Part shown: positions 1-64,000 of the stretch, one piece after another
Position numbering within the stretch: position 1 is the stretch's first letter
Layout of the letters: every line of letters starts with the position of its first letter
From: Corynebacterium atypicum
GTDB taxonomy: Bacteria > Actinomycetota > Actinomycetes > Mycobacteriales > Mycobacteriaceae
Assembly (NCBI RefSeq): GCF_000732945.1
Contig: NZ_CP008944.1
Coordinates: 2,030,767-2,094,766 of the forward strand
Reading direction: 5' to 3'
Length of the DNA: 64,000 nt
Notes under the pieces: generated by a model
Databases searched by the model: none
Told to the model about the DNA's origin: nothing
Seen by the model: the letters and a program-made list of their open reading frames with translations, nothing else
Position numbers and translations under genes: made by a program

Positions 1-897
1 CACGGCGTGCCCGGTCGTCTTCAAAAAGGCCTCTTCCAGCGAGGCCCTGCGCTCGGAGAGCTCCGCCAGCGGCAGGCTCGCGGCGAAGGCTATCTCGCCG
101 ATCTCGTCGGGCGCGCAATCGGCCACTACTACGCACGGGCGCCCGTCGGCGTCTTCGGTGCGTTCCACCTTCAGCTGATGGCGGTTGAGCTCGGCGGCCA
201 CCACCTCGAGCTGAGGCGAGCGCACGACGGTGCTCAGCGCCGAGTGCTCGCGGATGAAGGCGTGGGTGGAGGTATCCGCAATGAGCCGGCCGCGGCCGAT
301 GACCACGAGCCGCTCGGCGGTCACGGCCATCTCCGCGAGCAGATGCGAGCTGACCAGCACGGTCCGCCCTTCGGCGGCGAGCGCCTGGATCAGCCCGCGA
401 ACCCACCGGATGCCCTCCGGGTCGAGGCCGTTGACCGGCTCGTCAAGGAGCAGCACCTCCGGGTCGCCGAGCAGAGCCGCGGCCAGGCCGAGCCGCTGGG
501 ACATGCCCAGCGAAAACCCGCCGGCGTGCCGCTTGGCTACATCCGCCAGGCCCACGAGCTCCAGGACCTCATCCACCCGGTGGGCGGCGATCCCGTTCGA
601 GGTCGCGATCCAGCGCAGGTGGTTGCGCGCCGAGCGGTTGGGATGCACGGCCCGGGCCTCCAAGAGAGCCCCGACGCTGTGCAGCGGGTGCCGCAGCTTC
701 TGGTACGGCACGCCGTTGATCGTCGCCCGCCCCTCGTTGGGCTTATCCAGGCCGAGAATCATCCGCATCGTCGTCGTCTTGCCGGCGCCGTTAGGCCCGA
801 GGAACCCGGTGACCACCCCGGGCTTGACCGTAAAGCTCAAGTCCTCCACGGCGGTGGTGGAGCCGAACCTTTTTGTCAGATGGGCTACTTCAATCAC
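1..897 (-). CDS. ABC transporter ATP-binding protein (3' end outside window)
   Basis: This is the ATPase subunit of an ABC exporter of the DrrA/BcrA type, which would power a separate membrane permease. The reverse strand reads without a stop from a GTG at 897 to the window edge (299 codons). It shows Walker A GPNGAGKTTT, the signature FSLGMSQRLG, Walker B LLLDEPVNGLD and the switch histidine in SSHLLAE. The last visible residues (LEEAFLKTTG) are typical of the C-terminus of this family, so only a few codons should be missing. The permease probably lies beyond the left edge. The substrate cannot be inferred. GTG at 897 was chosen because it directly precedes the conserved IEVAHLTKRFG start; a GGGG run just upstream may be the ribosome binding site. 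Confidence 0.9.
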   Translation of the reverse strand, partial: MIEVAHLTKRFGSTTAVEDLSFTVKPGVVTGFLGPNGAGKTTTMRMILGLDKPNEGRATINGVPYQKLRHPLHSVGALLEARAVHPNRSARNHLRWIATSNGIAAHRVDEVLELVGLADVAKRHAGGFSLGMSQRLGLAAALLGDPEVLLLDEPVNGLDPEGIRWVRGLIQALAAEGRTVLVSSHLLAEMAVTAERLVVIGRGRLIADTSTHAFIREHSALSTVVRSPQLEVVAAELNRHQLKVERTEDADGRPCVVVADCAPDEIGEIAFAASLPLAELSERRASLEEAFLKTTGHAV

Positions 898-968
898 AGG
901 CCCCAGCGTGCCACAAAACCTGTGCGCTGGCGGAGTAAAACGCTAAAAAGCGCATCCCAAACACCGGG

Positions 969-1004
969 TTACAAGCCGAATTACAAGCCGGATTACCGGC
1001 CAGG
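969..1004. repeat. Three tandem 12-bp units
   Basis: Two near-identical units, TTACAAGCCGAA and TTACAAGCCGGA, are followed by a diverged third, TTACCGGCCAGG. The array ends exactly at the stop codon of the NUDIX gene and lies upstream of the ABC ATPase start. It may be replication slippage. No function is evident. Confidence 0.6.
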
Positions 1005-1439
1005 TTAGCGGAGGTGACGCAGGTACTCGCGGCACTCCGGGACCAGCTCCGCGGCTACGCGCGCGACCGTCTTGAGCGACGCCGCGAAGGCCGGCATCAG
1101 CGGCAGCGCGTGCACCTGGTCGAGTGGCACCCACCGCAGCTCAAGCGACTCTTCGTTGGCCACCGTGGGCAGCTTGTCGCCCCCGCGGGTTCGGGCCACC
1201 ACGGTGGTGTAGCTCCACCCGCCGGCAAGCTCGGGGCGGGCGGGATCCGCGGCGAACGGCCCGGCGGTGCGGGCCTGGCCGAGGATCTCGACGTCGGCGG
1301 CGCGCAGGCCGGTCTCCTCCTGCGCCTCGCGCAACGCGGCCGCGCCGGCTGACTCATGGGAATCCCGCGCCCCGCCGGGAAGCGCCCACTGCTTGGCCCC
1401 GTCGGGCCCGGCCGCCCAGCCGTTTCCGTCGCCTTCCAT
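1005..1439 (-). CDS. NUDIX hydrolase with an apparent internal deletion
   Basis: A NUDIX pyrophosphohydrolase of 144 residues. The NUDIX box is clear: GGARDSHESAGAAALREAQE followed by ETG, with the metal-binding REAQEE core. The N-terminus (MEGDGNGWAAGPDGAKQW) is the usual start of the actinobacterial family, but Trp18 is followed directly by ALPGG. As I recall the family, about 35-40 residues of beta-sheet normally separate the GAK-W motif from the TWALPGG motif. The join lies near 1385 and leaves the frame open. The likely cause is an in-frame deletion between two Trp codons, and the fold may be compromised. The substrate is unknown. A longer overlapping frame exists upstream, but the conserved N-terminus supports the ATG at 1439. 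Confidence 0.8.
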   Translation of the reverse strand: MEGDGNGWAAGPDGAKQWALPGGARDSHESAGAAALREAQEETGLRAADVEILGQARTAGPFAADPARPELAGGWSYTTVVARTRGGDKLPTVANEESLELRWVPLDQVHALPLMPAFAASLKTVARVAAELVPECREYLRHLR

Positions 1440-1608
1440 GCCGCCCAGCCTAGCCCGGCGCGCCCCACCGCTGGCGACACCGGGGCGCCGGGACGACGTA
1501 CGGCCAGACGCACCTGGGCGTCATACACGTCGCGCAGGGTAGCCTGCGCTCGCCGTGCACGCGTGGGCAATGCCTCGCACGCACGGCGGGAAAGGTTATG
1601 GTGAAGTA

Positions 1609-3149
1609 ATGATCCGGCACAAGGGCGGCCAGCCGCGCACGTCGGGCGGCCAAGCCAAGCTCCCCGGCGGGAAACACCCCCGCCGGGGCAGCCGCTACGG
1701 CCTGCGCAACCGAGCGCTGCGGCTCGACCGCTCCGAGCTTCCCGGCGATACCCAGGACCACTGGCTGGACACGGTCTCCGAGCCGGAGGACCACCCTACC
1801 GGGGTGCGCACCTGGGTCCATTCCTGGTTCTCGGTGCCGGCCTACTACCTGCGCCGCATCGGTTCCTACGTGCTGACTACCCCGGGCCGGATGATCACGC
1901 TGACGATCACCCTGGCGGTGGCGATCTTCGCCGCCGGCTACTCCATGTCGCAGTCCTCGGCCACCCGGCAGGAGAACCTGGACAAACTACTCACCGTCAC
2001 CGAGCCGACTAACTTCGCCGCACACGACCTCTATACCCAACTCTCCCTGGCAGATACGGTGACGGCGACGTCGCTGGTCCGCTCCGGGGCGCAGCAGGAC
2101 CGGGAGGCGCGCAGCTACCATTCGGCCATTGACGCCGCCTCTCTCGCGGCGTCGGAAGTGGCCGCCGGGATCGCGGAGGACGACGTCGTCGCCGCGGAGC
2201 TCATCACCACCATCCAGCGAGAGCTGCCCGTGTACACCGGCCTGGTAGAAACCGCCCGCGCCAACAGCCGGCAGGGCAACCCGGTGGCGGTCTCCTACGC
2301 GGCCACCGCCTCCGCCCTGCTGCGCGACGAGGTGCTGCCCGCCGCCGAGGACCTCTTCGAGCACACCAGCACCCAGGTGGCCGAGGCCCAAGCCGACGTC
2401 ACCCGGCCGCAGTTCGTTCCGCTGTCCGGACTGTTTGCCGCGGTGTTCTTCCTCCTGCTCGCCCAGCTGTGGCTCTGGCGCAAGACTAGGCGGCGCTTCA
2501 ATCGCGGCTTCCTGGCGGCGACGGCACTGATGGTCATCGCTATCTTGTGGGTCAGCGTCTCAAACTGGGCCACCTGGCAGGCCGGCTACCGCGGCTTTGA
2601 CCAGGCCGCGCGCCCGTGGGACCTGCTGACCACAGCCCGCATCGAGGCCCAGCAGTCGCGCACCGCGGAGACCATGGCCCTGGTGCGCCGCCAACCGCTG
2701 GGCGCGGGCACCGACCCCTTCGAGGCGACGACTCGCCAAGTGCGCGCGGCCCTCGACGCCAGCGCCGCGGCCAGCCCTGCCCCCTCGACCCCCGGCGCCG
2801 GCGCGTCGGCCGACCTCATCGCGGAGGCCAACGAGGCCCTCGACCAGTGGATCCGAGCCCACGAGAAGCTCACCCTGGCCCTGGATAGCGGAGATTTTGC
2901 AGAGAGCGAAAGGCTGACCACAGACACGACGATGCGCCACGGGGACACCCCGACGACGGCAACCGCCTTTGCCAGGCTCGACCGGGCGCTCACGGGCCTG
3001 ATCTCTGAATCGCGGGCGGTGATGCGCTCGTTTATCGCCGATGGGCTGGCCGCCACCACGCTCATCGCGGCGGCGGTGCTGCTGCTCTCGCTGGGCGCGG
3101 TGATCGCGATCGTCGTCGGCATCCGGCCGAGGTTCCAGGAGTATCTGTG

Positions 3150-3150
<1 letters not shown>
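1609..3150 (+). CDS. glnX: GlnX-like membrane signalling protein
   Basis: An integral membrane protein of about 513 residues, first gene of the glnX-glnH-pknG set. In C. glutamicum GlnX is proposed to pass the amino-acid signal from lipoprotein GlnH across the membrane to kinase PknG. Four hydrophobic segments are visible: MITLTITLAVAIFAAGYSM after a basic N-terminal region, LSGLFAAVFFLLLAQLWLW, FLAATALMVIAILWVSVSNW and LIAAAVLLLSLGAVIAIVVG at the C-terminus. The loops between TM1 and TM2 and between TM3 and TM4 are long and helical, as in extracytoplasmic sensor regions. The open frame extends upstream to 1555, but the ATG at 1609 has GGGAAAGG about 13 bases before it and is preferred. The stop overlaps the start of glnH. 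The assignment rests mainly on gene order and topology. Confidence 0.85.
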
Positions 3151-6899
<3,749 letters not shown>

Positions 6900-6979
6900 G
6901 TTCCCGGCGCGGAATCCTCCGGCCGGGGTGGGCTCAGCGCCGCGGGGCGCGGGCTCGGCGGCACACAGGCGAGCGGAAG

Positions 6980-8173
6980 CTACTCGACGAAGCCGACGGC
7001 GTAGCGGGCGATCGCCAGCTCCTCGTTAGTGGGGATGACAAAGACCTTGATGGCCGAGTCATCGGTGGAGATCTGGCGCGGCCCGTCGTTCGGCCCGGCG
7101 TTGCGGTCCGGATCGATCTTGATGCCGAACGGCTCCATGCCGGCCAGGGCGTCGGCGCGCACGTTCGAGTCGTTTTCGCCGACGCCGGCGGTGAACGTGA
7201 TCGCGTTGACCCTGCCCAGCGAAACCAGGTAGGCGCCGATGTAGCGGCGCAGCTGGTGGATGTAGACGTTGTAGGCCAACCAGGCGTCGTCGTTTTCGGC
7301 CGTGATCAGGTCGCGCAGGGCGCGGAAGTCGTTGACCCCGGCCAGCCCCTTCACACCGGACTGCTTGTTCAGCAGATTGTCGATCTCATCGATCGACATC
7401 CCGTTGCGGTAGAGGTGGAACACGATGCCCGGGTCGATGTCGCCGGAGCGGGTGCCCATGGCAAGACCCGCCAGCGGGGTAAGGCCCATGGAGGTATCCA
7501 CGGCCATGCCGCCGCGGATCGCCGCCGCCGAGGCGCCGTTGCCCAGGTGCAAGGTGATCTGGTTGACCGCCTCGGCCGGCAGTCCCAAAAGCTCCGGCAC
7601 CTGCTGAGAGACGTACTCGTGGCTGGTGCCGTGGAAGCCGTAGCGGCGCACCGAGTGTTCCGCGGCGACGTCCTTGGCGATCGGGTAGATCGCAGCTGCC
7701 GGCGGCAGGGTGTGGAAGAAGCCGGTGTCGAACACGGCGACGTGCGGGATGTCCGGCAGCATCGCGCGGGCGACCTCGATGCCGGAGATGTTGGCCGGAT
7801 TGTGCAGCGGGGCCAGTGGGATGAGCTCGCGGATCATGTCCAGGATCTGATCGGTGATCAGCTCCGGGGCGGAGAACAGGATGCCGCCGTGGACCACGCG
7901 GTGCCCGCAGGCGATCACGTCGACCTGGGTGGGCCCGCACTCGTGCTGGTCCATCAGATCGAACGCCAGCTTAAGCCCGGCGGTGTGATCCTCGATCTCC
8001 TGCTCGACGGCGAACGTGCCCTTCTGGGTCTTGAGCGTGACCGCTCCCTTGGGCTCGCCGATCTGCTCGACAAGCCCGGAGACGAACGGCTTCTCTGTCG
8101 CGTCTGCCAGCGGGTCAACCAGCTGGAACTTGATGGACGAGGAGCCGGAGTTTAAGACAAGCGCATAAGACAT
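6980..8173 (-). CDS. ackA: Acetate kinase
   Basis: Converts acetyl phosphate and ADP to acetate and ATP, and the reverse during acetate use. It has 397 residues, the usual family length. ASKHA-fold motifs are in order: NSGSSSIKF at the N-terminus, [29 protein letters not shown] with the catalytic His, HLGNGAS, and [17 protein letters not shown]. The ATG at 8173 lies 6 nt after the pta stop, so pta and ackA form one operon transcribed from upstream of pta. In C. glutamicum this pair is induced on acetate through RamA/RamB; no binding site was firmly identified here. Confidence 0.97.
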
Positions 8174-8179
8174 TGCGGG

Positions 8180-9568
8180 TTATTTTCCTCCAGCCTGGAT
8201 CGCGGTGATGGCTACGGTGTTGACGATGTCCGGGACGGTAGCGCCCCGGGAGAGGTCGTTGACCGGCTTGTTCAAGCCCTGCAAGATCGGGCCGACGGCG
8301 AGCGCACCCGAAGTGCGCTGCACCGCCTTGTAGCCGATGTTTCCGGCCTCGAGGTCCGGGAAGATGAAGACGTTAGCCTGGCCGGCTACCGGAGAGCCGG
8401 GCATCTTCTTTGCCGCCACGCCCGCGTCGCACGCGGCGTCGAACTGCAGTGGCCCGTCGACGGCCAGCTCCCCGTCGGCCTGCTTGGCGGCCGCGACGGC
8501 GGCGACGGCGCGCTCAACGTCCTGGCCGGCTCCGGAGCTACCCGAGGAGTAGGACAGGATAGCAACCTTGGGGTCGATGCCAAACTGGGCGGCGGTGCGA
8601 GCCGAAACCACGGCGATCTCGCCGAGCTGCTCGGCCGTCGGATTCGGGTTCACGGCGCAATCGCCAAACGCCCAGAGCTTGCCGCTCAGGATCATCAGGA
8701 AGATCGAAGAGACCATCGAGGCGTCCGGGCTCGTGCGGATGATCTGCAACGCCGGGCGAATCGTCTCCGCCGTGGTGTGCGCGGCCCCAGAAACCATGCC
8801 GTCGGCGGCGCCGGTGTGCACGAGCATGGTGGCGAAGTAGGAGACGTCATTCATCTGCTCGCGGGCCTGCTCGATGGTCACGCCCTTCTTGGCGCGCAGC
8901 TTGGCAAACTCGGCGGCGAACTCCTCGCGGCGCGGGTCGGTGAGGTGGTCGACCACCTCGGCGTCGCTCAAGTCCAGGCCGAGTTCCTCAGCGCGCTGGG
9001 CGACCTTTTCCGGATCTCCGAGGATGGTCAGCCGGGCGACCTTGCCCTTGAGCAGTTGATCGGCGGCGCGCAGGATGCGGTCGTCGTCGCCCTCGGGCAG
9101 CACGATGTGCGAGGCCTGCGCGCGGGCCTTATCCAACAGCCAGTGCTCGAAGACGGGCGCGCTCATCTGCGCGGTGACGTCCTGGGCCGCGGCGTCAGCA
9201 AGCACGGCGGAAGCCTGCAGCCCTTCGGCGGTGGTCGTCGTCGCCACGGTGGCCCCGTGGGTGGCGGCCTCCTCGGCGGCGCGGTCGGCGGCCTGGCCAG
9301 GGGCGGCCGCGATGATCACCACGGGCACGCCGAGCGCCGCGGCGACCTGTGCGTCGAAGCCCAGGGCACCCGTGCCACGCAACAGGGCGGGCCCGCTCTT
9401 CAGGGGCTCAGCGGCCAGAATCTCGCTGACGGTCTTGCCGACCTCCTCGACGCGGAGGTCGGTCAGCTTCGCCTCTGCGGCGAGCTTAGGGATGTCGATG
9501 CCATCGAAGGTGCGGTTGGCTACGGTCACCAAAACCGAGTTGGCCTGGCCTGACGCCGTCTGAGTCAT
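8180..9568 (-). CDS. pta: Phosphate acetyltransferase
   Basis: Interconverts acetyl-CoA and acetyl phosphate, upstream of acetate kinase. The protein has 462 residues: an N-terminal region with DRTG/BioD-like character (NSVLVTVANRTFDGIDIPKL) and a C-terminal phosphotransacetylase domain starting near EHWLLDKARAQASHIVLPEG, with the active-site loop SYSSGSSGAGQDV and the end YKAVQRTSGALAVGPILQGL. The ATG at 9568 has AAAGGTGG upstream. It is the first gene of the pta-ackA operon. The promoter should lie between 9585 and about 9680, next to the 9655-9672 palindrome. Confidence 0.96.
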   Translation of the reverse strand: MTQTASGQANSVLVTVANRTFDGIDIPKLAAEAKLTDLRVEEVGKTVSEILAAEPLKSGPALLRGTGALGFDAQVAAALGVPVVIIAAAPGQAADRAAEEAATHGATVATTTTAEGLQASAVLADAAAQDVTAQMSAPVFEHWLLDKARAQASHIVLPEGDDDRILRAADQLLKGKVARLTILGDPEKVAQRAEELGLDLSDAEVVDHLTDPRREEFAAEFAKLRAKKGVTIEQAREQMNDVSYFATMLVHTGAADGMVSGAAHTTAETIRPALQIIRTSPDASMVSSIFLMILSGKLWAFGDCAVNPNPTAEQLGEIAVVSARTAAQFGIDPKVAILSYSSGSSGAGQDVERAVAAVAAAKQADGELAVDGPLQFDAACDAGVAAKKMPGSPVAGQANVFIFPDLEAGNIGYKAVQRTSGALAVGPILQGLNKPVNDLSRGATVPDIVNTVAITAIQAGGK

Positions 9569-9654
9569 AGTGTGGGACCACCTTTCCGTGGGCGTGTACT
9601 ACGTGCCATCTAGCTTGCCGGCACTCATAAAAAACCAATATCGAGTAGTTAACT

Positions 9655-9672
9655 GGCCACTATAATGTGGCC
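9655..9672. promoter_or_regulatory. 18-bp palindrome enclosing a TATAAT hexamer
   Basis: GGCCAC-TATAAT-GTGGCC is a perfect inverted repeat with a -10-like core in the centre of the 447-bp divergent region between pta and fprA. It lies about 87 bp upstream of the pta start codon and 344 bp upstream of fprA. It could be an operator for a dimeric regulator. Which gene it serves is unknown. The rest of 9569-10015 holds no convincing gene; short frames there lack coding character. Confidence 0.45.
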
Positions 9673-9988
9673 GGCAGCACCGCAAGCACTTATGTGTGAT
9701 TGTTTTTTGATTATCCGCCATCCCGGCTACGCACCCGCACCGCACGCGAGCCCGCATCACCGGCTCCGCTTTCCCAAACTCGACCGCGCTCACCAGCGTC
9801 GATCTCTACCTCCGACGCCTTTACACTCTGCATAGAATAGAAAGCCTGGCGAAGCTTCCTGAACGCGCCGGCACCCACTACACTGGGCTGCCCGGGAGCT
9901 CAGCCTCGCCCCAGCCAGGCACAGAAGCGCTGGCCTGAGCGTTCGTCCGATCGTCCCGGAGGGCACCAACGTGCTCAATCGTCACCCC

Positions 9989-10003
9989 TAAAATAGCAAA
10001 GGA
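9989..10003 (+). promoter_or_regulatory. Likely fprA -10 element and ribosome binding site
   Basis: TAAAAT at 9989-9994 resembles a corynebacterial -10 and would start a transcript near 10001. AAAGGA at 9998-10003 is a suitable ribosome binding site for the ATG at 10016. These partly conflict, because the start site would fall inside the ribosome binding site, so the promoter may lie further upstream, for example at the TAGAAT near 9832. Confidence 0.35.
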
Positions 10004-10015
10004 ACTACCATTACG

Positions 10016-11392
10016 ATGTCTCAACCCTTGCGCGTAGCCGTAATTGGCTCTGGCCCAGCCGGTATTTATGCTTCTGACCTATTAATCAAGTCCGGCAAGG
10101 ACGTCGAGATCGACCTCTTCGAGCGGATGCCCGCCCCCTTCGGTCTCATCCGATACGGGGTAGCGCCGGACCATCCGCGCATCAAGGGCATCGTAAAATC
10201 CCTGCACAACGTACTCGACAAGCCGCAGATCCGGCTCCTAGGCAACATCGACGTGGGCGTGGACGTCAGCGTGGCAGACCTCTCACAATTTTACGATGCT
10301 GTCATCTTCGCCACCGGGGCTACCGGCGACCGCGATCTGGACATCCCCGGCGCCGATCTCGACGGCGTCCACGGAGCCGGCGAGTTCGTCGGATTCTACG
10401 ACGGCAACCCGAACTTCAAGCGCGACTGGGACCTCACCGCCGAGCAGGTCGCCGTGATCGGCGTGGGCAACGTCGGCCTCGACATCTCCCGCGTGCTGGC
10501 CAAGACCGCCGACGAGCTACACGTCACCGAGATTCCGGACAACGTCTTTACCAACCTGTCCGCCAGCGCCGCCCGCGAGGTCCACATCTTTGGCCGGCGC
10601 GGCCCCGCCCAGGCTAAGTTCACCCCACTGGAACTCAAAGAGCTCGACCAGTCGCCGACGATCGAGGTCACCGTCGATCCGGAAGACATCGACTACGACG
10701 CCGCGAGCGAGGAGGCGCGCCGCGAGTCAAAGTCCCAGGACCTGGTCTGCCAGACGCTCGAGCACTACGCCATCCGCGATACTAAGGGTGCCCCGCACCT
10801 GCTACAGATCCACTTCTTCGAGGCCCCCGTCGAGATCCTCGGCGAGAACGGCAAGGTCACCGGCCTGAAGACGGAGCGGATGCAGCTCGACGGCAACGGG
10901 GGCGTGACCGGCACCGGCACGTATACCACCTGGCCCTGCCAGGCGGTCTACCGCGCGGTGGGCTACCGCTCGGACCCGGTCACCGGGGTCCCGTTCGACG
11001 CCCAACGCGCCGTGATCCCCAACGACGGCGGTCACGTCTTGGACGAGGACGGCAACGTGCTCGGCGGCCTTTACACCACCGGCTGGATCAAACGTGGGCC
11101 GGTCGGGCTTATCGGCAACACGAAGTCCGACGCCAAAGAGACCACCGGCATGCTCCTGGAGGACTACGACGCCGGTAAGCTAACTGCGCTCGCCGCCGAC
11201 GCCGGCTCTGCGGTGCTGCAGTTCCTTCAGAATAAAGGCCTGGCGGTGACCACCTGGGAAGGCTGGCACCGGCTCGACGCCGCCGAGCGCGCGGCCGGCG
11301 AGGCCGAGGGCCGCGAGCGCAAGAAGATCGTCGAGTGGGACGAGATGGTCTCTCACGCCGCCCGCGAGGATGGCGACCGCGCGTCGCTGTAG
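10016..11392 (+). CDS. fprA: Ferredoxin/adrenodoxin-type NADP reductase FprA
   Basis: A cytosolic FAD flavoprotein of 458 residues that moves electrons between NADPH and ferredoxin, like mycobacterial FprA and mitochondrial adrenodoxin reductase. Motifs: the FAD Rossmann loop GSGPAGIYASDLL at the N-terminus; the next conserved block, FGLIRYGVAPDHPRIK; an NADP-binding loop GVGNVGLDISRVL; FGRRGPAQAKFT; and the C-terminal FAD-contact segment GWIKRGPVGLIGNTKSDA. It stands alone between pta and the convergent lacI-type gene, as in C. glutamicum. The physiological ferredoxin partner is not in this window. Confidence 0.95.
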   Translation: MSQPLRVAVIGSGPAGIYASDLLIKSGKDVEIDLFERMPAPFGLIRYGVAPDHPRIKGIVKSLHNVLDKPQIRLLGNIDVGVDVSVADLSQFYDAVIFATGATGDRDLDIPGADLDGVHGAGEFVGFYDGNPNFKRDWDLTAEQVAVIGVGNVGLDISRVLAKTADELHVTEIPDNVFTNLSASAAREVHIFGRRGPAQAKFTPLELKELDQSPTIEVTVDPEDIDYDAASEEARRESKSQDLVCQTLEHYAIRDTKGAPHLLQIHFFEAPVEILGENGKVTGLKTERMQLDGNGGVTGTGTYTTWPCQAVYRAVGYRSDPVTGVPFDAQRAVIPNDGGHVLDEDGNVLGGLYTTGWIKRGPVGLIGNTKSDAKETTGMLLEDYDAGKLTALAADAGSAVLQFLQNKGLAVTTWEGWHRLDAAERAAGEAEGRERKKIVEWDEMVSHAAREDGDRASL

Positions 11393-11425
11393 CCGGGCTA
11401 GCTGGGAATATCGCCGGCGCTGCCG

Positions 11426-12541
11426 CTATCCGCGCGGCGCGCTCACCGAGGCGCGCTCGACAAGCGGCATATCCACCACAAAGGCCTCTCCTACCGGCCC
11501 CGGGAACATCCGGGCATGGGCGGCCGCGCCGGTGTGCGCACGCTTGACCCCGCGCAGCTCGGTGGGCTCTAAGACCAGCTGGGCGGCGCGCCGGCCCATC
11601 TCCAAGTACGGCAGCGCCATCGTGGTCAACCCCGGGTCGAGGTAAGACGCCAACACTTCGTCGTCGAACGAGATGACCGAAAGCTCCTCTGGGATACGCA
11701 CCCCGGCGTGCGCCGCCGCCTGGAAGAGCCCGAACGCAATGCGGTCATTGCCCGCAATAACGGCCGTGATCGGGGCGTCCGCGTGCGCCCGGTTGAAATC
11801 CCGGATCGCCGCGAACGCCTGCGCCCCCAGCGGCGGCTCCCACACGCTGCCCGGCACTTCGAGCGCGAGCTCGACGCCCGCCGCCGCCAACGCGGCGTCG
11901 ATACTCGCCATGCGCACGCTGATGCATACCGACACCTCGGAATCGCAGGCCGCCTCGTCGCGCCCGACGAGGGCGATGCGCCGGTGGCCGCGGGCGAGCA
12001 GGTATTCCGCCGCGCTCGCCCCAGAGACCGTCTCATCGGGCAACACGGCCGGCAGCTGCCAGTCAGTGCCGGCGACGGTGGCCGTGCCGTTTGCGATCAC
12101 CGCCTTGAGCGAGGCCGGCAACCTGGGGACCGTCACGTGCCGGGACTTCATCAGCGCAAAGACCAGGCCGTCCACCCTGCGGGAAACTAACGCGCTGACC
12201 GCCGCGTCGAGGCGCTTGGGATCAAAGGAGCACTCGTTGATGAGCACCAGGTTGTTGCTCTTTTCGGCCACATCGATGGCCCCTCGAATCAGGGCGGAGG
12301 CAAAGCGCGTCGTGGCTACCTCGTCTGAGATGAATCCGATGGTCCGCGACTTTCCGGTGCGCAGCGACCTCGCCGTGGGGTCTGGGTGGTAGCCCAGCTC
12401 TGCCGCGGCGGCGCGGACGCGCTCGGCAGTAGCCGGGGTGATCCGGGTGCCGGGGCGCTGGTTGAGCACCAGGCTGGCCGTCCCCGGGGTAACCCCGGCC
12501 GCCTTAGCCACCTGGGCGAGCGTGGGTCGCCGGTTAGTCAC
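11426..12541 (-). CDS. LacI-family repressor of the beta-fructoside locus
   Basis: A DNA-binding regulator of about 371 residues. The N-terminal helix-turn-helix TLAQVAKAAGVTPGTASLVL is followed by the LacI hinge region and a periplasmic-binding-like sensor domain (RTIGFISDEVATTRFASALI). The frame is open to 12616, but GTG at 12541 starts one residue run before the HTH and leaves the operator-like sequence at 12609-12621 outside the coding region, so it is preferred. The gene is divergent to an MFS symporter and GH32 hydrolase, so it most likely represses them until a sugar such as sucrose binds. That role is inferred from position. Confidence 0.85.
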   Translation of the reverse strand: MTNRRPTLAQVAKAAGVTPGTASLVLNQRPGTRITPATAERVRAAAAELGYHPDPTARSLRTGKSRTIGFISDEVATTRFASALIRGAIDVAEKSNNLVLINECSFDPKRLDAAVSALVSRRVDGLVFALMKSRHVTVPRLPASLKAVIANGTATVAGTDWQLPAVLPDETVSGASAAEYLLARGHRRIALVGRDEAACDSEVSVCISVRMASIDAALAAAGVELALEVPGSVWEPPLGAQAFAAIRDFNRAHADAPITAVIAGNDRIAFGLFQAAAHAGVRIPEELSVISFDDEVLASYLDPGLTTMALPYLEMGRRAAQLVLEPTELRGVKRAHTGAAAHARMFPGPVGEAFVVDMPLVERASVSAPRG

Positions 12542-12572
12542 GCTGCTTACTGTACTGGCCTCGCCGGCCAGC

Positions 12573-12621
12573 TGTGCCAAACGCCACACCACCGAAAGTT
12601 GCAACAGCTTTGCCAAGCAAA
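12573..12621. promoter_or_regulatory. Operator region between the LacI gene and MFS symporter
   Basis: TTTGCCAAGCAAA at 12609-12621 is a perfect inverted repeat (TTTGC, 3-bp centre, GCAAA), the size and style of a LacI-family half-site pair. TGTGCCAAACGCCACA at 12573-12588 matches the TGTG-N8-CACA frame of the corynebacterial CRP-like regulator GlxR, with mismatches inside. Both lie in the 129-bp divergent gap. Binding is inferred, not shown. Confidence 0.45.
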
Positions 12622-12670
12622 CCTAAGATGAACAGTGCTAAATCGTTTTTTCAGATGGAAACGAGACCAC

Positions 12671-14017
12671 ATGTCTTCTTCCGCCACGGCCGCCTCGCCC
12701 GGAACACCCGGGCGCTTCCACAGCCTGCGCAACCCCGCCTACCTCCAAAGCTCAGCGACGCTGCTGCTCTTCTTCGCGTCCTGGGGGATCTGGTGGTCCT
12801 TCTTCCAGATCTGGCTGACCAACCCCACCTCCGGGCTCGGCCTTGGCGGCGCCAAAGTTGGCCAGATCTACTCGGTCAACTCGGTGGCCACCCTGCTCAT
12901 CATGTTCGCCTACGGCACCATCCAAGACCGGCTGGCGCTGAAAAAGAACCTGGCCATCTGCACCGCCGTCATCCAGGCCTTGGTCGGCCCCTTCGCCGTG
13001 TGGGTCTACCGGCCGCTGCTAGAGTCGCACTTCGCGGTAGGCCTCACCCTCGGGGCGGTGTTCCTCTCCGCCGGCTTCATGTCCGCGGTGAGCATGCTCG
13101 AGGCACTCAGCGAGAAGTTCTCCCGCGCCTTCAACTTCGAGTACGGCCAGGCGCGCATGTGGGGCTCCTTCGGCTACGCCTGCGTGGCGCTCGCCGCCGG
13201 CTTCCTGTTCAACATCAACCCGGAGCTGAACTTCTGGTTCGGCTCCGTCTTCGGACTGGCCAACCTCTTAGTCCTCGTCTTCTGGCCCACCCCGACCCAC
13301 CGCGCCGACGCCGCCGTGACCGAAGAAGGCGCCCCGAAAGACAAGCCCGGCATCCGGGAGATGCTCGGGCTGCTCAAGCTCAAGGACCTCTGGCTGATCA
13401 TCATCCTGGTGCTGTTCACCTGGACCTTTTACACCGTGTTTGACCAACAGATGTTCCCCGACTTCTACACCGGGCTCTTTGCCACCAAGGAAGCCGGCCA
13501 GGAGGTCTACGGCGTGCTCAACTCGGTACAGGTCTTCCTCGAAGCAATCATGATGGGCCTGGTGCCGATCCTCATGCGCAAGATCGGCGTGCACAACACC
13601 CTGCTGTGCGGGGTGGCCGTGATGTTCATCCGCATCGGCGGCTGCGCGATTCTCCAGGGGCCCGTGGCCATCTCTTTGATCAAACTGCTCCACGCCCCCG
13701 AGGTGCCACTGTGCATCCTGCCGGTCTTCCGCTACTTCACCTTGCACTTCAACCCCGCGCTATCTGCCACGCTCTATATGATCGGCTTCAACATCACCTC
13801 CCAGCTGGGCGTTGTGGTCCTCTCACCCGGGCTGGGGGCCTTGCGCGATTCGATTGGCTACCAGCCGACCTTCCTCATCATCGCCGCCGTGGTGGGACTC
13901 GCCCTCATCTACGGGTGGTTCGCCCTCGAGCGCGATGACCGCGAAGTGCACGGCGAACCCTTCGTCCGCGACAACCAGCGTCCGGCGGCCACCGGCGCCG
14001 ACTCGACCGAAGCCTGA
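12671..14017 (+). CDS. MFS oligosaccharide:H+ symporter (LacY/CscB type)
   Basis: A 448-residue membrane protein of the oligosaccharide:proton symporter branch of the MFS (LacY, RafB, CscB). It has about 12 hydrophobic segments. The branch's N-terminal character is visible in NPAYLQSSATLLLFFASWGI and WWSFFQIWL, with charged helix-turn residues in FEYGQARMWGSFGYA and a TM11-12 region around YMIGFNITSQLGVVVLSPGL. It probably imports sucrose or a related beta-fructoside, because GH32 follows 20 bp later and a LacI repressor sits opposite. The upstream in-frame start at 12635 overlaps promoter-like sequence, so ATG at 12671 is preferred. Sucrose as the substrate is inferred. Confidence 0.88.
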   Translation: MSSSATAASPGTPGRFHSLRNPAYLQSSATLLLFFASWGIWWSFFQIWLTNPTSGLGLGGAKVGQIYSVNSVATLLIMFAYGTIQDRLALKKNLAICTAVIQALVGPFAVWVYRPLLESHFAVGLTLGAVFLSAGFMSAVSMLEALSEKFSRAFNFEYGQARMWGSFGYACVALAAGFLFNINPELNFWFGSVFGLANLLVLVFWPTPTHRADAAVTEEGAPKDKPGIREMLGLLKLKDLWLIIILVLFTWTFYTVFDQQMFPDFYTGLFATKEAGQEVYGVLNSVQVFLEAIMMGLVPILMRKIGVHNTLLCGVAVMFIRIGGCAILQGPVAISLIKLLHAPEVPLCILPVFRYFTLHFNPALSATLYMIGFNITSQLGVVVLSPGLGALRDSIGYQPTFLIIAAVVGLALIYGWFALERDDREVHGEPFVRDNQRPAATGADSTEA

Positions 14018-14037
14018 TCGCAAAGGAGAGAAACGCG

Positions 14038-15570
14038 ATGAACACCCTCGAAGCCAACCTGGACGCCGCCGAGGCCACAAACGCCCAGCTGCGCAAGCAC
14101 CTCAACCCGCGCTGGTACCCCACCTTCCACATCGCCGCGCCGGCCGGCTGGATCAACGACCCCAACGGCCTGAGCTACTTCCAGGGCCGCTACCAGGTGT
14201 TTTTCCAGCACTACCCCGCCGATTCCTCCTGGGGCACCATGCACTGGGGGCACGTGACCAGCCCGGACCTGGTGCACTTCTCGCGCGCACCCATCGCCCT
14301 GGCACCCAGCATCGAGGAGGACCGCGACGGCGTCTTCTCCGGCTCCGCGGTCACCGGGCCGGACGGCAACCTCGAGGTCTTCTACACCGGCCACCGCTGG
14401 CGCAACGGCCGCAACGAGGACGACGGCAACATCCAAGTCCAATGCCGGGCGACCTCCCAAGACGGCGTGCACTTTAGCAAACACGGCACCGTGGTCGAAG
14501 CTCCCGAAGCCCTCGCACACTTCCGCGATCCCAAGGTCTTTTATCACGAAGGCACCTGGTTCATGGTCTTTGGCACCTGCTCCGCAGACAACCGCGGCCA
14601 GGTCCACCTCTACCACTCCGCGGACCTGAAAGACTGGCAGTTCGACCAGGTCATCTTCCAGGATCCCGACCCAAACGTGTTCATGCTCGAGTGCCCGGAC
14701 CTGTTCCCGCTCGCCACCCCGCAAGGCGCCCAACACTGGGTGCTCACCTACTGCCCGATGGGCAAGAAAAAGACCGGCTACCTCTACCGGAACGATCACA
14801 CCGCAGGCTACGTGGTGGGCGACTGGGCGCCGGGGCGCGCGTTTACCGCGCGCACCGAATTCACAATGCAGGACTTTGGCAACGAGTTCTACGCGCCCCA
14901 GTCCTTTGCCACCCCGGACGGCCGGCGCGTCCAGTTTGGGTGGATGGGCAGCTTCACCGTCCCCGCCGCGCCACAGCTCGACGGCGACGGGTGGTTTGGC
15001 CAACTGACCATCCCCCGCGAGCTCACCCTCACCGAAAACCTGCGCCTGGACTCCGCCCCGATCGCCGAGTTCACCGGCCTGCGCGCGCCCGGCCCGGCCG
15101 GCGACCACGCACCGTTCTTCCAGGCTGATTCCATCACCGTCGAGCCCAACCACACCGTCGAGATCGCCGACGACGCCGGCCCCTGCGAGCTGGAGCTCAC
15201 CCTCGACCGCGCCCAGAGCACCGCAGTACGCGCCGGCGTGCTCGTCCACCACACGGCCCCGGGGCGCGGCACCTACATCGCCTGCGACGAGCAGTCCGGA
15301 CGGCTGGTGGTCGATCGGCGCACCACGGGCGGCCCGGACCTGGGCTACCGCGCCGCCGAGCTGAGCGGCGGGAAGCTCCGGCTGCGCATCTTCATCGACC
15401 GCGGCAGCGTCGAGGTCTTTGGCCACGATGAAGGCGGGGCGAGCACGGTGCTGAGCTCCTACTCCTTCCCGGCGGACGGCCCGCGAGCCATCACGCTGCT
15501 CGCGGAGAGCGGCACGGCGGTATTGCGCGACGTCACGGCCTATAGCCTAGACACCATCTGGAGTAAGTGA
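14038..15570 (+). CDS. GH32 beta-fructofuranosidase (sucrose hydrolase)
   Basis: Glycoside hydrolase family 32, 510 residues, intracellular (no signal peptide). All three catalytic motifs are present: WINDPNG (nucleophile Asp) near residue 38, RDP in HFRDPKVFYHEG (transition-state stabiliser) and EC in LECPDLF (acid/base). A C-terminal beta-sandwich ends with FIDRGSVEVFGHDEGG. It would hydrolyse sucrose, or sucrose-6-phosphate, to fructose and glucose. Its partner is a proton symporter rather than a PTS component, so free sucrose is the more likely substrate. AAAGGAG precedes the ATG at 14038, and the gene is co-transcribed with the symporter. Confidence 0.92.
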   Translation: MNTLEANLDAAEATNAQLRKHLNPRWYPTFHIAAPAGWINDPNGLSYFQGRYQVFFQHYPADSSWGTMHWGHVTSPDLVHFSRAPIALAPSIEEDRDGVFSGSAVTGPDGNLEVFYTGHRWRNGRNEDDGNIQVQCRATSQDGVHFSKHGTVVEAPEALAHFRDPKVFYHEGTWFMVFGTCSADNRGQVHLYHSADLKDWQFDQVIFQDPDPNVFMLECPDLFPLATPQGAQHWVLTYCPMGKKKTGYLYRNDHTAGYVVGDWAPGRAFTARTEFTMQDFGNEFYAPQSFATPDGRRVQFGWMGSFTVPAAPQLDGDGWFGQLTIPRELTLTENLRLDSAPIAEFTGLRAPGPAGDHAPFFQADSITVEPNHTVEIADDAGPCELELTLDRAQSTAVRAGVLVHHTAPGRGTYIACDEQSGRLVVDRRTTGGPDLGYRAAELSGGKLRLRIFIDRGSVEVFGHDEGGASTVLSSYSFPADGPRAITLLAESGTAVLRDVTAYSLDTIWSK

Positions 15571-15651
15571 CGCCACACACAGGTCAGATGTCTGGCTTTT
15601 AGGTCACATAAGTTGCACACTTTCCACCTGCCAGGGTTACACTGCCTCGCC

Positions 15652-16161
15652 ATGTGCAATTACTTCGCAGTATCCACGCTCCGGGAACTAAGCTCCCTGG
15701 AGCTGCACCAGCTGTACAAGCTGCGCGTCGACGTCTTCGTCCACGAGCAGGGCACGGCCTACGCCGAAATCGATAACGTCGACGCCCTCGACTCCACCCT
15801 GCACGTCCTCGCCTGGACGCAAGACTCGGCCACGTCCACGCCGCAGCTCGTCGGCTGCGCGCGCGTCTACCCCGCCGACGACGGCACCATCCGCCTCGGC
15901 CGCCTCGCCGTGGCCAAGCAGCACCGCGGCACCGGGCTCGGCACCCAGATCCTCCTGCAGGCGCTGCGGCTGATCCAAGAGCGCTTCGCCGCCGGCGCCA
16001 CCATCCACGCCCAAGCCCACCTGGCCGAGTTCTACGCCAGCTTCGGGTTCACCGCCGCCGGCGAGCAATTCGAAGACACCGGAATATCACACCTGCCCAT
16101 GCAGATCAGTGCCGCAGACATAACCGAGCTGCTAGCCGGCCGGCAGATGCTCGCCGCCTAA
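15652..16161 (+). CDS. GNAT-family N-acetyltransferase (ElaA-like)
   Basis: An acyl-CoA-dependent acetyltransferase of 169 residues. The ElaA signature LHQLYKLRVDVFVHEQ is near the N-terminus, and the acetyl-CoA loop is in LAVAKQHRGTGLGTQILLQA. The substrate is unknown. ATG at 15652 fits the family start; the upstream TTG at 15613 would put promoter-like sequence (TTGCAC at 15613, TACACT at 15638) inside the gene. The last 4 nt overlap the convergent purT. Confidence 0.85.
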   Translation: MCNYFAVSTLRELSSLELHQLYKLRVDVFVHEQGTAYAEIDNVDALDSTLHVLAWTQDSATSTPQLVGCARVYPADDGTIRLGRLAVAKQHRGTGLGTQILLQALRLIQERFAAGATIHAQAHLAEFYASFGFTAAGEQFEDTGISHLPMQISAADITELLAGRQMLAA

Positions 16162-17399
16162 GCGCCCGACGCCTCCGAGCCGCGCTGGCCGCCGGCCGGA
16201 ACCAGCCGGATAGCCTCCGCGCCAGCGCGCGCCCGGTCCAACGCCGTAGCGATGTTCTCCGCGGTCGAGAGCACCACGCCCATCACGCGGCCCACGCTCG
16301 CACCCCGCTTGCCAAAAAGCTCCACGGTCGTCTCCGGCTGCTCCATGGCGCCCGCCAGGCCCCGATAAGCCACCGCATCCGACGCGACGTCAGAAATGAT
16401 CGCGCTCGACGCCCCCGGAGAGACCAACGTGGCATCGATCGGATAACCCAAAATAGCCCGAGCTTGCAGGTCAAACTGGGAGAAACGCTGAGTGACCATG
16501 GTGACCAAACCCGTATCGTGAGGGCGCGGAACCACCTCAGAAAAGTAAACATCCTCGCCCTCAACGAAGAGGCGCACGTTAAACACCCCGCGCCCGCCCA
16601 GCGCCCCCGTCACTCGAGCCGCAACAGAACGCGCGCTACCCAAGGCGGCCTCGCTCACCCGCATCGGCTGCCACGACTCCGCGAAATGCCCATGGCGGTA
16701 CAAGTGCCCCAGCGGCTCGCAGAACCACGTAGCCAACCGGCCCGTCTCCGGATCAATCGACCGCACCGCAATGATGGTGATCTCGGCATCAAAATCAACC
16801 AGCCGCTCCACGATCACCCGCGTCTTCTCCTCCCCCTCGCACAGGTGCGCCCAGGCCGGCTCCACGTCATCCGCAGAATCGATGCGGTACAACGACTTCG
16901 CCTGCGGCCCCTCCACATTCGGCTTAGCCACACACGGGTAACCCACCGCGCCCACGGCCAGCTCAAACTCAGTGAAATCCGACGCAAACTCGAACGGCAT
17001 CGTCGGCAACCCCAGCTCCTCCGAGGCCATCCGCCGCAAGCCCTCCCGATTCGTGGCCAAGCGCACCGCCTTCGAGCTAGGAACCACCGTCGCCGCCCCC
17101 GCGGCCTCGGCGGCCTCCAACACGTCGACCGCGATCGACTCGATCTCCGGGATAATAAAGTCCGGCTCCACCTTGCGAATCAACGCCGTCACCGCCCGCG
17201 GGTCGGTCACATCCACCACGTGCGCCACGTGGGCGACCTGCTGAGCAGGCGCCCCCGCACGCCAGTCCACCGCATGGACCTCCAGGCCCAAACGGTGGAA
17301 GGAGATCGCCAGTTCCTTGCTCAGCTCCCCCGATCCCAAAAGCATCACGCGGGTGGCGCTGGCAGTCAGCGGGGTGCCAATCGGCGCAGGTTCGGTCAT
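16158..17399 (-). CDS. purT: Formate-dependent GAR transformylase PurT
   Basis: An ATP-grasp enzyme that formylates glycinamide ribonucleotide with formate and ATP in purine synthesis, in place of the folate-dependent PurN. It has 413 residues, about 20 more than E. coli PurT. Visible: the N-terminal loop VMLLGSGELSKELAI, the ATP-grasp region YPCVAKPNVEGPQAKS, and the metal/substrate loop YFSEVVPRPHDTGLVT. It lies 72 bp downstream of purA on the same strand, so the two purine genes may be co-expressed. Confidence 0.95.
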   Translation of the reverse strand: MTEPAPIGTPLTASATRVMLLGSGELSKELAISFHRLGLEVHAVDWRAGAPAQQVAHVAHVVDVTDPRAVTALIRKVEPDFIIPEIESIAVDVLEAAEAAGAATVVPSSKAVRLATNREGLRRMASEELGLPTMPFEFASDFTEFELAVGAVGYPCVAKPNVEGPQAKSLYRIDSADDVEPAWAHLCEGEEKTRVIVERLVDFDAEITIIAVRSIDPETGRLATWFCEPLGHLYRHGHFAESWQPMRVSEAALGSARSVAARVTGALGGRGVFNVRLFVEGEDVYFSEVVPRPHDTGLVTMVTQRFSQFDLQARAILGYPIDATLVSPGASSAIISDVASDAVAYRGLAGAMEQPETTVELFGKRGASVGRVMGVVLSTAENIATALDRARAGAEAIRLVPAGGQRGSEASGA

Positions 17400-17471
17400 G
17401 TGCGCAAGTCTAGCCGTCCGCCGCCACCGCCCCGGAAGGCCGCCCGACCCCGCCGGGCACCCTCGCCAGAG

Positions 17472-18761
17472 CTAGTCAGCCAGGACGTCGTGAAGCACGA
17501 TCGTCTGATCCCGGTTCGGGCCCACGCCCACATAAGAAATGCGGCAGCCCGAAAGCTCCTCGAGGCGACGCAAATAATCCTGGGCGCGCTGGGGCAGCTC
17601 ATCAAACGTACGGCAACCCGTGATGTCCTCATCCCACGCCGGCATAGTCTCATAGATCGGCTCCGCGTGGTGGAAGTCCGACTGCGTCAGCGGCATCTCA
17701 TCGAACCGCTCGCCGTCAACGTCGTAAGCCACGCAAATCGGGATCTCCCCGATGCCGGTGAGCACGTCCAGCTTGGTCACAAACAAATCAGTAAACCCGT
17801 TGACTCGGGTCGCATACCGAGCCACCACCGAGTCATACCAGCCGCAGCGGCGCTTGCGTCCGGTATTCACACCCACCTCGCCGCCGGTGGTCTGCAGATA
17901 CTCGCCCCACTTATCAAAAAGCTCCGTGGGGAACGGACCCGCGCCCACGCGCGTCGTGTACGCCTTAATGATGCCCATCGAGCTCGTAAGCCGCGTGGGC
18001 CCGATGCCCGAGCCCACACACGCCCCGCCTGCCGTCGGGTTCGACGACGTGACAAACGGGTAGGTGCCGTGATCGACATCCAGCATCGTAGCCTGGCCGC
18101 CCTCCATCAGGACCGACTTGCCCTCATCCAACGCCTTGTTGAGCTCGTACTCCGTCTCGATGACCATCGGCCGCAACCGGTCCGCGTAGCTCAGGAAGTA
18201 CTGCACGATCTCCTCGGCGTCGATAGCGCGCCGGTTGTACAGCTTGACCAACGTCTGGTTCTTCACGTCCAAAGCGGAGGTGATCTTCTGCCGCAGGATC
18301 GACTCATCAAAGACGTCCTGCACGCGCAGCCCAACCCGCGAGACCTTATCCGCGTAGGTGGGGCCGATCCCGCGCCCGGTCGTCCCGATGGCCCTCTTAC
18401 CCAAAAACCTCTCTTGCACCCGGTCGAGTACCTGGTGATACGGGGCCACCAGGTGAGCGTTAGCGGAAATCTTCAGCCGTGAAGCGTCCGCGCCGCGGGC
18501 CTCCAGGCCGTCGATCTCCTCGAAAAGCGCCTCCAAGTTGATGACCGTCCCGTTGCCCAGGATCGGGGTCGCGTTCTCCGAGAGTACCCCGGCCGGCAGC
18601 AACTTGAGCTGGTACTTCTCACCGTTCACCACCACGGTGTGGCCGGCATTATTGCCACCATTCGGCTTCACCACGTAGTCCACCTGGCCGCCCAGGATAT
18701 CGGTGGCCTTGCCTTTGCCTTCGTCGCCCCACTGGGCGCCGACAATCACGATCGCTGCCAT
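17472..18761 (-). CDS. purA: Adenylosuccinate synthetase
   Basis: Catalyses GTP-dependent condensation of IMP and aspartate, the first committed step to AMP. The 429 residues match the family. Motifs: the P-loop-like [27 protein letters not shown] with the catalytic His, [14 protein letters not shown], and the C-terminal nucleotide site [11 protein letters not shown]. The ATG at 18761 begins [12 protein letters not shown], as expected. It is divergent to a conserved hypothetical gene, as in other corynebacteria. Confidence 0.97.
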
Positions 18762-18929
18762 GGCGGTATGAGCCTCACGTTTCTGGTGTTCGCTTTATCT
18801 TCGCTTGTGCTGCGATACGCGCTGAACCTGGCCGGCGGCGTATCGCCGCGGCGCCGTTCGACCAAACGCGCCCGCAAAGAAAGGGGCCGGCCGAAAACCC
18901 GGCGTGCCAGGGCCTTAGTCTACCCGCCG

Positions 18930-18935
18930 TAGAAT
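18930..18935 (+). promoter_or_regulatory. -10 element for a probable leaderless transcript
   Basis: TAGAAT ends 7 nt before the ATG at 18943, so transcription should begin at or next to the start codon. There is no ribosome binding site. Leaderless mRNAs are common in Corynebacterium. Confidence 0.5.
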
Positions 18936-18942
18936 AGCGGCC

Positions 18943-19854
18943 ATGCGTGTGCTCATCCTGCGCTGCGGCGCGGCAGCCAATGCCCTCGATCTGCGCCTGG
19001 ACCAGCTTGGAGCAGGGGCGGCGGCTGAGCTCAGCACCGTGCAGCTCGACCTCGCACCGAGCCGACGCGACCTGCGTTTCTTAGACTCCGCCGCGGCAGC
19101 AGCCCTGCCCGAGGACCCCACGCCGAGCCTCGACGAGATCGCCGCGCAACCCGACGTCGCCCATCTCGGAGCACCCCAGCCAGCCCCGCAGGAGCCATAC
19201 CTGCGCCAGCGGCTCCGAGTGGTGGTCGTGGGCACAGACGCCTCACTTTCTGCAGTGCTCACCCGCGCCATGCGCGCCGACTACCTCTGGGCGGAGTTCG
19301 CCTTCGTGCCCGTCGAGCCCACACCGGCTGCCGCCAACTGGGGGATACCGATCGGCCGGGCTGCGCTGCCGCTGGCGCTGCACGGGGAGGTTCGTCCGGC
19401 GCCGCTGATCCGCTCTGACCGGGGCATTGCCGTAGCGGGATCCGCGCTTATTGAAGAGGCCGACGGGCGCGAGTTTATCGGCGAGATCGTTGTAGACGAC
19501 GCGACGATCCTGTTCCGCCGGGGCGACAACGCCGCGCCCGCTGGCGGCTCGGCGGCGCCCCGCACGGGGGCGTTTGGCGCTCGGCTCGTGCCCATGCCGA
19601 CTGCCCCGGGCATCGCGGCGGCACCCTTGACCACGCCCGCGCGCCCTCCGGAAGGCGGCAGCCTGCGTGCGCGCTGGCTGCGGGCAACGAGAGCGTATGG
19701 CCAGGTAGACGAGGCTGGTCTGGCGACGGGGCGCGCGGTTCAGGCAGGAGGGCGCGGCATACTCATTACTATCGACGCCGTCCCCGCCCCCCGTCCCGTC
19801 AAGCGCGCGACGTTCTACCGGCACCTGCGCGACCTGCAAATCGTGCGCCCCTAG
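18943..19854 (+). CDS. Conserved hypothetical protein next to purA
   Basis: A 303-residue protein without signal peptide or membrane segment. The N-terminal MRVLILRCGAAANALDLRL and a later strand-loop LRVVVVGTDASLSAVLTRAM look like nucleotide-binding alpha/beta structure, reminiscent of diacylglycerol/NAD-kinase-like proteins, but no diagnostic motif was recognised. The C-terminal 40 residues (KRATFYRHLRDLQIV) are basic. A gene of this kind sits opposite purA in other corynebacteria. The function is unknown. The start is supported by the -10 element 7 nt upstream. Confidence 0.75.
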   Translation: MRVLILRCGAAANALDLRLDQLGAGAAAELSTVQLDLAPSRRDLRFLDSAAAAALPEDPTPSLDEIAAQPDVAHLGAPQPAPQEPYLRQRLRVVVVGTDASLSAVLTRAMRADYLWAEFAFVPVEPTPAAANWGIPIGRAALPLALHGEVRPAPLIRSDRGIAVAGSALIEEADGREFIGEIVVDDATILFRRGDNAAPAGGSAAPRTGAFGARLVPMPTAPGIAAAPLTTPARPPEGGSLRARWLRATRAYGQVDEAGLATGRAVQAGGRGILITIDAVPAPRPVKRATFYRHLRDLQIVRP

Positions 19855-19910
19855 CCGCGCCGTCGTGCGCCTAGCCCCGTCGTCGTGCGCCTAGCTGCGC
19901 CGTCGTACGC
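19841..19910. repeat. Tandem 20-bp repeat of the preceding gene's 3' end
   Basis: The octamer TCGTGCGC (last copy TCGTACGC) starts at 19841, 19863, 19883 and 19903. The last three are exactly 20 bp apart, and each complete unit contains CTAG. The first unit holds the stop codon of the upstream gene, so the array looks like duplicated copies of that gene end. Confidence 0.6.
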
Positions 19911-19918
19911 ACCCCGAA

Positions 19919-20011
19919 TTACGCGTCGCCCTGCGGCTGCCTGACCTCCTGCATAGCTTTTTCATTGCGCGCTTTCCGGCGCGCAATCGCAGGCGGTGTC
20001 ACGGAGGTCGA
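19919..20011 (-). CDS. Possible 30-residue basic peptide
   Basis: ATG at 20011 is preceded by a G-rich TTAGGGGG. It opens a short Lys/Arg-rich frame (IARRKARNEKAMQEVR) ending at 19919. No family was recognised. The first codons overlap one arm of the 19997-20085 inverted repeat. It may be a chance frame in a decayed region. Confidence 0.25.
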   Translation of the reverse strand, partial: STSVTPPAIARRKARNEKAMQEVRQPQGDA

Positions 20012-20085
20012 CATAGTTGGCCCCCTAATTCGCGTTTTCCCAGGTCGCTTTTCTTGTTCGCACGACGGTGTCGACCTCTGTGACA
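19997..20085. repeat. Imperfect 17-bp inverted repeat
   Basis: TGTCACGGAGGTCGACA at 19997-20013 pairs with the complement of 20069-20085, with one mismatch and a 55-bp spacer. It resembles the ends of a small mobile or excised element, or a regulatory pair. No transposase is present. Confidence 0.4.
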
Positions 20086-20219
20086 GTTCCGAGGGCGCTA
20101 GGGCCCGTTGGCGAAGCGATCGCAGCAGGAAAGCCCAAGGGCGCAGGGCGCGCTCCAGGGCTTGTCTGGGGATCTTCACCTCGAAGGGGCTCGAGACCGA
20201 AGGCTTGGGCCGTTCATTG

Positions 20220-20465
20220 TTAGAGGAACGGGATCATGGCCATGATCTCGGGCGGGAGGGTGATGAAGCCCAGGTTGAAGGCCGCGAAGAAGGCCGCAAT
20301 CAAGGCAACGACTCCGCCAATCACGCCACCGAGCAAGCCAGAGCCGACGTTCTTGCCCACATCGGAATTATCGTTGTCCCCATCCTCGCCCGGCTTGGGC
20401 TTGTTGGGACTCGACGTCGTGGTTTCGACCGTCTACGTTTCGACTGTCGTCTTTACGGCCCTCAT
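20220..20465 (-). pseudogene. Remnant of a surface protein C-terminal anchor
   Basis: Starting one codon after the dehydrogenase stop, the reverse strand reads 10 codons (ATG at 20465, ending TTVET), an amber codon at 20433-20435, then 70 further codons to a TAA at 20220. The readable part is a Thr-rich stalk (TVETTTSSPN), a Pro/Lys/Asp linker (KPKPGEDGDNDNSD) and a Gly/Ala hydrophobic anchor (NVGSGLLGGVIGGVVALIAA, then FFAAFNLGF). Corynebacterial cell-envelope proteins without LPXTG end in this way. The rest of the gene is missing. The stretch between 20085 and 20220 holds nothing recognisable. Confidence 0.6.
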
Positions 20466-21626
20466 TTAGTCCCGGTGCCACACGTCGCGCGTCCACACCT
20501 TCGCACGGACATCAGACAACTGCGGCGAGGTCCGATTGCACAGGATGATATCCGCCTGAGACTTAAACTCACGCAGATCATCGACCATTTCACAACCGGC
20601 AACTGCGCCTTGATACCCCGGGTCAAAGACGATGACCCGCACCCCACCTTGCCTTATCCGAGCAATCACGTCCAATACCGAGGACGACCGAGCGTTATCC
20701 GAGCCCGCCTTCATGGCCAGCTTAAACACGCCCACGCACTGCAGATTTTCCGCCAGCACTGCATCTGCAATAAACCTCTTGCGCAGGCGATTCGACTCAA
20801 CGATGGCCGCCATCAGCGACTGCGGCACGTCACTGTAGTTGGCTAGCAGCTGCCGAGTGTCCTTTGGCAGGCAGTAACCGCCGTAGCCGAAGCTGGGATT
20901 GTTGTAGTAATCGCCGATACGCGGATCCAAGCTGACCCCACGGATGATCCCCGCCGCGTCCAGCCCCTGTTTCATGGCGAAGGTGTCCAGCTCGTTGAAA
21001 AACGCCACCCGCATCGCCAGGTAGGTGTTAGAAAAGAGCTTCACTGCCTCAGCCTCTGTCGCGGCGCACTCCACCAGCGGGCAGTCCACTTCGGCTGCAG
21101 CGACCAGGAGCCGACCAAACCTAGGGCCGGCTGGGGTCTCCGCCGAGACGATCACCCGGGCCGGCCTCAGGTTATCGGCCAGCGCATGCCCTTCACGCAG
21201 GAATTCCGGCGAAAAGTGGATCTCAAGATTCGGGTACCGGTGCCGCATCCTCTCAGTAAAACCCACCGGCACGGTCGATTTGATAATCACAGCAGTCTGC
21301 GGGCTGATCCGATCAACCTGAGCCAGCACCTGCTCGACAGAGGAGGTATCAAAGCAGTTCGTCTCCTCGTCGTAATTCGTCGGAGTAGCGATCACCGCGT
21401 AGTCGCTGCCCATAAGCACCCCGTGCGGTGCGGTCGCCACCGTCACCGGCCAGTGGCCATCGGCTAGGGCTGACTCGATCTGCTGATCAGCAAACGGGCT
21501 TTCCCCCCGAGCTATTTGTTCGACGCGCTCTCGATCGAGATCGACCGCGCTGACCTCATGGTCGCGGGCCAGTAACAGGGCGTTAGCAAGGCCGACATAG
21601 CCCAACCCAAATACCGTGATCTTCAT
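20466..21626 (-). CDS. ugd: UDP-glucose 6-dehydrogenase
   Basis: Oxidises UDP-glucose to UDP-glucuronate with two NAD+, supplying sugar for envelope or capsule polysaccharide. It has 386 residues. The NAD loop GLGYVGLANALLLARDHEV is at the start; also present are IIKSTVPVGFT, FSPEFLREG and the catalytic cysteine in FGYGGYCLPKDT. The ATG at 21626 begins MKITVFGLGYVG; the longer frame to 21695 adds residues without family support. No glycosyltransferase neighbours are present. The following sequence is a surface-protein remnant, so the locus has been rearranged. Confidence 0.93.
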   Translation of the reverse strand: MKITVFGLGYVGLANALLLARDHEVSAVDLDRERVEQIARGESPFADQQIESALADGHWPVTVATAPHGVLMGSDYAVIATPTNYDEETNCFDTSSVEQVLAQVDRISPQTAVIIKSTVPVGFTERMRHRYPNLEIHFSPEFLREGHALADNLRPARVIVSAETPAGPRFGRLLVAAAEVDCPLVECAATEAEAVKLFSNTYLAMRVAFFNELDTFAMKQGLDAAGIIRGVSLDPRIGDYYNNPSFGYGGYCLPKDTRQLLANYSDVPQSLMAAIVESNRLRKRFIADAVLAENLQCVGVFKLAMKAGSDNARSSSVLDVIARIRQGGVRVIVFDPGYQGAVAGCEMVDDLREFKSQADIILCNRTSPQLSDVRAKVWTRDVWHRD

Positions 21627-22142
21627 GCTTAGCCTGCCTTCAGTCGCCCGTTCCCTCAAGATCGGCACCTCCGGGCGCCACAGGACACAGCCCACCCGGG
21701 TGCAAAAATTACCTACCCTGGCTCATCGTCGCACAGATCCCACCGGTGCGCAGTGCAAGTCTTTACCCGAAGAATCTCCCAACGCTAAGCACTTGCAGGC
21801 CTGCAGCGTCCACACCAGTACAACTACCCATCACCAATATCCGACGTACGCGACTGCTCTTGAAGCTCACACAGTACGCAGCCGGTAGCTCATTCGATCC
21901 TAGAGCCACACAGGCATGAACTCTGCCAGGCCACAATATGTTTTATCACCAACGGGCCACACAACGCCGGGGTGGCCCTAACCATTACACATGGTCGTCC
22001 CGCCACAGATTTTCATCACGACATAATAAGAGGGCCCTACAGTTCTGATAAACACTAGGCTAGACAACCTCCAGATCTCTTAAATTTAATACTTTATGCC
22101 CTTCCTAGCGGACTTAACTTATCTCAAATACTCCCATATTTG
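21627..22142. other. Non-coding, increasingly AT-rich stretch
   Basis: No convincing gene was seen in these roughly 500 bases. Composition drops from typical high GC near 21650 to distinctly AT-rich beyond about 21900, unlike the rest of the window, which suggests acquired DNA. A 7-bp inverted repeat (GGGCCAC at 21954-21960, GTGGCCC at 21972-21978) is present. The ugd promoter should lie at the left end. Confidence 0.6.
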
Positions 22143-22170
22143 GGTGATATTTTGAATATAACATATCACC
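22143..22170. promoter_or_regulatory. Palindrome upstream of the small-peptide promoter
   Basis: GGTGATAT at 22143-22150 and ATATCACC at 22163-22170 form a perfect 8-bp inverted repeat with a 12-bp AT-rich centre. It ends 13 bp before a TTGACA -35 hexamer, so it is well placed for an activator or repressor of the peptide cassette. Confidence 0.5.
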
Positions 22171-22183
22171 ATACCAAAAACCA

Positions 22184-22213
22184 TTGACAGGTAAAATTCA
22201 AAAATAATTTAAT
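22184..22213 (+). promoter_or_regulatory. Strong SigA-type promoter of the peptide cassette
   Basis: A perfect TTGACA (22184-22189), an 18-bp spacer and TTTAAT (22208-22213, 5 of 6 to TATAAT) lie in AT-rich DNA. Transcription would begin near 22220, giving a leader of about 85 nt before the peptide start. Confidence 0.65.
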
Positions 22214-22260
22214 AAATGTCCACCAAGCCTACTTGAACCGAAGGTTATCATGCGGAAAAA

Positions 22261-22293
22261 CTCAAGGCATTTCTCGCCTTGAGGGGGGGGAGG
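22261..22293 (+). promoter_or_regulatory. Leader hairpin joined to a G-rich ribosome binding site
   Basis: CTCAAGGC and GCCTTGAG form a perfect 8-bp stem with a 7-nt loop (22261-22283). The stem runs straight into a G8 tract (22283-22290) followed by AGG, which is the only Shine-Dalgarno-like sequence before the peptide. The arrangement could modulate ribosome access. The G8 tract is also slippage-prone. Confidence 0.5.
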
Positions 22294-22305
22294 CATCGAC
22301 ATGGA

Positions 22306-22461
22306 ATGGGAATTGCCTCATGGGCGATCACGGCACTGAGCTTAGCTTGTGGCGCAGCATGCGCTGCAACCGCTGGTGCCGGCTGCGCCGCCTGCATTGC
22401 CGCCGCAGCGGGTGCCACCGGTGGAGTAGTTACGGCTTGCGTCAAACAAAATTGGAAGTGA
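22306..22461 (+). CDS. Cysteine/alanine-rich small peptide, candidate bacteriocin
   Basis: A 51-residue peptide with 18 Ala, 7 Gly and five Cys at positions 15, 19, 27, 30 and 45. It ends with the basic, aromatic tail VKQNWK. The middle is hydrophobic enough to enter membranes. The Cys-rich Ala/Gly pattern recalls halocin C8-like and other actinobacterial bacteriocin domains, but an odd Cys count and the absence of an obvious leader peptide are unlike the classic cases. ATG at 22306 lies 12 nt after the G-rich ribosome binding site. Another ATG at 22301, better spaced, opens a 12-codon frame that overlaps it. A strong promoter, palindrome and hairpin precede it, and a small membrane protein follows 5 nt later. 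The gene is probably real; its function is inferred. Confidence 0.55.
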   Translation: MGIASWAITALSLACGAACAATAGAGCAACIAAAAGATGGVVTACVKQNWK

Positions 22462-22466
22462 TAGAC

Positions 22467-22817
22467 ATGGACTACAAGAAAATGTCAGGTGCCTCTTTCA
22501 TAGCAGGGGGACTTGTGATCCTCCTGGGTACCACCTCAAACATCGGCAACTGGTCTGCAATTGCAGGGTGGTCTATAGGGATAATCCTGTTCGTGCTTGC
22601 CGGCATCTTCGCGCTGAAAGCGCATGATGCCCCCAAAAAACTAAACGCCCCCCCCAAAACGCACCGCCTGCCCGCTACCCCCGCCGGGCCACACAACACA
22701 GCCCAGCGGGAATGGACACTCTGCGGCCACACTCTATGCGTCGTCGGCGTCGCGGCCTTTTTCGTCGCCATCCCAAACCTCCGGCGGGTAGGCCGGGGTC
22801 TGCGAGGTTGGCGATAG
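22467..22817 (+). CDS. Small membrane protein, candidate immunity partner
   Basis: A 116-residue protein starting at ATG 22467, five bases after the peptide stop, so translation is probably coupled. Two clear membrane segments lie near residues 8-22 (GASFIAGGLVILLG) and 30-50 (WSAIAGWSIGIILFVLAGIF). A polar Pro/Lys linker follows, then a weaker hydrophobic stretch (CVVGVAAFFVAI). Size and topology fit bacteriocin immunity proteins. The last 84 nt run antisense into the FUSC gene, so the C-terminus may be an artefact of a join that removed the original stop. No family was recognised. Confidence 0.5.
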   Translation: MDYKKMSGASFIAGGLVILLGTTSNIGNWSAIAGWSIGIILFVLAGIFALKAHDAPKKLNAPPKTHRLPATPAGPHNTAQREWTLCGHTLCVVGVAAFFVAIPNLRRVGRGLRGWR

Positions 22818-23942
22818 CACCGCGAGCGAAGAGGCCCGGGACATGCCACAGATCTGCAACAGATCGACAATGATGGATCGCGTCTGAGCAAGAACCACAT
22901 GCGCGGAGAGCACCCGACCTTCTACCAGGGACATGTCGGCACGCGAGCCCAGACGGCGCAGCTGGTTGACCATCTGCGGGATTTCGATCGCCTCGGAGAT
23001 CTCCGCGCCGCGTTCGTAGAGCTCGGAGAAGGTCAGCAGGATGCCCGCAAGCTCCTCGATGATCTCGATCTGCTCGTCGGCGACAGTGTCACCATCCTCG
23101 GTGAGCACCCGAGAGCGCCGCGCCAGCACCCGAACGTTGCGCACCGCGTTATCCACAGGGCCGAGGATGCGTTCCAGCGAGCGCACCCTGCTGCGGGAGG
23201 TCCAAAACAGCGGCGAGATTGTCGACGCCTCGCGGCCCACCTTCGCAGAATCCAGCATCGAGTTGATGTCACCTTGCGTATCGCGCACGGCCTGGAGCGC
23301 ATTGGCAAGCCCGCGTGCGTCGCGGCGCTGTAAAGCATTAGCGACGTCGTCGAGGACCGACGATGCGATCGCCATCACCTTCGAGATTTCCTGGCGCCCG
23401 GCGCTTAAGGGGTTATCAGGAATGATCGCGATGACCAAGATTCCTACAGTGGATCCGATCACGGCGTCCATCATGCGCTCCGGCCCACCAGTCCCCCCGG
23501 GCGAGACCATTCCCGGCGGCATAATCGTGGCGATAAGAATTGCGCCGATGGCGATCTGGTTATTCACCAACTGCGACTTAGATAGAAACGAGCCGAAGAG
23601 CAGCGCGATAGCCACCGCCACGGCGATTTGCCAGGGCCCGGAGCCCAGAAGCGGAACGATCAAGTCCCCCAGGCCCACTCCCACGATGCAGCCCAGGGAC
23701 ATTTCGACGGCGCGGCGCAGGCGATCACCGCCCGTCATGCCCAAGATGATCACGGCCGCGATCGGCGCGAAGAACGGGTACTGGTGGCCGAAGATGTGCT
23801 GGGCTACCCAGTATGCCGCCCCCGCCGCGACTGCCTGCTGAGTGATCGCCCAGGAGCGTTTTTTCACCCTCCCCCAGCGGCTGCCCAGACTCTTGTCTAC
23901 TGTGCGCAGCCGCTCGAGTGTGTTAAGACGTTCTTTCGCCAT
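22734..23942 (-). CDS. FUSC-family membrane transporter
   Basis: A 402-residue inner-membrane protein of the FUSC/aromatic-acid-exporter-like family. A basic N-terminus is followed by about six hydrophobic segments (AVAAGAAYWVAQHIFG, FFAPIAAVIILGMTGGDRLR, MSLGCIVGVGLGDLIVPLLG, IAVAVAIALLFGSFL, IAIGAILIATIMPPGM, VIGSTVGILVIAIIP). The FUSC core GGDRLRRAVEMSLGCIVGVG is clear. The C-terminal half is a cytosolic helical domain. The substrate is unknown; relatives export organic acids or dyes. The start is ATG at 23942. A perfect palindrome lies 80 bp upstream. Confidence 0.85.
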   Translation of the reverse strand: MAKERLNTLERLRTVDKSLGSRWGRVKKRSWAITQQAVAAGAAYWVAQHIFGHQYPFFAPIAAVIILGMTGGDRLRRAVEMSLGCIVGVGLGDLIVPLLGSGPWQIAVAVAIALLFGSFLSKSQLVNNQIAIGAILIATIMPPGMVSPGGTGGPERMMDAVIGSTVGILVIAIIPDNPLSAGRQEISKVMAIASSVLDDVANALQRRDARGLANALQAVRDTQGDINSMLDSAKVGREASTISPLFWTSRSRVRSLERILGPVDNAVRNVRVLARRSRVLTEDGDTVADEQIEIIEELAGILLTFSELYERGAEISEAIEIPQMVNQLRRLGSRADMSLVEGRVLSAHVVLAQTRSIIVDLLQICGMSRASSLAVLSPTSQTPAYPPEVWDGDEKGRDADDA

Positions 23943-24021
23943 AGCCTTAACAATAGGTGCCCGCCGCAGGCGTTAGCACTCGGCGGTGAGTTCCGCCAAG
24001 AGCGCGTCGTGGACCGGGGAT

Positions 24022-24040
24022 ATGCCGAATCATTCGGCAT
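24022..24040. promoter_or_regulatory. 19-bp perfect palindrome upstream of the FUSC gene
   Basis: ATGCCGAAT-C-ATTCGGCAT has 9-bp arms around one base, between fba and the FUSC gene and about 80 bp upstream of the FUSC start. It has no T-tract and is more like an operator than a terminator. Confidence 0.5.
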
Positions 24041-24075
24041 GTCGCCCGCGGGCCCCGTGGGCTACCGGCGCGGGC

Positions 24076-24101
24076 GGCCCGGCGGGACCGCCCGCCGGGC
24101 C
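24076..24101 (-). terminator. fba terminator hairpin
   Basis: GGCCCGGCGGG, a 4-nt loop (ACCG) and CCCGCCGGGCC form an 11-bp all-GC stem beginning 7 bp beyond the fba stop. No long T-run follows, which is common in high-GC actinobacteria. Confidence 0.65.
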
Positions 24102-24108
24102 GGCTCGG

Positions 24109-25143
24109 TTACTTGGATACCGAGGTCCCCACCGAGTGCAGGTTCTGGCAGGCTTCGATGACCCGCTCAGACATGCCCTGCTCGGCCTTCTTTAGGTAGG
24201 AGCGCGGGTCGTAGACCTTCTTGTTGCCCACCTCGCCGTCGATCTTGAACACGCCATCGTAGTTAGCAAACATGTGGCGGGCGATCGGGTTGGTAAACGC
24301 GTACTGAGTGTCCGTGTCCACGTTCATCTTGACCACGCCGTAGCTTAAGGCCTCTTCGATCTCTTCGACCGAGGATCCCGAACCGCCGTGGAAGACCAGG
24401 TCGAAGGGCTTAGCGCCGGGCTCCAGGCCGAGCTTTTCTACGGCCACGTCCTGACCCTTGCGCAGCACCTCCGGGCGCAGCTTCACGTTGCCCGGCTTGT
24501 ACACACCGTGCACGTTGCCAAAGGTGGCGGCCAGGAGGTAGCGGCCGTTTTCGCCGCTGCCCAGGGCGTCGATCGTCTTAGCAAAGTCGCCGGGGGCGGT
24601 GTACATCTTGTCGCCCGTCTCACCGGTCACGCCGTCTTCTTCGCCGCCGACGACGCCGATCTCCACCTCGAGGATGATGTTGGCCTTGCGCGCCTTGGCC
24701 AGCAGCTCCTGGGCGATCTCGAGGTTCTCATCGAGGTCAATCGCCGAGCCGTCCCACATGTGCGACTGGAACAGCGGGAGCTCGCCGGCGTCGACGCGAT
24801 CCTGGGAGATCTTAATCAGCGGGCGGACGTACTCGTCGAGGACTTCCTTCTGGCAGTGGTCGGTGTGCAGGGCCACGTTGATGCCGTAGCTCTTGGCAGC
24901 CTCGTGGGCGAAAGCGGCCAGGGCCACCGCGCCCTTGACCTTGTTCTGCACCGCCAGGCCCGAGCCGAACGAAGCGCCGCCGGTGGAGAACTGGATAATG
25001 CCATCCGACTCGGCCTCAGCGAAGCCCTTCAGCGCGGCGTTGGTGGTCTCCGAGGAGGTGCAGTTGATCGCAGGGTATGCGAAGCCCTCCTTCTTGGCCC
25101 GGTCGAGCATCTCGTTATAGATCTCAGGGGTTGCGATTGGCAT
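24109..25143 (-). CDS. fba: Class II fructose-bisphosphate aldolase
   Basis: Zn-dependent cleavage and formation of fructose 1,6-bisphosphate in glycolysis and gluconeogenesis, 344 residues. Zn ligand region ALHTDHCQKEV, active-site loop region GVVGGEEDGVTGE, FHGGSGSSVEE, and substrate-binding NVDTDTQYAFTNPI. The ATG at 25143 (MPIATPEIYNEML) has GGGAGGAAG upstream, so it is preferred over the extended frame to 25176. Monocistronic, with a GC-rich hairpin just after it. Confidence 0.97.
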   Translation of the reverse strand: MPIATPEIYNEMLDRAKKEGFAYPAINCTSSETTNAALKGFAEAESDGIIQFSTGGASFGSGLAVQNKVKGAVALAAFAHEAAKSYGINVALHTDHCQKEVLDEYVRPLIKISQDRVDAGELPLFQSHMWDGSAIDLDENLEIAQELLAKARKANIILEVEIGVVGGEEDGVTGETGDKMYTAPGDFAKTIDALGSGENGRYLLAATFGNVHGVYKPGNVKLRPEVLRKGQDVAVEKLGLEPGAKPFDLVFHGGSGSSVEEIEEALSYGVVKMNVDTDTQYAFTNPIARHMFANYDGVFKIDGEVGNKKVYDPRSYLKKAEQGMSERVIEACQNLHSVGTSVSK

Positions 25144-25357
25144 TTGCAGCTTCCTCCCAAAAGGTGGCTCACGCACTCGTGTTATGGACTATCTACGCGG
25201 CAGAACCGGGCATAGGGCCGCGGCGCCACCGGCGGCTTCAATTATGCCAGTATTCGCGCGTTCGCGCCGCGGCACCCCCCACACAACCCCACAAATCCGG
25301 GCACATTCGGGCATTGCGGGTTTATTTCCTGCGATGGGCCGCCCACAGCGTAATCTG

Positions 25358-26053
25358 ATGCCCATGAATGACGCCGTCGTCACCACGCTCGCACTTGGGC
25401 CGGCCTGGATGGATCCGATGTACCTGCTCAGCGGCTCGGGTCCCTTTGGCAGCCTGATCCTGCCCGGCATCGCACTGATCGTATTCATCGAGTCCGGTCT
25501 CCTCTTCCCACTGCTTCCCGGCGATTCCCTCCTCTTTACCGGGGGTATGCTCGCCGTGCAGCCCGACCCGTTCGCCCCGCTGTGGGCGGTGACGATCACC
25601 TGCATGGTCTGCGCCTTCCTCGGCGACCAATGCGGCTACTGGATCGGCAGGTTCTTTGGCAACGCGCTCTCCCAGCGCCCCGACGGCAAGATCTTTAAGC
25701 AGGCCTACCTGACCGAATCGCACGAGTTCTTTGAAAAGCACGGGCCCATCACGGTCATCATCTGCCGGTTCGTGCCCATCGTGCGCACCTACGCCCCCCT
25801 GGTGGCCGGCATGTCTCGAATGAACTACCGCATCTTCTTGCCGTTTAGCGTCTGCGGGGCCACCCTGTGGGGCGGCGGGGTGACGCTCTTGGGGGCCTGG
25901 CTCGGCCACTACGACTTCATCCGGAACAACATCGAAGCGATCTTCCTGCTCATCGTCTTCGTGTCCATCCTGCCCGGAATCATCGGGGCAGCGAAAAAGT
26001 TCTTCAGCGCCCGCGCGCAAGCACAGCCGGCGAGCACGCCGCCCGCGGCCTAA
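25358..26053 (+). CDS. DedA-family membrane protein
   Basis: A 231-residue inner-membrane protein of the DedA/SNARE-associated (VTT) family, members of which flip undecaprenyl phosphate or phospholipids. Conserved segments: FIESGLLFPLLPGDSLLFTG, FLGDQCGYWIGRFFG with the family GDxxGYxxGR pattern, and RFVPIVRTYAPLVAGMSRM with the F-x-R-x-x-P-x-x-R motif. The start is ATG 25358 or 25364; the frame further upstream has no coding character. It converges on the GH76 gene with a gap of 3 bp. Confidence 0.88.
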   Translation: MPMNDAVVTTLALGPAWMDPMYLLSGSGPFGSLILPGIALIVFIESGLLFPLLPGDSLLFTGGMLAVQPDPFAPLWAVTITCMVCAFLGDQCGYWIGRFFGNALSQRPDGKIFKQAYLTESHEFFEKHGPITVIICRFVPIVRTYAPLVAGMSRMNYRIFLPFSVCGATLWGGGVTLLGAWLGHYDFIRNNIEAIFLLIVFVSILPGIIGAAKKFFSARAQAQPASTPPAA

Positions 26054-26056
26054 CGC

Positions 26057-27319
26057 CTACCGCTGCTTAGGCTGCTGATCGCCGCGCTTGACAGCACTGC
26101 TCTCCGCAACGTAGCCCTCGATCCGCGCTGCGGCCTCGAGCAGCATCCAGCCGGAAAGCTGCACCGAAAGGTCGCGCTCCGCGATCCGCACCATTCCTGT
26201 GGACTCGGCGAAGCTGCGCGGCCCCAGCCCGTAGTTGTGGGGCAGCCGGGCGTCATCGGTCCAGTCGGTGGCAAACACCGGCAGGCCGTCGACCTCGAGG
26301 CGGTGATTCCACACACTCTCGGCCGAGTGCATCACCAACCTGCGGGCGATCTTCTTCGTCGCCCGGTTCGCGGGGCTATCCATAGGCAGACGCACCGCGA
26401 CGTCCGCGAGGTAGCGCACGAGGATCCCCTTGAACAGCCCGCCGTCGCCGTCGCCGGTATCCCAGTCGATCACGCCGCTCGGCGTGGCCATCTCAATCGC
26501 GATGGCCTGCACGAGCGAGCGGATAAACGTGATGTATGGCATCGCCTCGTCCACCCGCTCTGCGTCCTCGAAGTCCTCGATCGGGGCGTCGCCAGTAAAG
26601 CCCGCACGCCGGCGCAGGTCCAGCACAATCTCAAGGCACGCCCCTAGCATCACGCCCTGACAATACGGGTGGATGTTGCGGACGATCTCCGGGCCGTGCA
26701 TGCGCATGCGCAGCCCGTCCATGACCAGGCCCGTATCATCGATCAGGTTTTCCAGCACCCAATCCACCGTCTCGATGGCCTTGTCGAGCCTGCCTGTGCG
26801 CGCCATCATGATCGCCGCCGGCCCATTCGAGGGCACGTTGTAGAACGTCTCGCCCACCCGCCAGGGCAGCACCCCGGTCAGCCCATCGATGCCCTCCATG
26901 ATGCTGTGTTCGAGGTCGCTGAGCTGCTTCGGGGTGCGCAGCCCGTTATCCCGGGCCACCCTGCCGAGCGCCAGGGCCAGCCAGGCGCGGTCGTCATAGT
27001 AGCGGTTGCGGCGCAGCTTGCCGCCGTTGCGCAGGGTGATCCCGCGGATCGTATCGGCGATGCGGCGCCGCCGGGTCTTGGTGCCCCTGCGCTGGTAGGC
27101 GTCGATAAGGCAGTCGAGGTAGTGGGCCTGCCACCAGTAGTGCCAGCGGATAAACAGGCGTTCCTTGGCCAGCGGCGGCCAGGCCACGGTCGCCAGATTA
27201 GTGCGGGCAAGCCCCCACAGCTTCGAAGCATGCCGCTCATTAATCGCGCTCTCCGCCAGGTCGGCTCTGTGTGCCCACTTCTCGGACGCGGCTGGTGGCA
27301 GTCCGTTGTTTTCGGCCAC
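26057..27319 (-). CDS. GH76-family glycoside hydrolase
   Basis: A 420-residue protein of glycoside hydrolase family 76 (alpha-1,6-mannanase type, alpha/alpha barrel). The paired catalytic aspartates are visible in NRYYDDRAWLALALGR. Other conserved parts are FIRWHYWWQAHYLDCLIDAY, FYNVPSNGPAAIMMARTG and ATDWTDDARLPHNYGLGPR. There is no signal peptide, so it is cytosolic, as in related corynebacterial proteins; a role in turnover of mannose-containing envelope glycans is possible but unproven. The start is GTG at 27319. The 138 bp upstream include the hairpin-like TGGGTTTATCCCA. Confidence 0.85.
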   Translation of the reverse strand: MAENNGLPPAASEKWAHRADLAESAINERHASKLWGLARTNLATVAWPPLAKERLFIRWHYWWQAHYLDCLIDAYQRRGTKTRRRRIADTIRGITLRNGGKLRRNRYYDDRAWLALALGRVARDNGLRTPKQLSDLEHSIMEGIDGLTGVLPWRVGETFYNVPSNGPAAIMMARTGRLDKAIETVDWVLENLIDDTGLVMDGLRMRMHGPEIVRNIHPYCQGVMLGACLEIVLDLRRRAGFTGDAPIEDFEDAERVDEAMPYITFIRSLVQAIAIEMATPSGVIDWDTGDGDGGLFKGILVRYLADVAVRLPMDSPANRATKKIARRLVMHSAESVWNHRLEVDGLPVFATDWTDDARLPHNYGLGPRSFAESTGMVRIAERDLSVQLSGWMLLEAAARIEGYVAESSAVKRGDQQPKQR

Positions 27320-27457
27320 GTCTTTCGGCTCCCACGCTTTCTAGTGCTGCTGGCCGTGACAGGGCCAGAATACTGGGTTTATCCCAACAATCGTTAGCGT
27401 CTTGTTATATGTTACCCGCCACCGTCACGCCCGCGAGTAAGTCGCGTCGTCGGCAAG

Positions 27458-28120
27458 CTACCAGGCGTCACTTAAGTCTGCGTGCTCGCGGATCCACGCG
27501 TGCATCGCGATTCCCGCGGCCACCCCAACGTTGATCGAACGCGTCGACCCGAACTGCGCGATCGAGCAGGTCATCGACGCCGCGTCCTGGGCATCGCTGC
27601 TCACCCCCGGGCCTTCTTGGCCAAAGAGCAGCAGGCAGCGCCGCGGCAGCCGTGTCGTCTCCAGGGGCAGGCTGCCCGGCGTGTTATCGATGGCTACCAC
27701 CTCAAGGCCTGCCGCCACCGCCCACTTCGCCAGCGCAGCCACATCCGGGTGGTGGCGCAGGTGCTGGTAGCGGTCGGTGACCATCGCCCCGCGCCGGTTC
27801 CACCGCCGCCTGCCCACGATGTGCACGGTGTCCACCGCAAAGGCGTTAGCCGTGCGCACCACCGTGCCGATGTTTGCGTCATGCTCAAAGTTCTCGATGG
27901 CAATGTGCAAGCTGTGGCGCCGCGTATCGATGTCCACGACGATCGCCTCGCGCCGCCAGTACCGGTAGGCGTCGACGACGTTGCGCGTATCGCCGTGGGC
28001 GAGAAGCTCCGGGTCGAGGCGACTATCAGCGGGCGCCTCGACGCCTGGGTGCTCCAGCTCCCAGGGGCCCACCCCGTGGCGGCCCTGGTTCCACTCCGTG
28101 GGCCCGGGCGCGCTTGCCAT
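27458..28120 (-). CDS. SpoU/TrmH-family RNA ribose methyltransferase
   Basis: A SAM-dependent 2'-O-methyltransferase of the SPOUT class, 220 residues. Motif 1 is NFEHDANIGTVVRTANAFAV, motif 2 is LLFGQEGPGVS and motif 3 is GSTRSINVGVAAGIAMHAW, which together form the trefoil-knot SAM site. The target (tRNA or rRNA) is not evident. It is the last gene of a same-strand series that includes pyrE, and follows the YhhN gene by 30 bp. Confidence 0.93.
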   Translation of the reverse strand: MASAPGPTEWNQGRHGVGPWELEHPGVEAPADSRLDPELLAHGDTRNVVDAYRYWRREAIVVDIDTRRHSLHIAIENFEHDANIGTVVRTANAFAVDTVHIVGRRRWNRRGAMVTDRYQHLRHHPDVAALAKWAVAAGLEVVAIDNTPGSLPLETTRLPRRCLLLFGQEGPGVSSDAQDAASMTCSIAQFGSTRSINVGVAAGIAMHAWIREHADLSDAW

Positions 28121-28150
28121 GGCCTCGCCGGCCCACTGCGGCGACCGCGC

Positions 28151-28927
28151 TCACCTACTCAGCCCCTCGGCGAGCAGCAGCTGCGCGATCACGTAGGTGG
28201 CAAGCACCCCGGCGTGCAGCCCCCGGTCGGCCCAGTGGCGTGCGGCAAGCCAGCCGCGGCGGCCAAGCACCAGGCGAGCGGCGATGAGCGCGTCGGAGAC
28301 GGCGAACAGGTTGCCGCCGTGTCCGAGCCCTTGCGCCGCGACGCCCTTACCGCGCAGCGCCGGGTCATTAGCAAGCGCCGAGGTCCCGGCCACGAGCGCC
28401 CCGTAGCCTGCCGCCGCGGGCAATGCGGGCCGTGCGGAACCGGCGGTAACGCCCAGGGCCGCGGCCCACACGCCCGCGCGCACGGCCGCGGCCTTAACCC
28501 CGAGTCGGGCCCCGCGGCGGTGCAACAGCACCTGGTAGACCGCGTGGTTGAGGGCGAAGGCGGCCGCGGCCTGGTTGACACCGCGCAGCTGGCGCTGGCC
28601 TTCTGGGCCACGAAGAAGGAGCAGATCACCCACCCAGGCCCCAGCGAGCCCGGCGCAGAGCACGGCCTGCTCGACGCCGGACGTGCCCGGCTCCTGCGCG
28701 GGCCGGCTGGCCACGCTCGCGGCCAGCAGCGGCATAAGGGCGGGCTTGACCCACCGAAACGCGCGCGTCGCACCAGTTCCGGCCGCGATTACCGACGCCG
28801 CCGCGCACCCCACGTAGGCGGCGCGCACGGGCCCAGCGCCGGTGACGGCAGCCCGCAGCGCCGCCACACCCTCGCCAGTGCGGGTGAAAAAGTCCCGGGC
28901 AAGCCTGCCACACTGCGCGCGGGCCAC
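28151..28927 (-). CDS. YhhN/TMEM86-like lysoplasmalogenase family protein
   Basis: A 258-residue protein with about eight hydrophobic segments. The family features are a GDLLLL segment (AWVGDLLLLRGPEGQ), NHAVYQVLL, and the C-terminal GGNLFAVSDALIAARLVLG followed by TYVIAQLLLAEGL. Family members cleave lysoplasmalogen vinyl-ether bonds; activity in Corynebacterium is unknown. The GTG start at 28927 lies 2 nt after the pyrE stop, so the genes are probably translationally coupled. Confidence 0.75.
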   Translation of the reverse strand: MARAQCGRLARDFFTRTGEGVAALRAAVTGAGPVRAAYVGCAAASVIAAGTGATRAFRWVKPALMPLLAASVASRPAQEPGTSGVEQAVLCAGLAGAWVGDLLLLRGPEGQRQLRGVNQAAAAFALNHAVYQVLLHRRGARLGVKAAAVRAGVWAAALGVTAGSARPALPAAAGYGALVAGTSALANDPALRGKGVAAQGLGHGGNLFAVSDALIAARLVLGRRGWLAARHWADRGLHAGVLATYVIAQLLLAEGLSR

Positions 28928-28929
28928 GG

Positions 28930-29526
28930 CTAGTCCAGCCCTAGGTCAGAGAGCCCAAGCAGGTGGCGGTACTCGAGCGACTCCGCCGCGATCGCCTCGG
29001 CGGCGCCAGTCTCCCGGTCCACCACGGTGGCCACCGCCACAACCTCGGCGCCGGCCGCGCGCAGCGCCCGCGCCGCCGTGAGCGGCGAATTGCCCGTAGT
29101 CGTCGTATCTTCCACCACCAGGACCTTGCGGCCGGCCACGTCCGGGCCCTCGATCAGCCGCTGCATGCCGTGCTTCTTCGCTTCCTTGCGCACCACGAAC
29201 GCGTCGATCGGGCGCCCGGGGGCGTGCATGACGCTCGCGGCCACCGGGTCGGCTCCCAAGGTCAGCCCGCCCACGGCGTCAAAATCCAGGTCGGCGGTGA
29301 GCTCGCGGATAAGCTTGCCGATGAGCGGGGCGGCCTCGTGGTGCAGCGTCGCGCGCCGCAGATCCACGTAGTAATCGGCCTGCCGGCCCGAGGAAAGAGT
29401 CACCCGACCGCGGATGACGGCCAGGTCGCGGACGAGCTCGGCTAGCCGTTCGCGATCGCCGGTGCCAGCAGAACGACTGCCCACCGCGCCAGATTCATTG
29501 GTTGTGCCTGCGTCACTTTGGCTCAT
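28930..29526 (-). CDS. pyrE: Orotate phosphoribosyltransferase
   Basis: Converts orotate and PRPP to OMP in pyrimidine synthesis, 198 residues. The PRPP loop is VLVVEDTTTTGNSPLTAARA. The substrate region GRVTLSSGRQADYYVDLR and the flexible-loop lysines in VRKEAKKHGMQRLIEG are typical. The N-terminal 20 residues are a variable extension. Its 5' end overlaps the upstream membrane protein gene by 14 nt, and YhhN follows after 2 nt. Confidence 0.96.
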   Translation of the reverse strand: MSQSDAGTTNESGAVGSRSAGTGDRERLAELVRDLAVIRGRVTLSSGRQADYYVDLRRATLHHEAAPLIGKLIRELTADLDFDAVGGLTLGADPVAASVMHAPGRPIDAFVVRKEAKKHGMQRLIEGPDVAGRKVLVVEDTTTTGNSPLTAARALRAAGAEVVAVATVVDRETGAAEAIAAESLEYRHLLGLSDLGLD

Positions 29527-31063
29527 GGCCGCTCATGTTACCCGGACCGTCAGCGCCGCCCTCGAGGCCCTTCTCGGCCGGCTCGTCCGCACTACCGGTC
29601 TCCGGCGATTCCTGCCCAGCCTCTGGGCCTAGCACCTCGGCGCGCTCCTCGTCACCATGGTCTGCCAGCGGGTTTCCGCCCAGTTCCGCGCTGAGGTCGT
29701 CGAAGATCGACGAGCCGCGCTCCCCGCGGCGCACCACGCGGGTGCCTAAGAAATCGTCGCCGGCCCCGGGCTCGGGCGGGCGGGTGGCTATGGCCGCGAC
29801 CTCGTCGTCGCCGACAACGTGCGCCTCGACCACGCCGTGCGCCTTCGGCTGCACGCGCGAGGGCATATCGAGCGGCTCCTCCGGGCGCATCACCACCGGG
29901 GTGCCGGGGCGCGTGGCCGACGCATGCTCGGCCACGCCGTCGCGGGTGCTATCGGCCTCCGGCTGGTGCTCCGGCGGCAGCGTCCGGGTGGGATCGAGGC
30001 TGGCGAGGTCCAGCTCCGGGGCGCTTCCCGCAGGCGGCAGGACGCGGGCGGCGTCGGCAAGCTCGCACAGCGGGTTGAGTGCCGCCTCCGCGACCGGGGT
30101 GCGCGCGCCGCGAACAAGCTGCGCCAGGATCCACTCCGCCTCCGTCCAGACCAGCTGCACCTCCTCCGACAGTCTGCCCAGCGCCTCGAGGACCCGGGCG
30201 TCGACGAAGCGCTCGGCGGCCGCCTCGTCGTTAGCAAAGAGCTCAAAGCCGGCGAAGGTGCCAGTGGGTATCAGCCCGGCCTCCGCGCGCGCGCCCGGGC
30301 GGTGAAACTCCAGGCGAATTCCCTGCTCCGCGCTCAACCGCACCGCAAGCACCGTCGCCGGACCCAGGTCGAGCAGGTGAAACTCATAGACGCCCGCCGC
30401 CCGGTCGCCGACCGTGCCGCTGACCACGTCGCGCGCCGTAACCTTCGCGCTGGCCGGCCCAAAAGACCATTCATCGGGCAGGAAATCGTCGCTCTTGGCA
30501 AAGTCAAAGCCGCGGCGCTCGGCAAACGCGCGCCGCTCGCGCCGGGTGGCCCCCGGAAGCCGAAAACCGCGTTGCTCGGTGGGATCCGGCTCTGCCGGCG
30601 CCTGCGCCCCGGGCTGCTCGCGCTCCGGCTCCTCGGCCTCGACGCCACTGGGCTGGGCTTCCTCGGGTTCGCTTGCCCCGAGTTCGGTGCGCCCGGATGC
30701 GGCGCGCCCGGATGCGGCCTCGGCAATCCCAGCGTCGGCATCCTCGGCGACTTCAACGACTTCGACGTCCTCGGACGGCACCTCCTCGGCGACCGATTCC
30801 TCGGGCGCCTCTTCGCGCGCGACCCCCGCCGCCGGGGCGGCCGGCCAAGCAGGCGGGGTGGGCTCACTTGCCGCCGCATCCGGCCCCGCGCTGCCCCCCA
30901 CCTGGCGGGCGGGGGAGTCATCGAGTTCGCGCACCCCGGCCACCTCCTCGGCCGGCTCAGCTGGCCCGGCCGCCTTCGTGCGCCGCGCGGAATCCAGCGC
31001 CCACAGCACCAGGCCGGCTAGGAGCGCAAGGGCGGCCAGTAACAACAGCAGAATCGGCATCAC
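29513..31063 (-). CDS. Membrane-anchored acidic protein of unknown function
   Basis: A 516-residue protein. One N-terminal membrane segment (ILLLLLAALALLAGLVLWAL) is followed by about 130 Glu/Ala/Pro-rich disordered residues. A folded domain starts near PGATRRERRAFAERRGFDF and contains SFGPASAKVTARDVVSGTVG and PATVLAVRLSAEQGIRLEFH. A second disordered, acidic tail ends with GNMSGHEPK. No enzymatic motif was recognised. The initiator is GTG 31063 or ATG 31060. A similar secreted or membrane gene precedes pyrE in other corynebacteria. Confidence 0.75.
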   Translation of the reverse strand: MMPILLLLLAALALLAGLVLWALDSARRTKAAGPAEPAEEVAGVRELDDSPARQVGGSAGPDAAASEPTPPAWPAAPAAGVAREEAPEESVAEEVPSEDVEVVEVAEDADAGIAEAASGRAASGRTELGASEPEEAQPSGVEAEEPEREQPGAQAPAEPDPTEQRGFRLPGATRRERRAFAERRGFDFAKSDDFLPDEWSFGPASAKVTARDVVSGTVGDRAAGVYEFHLLDLGPATVLAVRLSAEQGIRLEFHRPGARAEAGLIPTGTFAGFELFANDEAAAERFVDARVLEALGRLSEEVQLVWTEAEWILAQLVRGARTPVAEAALNPLCELADAARVLPPAGSAPELDLASLDPTRTLPPEHQPEADSTRDGVAEHASATRPGTPVVMRPEEPLDMPSRVQPKAHGVVEAHVVGDDEVAAIATRPPEPGAGDDFLGTRVVRRGERGSSIFDDLSAELGGNPLADHGDEERAEVLGPEAGQESPETGSADEPAEKGLEGGADGPGNMSGHEPK

Positions 31064-31123
31064 GCCGCTTAAGTCTATCGGCCCCAGCCGGGCCCGCAGG
31101 CGATACCGCCCGGCCGGCTGGCG

Positions 31124-31960
31124 TTACACCTCGCTTTTCACCGGCAGGCGGTGATGCGTCCACTGCGACCAGCCGCCCACGTAGTGCGCCGTGCCCTCCA
31201 GGCCGGCCTCTGCCATCACGGCGAGCAGCTGCGCGGAGTGGTTCCCAGAGCCCGAATACGTCGCTGCCGCAGCGGCGTCGGCAGGATTCACAATGCCCAC
31301 CCCGGCGAAGATTTCGCGAACCTCATCCATGCTGCGCACCGTGTGATCATCGTGCAACAAGGAGCGCACCGGGATGTTCACAGCCCCCGGAATGTGGCCG
31401 GCGCGCAGGTCCAACAGCTCGCGGCGCCCGGCCCAACGGCGCTCCTCGCGGGCGTCAATCAGCAGCCCGTCGAACTCGCGCATCTGCTCGAGCGTGAGCA
31501 CCGGCACCGCACCCGGGCGCACCTCAAAGCCCGAGAACTTAAATAGATTGCCCGGCCCGCCGATGTACGGGCGCTCCTCGGCCAGCCACTTAGCCATGCC
31601 GCCGTCAAGGATCCGGATGTTGGTTAAGCCGGCCCACCGCAGCGTCCACCACGCACGGGCTGCGAAAAGCCCGCGGCCTTCGTCGTAGACGACGACGTTG
31701 CTGGACTCGTCCACGCCCCAATTTTGAATCCAGTTCTGCAGGCGGGTGTGATCCGGCAGCGGATTGCGGCCCAGGTAAAGCTCCGGAACGCCGGCGAGCG
31801 CCCGCGCGGGATCGCAGAAGACGGAGGTAGGGATGTGCTCGGAGACGAACTTGCGGTAGCCATCGCCGTCGCCGGGCCCCCAGAACACGGCGATCATCGT
31901 GGTCTTCTTGCCTTGATCGAGGTCCGCGGCGAGCTGTTCAGTTGTGATAAAAGTGCGCAT
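31124..31960 (-). CDS. Two-domain rhodanese-like protein lacking the catalytic cysteine
   Basis: A 278-residue tandem rhodanese of the thiosulfate/3-mercaptopyruvate sulfurtransferase type. The N-terminal domain has NVVVYDEGRGLFAARAWWTL and WAGLTNIRILDGGMAKWLAE. The C-terminal domain has LIDAREERRWAGRRE and DLRAGHIPGAVNIPVRSLL. The active-site loop reads YSGSGNHS where enzymes have YCGSG, so the sulfur-carrying Cys is Ser; the only Cys in the protein lies in the N-terminal domain. It may not transfer sulfur by the usual mechanism. ATG at 31960 is preferred (GGATGG just upstream); ATG 31969 is possible. Confidence 0.85.
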   Translation of the reverse strand: MRTFITTEQLAADLDQGKKTTMIAVFWGPGDGDGYRKFVSEHIPTSVFCDPARALAGVPELYLGRNPLPDHTRLQNWIQNWGVDESSNVVVYDEGRGLFAARAWWTLRWAGLTNIRILDGGMAKWLAEERPYIGGPGNLFKFSGFEVRPGAVPVLTLEQMREFDGLLIDAREERRWAGRRELLDLRAGHIPGAVNIPVRSLLHDDHTVRSMDEVREIFAGVGIVNPADAAAAATYSGSGNHSAQLLAVMAEAGLEGTAHYVGGWSQWTHHRLPVKSEV

Positions 31961-32032
31961 GAAGGCCATCCTAAGGGGCCGCGGGGCCGCGCGCATCGCA
32001 AGCCTGGCTAGGCGGGGATTACCCTTTAAACC

Positions 32033-33108
32033 ATGACCAGCTATTTTGGCGTTCCCCTCCTGCGCCGCACGGCGAACACACTGGCTTGGTTATTTGCCAG
32101 CGAGGCGGAGCTCGGCGAGCTTGCCCCGGAAGCGCGGATCGAACTCACCGCCACCGCCGTGCAGGGCGCCTGCCTCGACGGCATCCCGCTGCCGGCCACC
32201 CAAGCCGGCATCCTGGCCAGCGCGGCGCGCGGGCTCGTGGAAGAAGGCTACCCGGCCTCAGATCCAGCCTGGACGGGGCTGACCGCCGGCATCGAGGAGC
32301 TCGAACCGCGCGACGAGCGGCCCCCGGAAGAATCGGACTACCAGCGCATACTCGACCGCGAGCCGGCCAACGCAGGCCCGCTGGAGCTGCCGGTAGAAAC
32401 GCTGCCCATGGCCACCGCCTACGCTTGCTTCCACACCCCCAGCGCCACGCTGCGGCTGTCTCCCCTCCAGCTCATGGGCTATCTGGCCAGTTACCAGCCC
32501 CGCGAGGAGGAGCTGCGCGGGTGGATGGCCACCCAGAACATCCTCGCCGCAGACACCCGGCAGGCCATCCAGGCCGTGCTGGACAACCCGCACCAGGTTC
32601 GGGCCTCGTTCCTCGACGCCTCCGTATCCAGCCCTCACGGGGACCTCAACGAGGCGCTCTCCCGCGACCCGCACGTCGGCGCCGAAGCCCGGGGCGCCTC
32701 CGCGGCCTTAAGCCTCGAGAAGGTCTACGAGCTCATCCTCGCCACCCACGTGCCGCTCGAGCCCTGGGCCTGGGACCGCGACCTCGTGTTGCGGCAGCTT
32801 CTCGACGCCCACCCACGCCTCGATGCGCGCGAGGCCGAGGCCATGGCCATGAGGCTTTTGCCCACCTTTTCCCGATGGATGTCCCACGACACCCTCGAGT
32901 TCGACTACACCGACGAATCCGGCGGCCAGCGCCACTGGTACGTCAGCAACGCGCGACTGACCAAAGACGGCTACGTGTACGGGTTCTGCCACCTGCGCGA
33001 CGAGTTCTTGGCCTTCTCCCCGCCCCGGATGGCAGGCGTCGAGTGGACCATCCCGGACTTCCAGCTGCACGCCACGATGAAAAGCCCGGGTTCCGGCCCC
33101 GGCGCCGC

Positions 33109-33112
<4 letters not shown>
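32033..33112 (+). CDS. Conserved hypothetical protein
   Basis: A 359-residue soluble protein with no signal or membrane segment. It is rich in helices, with hydrophobic stretches such as [20 protein letters not shown] and [20 protein letters not shown]. The C-terminal part, [20 protein letters not shown] with [18 protein letters not shown], resembles the strand pattern of WYL-type ligand-sensing domains, but this is a loose likeness. The last 4 nt overlap the convergent clpB gene. The function is unknown. Confidence 0.7.
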
Positions 33113-35658
<2,546 letters not shown>

Positions 35659-35695
35659 GTGGGTCAATGCGCCTTTCTCTAGCTTCTCACCCGGT

Positions 35696-35730
35696 ACAAC
35701 GCCCCGCCGGTTGAGTCTGTTCCACTCAAC
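35696..35730 (-). promoter_or_regulatory. clpB SigH promoter overlapping an HspR HAIR box
   Basis: On the reverse strand GGAACA (35723-35718), a 16-bp spacer and CGTTGT (35701-35696) match the SigH consensus GGAA-N-GTT. GTTGAGT-N7-ACTCAAC at 35710-35730 is a perfect HAIR inverted repeat and includes the -35, so HspR binding should block the polymerase. The leader is about 30 nt. Further TTGA and TCAA half-sites lie at 35730-35770. Confidence 0.8.
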
Positions 35731-35810
35731 TTGATTTTTCTCAAACTATTTTTAGTCAACTGCGCTCAACTTTAGGGGTATTCGCCGCGCGGCGCACTAG
35801 CCTGGCACAC

Positions 35811-36305
35811 ATGAGCATCCCCGTCTCCCCCACCGAGCTCCCCGAAACCCTCGCTAGCTACGGGCCCGGCATCCTGATCCCCACCCCCGATCGCGACTTC
35901 CCCCGCATCCACGAGGTGCTCGCCCGCGCGGTGATTATCGACGCCCCGCCACGCCCGGCGCCCGCCTCATCGGCACGGCCAGACCCCAGCACAGGTACCG
36001 CAGAGCCCCGCGCCCGGCTCGAAATACCCGGCTCGATGGCCGGCCCGGCGCTGCGCCGGCTGGCCGGCACGCATCCCGACCCCCACTGCACCGTGGTGTT
36101 TAGCCCCACCGACCCCCACGGCTGGGTGCTCGTCATCGACGGCCTCGCGCACGCCGAGCCGGCCGCCGCGACTGGCGGCGAATCCGCGGCGCGCACGTGG
36201 GCCCTGGGCGGCGAGCGCATCGACGTCGGAAAGCAAGACACCGTGCTTGTCCTCGACGTCGCCAGCGCGATGCTACACCGCGCCGGCGAGCTGAAGCCCA
36301 GCTAG
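35811..36305 (+). CDS. Hypothetical protein
   Basis: A 164-residue protein. The N-terminal MSIPVSPTELPETLASYGPG and a later strand pair (CTVVFSPTDPHGWVLVIDGL) suggest a small beta-rich fold like the pyridoxamine-phosphate-oxidase-like proteins of actinobacteria, but this is not established. An Ala/Pro-rich linker lies near residues 45-65. There is no ribosome binding site; a TAGCCT 7-8 nt before the ATG would give a leaderless transcript. The 3' end overlaps the convergent gltS by 4 nt. Confidence 0.65.
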   Translation: MSIPVSPTELPETLASYGPGILIPTPDRDFPRIHEVLARAVIIDAPPRPAPASSARPDPSTGTAEPRARLEIPGSMAGPALRRLAGTHPDPHCTVVFSPTDPHGWVLVIDGLAHAEPAAATGGESAARTWALGGERIDVGKQDTVLVLDVASAMLHRAGELKPS

Positions 36306-37657
36306 CCTGTGATCTTGCGGCGCGCGGTGTCCTGCCGGTCCTTAGGCATCCAGCGGAAGACGAAGGGCGCCACCATAGCCAGGATGGCGATCACCACCGA
36401 GGCCACGCCCAAGCCCATCGTCCAGCCGGCCAGCACCGCAATCGGCGCGACGATCGTCATGCCGATCTCGAAGGGCGCGAAGCCCACATAGGCCACGCCA
36501 TACTCGTTGAGCGTGCCCGACTTCATCTTCGGGTCCACGATCTTCAGCAGGGCGATACCAGTGGCCACGGCCGCCGTGTTCCAGCCCCAGCTGAAGATGC
36601 CGCGCTCCAACCAGTTCTTGCCAAAGTAGATCGGCGAGGCGATGAAGAACCACGCCGTGCACCACACCGTGCCCAGGACGAAGAGCACGATGAGCGGCAC
36701 CAGGTAATCGGCGATGGCCGCCGGGATGATCGAGGCGATGCCGAACGCGATGAGGTAGTCCGTCGCCCCACCCGAGATCGAGCTGACCGTGTCGCGGTCC
36801 ACCAGGTCGCGTCCGCCGACGGCGTTGAGCAGAAGTTTGACCGCGATCGCGACCACGAAGGACATGGCGAACAGCGGCACCGAAACCTCGGGAAAGAAGT
36901 GCGAGATGGCCTGGTTGGCGTAGTAGGCGATCATGATGCACAGCGCGATGACGCCCACGTGGAGCGTGACCGCCTCAATCGACGAGGGGTTGGTGGTTGC
37001 CTTACCAATCGAGGGCCGAGCCTCGAAGTCGTCGATGTAGCCGGTGCGCATCTCCTTGGGCAGCTGCTGCGGCACCGTCGAGGCCCGCCCGGTGCGGATG
37101 CCCCAGTTGGCAAAGATGACGCCGCCAACGATGGCCGCGATCGTGCCCACCGTGGCCGACGTAAAGCCGAGCGAGCTGGCCACGCCGTCAGCGCCCGCCG
37201 CGTCGAGCGAGGACCCCACGGCGGCCGCCGTTCCGAACCCACCGACGAAGCCGGTGGGCAGCATCATGCCAAACCAATCCTCGGTGCCCCAGATCGGCTT
37301 GAACAAGATGAAGCCGAGGAGAATGAACAGCCCCCACTGTAGGAGGAACATGCCGGTGGTATAGGACCACATCGTCTTGGCGCCGCTGCGCACCGAGCGG
37401 TCGAAGACCATAGAAAACGGCATGGAGGCGAAGACGGCGGCGATCAAGATCGTGGTGTAGGAGCCCATCTTGTCTGAAAAGCCGATCCAGCCGAGCATCT
37501 CCGGGCCTAGGATCATGCCCAACAGCCCGCCGATGATGGGGCTAGGCAGTAGCAGCTTCTGGAACCATGGGATGGTCCGGCGCAGTGCGTTGCCGATGAC
37601 CATCAGAACGGAAATCCAGCCGACATCGATCAGCAGCGAAAATGGCGTGTATTCCAA
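36302..37657 (-). CDS. gltS: Sodium/glutamate symporter GltS
   Basis: A Na+-coupled glutamate uptake carrier of 451 residues with about ten or more membrane segments. Family segments: LLLPSPIIGGLLGMILGPEM near the N-terminus, GFVGGFGTAAAVGSSLDAAG with the conserved GGFGTA-type loop, and NTAAVATGIALLKIVDPKMK near the C-terminus. AAGGAGGAACC precedes the ATG at 37657. A glutamate carrier sits next to clpB in C. glutamicum as well. It supplies glutamate in a window that also holds the glnH-pknG control system and putA. Confidence 0.92.
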   Translation of the reverse strand: MEYTPFSLLIDVGWISVLMVIGNALRRTIPWFQKLLLPSPIIGGLLGMILGPEMLGWIGFSDKMGSYTTILIAAVFASMPFSMVFDRSVRSGAKTMWSYTTGMFLLQWGLFILLGFILFKPIWGTEDWFGMMLPTGFVGGFGTAAAVGSSLDAAGADGVASSLGFTSATVGTIAAIVGGVIFANWGIRTGRASTVPQQLPKEMRTGYIDDFEARPSIGKATTNPSSIEAVTLHVGVIALCIMIAYYANQAISHFFPEVSVPLFAMSFVVAIAVKLLLNAVGGRDLVDRDTVSSISGGATDYLIAFGIASIIPAAIADYLVPLIVLFVLGTVWCTAWFFIASPIYFGKNWLERGIFSWGWNTAAVATGIALLKIVDPKMKSGTLNEYGVAYVGFAPFEIGMTIVAPIAVLAGWTMGLGVASVVIAILAMVAPFVFRWMPKDRQDTARRKITG

Positions 37658-37832
37658 GGTTCCTCCTTATGCGCATGTGGGCCTTACGTGGTTGCTTCTG
37701 GCACAGCGGCCGCCGGGTCGTCCCGGGCCTTTTGGGACCAAAGCCTAGAAGGCGGAACGCGACCGGTTCCCGCGCCGGCTGGTGGAGCGGGTCACCCAAA
37801 GTTTTCTGTGCCTATCGTGCCACATGAACCGA

Positions 37833-37850
37833 CTTAAGGGGAACCTTAAG
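37833..37850. promoter_or_regulatory. 18-bp palindrome between gltS and the globin gene
   Basis: CTTAAGG-GGAA-CCTTAAG is a perfect 7-bp inverted repeat in the 258-bp divergent gap, 66 bp upstream of the globin start and about 180 bp upstream of gltS. It is a candidate operator. The regulator is unknown. Confidence 0.45.
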
Positions 37851-37915
37851 GGGCAAACTCGCCCCCGCTGGCGTCCGGCGGGTGACGCTTAAGCAATCCA
37901 TAAGCCACGCCCTCT

Positions 37916-39145
37916 ATGATGAGCCCCATGCCCATCGCCAGCTTCGCGCAGATCGCGCAGCTCCTCCGCGAGCACTCCGACACGTTCCGCGCGAGCGTGC
38001 ACCAGCGGCTCCACCAGGAGCAGCTCGAGGCCTTCAGCCCGCTGCCCGCGCGGCCGGAGCACTTCCTGCCCGAGCTGGCCGCGGCCGCCGCCTGGGTACT
38101 CGACCACTGCGCGGAGCCGCGCGCCGGCCACCGGCCGGAGCTTTCCGGCAAGGTAGCCGACCGGCTCGACGTCTTAGGCCGAACCCACCGCCGCTTTGGC
38201 TATCCCCCCGCCGCCTACGCGAACTTTTCCACCGCGCTGTGCGCGGGGTTGCGCGCGGTGGTGCGCGAATCGGGCCACTATTACTCGCTCGCCGTCGCCT
38301 GCGCCGAGGACCTCTCCGAGGTCGCCTGCGCGCGCATGGCCCAGGCGGCGCTTGACGACGCCCGCGCCGGCCAGCCCGCCGCGAGCGCCGGCACCGTCAC
38401 CGCCGTCGAGCGCCCGGCTCGCCGCATCGCCGTGGTCACCGTAGATACCGGCCTGCCGATGCCGTACGAGCCCGGCCAGCGGGTGCCGGTGACGGCCTCT
38501 TTTGTCGCGGGCGGGCGCTGGGTGCCGCTCGCGCCCGCGGCCCCGTCGGACGAGATGGGGCAGGTGCAGTTTCATCTAGACCTTTCTGAAGGCTCGCCCA
38601 GCCGCGATCTAGGCCGCACCAAACCCGGCGACCGCTGGACCTTCGGCCGCCCGGAGGCCGGCCTCGCGCTCAGCGAGTCCGCCGCCCGCCCCGTGGTCAT
38701 GATCGCCCACGGCACCGGGTGGTCCGCCCTGCGCGCGCTGGTCATGGACATGTTGACCTGGACGCAGCAACCTGAGGTAACCGTCTTCCGGCACGCGGAG
38801 TACCCCGGGGAGCTCTACGACCTCGCCGCGCTGTCCCGGCTGGCGCAGGCCACCTCCTGGTTACACGTGATCGCCTCCGCCAGCCACGGCGCAGACGAGT
38901 GGTGGGTGCGCCCGCAGGACGAGCTGCCTGCAGGCCTTGAGGCGCACACCGTTTCCGAGCCCGTGGAACTCGCGGCCCGCAGCCTTGGGCCCACGCGTTC
39001 GCTGGCGCGGTCGCGGGTGCTCATCGCCGGCCAGCTGCCCGAGGACTTGGCCGCCGCGCAACGCAGCGCCACCGCGGCCCGCAAGCTAGGTGCGGAAGCG
39101 GTCCAGGTAGCAAACTTCGGCCCGCTGTTTAGCTGGGAAGACTAG
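37916..39145 (+). CDS. Flavohaemoglobin-like globin-reductase with degenerate FAD site
   Basis: A 409-residue fusion of a globin-like domain and an FNR-like reductase domain. The globin part has the proximal-His region LGRTHRRFGYPPAAYANF, as in flavohaemoglobins, where this His binds haem iron. The reductase part begins near residue 165, and the NAD-binding stretch is PVVMIAHGTGWSALRALVMD. The RxYS flavin motif of real flavohaemoglobins is replaced (GGRWVPLAP), and the C-terminal acidic/aromatic tail (GPLFSWED) is retained. NO detoxification is plausible but uncertain. Starts at 37916, 37919 and 37928 are possible; no ribosome binding site stands out. The 3' end overlaps the convergent nitrilase by 4 nt. 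Confidence 0.8.
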   Translation: MMSPMPIASFAQIAQLLREHSDTFRASVHQRLHQEQLEAFSPLPARPEHFLPELAAAAAWVLDHCAEPRAGHRPELSGKVADRLDVLGRTHRRFGYPPAAYANFSTALCAGLRAVVRESGHYYSLAVACAEDLSEVACARMAQAALDDARAGQPAASAGTVTAVERPARRIAVVTVDTGLPMPYEPGQRVPVTASFVAGGRWVPLAPAAPSDEMGQVQFHLDLSEGSPSRDLGRTKPGDRWTFGRPEAGLALSESAARPVVMIAHGTGWSALRALVMDMLTWTQQPEVTVFRHAEYPGELYDLAALSRLAQATSWLHVIASASHGADEWWVRPQDELPAGLEAHTVSEPVELAARSLGPTRSLARSRVLIAGQLPEDLAAAQRSATAARKLGAEAVQVANFGPLFSWED

Positions 39146-39951
39146 GTACGCGGAAGCACCGGCAGTCGGTCCCGCTGGCGGGCCACCCGCTCGGGCGCAA
39201 CGTCAATAAGCATAAGCTCCGGCCCCGAGCCGGCCTCGGCGATCACCTCGGCGTCCGGGCCCACGCACAGCGAGTGCCCGATCCCGATGGGGCCGGTGGG
39301 CTCGCCCTCCTCGACGCCCACGGGGAGCGCCTGATCCACGCCGACGATGTAGCAGCCGGTATCCAGCGCCCTAGCGCGCGCCAACAACCGCCAATCGCCC
39401 AGCTTTCCCGGGCCGTTGGCCCAGCTGGCGGGCACAACGATGACCTCGGCCCCGCGGCAGGCGAGCTCGCGGAAGAGCTCCGGGAACCGAATGTCGAAGC
39501 AGACAGCGACGCCGACCTTGACCCCCGCGACCTCCACCACAACGTGGTGCTCGCCGGGACGCACCGTGTCCGACTCCCGGTAATCAAAGGCGTCATACGT
39601 ATGGATCTTGTCGTACGCCTGGTGCAGCCCGCCGCCGGTGATGAGCGCGCTGTTGAGCACCCTGTTGAGGGTCTTCTCGCCGCGGCGAACCTGGTCGGCC
39701 GGGCGGAACATCCCCACGACCACGGTCAGCCCTAGCTGCTGCGCGAGCTCGGCGATGCGGCTGGCAAACGGGCCGTCCAGGTCTTGCGCCTGCAGGTCGA
39801 GCCGGCCGGTGTCGAAGGCCTGGAACGCGGCCTCGGGGAAAACAGCCAGTTGGGCGCCCCGGTCGGCGGCCTGACGCAACGCGTGCGTGATGGTCTCGAG
39901 GTTCTCCTGCCAGTCCGCTGTAGCACGAATCTGAATCGCTGCGATACGCAT
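39142..39951 (-). CDS. Carbon-nitrogen hydrolase (nitrilase superfamily)
   Basis: A 269-residue amidase of the nitrilase superfamily. The Glu-Lys-Cys triad is visible in order: Glu in AVFPEAAFQAF, Lys in QAYDKIHTYDAF and Cys in VAVCFDIRFPELFREL. C-terminal VGVDQALPVG and GHSLCVGPDAEVIAE are typical. The closest functional types are omega-amidase/Nit1-Nit2-like enzymes that repair deaminated glutathione; the substrate is not assignable from sequence. The ATG at 39951 begins MRIAAIQIRA, the standard start. Confidence 0.9.
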   Translation of the reverse strand: MRIAAIQIRATADWQENLETITHALRQAADRGAQLAVFPEAAFQAFDTGRLDLQAQDLDGPFASRIAELAQQLGLTVVVGMFRPADQVRRGEKTLNRVLNSALITGGGLHQAYDKIHTYDAFDYRESDTVRPGEHHVVVEVAGVKVGVAVCFDIRFPELFRELACRGAEVIVVPASWANGPGKLGDWRLLARARALDTGCYIVGVDQALPVGVEEGEPTGPIGIGHSLCVGPDAEVIAEAGSGPELMLIDVAPERVARQRDRLPVLPRT

Positions 39952-39963
39952 GAGCCAAGCTTA

Positions 39964-39988
39964 TGTGGATAGTTGGCGGTTATCCACA
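39964..39988. promoter_or_regulatory. Two facing DnaA-box-like sites
   Basis: TGTGGATAG (39964-39972) and TTATCCACA (39980-39988, a perfect DnaA box) form an inverted pair with 8-bp complementary arms, just upstream of the nitrilase start. It could titrate DnaA or act as a regulatory site; it is too small to be an origin. Confidence 0.5.
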
Positions 39989-40051
39989 GATTGGCCGGTC
40001 GGCGCCGGCCGTGGCGCGCACGTTTGGGCGGCTTCGCCTTGACTGGGGGGC

Positions 40052-40280
40052 ATGCCAGAAACATTCACCTTGACCCACGCATTCCACCGGCTGCTCGCCC
40101 GCCCGCCGGCGCCCGCCGCACACGGCCGCGGCGCTAGGCCACGCGCTGGCGGCCTGGGAGCAGGAATTAGAACAGGCCGCCGACGAGCGCGCCGAGCTTT
40201 ACCGCGGGCTTGAGGCGCTGGTGAGCGCGGCGCGGCGCGCGGACACGGCACTGGCCGCAGACCTCGGGTGGGCCCGATGA
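40052..40280 (+). pseudogene. Frameshifted small helical gene coupled to DUF1023
   Basis: ATG at 40052 follows a GGGGGG ribosome binding site and reads MPETFTLTHAFHRLLARPPA. The coding signal then moves to the next frame, which reads HTAAALGHALAAWEQELEQA and ADERAELYRGLEALVSAARR and stops at 40280. That second frame has no start codon of its own. The whole is 229 nt, that is 76 codons plus one base, so one extra base in the GC-rich run near 40100-40125 explains it. The stop overlaps the next ATG as ATGA, as expected for coupled translation. The intact product would be about 75 residues, an all-helical small protein like the partners of WXG100-type systems. Whether the frameshift is real or an error cannot be told. 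Confidence 0.6.
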
Positions 40281-41404
40281 GCCGCGCCCTCGCCTACCGC
40301 ACCGCCGGAGCGGACCTGGACCAGGCGACCACTCAGATCAGTGCCTGCGTCTCGCGGCAAAGCGCCTGGGAGGACGCGCTGAATGCCACCGGGGCCACCG
40401 GAGCCGCGGTGGCCGGCGGGCTCGCCGCGCTGGCCCGCACCCGCCCGCCCGTCGATCGCACCGCCGGCGAGCTGGCCGCCGTCGCGGACATCCTGGCTCA
40501 GGCAGCCAGCCTCCAGGAGTACCTGGACCAGGCAATCGAAGAGATGAAGGCGCGGATACTGAGCCTGCTGCCGGCCGCCGCGGAGGCGCCGGTGACCGCC
40601 TGGCTCGTTGCCCGGCTCGCCCAAATAGCCGGCGCGCTAGGCGAGGTCATCGACGCCCAGTGCGCCCAGGCGGTGCTCTCGGTCTGCACGCCGGCGGCCC
40701 GGCCGCCGTGGCGGGGCCTGCACCTGGCCGACGGGGCCACGCTGGCGGCCATCGAGGAAAGCAACCTCAGCGCGCACCCCGAGTACGCCGGCCTCGTCGC
40801 AGCAGACGACCTCACCTTGCTCGAGGCCGGACCCGACGGGGTCGCGGTGGCCGTGGGCGAGCTGGACCAGGCCGAAGACGTCATCACCTTCGTCGCTGGC
40901 GTGGGATCGTCTGGCCAGGAGGGCTGGCCCGGGAAGATCGACAACGCCCGGGCGCTATCGCGGTCCACCGGGGCGGCCACCGTGGTCTGGCTCAACTACT
41001 CCGCTCCCGGCGGGCTCGCCGCGGGCCTGGACAGGGCCCCCGCCCGCGCCGGCGGGGCCAGACTGCGCGAATTTCAAAGCGCACTCGCCCAGCGCAACCC
41101 CGGCCAGCGCCGCGTGGTCCTCGGCTACAGCTACGGCTCCGTGGTCGCCGCGGAGGCGGCCCGCGAACCGCTGCACGCCGACGAGGTGGTGCTGCTGGGC
41201 AGCCCTGGCGTGCCCCTCGGCGGCGCCGACGAGTTTCAGCTCACCGGCACCGGCGGCGTGCACGGCAAGGACCCCACCGCCCCCAGCTTTGGCGCGCGGC
41301 GCTGGCCCACGGGCACCGGCGGGCACTCGTCCTGCTTCGAAGACGAGAGAACCCTCGACTCGCTCAGGGCGATCGTCGAGGGTAACAAGCGTGAGCCCGG
41401 CTAG
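40277..41404 (+). CDS. DUF1023-family alpha/beta hydrolase
   Basis: A 375-residue protein. The N-terminal 150 residues are helical (ATTQISACVSRQSAWEDALN, LQEYLDQAIEEMKARILSLL), like substrates or partners of type VII secretion. The C-terminal half is an alpha/beta hydrolase of the DUF1023 type: strand VITFVAGVGSSG, a nucleophile elbow GYSYGS, Asp in VVLLGSPGVPLGGADEF and His in GTGGHSSCFED. The in-frame GTG at 40268 is possible, but ATG at 40277 overlaps the previous stop (ATGA) and is preferred. The physiological role is unknown. No other type VII component is present in the window. Confidence 0.8.
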   Translation: MSRALAYRTAGADLDQATTQISACVSRQSAWEDALNATGATGAAVAGGLAALARTRPPVDRTAGELAAVADILAQAASLQEYLDQAIEEMKARILSLLPAAAEAPVTAWLVARLAQIAGALGEVIDAQCAQAVLSVCTPAARPPWRGLHLADGATLAAIEESNLSAHPEYAGLVAADDLTLLEAGPDGVAVAVGELDQAEDVITFVAGVGSSGQEGWPGKIDNARALSRSTGAATVVWLNYSAPGGLAAGLDRAPARAGGARLREFQSALAQRNPGQRRVVLGYSYGSVVAAEAAREPLHADEVVLLGSPGVPLGGADEFQLTGTGGVHGKDPTAPSFGARRWPTGTGGHSSCFEDERTLDSLRAIVEGNKREPG

Positions 41405-41447
41405 CTGCGGGGCCTCCGGGCGCGCCGGCGGGCCCCGGGCGACCACA

Positions 41448-41825
41448 TCACCACGGCCGTCGACCGTGGTACCGGGACCAGCTCCCGGGGCGGGCACCGG
41501 CGCCGTGGGCGTTCTTTGCACGCAGCTGCGAGTTCTCCGCCTGCAGCGCCTCGACCTGGTGCTTAAGCTCCTCGTTTTCCCGGTCGAGCTCTAGAATCGC
41601 CTTGATGCCGGCCAGGTTGACCCCGTCGACCTGGCTGAGCTTTTGCACCTTGCGCAGCTGGGCGACGTCGTCGCGCGAGTAGCGCCGGCCGCCGCCGCGC
41701 GTGCGCGCGGGCGTCACCAGGCCTAACCGGTCATACGTCCGGAGAGTCTGGGCGTGCATTCCGGCGAGTTCTGCGGCGACGGAAATGACAAAGACTTCCT
41801 CACCAAAATCCGCGTTGGCTGCCAT
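41448..41825 (-). CDS. hspR: HspR, MerR-family heat-shock repressor
   Basis: Represses dnaK-type operons and clpB by binding HAIR sites, with DnaK as co-repressor in related actinobacteria. It has 125 residues. MerR helix-turn-helix: FVISVAAELAGMHAQTLRTY then DRLGLVTPARTRGGGRRYS. A C-terminal coiled coil (LELDRENEELKHQVEALQAE) serves dimerisation. The ATG at 41825 lies 1 nt after the dnaJ stop, so it is part of the chaperone operon. HAIR sites are visible upstream of clpB and dnaK. Confidence 0.95.
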   Translation of the reverse strand: MAANADFGEEVFVISVAAELAGMHAQTLRTYDRLGLVTPARTRGGGRRYSRDDVAQLRKVQKLSQVDGVNLAGIKAILELDRENEELKHQVEALQAENSQLRAKNAHGAGARPGSWSRYHGRRPW

Positions 41826-41826
41826 G

Positions 41827-42987
41827 TCACTTCACCCCCTCCCAGCCGGCCCGGGGATCGAACCCGGATTGCCGCTCGGCCTGGGCGTAGGTGCGCAGCG
41901 CCGAGGTCGCTGCGGCGTCCAGGTAGCTGGGCACGTTCACCTCCACGGTGACCAGAAGGTCGCCGCCGGAGATCCCGCGCCCGCGCACCCGCAGCGTGCG
42001 CCCGTTGCGGGTGCCCGCCGGGATCTTGACCCGCACCGGAGACTTCAGCGTGGGCACCGTGATCGTATCGCCCAGCGCCAGCTCGGCGAACGAGACGGGA
42101 ACCGTCACCTCCAGATCGTCGCCCGAGCGGGTGAACACCTTGTCCGGGCGCACGTGGACCGTGACGAAGAGGTCGCCGGCAGGCTTGCCGTTCGGACCGG
42201 CCTCGCCCTGGCCGGCCAGGCGCACCTTCTGCCCGTCGATCACGCCGGCGGGGATGCGCACCGTAATCGTCCGGGCGCGGTGCACCGTACCGCTGCCCGA
42301 ACAGCTCGGGCAGGGATCCTCAATCACCTGGCCGGTGCCGCCGCAGCGGGTGCACGGCGCGGAGAAACCAAAAGCGCCGCGCTGCTCAGAGGTAAAGCCC
42401 GAGCCCTGGCAATCCGGGCACGTGGCGGCCCTACCAGACTTAGCGCCGGAGCCGTGGCACTGAGAGCACGGGGCCTGACCGGCAAGCTGGAGCGACATCG
42501 TGGTGCCCTCGGCAGCCTCGCGGAAATCAAGGGTTATTTCCGTTTCGACGTCCGCCCCGCGCGACGGCGTGCCCTGCTTGCGATGGCCACCCCCGCGACC
42601 AAAGAGGCCGCCGAAGAGGTCACCCAGGCCGCTATCCGCAGAAAATCCTCCACCTTGTCCGAAGATGTCGTCGACGTTGAAGCGCGCGCCCGCCTGACCC
42701 GAGCCGCGAAACCCACCGGCAGAAAAGCCTGGACCTCCAAATCCGCCGTGCGCGATCATCGAGCGGAACTCGTCGTACTCTTTCCGCTTCTTCTCGTCGC
42801 CGACCACGTCGTAGGCCGCCGCGGCCCGCTTGAACTTCGCCTCCGCGGCCTTGTCGCCTGGCTTCTTATCCGGGTGGTTCTCCCGCGCGATCTTGCGATA
42901 GGCGTGCTTGATCTCGTCGTGGCTAGCGGACGAGGAGACACCCAGGTCCGCGTAATAGTCTTTGTCTGCCCATTCTCGTTCAGCCAC
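41827..42987 (-). CDS. dnaJ: Co-chaperone DnaJ
   Basis: Stimulates the ATPase of DnaK and presents substrates. It has 386 residues: J domain with HPD ([12 protein letters not shown]), a Gly/Phe-rich region ([18 protein letters not shown]), four zinc-finger repeats ([32 protein letters not shown]) and a C-terminal substrate domain. The start is GTG at 42987 with GGAAGGAGGAG upstream. The 166-bp gap to grpE includes an AT-rich stretch near 43030-43075 that may hold a separate promoter for dnaJ-hspR. Confidence 0.96.
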
Positions 42988-43153
42988 TGGGCATCTCCTC
43001 CTTCCGCCATCGGTCTTTACGGTGGGCGGGCTAACTTAATTTTGTTGATTCAGTAAAAATATGAAGGGTTAATCTAAAGCATGCGCCCAGCCGGCGAGAC
43101 CGAAGCCCCGCCGGCCCGAGGCGCTAGCTACCTGGCCGTGCGGCCTTCTGCAG

Positions 43154-43884
43154 CTATTCGGCCTCCTGGCCATCTTCCGGCGCGGCTGCGCCGTCTGCGG
43201 GGTCGCCGATGATCACCATCGCGGTGCGCACCGTCTTCTCGCCGAGCAGGTAGCCGCGGCGCAACACCTCGCCGAGCACCTTCTCATCGCCGCTGGACAT
43301 ATCCTGCACAGCCTCGTGGATCTCTGGGTCAAACTCCTCGCCGGGGGCGCCGAAGGCCTTGAGCCCCAGCGACTCCAGGGTGTTGGTGAGCTTGTCCGCG
43401 AAGGCCTTCAGCGGCCCCTCGTCCAGATCACCGTGCTTCTTGGCCAGCGCGAGGTCGTCCAAGATCGGCAGCAGCTGCGCGATGACTGACGCCCGCGCCT
43501 GGTCCACCGCGGCGGCGCGCTCGCGCTCGGTGCGCCGCCGGTAGTTGGTGTACTCGGCGTTGAGCCGCTGCAGGTCCTCGGTGCGCTCGGCGAGCTGACG
43601 AGTCAGCCCGTCATCCACCGTGCCTTCGCCGGCGGCGTGCTCCGCCTCGGCGTCGGCAACCTCGGCCTGCTGGGCCGCAGGATCTTCCGCAAACTCCTGG
43701 TCTACCCCAGCCAATGCCGCGTCGATGTCCGCCAAGTCCTCCTCGGCGAAGCCTTCGTCGGCGGCGTCCCTGACGGCGTCGGCACGCGCAGCCTCGGCGG
43801 CAGCAGCCTCGGCCTGGTCCGGGGACGTCGCCTCCGGATCCGTGGCGTCGGGGTCGCCGGGGTTATCGCTCATCTGCGGGGAGC

Positions 43885-43888
<4 letters not shown>
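43154..43888 (-). CDS. grpE: Nucleotide exchange factor GrpE
   Basis: Releases ADP from DnaK. It has 244 residues, long for the family because of an acidic Ala/Glu/Asp-rich N-terminal extension of about 90 residues. The conserved coiled coil and beta-wing follow: [46 protein letters not shown] and [23 protein letters not shown] at 43888 overlaps the dnaK stop (GTGA) and is preferred; ATG at 43873 is the alternative. It lies in the dnaK operon. Confidence 0.95.
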
Positions 43889-45741
<1,853 letters not shown>

Positions 45742-45791
45742 GTGAGATGTCCTCCTGAAAGTGTTGTTTATGGTGCACGGATTATCTTTCG

Positions 45792-45895
45792 GTTGACCCG
45801 CTTAGGCTCAACGGGGATCAACTCTAACAGATTCCCTTGAGCCCCTGCGACTCAACCTCGCATCAGGTACAACGCCCCACACCCAGGATTGTTCC
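45792..45895 (-). promoter_or_regulatory. dnaK promoter region: SigH promoter and two HAIR boxes
   Basis: On the reverse strand GGAACA (45895-45890), a 15-bp spacer and CGTTGT (45874-45869) resemble the clpB SigH promoter almost exactly, including the adjoining GGGGCGTTGTACC. Downstream of the start site are CTTGAGC-N7-ACTCAAC (45836-45856), a good HAIR box, and GTTGACC-N7-GCTCAAC (45792-45812), a second one with one mismatch. The leader is about 120 nt. The remaining 45896-46085 has no gene. Confidence 0.75.
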
Positions 45896-46085
45896 CACCT
45901 GACTCAACTTTTCTTAACACCGCAGGTCAAGGCAATCTTTTACCCCGCCACCCCGCGGCCGCCCCGGCTTCCGGCACCGCCACCCGCACCGCTGCGCCTC
46001 GCGCCACCCTGCGACGCGCGTCCCAGCCCCGTTCCGCACCACCTCGCGGCCGCCCCGCGGCGTCGACAGTGACCCAAGACATCCC

Positions 46086-46114
46086 TTGTCAAACGTGTCT
46101 TGTCGAATTTACAT
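46086..46114 (+). promoter_or_regulatory. Putative putA promoter
   Basis: TTGTCA (46086-46091), a 17-bp spacer and TTACAT (46109-46114) form a reasonable SigA promoter about 70 bp upstream of the putA start. The spacing is ideal; the -10 is weak. Confidence 0.45.
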
Positions 46115-46184
46115 TAAACCCGGAAGCGAAGCCGCTCACCCAGCCCTTCGGGCACCACCGACATCGAGAAAGGATGCTGCCGCA

Positions 46185-49100
46185 GTGACCACCCCGGCCA
46201 CCTCTCAGCCTGAACGCCCGCAACCGCCTGCCAACTCCGCGGACATCGACGCTCTCATCCCTGAGGCCATCGCCTTGGCCCACCACTGGTTGTCTTCTAC
46301 TCAGGGCCAGGACACCGGTTCCGAGGCCCGCGCCGCAGAGCAGCTGTCTGCGATCCTCCGGGACCCCAGCGGCATGCGCTTTACCATGGACTTCGTCGAC
46401 CGCGTCGCCCGGCCGGCCGACGACAGGGCCGCCGCGCACGCCCTGCGCACCGTCACCGCCGAGGCCTCGCCGGAGTTCCTCAGCAACGTGGATAACGCCC
46501 TGCTCACCCTGGGCGCGCAGGCGGGCCGCCTCGCCCCGCACCTGGTCATGCCGCTGGCCCGGGCCCGGATGCGCCAGATGGTCTCGCACCTAGTCATGGA
46601 CGTGACCGGCCGCCCGCTTAAGAAGCGCCTGGAAACCGCCCGGGAGCGCGGCGAGCAGCTTAACCTCAACCTGCTTGGCGAGATGGTCCTCGGCGAGGCC
46701 GAGGCCAAGGACCGCACCCGCCGCACCATCGAGCTGATCAATAATCCGCTGGTGGAATACGTCTCGGTCAAGGCCTCGAGCCTGTGCGCCAAGCTGCAGC
46801 ACTGGGACCACGAGGGCAGCCTCGAGCGCCTGCGGGACCGTCTGCGCCCGGTCTACCGGGCGGCGCGCGACCGCAGCCCGCGCGTCTTTGTCAACCTCGA
46901 CATGGAGGAGTACCACGACCTCGAGCTGACCCTCGACCTGTTCACCAGCATCCTCACCGAGCCGGAGTTCCACGACCTCGAGGCCGGCATCGTCTTGCAG
47001 GCCTACCTGCCCGATACCGCCCCCGCGCTCGAGCGCCTGATCGAATTCGCTCGCGCCCGGCACGCCGCCGGCGGCGCCCCCATCAAGGTCCGCCTGGTCA
47101 AAGGCGCGAACCTCTCGATGGAAAAGGTCACCGCAGAGCTGAGCAACTGGACCCAGGCGCCGTACCCCGCGAAGCCCTTCGCGGACGCCAACTACTACCG
47201 CCTGCTGGATTTGGCGCTGCAGCCGGAGAACGCCGACTGCCTGCGCGTGGGGGTAGCCACGCGCAACCTCTTTACCGCCGCGATGGCCTACAAGCTGGGC
47301 CAGAAGCGCGGCGTGCTCCACCAGCTCGACGCGGAGATGCTCCAGGGCATGGCGCCGGCCCAGACCCGGGCGATCCACGCCACGTTTTCGCGCATGATCT
47401 TGTACACCCCGGTGGTGCGCACCGAGGACTTCGACGTCGCCGTGTCTTACCTGATCCGCCGGCTCGAGGAGAATAGCGACCCGGAGAACTTCCTCTACGC
47501 ACTGTTCGCACCCGATGCGGAAGGCCCGGGTACCGCCGCGATCGACCAGCAGGAAGAGGTATTTGCCCAGGCCGCGACCGCGCGTTGGCGCACGCCGATG
47601 GGCCCGCGGCGCACCCAGGACCGCACCCAGGAAAGCGGGCGCCAGGCGGCGCACCGGGGCGGGTTTGCCAACGAGCCGGACACGGATTCCACGCTGCCGG
47701 CCAACCGCCGGTGGGCGAAGCACTGGCTCGCCGCTGACCTCCCGGAGCCGCCGACCGAGGTGACCGACACGGAGATTATCGACGCCGCGGTGGCTAAGGC
47801 CCGCCAGCTCGGGGCGGCGTGGGGCAGCCAACCGGCTTCCCGGCGCGCCGAGGTGCTGGGCGTCTTGGGCGACGCTCTGGCTGACCACCGCGGGGCGCTC
47901 ATCGCGGCAATGACCCAGGAGGCGGGCAAGACGATCGACCAGGCCGACCCGGAGGTCTCGGAGGCGGTGGACTTCCTGAGCTACTACGCCTACTGCGCGC
48001 GCAGCCTCGATAGCTTGGCCGCGGAGTTCCGCCCGCGGCGGCTGACCTTGGTGGTCCCGCCGTGGAACTTCCCGGTGGCCATCCCCACCGGCGGGATCGC
48101 GGCCTCGCTGGCTGCGGGCTCGGCCGTCATTATCAAGCCGGCCCCGCAGGTCACGCGGTGCGCGCAGGTGATTGTGCGGGCGCTGCGCGAGGCGCTGGAG
48201 CGCGCCGGCGAGGACCCGGATCTGGTGCAGCTGGTGCTCACCGACGAAGGCGACGCCGGCCGGCACCTGATCAGCCACGAGGGCGTGGATCAGGTCATTT
48301 TGACCGGCGCTTCCGATACGGCCGCGCTGTTTCGGTCCTGGCGCCCGGACCTGGATTTGCAGGCGGAGACCTCGGGCAAGAACGCCCTGATTATCACCCC
48401 GTTTGCGGATCCTGACCTGGCGATCCAGGACTTGACAAACTCGGCCTTCGGGCACGCCGGCCAGAAGTGCTCGGCGGCATCGCTGGCGATCATCGTCGGC
48501 TCAGAGGCTCCGGCAAAGCGCCTGATCGGCCAGCTCGTCGACTCGGTCTCCACGCTGGTGGTGGGCCCCGGGGCGGAGCTGAAGACCACGATGAACGGCA
48601 TCATCGAGCCGCCGGGAGAGAAGCTGCACCGCGGGCTGACCACGCTCGAGCCGGGCGAGACCTGGCTGGTGGAGCCGAAGCAGCTCGACGAGGACGGGCT
48701 GCTGTGGCGGCCCGGGGTGCGCGATAACGTGCGCCCGGGCTCGTGGTTCCACATGCACGAGTGCTTCGGGCCCGTGCTTGGCATCATGCGCGCGGAGACG
48801 TTGGACGAGGCGATCGAGTGGCAGAACTCCACCGGCTTTGGGTTGACCGGAGGCATCCACTCGCTTGACGACGCCGAGGTGGCGCACTGGATCGACTCCG
48901 TCGAGGTGGGCAACGCCTACGTCAACCGGGGGATCACCGGGGCGATCGTGCAGCGCCAGCCGTTCGGCGGCTGGAAGAACTCCTCGGTGGGCCCGGGCGC
49001 TAAGGCCGGGGGCCCCAACTACGTGGCCCAGCTCGGCGACTGGGTTGACCGCGAGGGGCTTCTCGAGGAGGCCGCAAGCGCCGGGCCGGAGGCCGCGGTG

Positions 49101-49688
49101 GACCTTGTGCCGCAGGTGGCCGCGGAGCTTCGGGCCGCCGAGAGCTACGGGCTTGAGCCCGAGGAGCTGGACTGGCTGCGGCTGGCCGCACGCCTGGACG
49201 AAAAGGCGTGGCGCCGGGAGTTCGGCGTCGAGCACGACCCGGCGGCGCTGAAGTGCGAGGCGAATATCTTCCGCTACCGCAAGCTGCTGCAGCCGTTGAT
49301 CGTCTACGTGGGCGCGGGGGCGAGCCTGCGCGACGTGGTGCGCGAGAAGCTGGCCGCGCTGAGGACCGGCTCGCCGGTTACCTGGGTGGCCGCGCCGGGA
49401 GTGGCCGAAACGGCGGCTACCGCGGGCATCCCGGTGCGCGCGGCGACCCCGGAGCAGGTTGCGGGGCTGATCGCGGGCCAGGATTCCGCCCGGGTGCGGG
49501 TGCTGGGTTCCGTCCCGGAGATCCTGCACACCACCGCCGCGCGCCACGGCGCGGTGATTCTCGATGCCCCGGTGGTCGCCGAGGGGCGCCGGGAATTGCT
49601 GCCCTTTTTGCTCGAGCAGGCTATTTCAGTGACTATGCACCGATTCGGTCTGGCCACCAACACGGGTAAGGTTCGCGCCGACCTATAA
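46185..49688 (+). CDS. putA: Bifunctional proline dehydrogenase / glutamate semialdehyde dehydrogenase
   Basis: Oxidises proline to glutamate in two steps, 1167 residues. The N-terminal FAD proline dehydrogenase barrel includes YVSVKASSLCAKLQHWDHEG, FVNLDMEEYHDLELTLDLF and VRLVKGANLSMEK. The C-terminal aldehyde dehydrogenase domain includes PPWNFPVAIPTGGIAASLAA, ILTGASDTAALFRSWRP, the catalytic Cys in FGHAGQKCSAASLAI, and YVNRGITGAIVQRQPFGGWK. There is no N-terminal DNA-binding domain, so it is not a self-regulating PutA. GTG at 46185 has GAGAAAGG upstream; the frame to 46086 overlaps the promoter. It yields glutamate. Confidence 0.96.
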   Translation: MTTPATSQPERPQPPANSADIDALIPEAIALAHHWLSSTQGQDTGSEARAAEQLSAILRDPSGMRFTMDFVDRVARPADDRAAAHALRTVTAEASPEFLSNVDNALLTLGAQAGRLAPHLVMPLARARMRQMVSHLVMDVTGRPLKKRLETARERGEQLNLNLLGEMVLGEAEAKDRTRRTIELINNPLVEYVSVKASSLCAKLQHWDHEGSLERLRDRLRPVYRAARDRSPRVFVNLDMEEYHDLELTLDLFTSILTEPEFHDLEAGIVLQAYLPDTAPALERLIEFARARHAAGGAPIKVRLVKGANLSMEKVTAELSNWTQAPYPAKPFADANYYRLLDLALQPENADCLRVGVATRNLFTAAMAYKLGQKRGVLHQLDAEMLQGMAPAQTRAIHATFSRMILYTPVVRTEDFDVAVSYLIRRLEENSDPENFLYALFAPDAEGPGTAAIDQQEEVFAQAATARWRTPMGPRRTQDRTQESGRQAAHRGGFANEPDTDSTLPANRRWAKHWLAADLPEPPTEVTDTEIIDAAVAKARQLGAAWGSQPASRRAEVLGVLGDALADHRGALIAAMTQEAGKTIDQADPEVSEAVDFLSYYAYCARSLDSLAAEFRPRRLTLVVPPWNFPVAIPTGGIAASLAAGSAVIIKPAPQVTRCAQVIVRALREALERAGEDPDLVQLVLTDEGDAGRHLISHEGVDQVILTGASDTAALFRSWRPDLDLQAETSGKNALIITPFADPDLAIQDLTNSAFGHAGQKCSAASLAIIVGSEAPAKRLIGQLVDSVSTLVVGPGAELKTTMNGIIEPPGEKLHRGLTTLEPGETWLVEPKQLDEDGLLWRPGVRDNVRPGSWFHMHECFGPVLGIMRAETLDEAIEWQNSTGFGLTGGIHSLDDAEVAHWIDSVEVGNAYVNRGITGAIVQRQPFGGWKNSSVGPGAKAGGPNYVAQLGDWVDREGLLEEAASAGPEAAVDLVPQVAAELRAAESYGLEPEELDWLRLAARLDEKAWRREFGVEHDPAALKCEANIFRYRKLLQPLIVYVGAGASLRDVVREKLAALRTGSPVTWVAAPGVAETAATAGIPVRAATPEQVAGLIAGQDSARVRVLGSVPEILHTTAARHGAVILDAPVVAEGRRELLPFLLEQAISVTMHRFGLATNTGKVRADL

Positions 49689-49707
49689 GTCCGCTAACCT
49701 GCTTTAC

Positions 49708-51156
49708 ATGGCACAGGAAAAAGACGGTGCTCGCCGGCCTCAGGCCGACGGGCACCTAGCCGATAGTCCCGAGGGCACGATGTCTCCGGACCAAGTGACC
49801 CGGGCTGAGGCCGTCAATGAAGCGCACCAGCTCAGCGAGGACGATCAGCGGAAGTTCACCGAGGACTTCCCTGCTGTGGTGCACGCTCATGTCGAGGGGA
49901 CCGCGCCGGCGACCGGCGACGGCGCCGACGGCGTGATCGACCGGGGCGCGATCCTTGGGCGCGATGGCCGGTGGATCGCCGGCTGGGCTCTGCGTTTCAT
50001 CATCCTGGTCGCCGCCGCCTGGATCCTCTGGAAGGGCCTCGGCATGATCTGGGTCGGCCTGCTGCCGGTCCTGTTGGCCCTCATCGTGAGCACCGTGCTG
50101 TGGCCGCCAGTCAAGTGGCTGCGCGATCACAAGGTTCCGGCCGCGCTCGCCGTCGTACTCACTCTGGTCGGCTCCGTGGCGCTCATCGCCGGCGTGGGTG
50201 CGGCAATCGTGCCGTCGATAAGGAGCCAGATCCCCGAGCTGATCGACCGCGCCGAGGCGGGTACCAGGCAGCTCATCGAGTGGGTGCAAGGCCCGCCGCT
50301 CAACCTGGAGCTCGGCGAGTTCCAGTCCGCGCTCGACAACATCGTCGGCTTCCTCCAGGAGCGCTCCACGCAGATAGCCTCCGGGGTGCTCGCCGGGCTA
50401 TCTGGCGCGACGTCGGCACTCGTGACCGGCTTCGTCGTGCTCGTCATGGTGTTCTTCTTCCTCAAGGACGGCCCGAAGTTTTTGCCCTGGATGCGCCAGT
50501 ACACCGGCGGCAACGCCGGCTGGCACCTCACGGAGGTGCTCTCGCGGTCCTGGAACACCCTGGCGGGCTTCATCCGGGCCCAGGCGCTCGTGTCCTTTGT
50601 CGACGCCTTCTTCATCGGCCTGGGCCTGGTGCTGCTCAAGGTCCCGCTGGCGCTCGCGCTGGCTGTGATCACCTTCTTCGCCGGGTTCATCCCGATCATC
50701 GGTGCGGTTTCCGCCGGGGCCCTGGCCGTGATCATCGCGCTGGTGACCAATGGGTTTACTAACGCGATCCTGGTGCTCGTGCTCATCGTGGCCGTCCAGC
50801 AGCTGGAGGGCAACGTCCTTTCGCCCATCATCCAGTCCAAGGCCATGAACCTGCACGCGGCCGTGGTGCTGCTTTCGGTCACGGTCGGCTCGACCCTCTT
50901 CGGCATCATCGGCGCCTTCTTGGCCGTACCGGTTGCAGCCGTCTTCGCCGTCTGGCTGCGCTACCACTCGGAGATGGTGGCCCTGCGCGCCGGCGAGATC
51001 ACCATCGATGACATCCAGATTGCGACGGCCCGCGATAAGACGCTGACGGCCAGCGAGGGCTTTACCAAGGTCAAAGACCACTTAAAGGACATGACCCGGC
51101 GCAAGCCGACCCGCGGCACCGCCGTGGCCGTAGGCAAACCGGCTGCGGACGACTAG
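49708..51156 (+). CDS. AI-2E family membrane protein
   Basis: A 482-residue membrane protein of the AI-2E/PerM family (PF01594). It has a cytosolic charged N-terminal region of about 90 residues, then roughly eight hydrophobic segments. These include LRFIILVAAAWILWKGLGMI, VGLLPVLLALIVSTVLWPPV, AALAVVLTLVGSVALIAGVG and, in the conserved C-terminal half, FFAGFIPIIGAVSAGALAVI and VLIVAVQQLEGNVLSPIIQS. Some family members are Na+/H+ antiporters or carry autoinducer; the role here is unknown. The ATG at 49708 is 7 nt after a TAACCT, so the transcript may be leaderless. Confidence 0.88.
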   Translation: MAQEKDGARRPQADGHLADSPEGTMSPDQVTRAEAVNEAHQLSEDDQRKFTEDFPAVVHAHVEGTAPATGDGADGVIDRGAILGRDGRWIAGWALRFIILVAAAWILWKGLGMIWVGLLPVLLALIVSTVLWPPVKWLRDHKVPAALAVVLTLVGSVALIAGVGAAIVPSIRSQIPELIDRAEAGTRQLIEWVQGPPLNLELGEFQSALDNIVGFLQERSTQIASGVLAGLSGATSALVTGFVVLVMVFFFLKDGPKFLPWMRQYTGGNAGWHLTEVLSRSWNTLAGFIRAQALVSFVDAFFIGLGLVLLKVPLALALAVITFFAGFIPIIGAVSAGALAVIIALVTNGFTNAILVLVLIVAVQQLEGNVLSPIIQSKAMNLHAAVVLLSVTVGSTLFGIIGAFLAVPVAAVFAVWLRYHSEMVALRAGEITIDDIQIATARDKTLTASEGFTKVKDHLKDMTRRKPTRGTAVAVGKPAADD

Positions 51157-51268
51157 GCGCCGCGCCAGCCCATGCGAAAACTTGCACGGGTGACTATGGT
51201 CGAAGCCGTTACAGAGAATCTGCAACGCTTATCCGAGCAACGTCAATTCTATGCAAAGGAGTGCTCAT

Positions 51269-51802
51269 ATGGGACAGCTATCTGATGTGACGGTCGCCGT
51301 CGTAGCCACGAACGCCTTCGAGGATTCCGAGCTCACCAGCCCAGTCGAGGCCGTACAGGCGGAGGGTGCGACGGTCAAGGTCGTCTCCACCGAGTCCGGC
51401 ACGATTACCGGCAAGAAGGGCACGGAGGTGGCCGTCGATCTGACCACCGCCGAGGCGAATCCGGAAGACTTCGACGCCCTCATCCTGCCCGGCGGGACTA
51501 ATAACGCGGACATCATCCGCACCGACGAGGCCGCGGTGAAGTTCGTCGCCGCCATCGCCGAGGCCGGCAAGCCCATCGGCGCGATCTGCCACGGCCCGTG
51601 GATTTTGGCCGACGCGGACGCCCTCAAGGGCCGCACGGTCACCTCGTTTAAGTCGTTGAAGACGGACCTGACCAACGCCGGGGCGACCTGGGTGGATTCG
51701 GAGTGCGAGTGCGACCAAGGCCTGGTCACCTCCCGCACCCCCGATGATCTCCCGGCCTTCAACGCGAAGATCGTCGAGGAGTTCGCCGAAGGCATCCACT
51801 AG
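51269..51802 (+). CDS. DJ-1/PfpI family protein
   Basis: A 177-residue protein of the class I glutamine-amidotransferase-like superfamily. The nucleophile elbow is IGAICHGPWILADADALKG, with Cys then His, and the upstream catalytic region is FDALILPGGTNNADIIRTD. Members act as chaperones, glyoxalases or deglycases; the exact reaction is uncertain. AAGGAG precedes the ATG at 51269. It is followed by a strong intrinsic terminator. Confidence 0.92.
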   Translation: MGQLSDVTVAVVATNAFEDSELTSPVEAVQAEGATVKVVSTESGTITGKKGTEVAVDLTTAEANPEDFDALILPGGTNNADIIRTDEAAVKFVAAIAEAGKPIGAICHGPWILADADALKGRTVTSFKSLKTDLTNAGATWVDSECECDQGLVTSRTPDDLPAFNAKIVEEFAEGIH

Positions 51803-51857
51803 CGTGCCGGCCTTATAGCCTTGGCACGGGAGGCCCACTTAAGGCCCTAGCAGAGTG

Positions 51858-51902
51858 AAGGTGCACGCCTGAAACGAGAGCTTCAGGCGTGCACCTTTTT
51901 CA
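51858..51902. terminator. Strong intrinsic terminator
   Basis: A perfect 16-bp stem (AAGGTGCACGCCTGAA with TTCAGGCGTGCACCTT), an 8-nt loop and a following T-run lie between the DJ-1 gene and the convergent gntP. The A/T composition at both ends allows bidirectional use. Confidence 0.92.
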
Positions 51903-51933
51903 TGCCTCTTCCGGCACCTGCCCGGGGCGCCGG

Positions 51934-53268
51934 CTAGACCACCACGTACACGGCCGCGGTAGCGGCAAACCCGACGAGCGAGAAGACAGTGGAGAGCAGC
52001 GTCCAGCGCTTCAGCCCTTCCTTGACGCTTAAGCCCAGGTAGCGGGTGACGATCCAGAAGCCGGAATCGTTGATGTGCGACAACCCCAGCGCGCCGAAGC
52101 CGATCGCCACGCAGATGAGCGCCGTATCCAGGGCGCCAAAGGCCCCGGACGCGATGGGCGCGGCGAGCAGCCCCGCGGTGGTGAGCATGGCCACGGTCGC
52201 CGAGCCCTGGGCCCCGCGCAGGGCCAGGGAGAGCAGGTAGCCGGTAAGCAGCACCGGCATGTGCGCCTCGGTGAGCAGGTCTGAGAGGACCTGCCCGATG
52301 CCGCTTTCGGTGAGCACGGAGGCAAAGCCCCCGCCGGCGCCGGTGACGAAGATGATCACCGCGACGGCCGGCAGCGAGGAATCCAGCACGCCAGAGCCGT
52401 GCTCAAGGCTCCAGCCACGCTGGCCACCGATGACGGCCCAGGCGACGAGCACCGCGGTCAACAGTGCGACCGGGGCGGAGCCGAGGAAGCTGACCAGCCC
52501 GTGGGCGGTGGTGCCTTCCTCGGTGAGGATCACGCCCGCGGTGCCGACCAGGATCTGCACGATGGGCAGCGCGATCAGGCCCATCACCACCCAGGGGCTG
52601 GGCGGGTTCTTCACCTCCTCGGGAACCTCGGTGGCCGGGGACTCCAAGAGCTCCACGCCATCGGTGCGCAGCAGCTTGGCCAGGAAGAACCCGATCACGG
52701 CGGTGAGCGCGGCCAGCGGAATGCCCACGGCCAGCACGGTTCCGAGTTCGGCGCCGAGGATCTCCGCGGTGGCCACCGGCCCCGGGTGCGGCGGCAGAAC
52801 GACGTGCACGGTGAGCAGCGTCGCCCCCACGGGCAGCCCGATCTTCAGCGGGTTGAAGCCGGCGGTGCGCGCGAAGCCGAAGATGATCGGCGCCAGGATG
52901 ATGAATCCGACGTCGAAAAAGACAGGGCTGCCCAGGATGAACGCCGCGGCCGTGACCGCGGCGACGACACGCCTTTTGCCAAAGCGCTGCGTGAAATACC
53001 GAGCGAGCGCATCCGCCCCGCCGGAGACCTCGATGATGCGCCCGAGCATCGCGCCCAGGCCCACCACCACGATGACGGATCCCAGGGTCTTGCCTATGCC
53101 ACCGGTGACCACGCCCACCGACTCGTCCAGCGGGATGCCGGAGGCCACCGCCGTGGTCAGCGCGACGATGATCAGCGCAATGAACGCCGGCACCCTAGCC
53201 CAGATGACTAACGCCAAAAGCAGCGCAACGGCGGCTGCGCCGAGCCCCAGGAGCGCCCTGCCCGTCAT
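51934..53268 (-). CDS. GntP-family gluconate/acid-sugar permease
   Basis: A 444-residue H+-coupled permease of the GntP family with about 12 membrane segments. Conserved parts are VVVGLGAMLGRIIEVSGGAD, FILGSPVFFDVGFIILAPII, VLPPHPGPVATAEILGAELG and FVTGAGGGFASVLTESGIG. It is the last gene of the otnK-ltnD-gntP operon (ATGA overlap with ltnD), so it probably imports a four-carbon acid sugar such as threonate or erythronate rather than gluconate. Confidence 0.92.
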   Translation of the reverse strand: MTGRALLGLGAAAVALLLALVIWARVPAFIALIIVALTTAVASGIPLDESVGVVTGGIGKTLGSVIVVVGLGAMLGRIIEVSGGADALARYFTQRFGKRRVVAAVTAAAFILGSPVFFDVGFIILAPIIFGFARTAGFNPLKIGLPVGATLLTVHVVLPPHPGPVATAEILGAELGTVLAVGIPLAALTAVIGFFLAKLLRTDGVELLESPATEVPEEVKNPPSPWVVMGLIALPIVQILVGTAGVILTEEGTTAHGLVSFLGSAPVALLTAVLVAWAVIGGQRGWSLEHGSGVLDSSLPAVAVIIFVTGAGGGFASVLTESGIGQVLSDLLTEAHMPVLLTGYLLSLALRGAQGSATVAMLTTAGLLAAPIASGAFGALDTALICVAIGFGALGLSHINDSGFWIVTRYLGLSVKEGLKRWTLLSTVFSLVGFAATAAVYVVV

Positions 53269-54161
53269 CCGTTCAGCCCTTCTGGATCGACGGTGCGGAT
53301 CACGCTGGAATCATCGAGCGCCCCCATGCCGAGGGTGAGCCCGCGCAGGTAGGTCTGCTCGGCGGCCGCGGCCAGCGGGACGCCCAGGCCGGTCTTGCGG
53401 GCGGCGTCGACAACAATGCCCATGTCCTTGACAAAGATGTCGAGCCGGCTCTTGACCTCGCCGGGCTCGTCGTCGTAGGCGGTGAGCATGCGCTGCCCAC
53501 GATCGCCGAGCATGAACGACGCCGCCGCGCCCGCCATCAGCGCGTCGAGGGCCTCTTTCTGGTTGAGTCCCATCCGGCCGGCCAGCGCCAGCGCCTCGCC
53601 GGCGGCGGCGATGTGCACGCCGCAGAGCAGCTGGTTGACGGTCTTCATCGCCTGGCCCTTGCCCGGCTCGTCGCCGACGCGGTACAGGGTGGACGACATC
53701 TGGTCCAAGACCGGCTTCGCGGCCTCCCAGGCGGCGTCGTCGGCGCCGACGGTGACCAGGAGGTCGCCCTCGCCGGCACGGGCCGGCCCGCCCGAGATCG
53801 GGGCGTCAACCAAATGGATGCCGCGCTGGTTGAGCCCCGGCAGCACGGAGGCCACCGCGTCGATGCCCACGGTGGAGGTCAGCACCACGGTCGCGCCCTT
53901 GTCGAGCACGTCGGCCACTCCGTCTGGGCCGAAGAGCGCCGCCTCGAGCTGCATCTTGTTGCGCACGGCGAGCAGCACGACGTCCGCGCCGGTGGCTGCC
54001 TCGGGGGCGGTGCCGAAGACCTCGAGGCCCACCTTCTTGCCCAACTCGAGGCGGGACTCTTGCACGTCGACTCCGCGGACGTGAAACTTCTTCGCCAGGT
54101 TGGTGGCCATCGGCAGGCCCATGGCGCCCAGGCCGACAACGGTGATGGTTAGAGAACTCAT
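53265..54161 (-). CDS. 3-hydroxyacid dehydrogenase, LtnD-like (four-carbon acid sugar)
   Basis: A 298-residue NAD(P)-dependent beta-hydroxyacid dehydrogenase. The Rossmann loop is VVGLGAMGLPMATNLAKKF, the substrate motif is VDAPISGGPARAGEGDLLV, and the catalytic Lys lies in GQAMKTVNQLLCGVHIAAAG. Pairing with OtnK and GntP indicates L-threonate or D-erythronate as substrate, oxidised before phosphorylation by OtnK. ATG at 54161 (MSSLTITVVGLGAMG) has GAGGAAG upstream; the longer frame to 54284 lacks support and runs into otnK. It overlaps gntP by 4 nt. Confidence 0.9.
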   Translation of the reverse strand: MSSLTITVVGLGAMGLPMATNLAKKFHVRGVDVQESRLELGKKVGLEVFGTAPEAATGADVVLLAVRNKMQLEAALFGPDGVADVLDKGATVVLTSTVGIDAVASVLPGLNQRGIHLVDAPISGGPARAGEGDLLVTVGADDAAWEAAKPVLDQMSSTLYRVGDEPGKGQAMKTVNQLLCGVHIAAAGEALALAGRMGLNQKEALDALMAGAAASFMLGDRGQRMLTAYDDEPGEVKSRLDIFVKDMGIVVDAARKTGLGVPLAAAAEQTYLRGLTLGMGALDDSSVIRTVDPEGLNG

Positions 54162-54213
54162 GGGATGTACTTCCTCACTGTGTGGAATTGACTTGGCAAG
54201 CTGGCGGCTGCAC

Positions 54214-55665
54214 CTACCGCGAGAGCGTCGCAGTGACCTCTGCCAGCGAGTTTTCGGTGCCGACGTTCCCGGCAAAGACGACAAAGGGCACGCCCTGGGC
54301 GGGCCCGTCCAGCGAGCGCCACATCGAGATGATCCCCGGCTGCATGGGGCCGACGACCATCGCGCGCGTCATCTCGAGGCCCTTGGAGGCGACGTCGGAG
54401 GACGTGATGCCGCCCTTGGCGATGACGAAGCGGGGACGCACCCGGCGCACCGCGGCGTTGACCACCTGGACCACGGCGTTGGATACCCTTCTTGCGATGG
54501 CCAGCGAGTCCTGGGCGTCTGCCCCGGTGACCAGCTGGCGGGAGGTGTGCATGACCACGTTGTTGCTGCCCAGCTTCTCCACGACGGCGTCGATAAGCTC
54601 GCGCACGTAGGCCTCGCCGTCCGCGCCCAACGCGCGTGCGACGTCGAGTTCCACCACCTGCGCGCTGTCCGTTGCCAGCAGCACCTCAAGCTGCCGGGTG
54701 GTGGTGGGTACATGCGAGCCGACGACGATCAACCCGCCGGCGGCCACCTCGCCGGACTCTGCCCCTTCGCCCTGCGCCCGGGCCTGCGCAACCGCCTCGG
54801 CGTCCAGCGGCGGCGGCACCTCCTGGCCAATCCGGGCGCGCACAAACGGCGGGCCGACCCGGTAGATGAAGGTCTTGCCGGCTTCGTCGGCCGCGATCAG
54901 CCCGAGGGCGAGGCGGCGCAGGTCCTCCTCGGTGACGATGTCGACCACGATCGGCTGCCGATCGTGAGCCTTGTTCAGCACCTCCGCGATCGCCGCGGTG
55001 CCGGTGCGCACGGTCTTAAGGTCGACCTCGAGCACGTCGCTTGCCTGGATTTTCCCCTCGGTCTTTTCCTCGACCCACTCGGCGAGCCTGCTGTGGGCGT
55101 AGCCGAAGGTCTCATCGCGGGCGAACTCGGTCTTTGCCACAGGGACGAAGCCGTCCGGTTCGCTCCCGGCGTAGTGCACGCCGCCGACGGTGATGCGCCC
55201 GGCGTCGCCAAACGCGGGCACGATGACGACGCCGTCGACGAGCTGGCCGTGCTCGGCCGAGATCTCGGCGAGCGTGTCGGTCTCGAGGGGATAGTGGCCG
55301 CGCAAGGTGGAATCGCTGCGCGAGACGAAGGCGACGCTCACGTTCTGCTGCCGGGCCGCCTCGAGCGCGGCGCGGGCGACCTCGATGTTGACGGCGCGGG
55401 CGTCTTCGGGGCTCAGCGAGCGGGAGTTAGTCATCACGTACACTGCGGGCGCGCCCTGGCTCAGCGCCCAGCTGAGGTCCTCGGGCGTCCAGCGGGTGAG
55501 CACGGGTAGCCCGGCTACCGACTGCGTACCGGTGGGGTCGTCGTCAAGGACGACGAAGACAGGTTCGGTGGGGTTTTTCTGCGCAGCACTCGCCACGGCG
55601 GAGGCGTCGAGCGCCTCGTTGCTCGGGTAGCCGGCGGTGAGCTCGTCGAGGGTGAATCGCGGCAT
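54214..55665 (-). CDS. Four-carbon acid sugar kinase (OtnK/DUF1537 family)
   Basis: A 483-residue ATP-dependent kinase that phosphorylates 3-oxo-tetronates in L-threonate/D-erythronate catabolism. The N-terminal substrate domain has VVLDDDPTGTQSVAGLPVL and FVSRSDSTLRGHYPLETDTL. The C-terminal nucleotide domain has GLIVVGSHVPTTTRQLEVLL, RFVIAKGGITSSDVASKGLE and FVVFAGNVGTENSLAEV. First gene of the operon. A 25-bp palindrome overlaps its promoter. The next pathway enzymes (OtnC decarboxylase, OtnI isomerase) are not in the window. Confidence 0.92.
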   Translation of the reverse strand: MPRFTLDELTAGYPSNEALDASAVASAAQKNPTEPVFVVLDDDPTGTQSVAGLPVLTRWTPEDLSWALSQGAPAVYVMTNSRSLSPEDARAVNIEVARAALEAARQQNVSVAFVSRSDSTLRGHYPLETDTLAEISAEHGQLVDGVVIVPAFGDAGRITVGGVHYAGSEPDGFVPVAKTEFARDETFGYAHSRLAEWVEEKTEGKIQASDVLEVDLKTVRTGTAAIAEVLNKAHDRQPIVVDIVTEEDLRRLALGLIAADEAGKTFIYRVGPPFVRARIGQEVPPPLDAEAVAQARAQGEGAESGEVAAGGLIVVGSHVPTTTRQLEVLLATDSAQVVELDVARALGADGEAYVRELIDAVVEKLGSNNVVMHTSRQLVTGADAQDSLAIARRVSNAVVQVVNAAVRRVRPRFVIAKGGITSSDVASKGLEMTRAMVVGPMQPGIISMWRSLDGPAQGVPFVVFAGNVGTENSLAEVTATLSR

Positions 55666-55680
55666 GCCAGTCCTTCCAAG

Positions 55681-55737
55681 TCCTTAGACCTCTGAGGTCT
55701 AAGGATGAAGATACTGGAACGCCTAGCACCCAAGCAA
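55681..55737 (-). promoter_or_regulatory. otnK promoter with a 25-bp palindromic operator
   Basis: On the reverse strand TTGCTT (55737-55732), an 18-bp spacer and TATCTT (55713-55708) form a promoter. Directly downstream, 55681-55705 is a perfect palindrome with 12-bp arms (TCCTTAGACCTC, one centre base, GAGGTCTAAGGA) covering the start site. This position fits a repressor, most likely the adjacent FadR-type GntR protein. Confidence 0.75.
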
Positions 55738-55799
55738 GAATGTGGCACGTAGCCGGCCCACACCCCGCCACCCCCACCCCCGTGGCCACGGGCGACGCC

Positions 55800-56492
55800 C
55801 TAGTTTAAGAAGCTGGCGATGTCCTCGCGGGTCTGCTTCATGTGCGCACGCATGGCGTTCTTCGCGCCCTCCTCGTCGCCACGCTCGATCGCCTCGAAAA
55901 TCCTCCGGTGGTGCACGGCCGCGCGCTCGCGCACCTCCGGGACCGCGCTGGTGCGCAGCCGCGACTGGCTCAGCGCCACCTCGAGCGGCTTGATGATCGC
56001 CGTCAAAAACGGGTTGCGCGAGGACCTGAACACGCGATCGTGAAAGGCCAGGTCGGCCTTGGCGGCCGCCTCCGCATCCCCGGTCTCGCTCGCCTCGGCG
56101 TAGCGGTCGAGCTCCAGACGCATGGCCGCGAGATCATCCGGGGTCGCCCGCCGGGCCGCGTACCCGCAGGAGCCGACCTCTATCATGCGGCGAATCTCCA
56201 CCAGATACTCGCCCACCTCGCGCGCGCTCATACTGCGCGAGACCATGTCCACGAGCGTGACCATGTCCGTCCACTGGTCACGAGAGTTGAGATAGGTGCC
56301 GCGGCCGTGGATGACCTGCACCATGCCGCGATCGGCGAGCACGCGGATCACCTCCCGCATCGTCGGGCGGGAGACGTCCAAGTAGGCGGCCAGTTCGGCT
56401 TCCGCAGGTAGGGCCTCGCCCGGGCGGAAGTCGCCGGCGGCGATACCGTCTAGCATCCGGTCGATCCCCTGGGAGACCAGGTCTTTTCGCAT
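55800..56492 (-). CDS. FadR-subfamily GntR regulator
   Basis: A 230-residue transcription factor. The winged helix is near residues 25-70 (LPAEAELAAYLDVSRPTMRE then RGMVQVIHGRGTYL), followed by an FCD effector domain with the metal-binding residues in DLAFHDRVFRSSRNPFL and VHHRRIFEAIERGD. It sits just upstream of the otnK-ltnD-gntP operon, in the same direction, and probably represses it through the 55681-55705 palindrome. The ligand is likely an acid-sugar intermediate (inference). Confidence 0.9.
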   Translation of the reverse strand: MRKDLVSQGIDRMLDGIAAGDFRPGEALPAEAELAAYLDVSRPTMREVIRVLADRGMVQVIHGRGTYLNSRDQWTDMVTLVDMVSRSMSAREVGEYLVEIRRMIEVGSCGYAARRATPDDLAAMRLELDRYAEASETGDAEAAAKADLAFHDRVFRSSRNPFLTAIIKPLEVALSQSRLRTSAVPEVRERAAVHHRRIFEAIERGDEEGAKNAMRAHMKQTREDIASFLN

Positions 56493-56667
56493 GTTCCTCG
56501 TGCGCCCCTACTCGTGATTACAGTGGCCGAATCCAAGCATATAGAAACTGCCCGTCCTCCTTGCCCCATCCGATCCCCTGATCGTGTGCCCTGACCGGCA
56601 AGCGCAACCCTCACCGCACCCAAGAAGGGAGCACTGAGCAGGCATTTTAAAAAAAGTTGAGCCTGAT

Positions 56668-56696
56668 GGAATAAACCCTATTGCTCATGGGTTGAG
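56668..56696 (+). promoter_or_regulatory. hsp20 SigH promoter
   Basis: GGAATA (56668-56673), a 17-bp spacer and GTTGAG (56691-56696) match the corynebacterial SigH consensus very closely. Transcription should begin near 56703. The surrounding TTGAG repeats are not arranged as a full HAIR box. The rest of 56493-56667 holds only the gntR promoter. Confidence 0.8.
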
Positions 56697-56745
56697 TTGG
56701 GTGTAAGCAAGTTTGAGAGAGTCAGACCTCAGCAAAGGAGACGCA

Positions 56746-57288
56746 ATGTCCATCGCCCAGTACGATCCCTTCAGCCAGCTCGACACCCTGGCCCGCCAGG
56801 TCTTCGGTGGCGGCACCACCAGCTCGCGGACGCCACGGTTTATGCCGCTGGACCTCTACAAGGAGGGCAACTCCTACGTCATTAACGCCGACCTGCCCGG
56901 TGTGGATCCGGACAGCATCGACATCGACATCGATAACGGCGTGCTGACGATCGCCGCCGAGCGCACCACGGGCCCGGAGCGCAAGGAACACACCGACGAG
57001 TCCGGCACCACCTGGGTCACCAACGAGCGCTTCACCGGCTCCTACCGCCGGCAGGTGACGGTTGGCGATTCCATCGATAACGAGCACGTCAGTGCCGATT
57101 ACTCCGGCGGCGTGCTGACGGTGACCCTGCCGCTGGCCGAACGCGCCAAGAGCCGCAAGATTTCGGTCACCCACTCCGATTCGAGCGCGGCCGGGACCAT
57201 CGAGGCCGAGCCGGACTCCAGCGCCGACGCGACCACCTCAACCAAGTCCGCCGAGCCCACCGGCTCCACCGAGGAGTCCGAGAGCTAA
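56746..57288 (+). CDS. Hsp20-family small heat-shock protein
   Basis: An ATP-independent holdase of 180 residues with an alpha-crystallin domain: RFMPLDLYKEGNSYVINADL, PGVDPDSIDIDIDNGVLTIA, GSYRRQVTVGDSIDNEHVSA and the VLTVTLPLAE strand. The C-terminal tail is Ser/Thr/Ala/Glu-rich and lacks a clear I-x-I motif. AAAGGAG precedes the ATG at 56746, so the extended frame from 56713 is not used. Driven by a SigH-type promoter, and ended by the 57390 hairpin. Confidence 0.93.
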   Translation: MSIAQYDPFSQLDTLARQVFGGGTTSSRTPRFMPLDLYKEGNSYVINADLPGVDPDSIDIDIDNGVLTIAAERTTGPERKEHTDESGTTWVTNERFTGSYRRQVTVGDSIDNEHVSADYSGGVLTVTLPLAERAKSRKISVTHSDSSAAGTIEAEPDSSADATTSTKSAEPTGSTEESES

Positions 57289-57389
57289 CGCATCGCCTAG
57301 GCCGGGCCCAGCCCGGCGGCGTGCGTCTAGCACTAGCACCGCGCCCTAACCGGCGCCTTTACTAAGCCTTTCCCGTTTGATTGAGTTAC

Positions 57390-57413
57390 GCGCCCCCGCC
57401 TAAGCGGGGGCGC
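57390..57413. terminator. Intrinsic terminator between hsp20 and arsR
   Basis: GCGCCCCCGC, a 4-nt loop (CTAA) and GCGGGGGCGC form a 10-bp GC stem followed by TTTCT. It ends hsp20 and may also serve the convergent ArsR gene. Confidence 0.85.
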
Positions 57414-57434
57414 TTTCTGCTGCGCGGCGTTTGG

Positions 57435-57785
57435 CTAGCGCTTGTGCGCGTTCCAGTGCGCCGCGTGCCCGTAGGAATCGTGGCTAAACCCGGCGTCGTG
57501 CAGAATGCGGTGAATCTCCGGGTCGCTGAGCACGTAGCGCACCTCGCGACCCACCCGCGAGCCGTGGACCAGCCCACTGGCCTCCATGGCTCGCAGCGCC
57601 GCCGACGCCGTGGGCACGCGCACCTGCGCAAACTCAGCTAGCTCGCTCACCGTGGTGGTCCCCGGCGCGCGGTGATGCATGATCGCCAGCAGCCGCAGGC
57701 GGGTGGGATCACCCAGCATCTTGAACCGCCGGGCCCAACTGTCCGCCTGCTGCAGGAGATCTTCTACACCGCCGCTTTCCACCAT
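57435..57785 (-). CDS. ArsR/SmtB-family regulator
   Basis: A 116-residue winged-helix repressor (FKMLGDPTRLRLLAIMHHRA, VSELAEFAQVRVPTASAALR, AMEASGLVHGSRVGREVRYV). There is no CxC metal motif in the recognition helix. A C-terminal His-rich tail (HDAGFSHDSYGHAAHWNAHK) could bind metal such as Ni, Co or Zn, as in NmtR/KmtR-like proteins; this is inference. It has its own TATAAT 28 bp upstream, flanked by an inverted repeat that may be its operator. No obvious metal exporter is adjacent. Confidence 0.88.
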   Translation of the reverse strand: MVESGGVEDLLQQADSWARRFKMLGDPTRLRLLAIMHHRAPGTTTVSELAEFAQVRVPTASAALRAMEASGLVHGSRVGREVRYVLSDPEIHRILHDAGFSHDSYGHAAHWNAHKR

Positions 57786-57794
57786 GCCCCCGAT

Positions 57795-57827
57795 AATACC
57801 GAGGAGCCAGCAATTATAGCCGGTATT
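57795..57827 (-). promoter_or_regulatory. arsR promoter inside an inverted repeat
   Basis: A perfect TATAAT (57818-57813 on the reverse strand) lies between AATACCG (57795-57801) and CGGTATT (57821-57827), a 7-bp inverted repeat with a 19-bp spacer. The design fits autorepression by the ArsR protein. Confidence 0.6.
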
Positions 57828-59537
57828 TTACCGGCGGAAGAACAGGCCGAGGATCCAGTCGATGAAGTTGAAGAGGAATTCGAAGACGCCCTCGCCCTGC
57901 TCGTGCGGATCGTCCCAGCCGTTACCCGGCTTATCCTTACCGGGCTTGTCCTTGCCCGGCTTGTCCTTGCCCGGCTTATCCTTGCCGGGCTTTTCCTTGC
58001 CGGGCTTTTCCTTACCCGGCTTCTCCTTGACGGGGCCGCCGCCGATCTTCTCCACGGCCTCTTTGGCGTTGATCATGCCCGCGCCGCAGCCGCCCCGGCA
58101 GTTCATGGGCTTCGCGGTGGATTTGAGCGCCTCCTCGATCTGGTCCGGGGTGGCATCCGGGTTCTTCGCCTTCATCAGCGCGACCACGCCGGCCACCACG
58201 GGCGTGGCCATCGAGGTGCCCTCGTAGGCCGCGTAGCTGGGGCCTGCCGGGCTTTGCTGACCACTGTTCACCGTGGACAAGATCGCAGGGCCGACCTGCT
58301 TATCGCCGCCGGGGGCGACGACGTCGACGGCCGAGCCGTAGTTGGAGTAGCCAGCGAACTCGCCGGTCGAGCCGCTCGCGCCGACCACCAGCGAGCCCTC
58401 GCAACTGGCCGGCTGCACGCCACCGGCGTCCTGGTTCTCGTTGCCGGCGGCCACCACGACCACGGCACCCCTTTCGCGCGCCTCGCTGATGGCCTTCTGG
58501 TAGGTCTGCGAGCAGCGCCCGCCGCCGCCGAGCGACATGTTGATCACCGTCGCCGGCGTCTTGTTCTCGGGCACGCCGGCGACCCTGCCTCCGGAGGCCC
58601 AGATCACCGCGTCGGCAATGTCAGAAACGTAGCCGCCGCAGGCGCCCAGCACGCGCAGCGGCTGGACCTTCGCCTCGGGGGCGACCCCGGAGATGCCCTC
58701 GCCGTTATCGGCGATGCCGGCGGCGATGCCCGAGACGTGCGAGCCGTGCCAGGAGGAGGCCTTGCCTCGCGAGTTGCCGCGGCACTGGAAGGGCCGGATC
58801 CAGTCGCCGTTGTCATTCGGGTCGGGGTCGCGGCCATCGCCATCGCGGGCGGCCTGCGGGTTGCTGATGAAGTCCCAGCCGGAAACCAGGTTGCCCTCCA
58901 AGTCCGGGTGGCGGGTGACACCCGTGTCGATGACGGCGATGGTCTGCCCCTCGCCGCGGGTGCCGGCCGCCTCCCAGGTCTCTTCAATGTTTATGCCAGG
59001 ATCTTTCTGCAGGTGCCACTCTTCGTCAAACATCGGGTCGTTGGTGGAAAACGCCTGCATGATCACGTCGGGCTCGACGGACTCGACGTCCGGGCTCTCG
59101 GCGAGCTTCTGCATGAACTGCTTGGATTCCTCCGGGCCGAGCGTCTCGGGGGTCGAGATCACAGTGGTGCCATCGCTGCGGTCACGCACCTTGGACACTC
59201 CGGCGCCCGGCTCGCCATCGCCCGGCGCCGCGCCGCTTTGCTCCAGCGCGGTCGAGGCGATGCCCATCATCTGCCCATCGTCCTTGTTCTGTTCGTCGCG
59301 GTAGCGAACGATGAAGCGGTCGGTCTGCTCTGCGGGCACAAGGTCAAGGTCGCTTGCAGCCTGCTGCTCCACGGTCTGGAGCTCTTCATTTCCGCCCTGC
59401 CCGGGGTCCCCGGCCCCCGGCTGAGCGTTCACCGGAGCACTCGCCATGGACACACAAGTAAAAGCTGCGACGCATAGGCTGAGCGCCGAAATTGCCCGGG
59501 AGCGGGCTCCCTGGCGGGTGGATCGTCTTAGGATCAC
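57828..59537 (-). CDS. Secreted subtilisin-like serine protease with KPG repeats
   Basis: An S8 peptidase of 569 residues. A signal peptide (SALSLCVAAFTCVSMASAPV) is followed by an I9-type propeptide (DRFIVRYRDEQ to VESVEPDVIM). The catalytic triad is Asp204 (AVIDTGV), His264 (HGSHVSG) and Ser442 (GTSMATP). Extra cysteine pairs (CRGN, CGGY, RCSQ, NCRGGC) suggest extracellular disulfides. The tail has seven five-residue K-E/D-K-P-G repeats (residues 504-538) and a hydrophobic end (FLFNFIDWILGLFF) with two terminal Arg, which looks like a membrane anchor. The start is GTG at 59537. The 203 bp upstream to cysZ are AT-richer and hold no gene. Confidence 0.93.
   Translation of the reverse strand: MILRRSTRQGARSRAISALSLCVAAFTCVSMASAPVNAQPGAGDPGQGGNEELQTVEQQAASDLDLVPAEQTDRFIVRYRDEQNKDDGQMMGIASTALEQSGAAPGDGEPGAGVSKVRDRSDGTTVISTPETLGPEESKQFMQKLAESPDVESVEPDVIMQAFSTNDPMFDEEWHLQKDPGINIEETWEAAGTRGEGQTIAVIDTGVTRHPDLEGNLVSGWDFISNPQAARDGDGRDPDPNDNGDWIRPFQCRGNSRGKASSWHGSHVSGIAAGIADNGEGISGVAPEAKVQPLRVLGACGGYVSDIADAVIWASGGRVAGVPENKTPATVINMSLGGGGRCSQTYQKAISEARERGAVVVVAAGNENQDAGGVQPASCEGSLVVGASGSTGEFAGYSNYGSAVDVVAPGGDKQVGPAILSTVNSGQQSPAGPSYAAYEGTSMATPVVAGVVALMKAKNPDATPDQIEEALKSTAKPMNCRGGCGAGMINAKEAVEKIGGGPVKEKPGKEKPGKEKPGKDKPGKDKPGKDKPGKDKPGNGWDDPHEQGEGVFEFLFNFIDWILGLFFRR
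57924..58028 (-). repeat. Seven 15-bp repeats in the protease tail
   Basis: Seven tandem codon-quintets encode KEKPG (three) and KDKPG (four). The DNA units differ at third-codon positions. A lysine-proline spacer of this kind can span the cell wall or bind to it, and such arrays vary in length between strains. Confidence 0.9.
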
Positions 59538-59740
59538 GATGTTCCTCTCGATGAGACCTCAAGGTCACGACAACCGCGGATGCCAGAAAAATGATTGCCG
59601 TTCGAGGGACATGCTATGCCGCTAGCACCAATTTTTGGAATAGCCCATTATTAATTTCATCTACAGTTATGCTTCTGGTCCGTATTCGCAGCTCACCGAG
59701 GCATTTTCCGAGTTATCGATCCTCAAGAAAACTCGACAAT

Positions 59741-60685
59741 TCAACGCGAACGCACCCTTTTACTTTCACTGCGTGCACTGAAAGGCGGCGCGGAAACCGA
59801 GGGGCGCGCCTCCGATTTGCCCGCCGACTGCACCCGGGCGCGGAAGTACCCACGCGCGCTGAGGACCACACCCGCCGCGGCCACCAAACCGGTCACGGCT
59901 CCCGTGGCCACCGGCGGGCCTCCCGCAGCCGCCAGCACGGTCGGCAGGTTCAGCACCACCAGCAGCGTGCCCACCGCCCCGCCGAGGGCAACCGGGTTCA
60001 TCTTGGTCACAATCCAGGCCGCCGCCGGCACCGCAACCGCTCCACCGATGAGCAGGGCGAAAGCGGCGGCTGCGTGCTCTGCCAGCTCCGCCCACAGCCC
60101 GGACACAAAGCCGGCCACGGCCGCCGAGGTGACGATGAACTCAGCGGTGTTGACCGTCCCGACGATCCGCCGCGGGCTGGTGCGCGCCATGCTCAGCAGC
60201 GTCGAGGTGGTCACCGGCCCCCAACCCCCGCCGCCGGTGGCGTCGATAAAGCCGCCGACCAGGCCCAGCCCGCTTAAGAAACCTGCCCCATGCGGGCGCG
60301 GATCGAGCTTCCGGCGCACTCGGCCGCGGGAGAACCGGTAGACCAGGTTGGCCCCGATCAGCGCCAGGATCGCCGCCATCACCGGGCGCGCGGCTGCAGC
60401 CGAGAGAAAGACCAGCGCGTTCGCTCCGGCAAACGCCCCGACCGCACCAGGTATGCCCAGGCAGGCGACCACGCGCCAGTCCACGTTTCCAAACCGCCAG
60501 TGGCTGCAGCCACTGACCAAGGTGGTGCCCAGCTGGGCGGCATGCACCACGGCGCTGGCCTGCGCGGGACCCAGCCCGGCCGCCAGTATCAAAATCGTCG
60601 TCGAGGTCGCCCCGAAACCCATCCCCAGCCCACCGTCGACGAGCTGGGCGGCGCACCCCGCCAGCGCGATAAGAAGCAACGTCAT
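59741..60685 (-). CDS. cysZ: TauE/SafE-type sulfite/sulfate permease CysZ
   Basis: A 314-residue membrane protein of the TauE/SafE family with about eight segments. The N-terminal repeat is LVDGGLGMGFGATSTTILIL and the second repeat is GFIDATGGGGWGPVTTSTLL, both with the family Gly-rich loops. In C. glutamicum the gene in this position (cysZ) is needed for sulfate import. ATG at 60685 or GTG at 60688 is the start; the frame further upstream is antisense noise. Last gene of the cys operon, 26 bp after cysY. Confidence 0.88.
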   Translation of the reverse strand: MTLLLIALAGCAAQLVDGGLGMGFGATSTTILILAAGLGPAQASAVVHAAQLGTTLVSGCSHWRFGNVDWRVVACLGIPGAVGAFAGANALVFLSAAAARPVMAAILALIGANLVYRFSRGRVRRKLDPRPHGAGFLSGLGLVGGFIDATGGGGWGPVTTSTLLSMARTSPRRIVGTVNTAEFIVTSAAVAGFVSGLWAELAEHAAAAFALLIGGAVAVPAAAWIVTKMNPVALGGAVGTLLVVLNLPTVLAAAGGPPVATGAVTGLVAAAGVVLSARGYFRARVQSAGKSEARPSVSAPPFSARSESKRVRSR

Positions 60686-60711
60686 CACAGCGCACCGTCT
60701 TTCTCGCCCGG

Positions 60712-61443
60712 CTAGGCGGCTGCTACGCGCTCGAGGGCTAGGGCGCGGTAGCGCTTGGCGACGATCGCGGCCAGGTTCTCGCCCAACACGCCTGCCCGCG
60801 AGATGCTCACCCCCGTCGCTGCGGAGGCGCCGGCGACGGCCGCGTCGAACCGCTCGAGCAGCACCCCCGAGGCCACGAAGAGCGGGATGGCAAAAAGGGC
60901 GTCCGTCCCCCGGGCCCGCGCCGCGTCCGCGCACCCGGCGAGCTGCGCGGAGACGCTAGCCGGGCCGTTGGTGGCAGTCAGCAAGCTCACGTGGCGCCCG
61001 ACGAGCCGGCCCACCCGCGCTGCAAGCTGGCCTAGCTGCGCCATCGCCTGCGCGTCCGATGACCCGACCGCATAGAGCGCCAACGCGGCGCCGGCCGGAG
61101 CCGAACGCGCCTGCATGGCTAGTACCTGGGCTAGGTCCTTACCCAGCCCGATCCCCGGCGCCAGGCGGGCGTCCAACCCTACCTCCCGGGCCTGGGATAC
61201 TGCCTCCGGCACGTCGACTCGGGCATGGAAGGCGGAAGTAAAAAGCAGCGGCACCACCACGGCCGGCAGGAGCCTCGGCAGCCGGCTGGCCAGCTCGACC
61301 AGGCTCGGGGACGCTAGCTCCAGGTGCGCGCTTAAACCTTTGGTGCCGGCCAGCCCGGCGGCCGCGGCGGTCAGCCGCGCGACGTCCGCGCCGGCCCGCC
61401 GGTCGCGGGAGCCGTGGGCGAGGGTGATCAACAGTGGAGTCAT
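60712..61443 (-). CDS. cysY: Sirohydrochlorin ferrochelatase-like protein CysY
   Basis: A 243-residue CbiX/SirB-type chelatase that would insert Fe into sirohydrochlorin to make sirohaem for sulfite reductase. Two half-domains are visible: LLITLAHGSRDRRAGADVAR with the metal-binding His and VVVPLLFTSAFHARVDVPEA with the second His in the first half, and ALYAVGSSDAQAMAQLGQLA and LFAIPLFVASGVLLERFDAA in the second. It lies between cysN and cysZ in the order known for C. glutamicum. Confidence 0.87.
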   Translation of the reverse strand: MTPLLITLAHGSRDRRAGADVARLTAAAAGLAGTKGLSAHLELASPSLVELASRLPRLLPAVVVPLLFTSAFHARVDVPEAVSQAREVGLDARLAPGIGLGKDLAQVLAMQARSAPAGAALALYAVGSSDAQAMAQLGQLAARVGRLVGRHVSLLTATNGPASVSAQLAGCADAARARGTDALFAIPLFVASGVLLERFDAAVAGASAATGVSISRAGVLGENLAAIVAKRYRALALERVAAA

Positions 61444-61449
61444 CTCCGC

Positions 61450-62818
61450 CTAGCCCTCCTGCGGTGCGCCCGGACGGCCGAAAAACTCCGCGTACTGCTC
61501 GCCCAGCGGGCCGCTCAACGCCGTTCCCACCAAGCCCGCGGCCAGCGTGTCTCCGTTCCCCTGATCCACCACGAGGAAGGATCCGACCGCCCCGCGGGCG
61601 GCGTAGTCCTCCACCGGCAGCGCCTCGGCCACCTGGATCGTCGCCTGGGCGACCTCGTTGAGCTCGAGGCGCCCGGGTCCACCTTCGGCCGCAAACGTGG
61701 CCCGCGGCGGCTCCACCGCAGCGATCTTCCCGCGGACCTCGCTGGTGCCGTAGCGGATACGCACTCGCTGCCCCGCGCGCAGGCCCTTCTGGGAAAGGCC
61801 GACCACGCTGGCCGCAAAACGCGTAACGCCCTCGGGGCGGGACCCGCCGGCGAGCAGGTCGCCGCGCACCACGTCGTCGGCAAGGCACAGCACCACCGAC
61901 TCGCCGGTCGCCGCCTGCTCGACCTCGCCGTCGGGGATGTCGATGTGCGAGACCTGAGCTTCCCGCCCACCGGCTACGCTGATGCGCTCGCCCACGCGCA
62001 CCGAACCGGCCTTGATCCTGCCGGCGTAGCCGCGGTAGTCCGCAGCGTGCTCGCGGATGACGTACTGCACCGGAAAGCGAAAGTCCAGGTCATCGGCCCG
62101 GCCCCGGGAGACCTCCACCTGCTCGAGGATCTCCAGCACCGTCGGCCCGGTGTACCAGCTCATGTTCTCGCTTCGCTCCACGACGTTATCGCCCAGCAGC
62201 GCAGAGATAGGCACCGCCGAGAAATCCTCAATCCCCAGCCGGCCCGCCAAACCGGACGCTTCCGCCTCGACCCCCCCGAAACGCCTCCTCCGAGAAATCC
62301 AGCAGGTCGATCTTGTTCACGGCCAGCACCACCGAGCGCACCCCGAGCAACGCGGCGACGAAGAGGTGGCGGCGCGTCTGCTCCACCACGCCGTGACGGG
62401 CGTCGATAAGCACCACCACCAGCTGGCTCGTGGACATCCCGGTGACCGTGTTGCGCGTGTACTGCACGTGCCCCGGGGTATCCGCCAAGATGAAAGCGCG
62501 CTTGTCCGTGGCAAAGTACCGGTAGGCCACGTCGATGGTGATGCCCTGCTCACGCTCGGCGCGCAGGCCGTCAACAAGAAGCGAAAGGTCCAGCCCGCCC
62601 GGGCCCGTAAAGCCCCGGGAGGCCGAGGTACGCCGCGCGCTATCTAACTGGTCGGCGAGCACGCAGCGGGTATCGTGCAGCAGCCGGCCGACGAAGGTGG
62701 ACTTGCCGTCATCCACCGAGCCCGCCGTGCACAAGCGCAAAGTCTCGCGCGCCGCCAGCTTTCCGCTCGTGCCGCGGACACCCGCATCCGAAGCCGTCCT
62801 GGTGGTCACGGTGCTCAT
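61450..62818 (-). pseudogene. cysN: cysN, sulfate adenylyltransferase GTPase subunit, split by a +1 frameshift
   Basis: The GTPase subunit of ATP sulfurylase. From ATG 62818 the frame reads [20 protein letters not shown] (P-loop), [34 protein letters not shown] and [12 protein letters not shown], then leaves the conserved sequence after EEAFR and stops near 62228. The neighbouring frame continues with [20 protein letters not shown] and the elongation-factor-like beta domains to 61450. The change is at a run of seven G on the coding strand (62271-62277); six would restore one 455-residue protein (1369 nt is 456 codons plus one base). It starts within the cysD stop (TGATG). It could be a sequencing error, a phase-variable tract or a real loss. 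Confidence 0.9.
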
Positions 62819-63777
62819 CAGAAGTAGCCCTCCTTCTTGCGGTCTTCCATTGCCGATTCGCTCAATCGATCGTCCGCGCGGGTGGCCCCGCGCTCGGTCA
62901 GCTGCGAGGTGGCGATCTCCGCGAGCACCTCGCTGACGTCCTGCGCCTCGGACAACACGGCGCCGGTGCAGGACATGTCGCCCACGGTGCGGTAGCGCAC
63001 CCGGCGTGTCTGCACGGCTTCGCCGTCCTTCGGCCCACCCCACTCGCCGGGGGTCAGCCACATACCATCGCGGCGGAACACCTCGCGATCGTGGGCAAAA
63101 TAGATCGCCGGCAGCTCGATGCCGCGCGCGCCTACGTACTCCCAGACGTCGGATTCCGTCCAGTTAGAGATGGGAAAGACTCGGATGTTCTCCCCCGGCA
63201 GGTGCCCGCCGTTGTAGAGGTCCCACAGCTCCGGGCGCTGCCGGCGTGGATCCCAGCCGCCGAACGCGTCGCGTACTGAGAACACTCGCTCTTTGGCCCG
63301 CGCCCGCTCCTCATCGCGGCGCGCGCCGCCGAGTACCGCGTCATAGCCCTGGCTTTCGATCGTCTCTACCAACGGCACGGTCTGCAGGGGGTTGCGGGTG
63401 CCGTCCGGGCGCTCGGCCAGCTCGCCGCGGTCGATCCAATCCTGCACTTGGGCTACCCGAAGCCTGGCCCCAGTGCGGCGCACTAGGGCATCGCGAAAGG
63501 CGATGACTTCCGGGAAGTTGTGGCCGGTATCCACGTGCAGCAGTTCGAAGGGCACCCGCGCGGGGTAAAACGCGCGGCGGGCCAGCTCGAAGACGGTCAC
63601 GGAGTCCTTGCCCCCGGAGAAAAGCAGCGCGACGTTGTCGAACTGCCCCGCGGCCTCCCGCAGGATCTGGATCGACTCGGCTTCGAGGTCTTTCAGGTGC
63701 GGCGGCAAGGGAGTGCGCGCGCCGCCCAGCGCGGAGCGCGCGGCTCGGGTTTCTTTTGGTTTCACAGCAACGTTCAT
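62818..63777 (-). CDS. cysD: Sulfate adenylyltransferase subunit CysD
   Basis: The catalytic subunit of ATP sulfurylase, 319 residues, making adenosine 5'-phosphosulfate from ATP and sulfate with CysN. The PP-loop is [20 protein letters not shown]. Further motifs are [36 protein letters not shown] and [18 protein letters not shown] at 63777 overlaps the cysH stop (ATGA), so the longer frame to 63870 is not used. Confidence 0.95.
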
Positions 63778-64000
63778 GAGTGCAATCCGCATTCTGTCTT
63801 GGTGGAATTGGCCCAGCGCCCGGCGCGCGGGTCCTGCCCGGCGGCGACGGGGAGGGTGCACGTCGCGCACCCGATCGAGGGGTAGCCCTGGCGCGTCAGC
63901 GGGTGCTCGATGAGCTCGTTGTGCTCGATGAACTCCTGCGTCTTTTCCAGCGACCAGGTCACCAGGGGAGAAATCTTGAGGCGCCCGGTGCCGTCCAGCG
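63774..64000 (-). CDS. cysH: Adenylylsulfate reductase CysH (C-terminal part; 5' end outside window)
   Basis: The C-terminal 75 codons of an APS/PAPS reductase, which makes sulfite using thioredoxin. The visible sequence DGTGRLKISPLVTWSLEKTQ leads to the region with the paired cysteines, SIGCATCTLPV, and the catalytic TKTECGLHS end. The CC-type cysteine pair points to a [4Fe-4S] APS reductase. The stop overlaps cysD by 4 nt. The start and the rest of the operon (cysI and others) lie beyond the right edge. Confidence 0.95.
   Translation of the reverse strand, partial: LDGTGRLKISPLVTWSLEKTQEFIEHNELIEHPLTRQGYPSIGCATCTLPVAAGQDPRAGRWANSTKTECGLHS

Follow-up and report, generated by a model that had tools for sequence, protein, structure and literature searches.

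A 5′-truncated copy of an unmodelled six-cysteine, bacteriocin-like precursor gene beside a probable immunity gene in Corynebacterium atypicum

The 64,000-nucleotide stretch of Corynebacterium atypicum DNA analyzed here (the window) comes from a two-contig genome of 2.36 Mb and carries a genuine, though truncated, member of an unrecognized halocin C8-like precursor family, a locus most likely kept for immunity. ORF1 is probably what remains, at the 3′ end, of a gene for a secreted bacteriocin precursor, and the adjoining ORF2 is most likely the retained immunity gene (Table 1). The bacteriocin and membrane immunity cassette of the original prediction agrees with the relatives, which encode secreted precursors and have an ORF with two transmembrane (TM) segments directly beside the family gene in 16 of the 23 loci examined, the window included, but ORF1 itself is incomplete.

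Table 1. Features of the insertion and its flanks, in coordinates of the window
Feature	Position	Strand	Basis or detail
303-aa gene, left flank of the insertion	18943–19854	+	comparison with G048
Insertion, about 2.9 kb	19854–22770		blastn of the window against L058
70-aa stump, C-terminal tail of larger corynebacterial proteins	20223–20432	−	resemblance
Nucleotide-sugar dehydrogenase (ugd type), insertion cargo	20466–21695	−	TIGR03026, Pfam UDPG_MGDP_dh domains
Inverted repeat, possible operator	22143–22170		GGTGATAT-12-ATATCACC
Promoter-like TTGACA-18-TTTAAT	TTGACA 22184–22189, TTTAAT 22208–22213	+	sequence reading
Intrinsic-terminator-like hairpin, then TTTTT	22261–22283	−	9 pairs
G8 tract (22283–22290) then AGG, SD-like	22283–22293	+	sequence reading
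ORF1, C-terminal (mature) domain, 5′-truncated	22306–22461	+	profile match, alignment
ORF2, whole	22467–22817	+	116 aa, begins 5 nt after ORF1
ORF2 core, small two-TM protein, likely immunity	22467–22646	+	hydropathy, P0001/P0002, neighbors in relatives
ORF2 tail past the start of the C8 tract	22647–22817	+	frame differs in P0001/P0002
FUSC-family membrane protein, chromosomal flank	22734–23942	−	Pfam FUSC_2, E = 4e-23

ORF1 encodes the predicted peptide of 51 residues with five cysteines, spaced by 3, 7, 2, and 14. A direct protein search with this peptide found nothing, while comparison with NCBIfam gave no match and comparison with Pfam a single weak, sub-threshold match, YbgS. A six-frame search of 151 genomes of the genus detected similar sequences in G082 (67% identity), G023 (56%), G085 (54%), and G097 (54%), together with a weaker match in G135 (41%); many others were at chance level. 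The matches in G082, G085, and G097 correspond to the last 46–50 residues of longer proteins, in which the ORF1-like domain follows a hydrophobic N-terminal signal and a pro-region. Against the profile of the relatives, ORF1 scored 73.9 bits, with E = 2.3e-20 when the window row was included in the profile and 4.5e-22 when it was left out. The best shuffled controls reached 14.3 bits (1000 shuffles with the cysteines fixed) and 6.9 bits (1000 full shuffles), so the match is not an effect of composition. The peptide corresponds in sequence to the C-terminal domain of the family, which runs from the GIASW motif through the six-cysteine region. Over 50 codons, comparison with six relatives yielded dN values of 0.26–0.50 and dS values of 1.3–2.9. 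dN lies well below dS, so selection acted on the protein sequence of the domain through most of its past; because dS is near saturation, the evidence is limited to past constraint. The reading frame is still open across the 50 homologous codons, suggesting that the decay is recent or that the piece is still in use.

The precursors of the family are mostly 216–260 residues long and comprise a signal peptide, a pro-domain, and a hydrophobic C-terminal domain with six cysteines. In an AlphaFold2 model of the precursor, the pro-domain is a confidently predicted α/β fold and the C-terminal domain has four helices at lower confidence; fold comparison with this model gave no reliable match. A profile search of the genus returned 15 of 242 genomes at E ≤ 0.01. 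Two of them (G158 and G025), with E values of 0.006–0.008 in other regions of the profile, were dropped as likely chance matches, which leaves 13 of the 242 Corynebacterium genomes with the precursor family, that of the window included. Among the best 7996 word-sharing candidates from 5.8 billion sequences, the profile recovered 15 protein relatives, none of which has a precomputed Pfam domain, and the three with displayed names are called "hypothetical protein"; the corynebacteria named among these matches include C. glucuronolyticum and C. mastitidis. The family also occurs in Brevibacterium, Actinotalea, Planomicrobium (two species), Streptomyces, and Bacillus plasmids. With the Planomicrobium copy as the query, ten plasmid records were found at E ≤ 1 (seven from Bacillus and one each from Terribacillus, Streptomyces, and Levilactobacillus), six of them at E ≤ 2e-4 and four at 0.02–0.07. 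The B. subtilis plasmid copy (L072) matches weakly in this plasmid search (E 0.07), yet reaches 59 bits against the precursor profile and contains all six cysteines. The range of the family extends from corynebacteria to small Bacillus plasmids, across Actinomycetota and Bacilli, and its peptides, if active, would be candidate narrow-spectrum antimicrobials. In pFL5, a small Bacillus licheniformis plasmid (L068, 2023–3684), genes for a thioredoxin-family protein and a disulfide oxidoreductase lie immediately 5′ of the precursor gene, an arrangement that supports a disulfide-bonded product.

The pattern of the peptide was originally said to recall halocin C8-like domains. No family member scanned reached a Pfam or NCBIfam cut-off (the plasmid copies were compared with NCBIfam only), and the bacteriocin-like family is accordingly recognized by none of the searched models; all matches to the halocin C8-type models stayed below their cut-offs. 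TIGR04449 (halocin_C8_dom, cut-off 24 bits) had no match in the genome of the window at E ≤ 10 and was absent from the matches of the 18 A3 family members at E ≤ 0.1. The best score with TIGR04450 (Gpos_C8_like, cut-off 27 bits) was 13.2 bits, obtained by the Streptomyces copy L070 (E 0.051), and the B. pumilus copy L067 also matched this model below threshold (E 1.8). NF040679 (cut-off 200 bits) was matched at 18.7 bits by the Planomicrobium copy L034 (E 0.001), co-linearly with positions 90–227 on 96–228, and below threshold by P0007 (E 0.42). Unrelated families attained E values of about 0.001–0.01 in the same scans, such as 0.00093 for an anti-sigma factor model; a single E value is therefore no proof, and the weight rests on the repeated co-linear target, as all four of these members align co-linearly with halocin C8-type models. 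This recurrence lends weak support to describing the family as halocin C8-like in architecture, without assigning it to the halocin C8 group. The family resembles TIGR04450 ("putative immunity/bacteriocin fusion", Gram-positive) and NF040679 ("halocin C8 precursor-like") in length (240–243 positions), and the sub-threshold matches span the pro-domain and/or the C-terminal domain, whereas the present family has six cysteines at fixed spacing and often a separate adjoining two-TM ORF. As in the haloarchaeal halocin C8, a hydrophobic, cysteine-rich peptide ends a longer precursor, but halocin C8 has ten cysteines rather than six. The title of Sun et al. (2005) reports a single gene for both the production of halocin C8 and immunity to it. 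The Bacillus SDP toxin (SdpC) and sublancin-type peptides, which derive from a secreted precursor, contain disulfides, and are accompanied by a membrane immunity protein, resemble our reading of the family in these respects but differ in their cysteine pattern. No SDP or sublancin-type model was among the listed Pfam and NCBIfam matches of family members.

ORF1 lacks the 5′ part of such a gene. In an alignment of 18 rows, the first cysteine, within NxCLSxAGIASW, is present in all 17 rows other than that of the window, and all six cysteines are present in 14 of the 17, the exceptions being P0012 (five), P0017 (four), and L007/G135 (four). ORF1 has the last five of the six conserved cysteines, and the first is absent. 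Its homology sets in with the second codon (22309), where the conserved GIASW motif starts, and continues without gaps across the entire mature domain. At the DNA level, similarity to G155 and G082 starts at the same position, and none of the foreign DNA matches listed (two candidates per genome scored) falls in the 289 upstream bases included in the query. Across the six frames of 19801–22800, an HMM built without the window row detected no remnant of the pro-region, with the next best frame at 2.0 bits, and no signal peptide with a pro-domain was found ahead of the domain. On these alignments, ORF1 is evidently a 5′-truncated copy without the signal peptide, pro-domain, and first cysteine. 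The odd number of cysteines and the lack of a clear leader, both correctly noted before, are the marks of this truncation.

The locus lies in an insertion. In the comparison of the window with L058, homology stops at 19853 and resumes at 22771, and in the close relative G048 the FUSC gene and a gene of 293 aa are directly adjacent, without the insertion. The FUSC protein of the window is 88% identical to that of G048. Since this homology begins at 22771, the end of ORF2 (22771–22817) is antisense to conserved FUSC, whereas the C-terminal residues of FUSC (22734–22770) derive from the insertion. The convergent FUSC exporter does end inside ORF2, as originally described, but it is a chromosomal flank at the insertion border. 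The dehydrogenase carried by the insertion scores 296.8 bits with TIGR03026, against a cut-off of 189.8. No homolog of FUSC or of the dehydrogenase is present in the 12.7-kb locus of the G082 copy, indicating that the cassette is not tied to the site seen in the window. The 70-aa stump, which adjoins the ugd-type gene and is a second gene fragment within the insertion, has matches in 16 of 151 genomes (its own included) at E ≤ 1e-3, where the open frames elsewhere span 211–1311 aa.

The sequence signals ahead of ORF1 are partly as first described. The palindrome is present, and a pattern search located it at a single place in the genome, with none for the reversed-pattern control. Both hexamers of the near-consensus promoter and its 18-nt spacer are also present, but a consensus scan of 19850–22800, which returned one promoter-like site against 1.1 expected, did not call it, because the −10 hexamer, TTTAAT, does not have the consensus A as its second base. 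The surrounding region is only 37–39% GC, so the promoter is weaker evidence than was claimed. The AT-rich islet comprises only the upstream ~250 bp; ORF1 (61.5% GC) and ORF2 (59.5%) are themselves near 60%. The hairpin on the minus strand has the longest stem among the six sites detected (2.5 expected). It is located in the ORF1 leader, about 450 nt past the FUSC stop codon, and may form the end of the FUSC transcript, which could then cross both ORFs in antisense. The SD-like GGAGG (22289–22293) is well spaced for an ATG at 22301 but lies 12 nt from the ORF1 ATG at 22306; the frame from 22301 is not that of ORF1 and meets a stop after 12 codons. The codons of P0002 would imply a G run shorter than the G8 of the window.

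ORF2, the predicted small protein with two membrane segments that follows the peptide, is present as described and is preceded by its own SD-like sequence. The two segments are contained in residues 1–60, and a third hydrophobic stretch (about 22722–22772) coincides in part with the end of the FUSC ORF, which is encoded on the opposite strand. In the near-identical proteins P0001 and P0002, the membrane part is identical and the frame shifts after the C8 tract; the ORF2 tail is probably foreign to the original protein. Their codons imply different C-tract lengths, which may stem from strain variation or sequencing error. Both homopolymers, G8 and C8 (22648–22655), seem to differ in length in P0001 and P0002 and are possible slippage sites or sequencing errors. 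Homology searches with ORF2 gave no convincing homolog beyond near-identical sequences, and the immunity candidates were identified from their position and hydropathy rather than from sequence homology. Directly downstream of the family gene, 12 of the 23 loci, counting ORF2 in the window, have an ORF with two hydrophobic segments, while in the divergent Corynebacterium subgroup a two-TM ORF lies directly upstream in four of five (G177, G211, G183, and G098). Upstream placement was noted at loci L042, L043, L044, and L046. By the criteria applied, the seven loci without an ORF of two clear segments are those of Actinotalea, B. pumilus, B. licheniformis, B. subtilis, Streptomyces, G229, and G135. 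One clear segment is found in the upstream ORF of G135 and in the downstream ORF of G229, a small ORF upstream of the Streptomyces copy looks membrane-like by eye, and the B. pumilus sequence record stops right at the neighbor position.

The N-terminal part is absent in all frames from five copies, namely those of the window, G023, G155, Planomicrobium L035 (profile from position 158), and B. subtilis plasmid L072 (from 116). The two-TM ORF is kept in four of the five, or three of the four besides the window. Among the 13 copies of the genus, the window and G023 retain the C-terminal domain alone; G023 has a frame break at the domain start, and we did not take a weak 9.7-bit profile match of its upstream ORF for a remnant of the N-terminal part. 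In G155, roughly the first 95 positions of the profile are missing and the frame is broken as well. Four further copies contain an internal stop (G135, G177, G211, and G098), two have the signal region in another frame or unclear (G229 and G183), and no interruption is seen in G082, G085, G097, and the divergent G144. By locus, the Corynebacterium copies with stops or frame breaks, in part close to the region of the signal peptide, are L039, L040, L042, L043, L044, L045, and L046. The breaks in relatives may reflect decay or switching, or draft-assembly errors may inflate their number.

We propose that the relatives produce a preprotein composed of a signal peptide, a folded α/β pro-domain, and the six-cysteine hydrophobic C-terminal domain. 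After export, the C-terminal domain would probably be released, form three disulfide cross-links, and enter the membranes of competitors, with the small two-TM protein encoded alongside protecting the producer. In C. atypicum, a deletion or recombination in the 2.9-kb insertion would have removed the signal peptide, pro-domain, and first cysteine, leaving the cell probably unable to make or export the bacteriocin. ORF2, with its two membrane segments, SD-like sequence, and upstream promoter-like sequence, has most likely been kept as immunity against relatives that still make the peptide. As ORF1 is without an export signal and is one cysteine short of the full set of three disulfides, an inactive stump beside a kept immunity gene is the best reading. 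Such pairs of an eroded toxin and a kept immunity gene would represent naturally occurring orphan immunity, open to testing of one strain against another.

It is unlikely, though worth weighing, that ORF1 and ORF2 are both non-functional debris, neither expressed nor selected. The second C-terminal stump within the insertion, the unstable frame of the ORF2 tail, and the breaks in several relatives point in this direction, but ORF2 has an intact membrane part, which P0001 and P0002 share unchanged, and two-TM genes persist beside eroded toxins in other lineages. Rather improbable is a complete, leaderless bacteriocin, in which the 51-residue peptide would be made and exported despite having no signal peptide, and ORF2 would confer immunity to it. 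Leaderless bacteriocins exist, and ORF1 is open, begins exactly at GIASW, and aligns over the mature domain without gaps; against this, the loss of a cysteine found in every other aligned row leaves one cysteine unpaired, the best-spaced start codon is out of frame, and a dedicated exporter is not among the adjacent genes. Finally, an intracellular toxin–antitoxin or membrane-stress module derived from a bacteriocin is very doubtful, since, although the two small ORFs lie 5 nt apart behind one promoter-like sequence and an inverted repeat, and N-terminally eroded copies occur in five species of three genera with the neighbor kept in four, these copies differ in their breakpoints and in G023 and G155 the frame is also broken within or at the domain, which looks like decay and not repurposing. 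We give equally little credence to the extended proposal that this unmodelled six-cysteine family repeatedly loses the toxin 5′ end while immunity survives, and that the leftover domain in the window, made intracellularly and checked by ORF2, would be a step from a bacteriocin to a toxin–antitoxin pair.

Two loci outside Corynebacterium have further neighbors or copies. In Brevibacterium (L033, 5575–7328), two diverged precursor genes are arranged in tandem and are followed by one two-TM gene. In Planomicrobium (L035, 4654–6381), the 5′-eroded copy is accompanied by an intact two-TM gene and, nearby, by a gene labelled macro-domain-like, which we take to resemble DarG.
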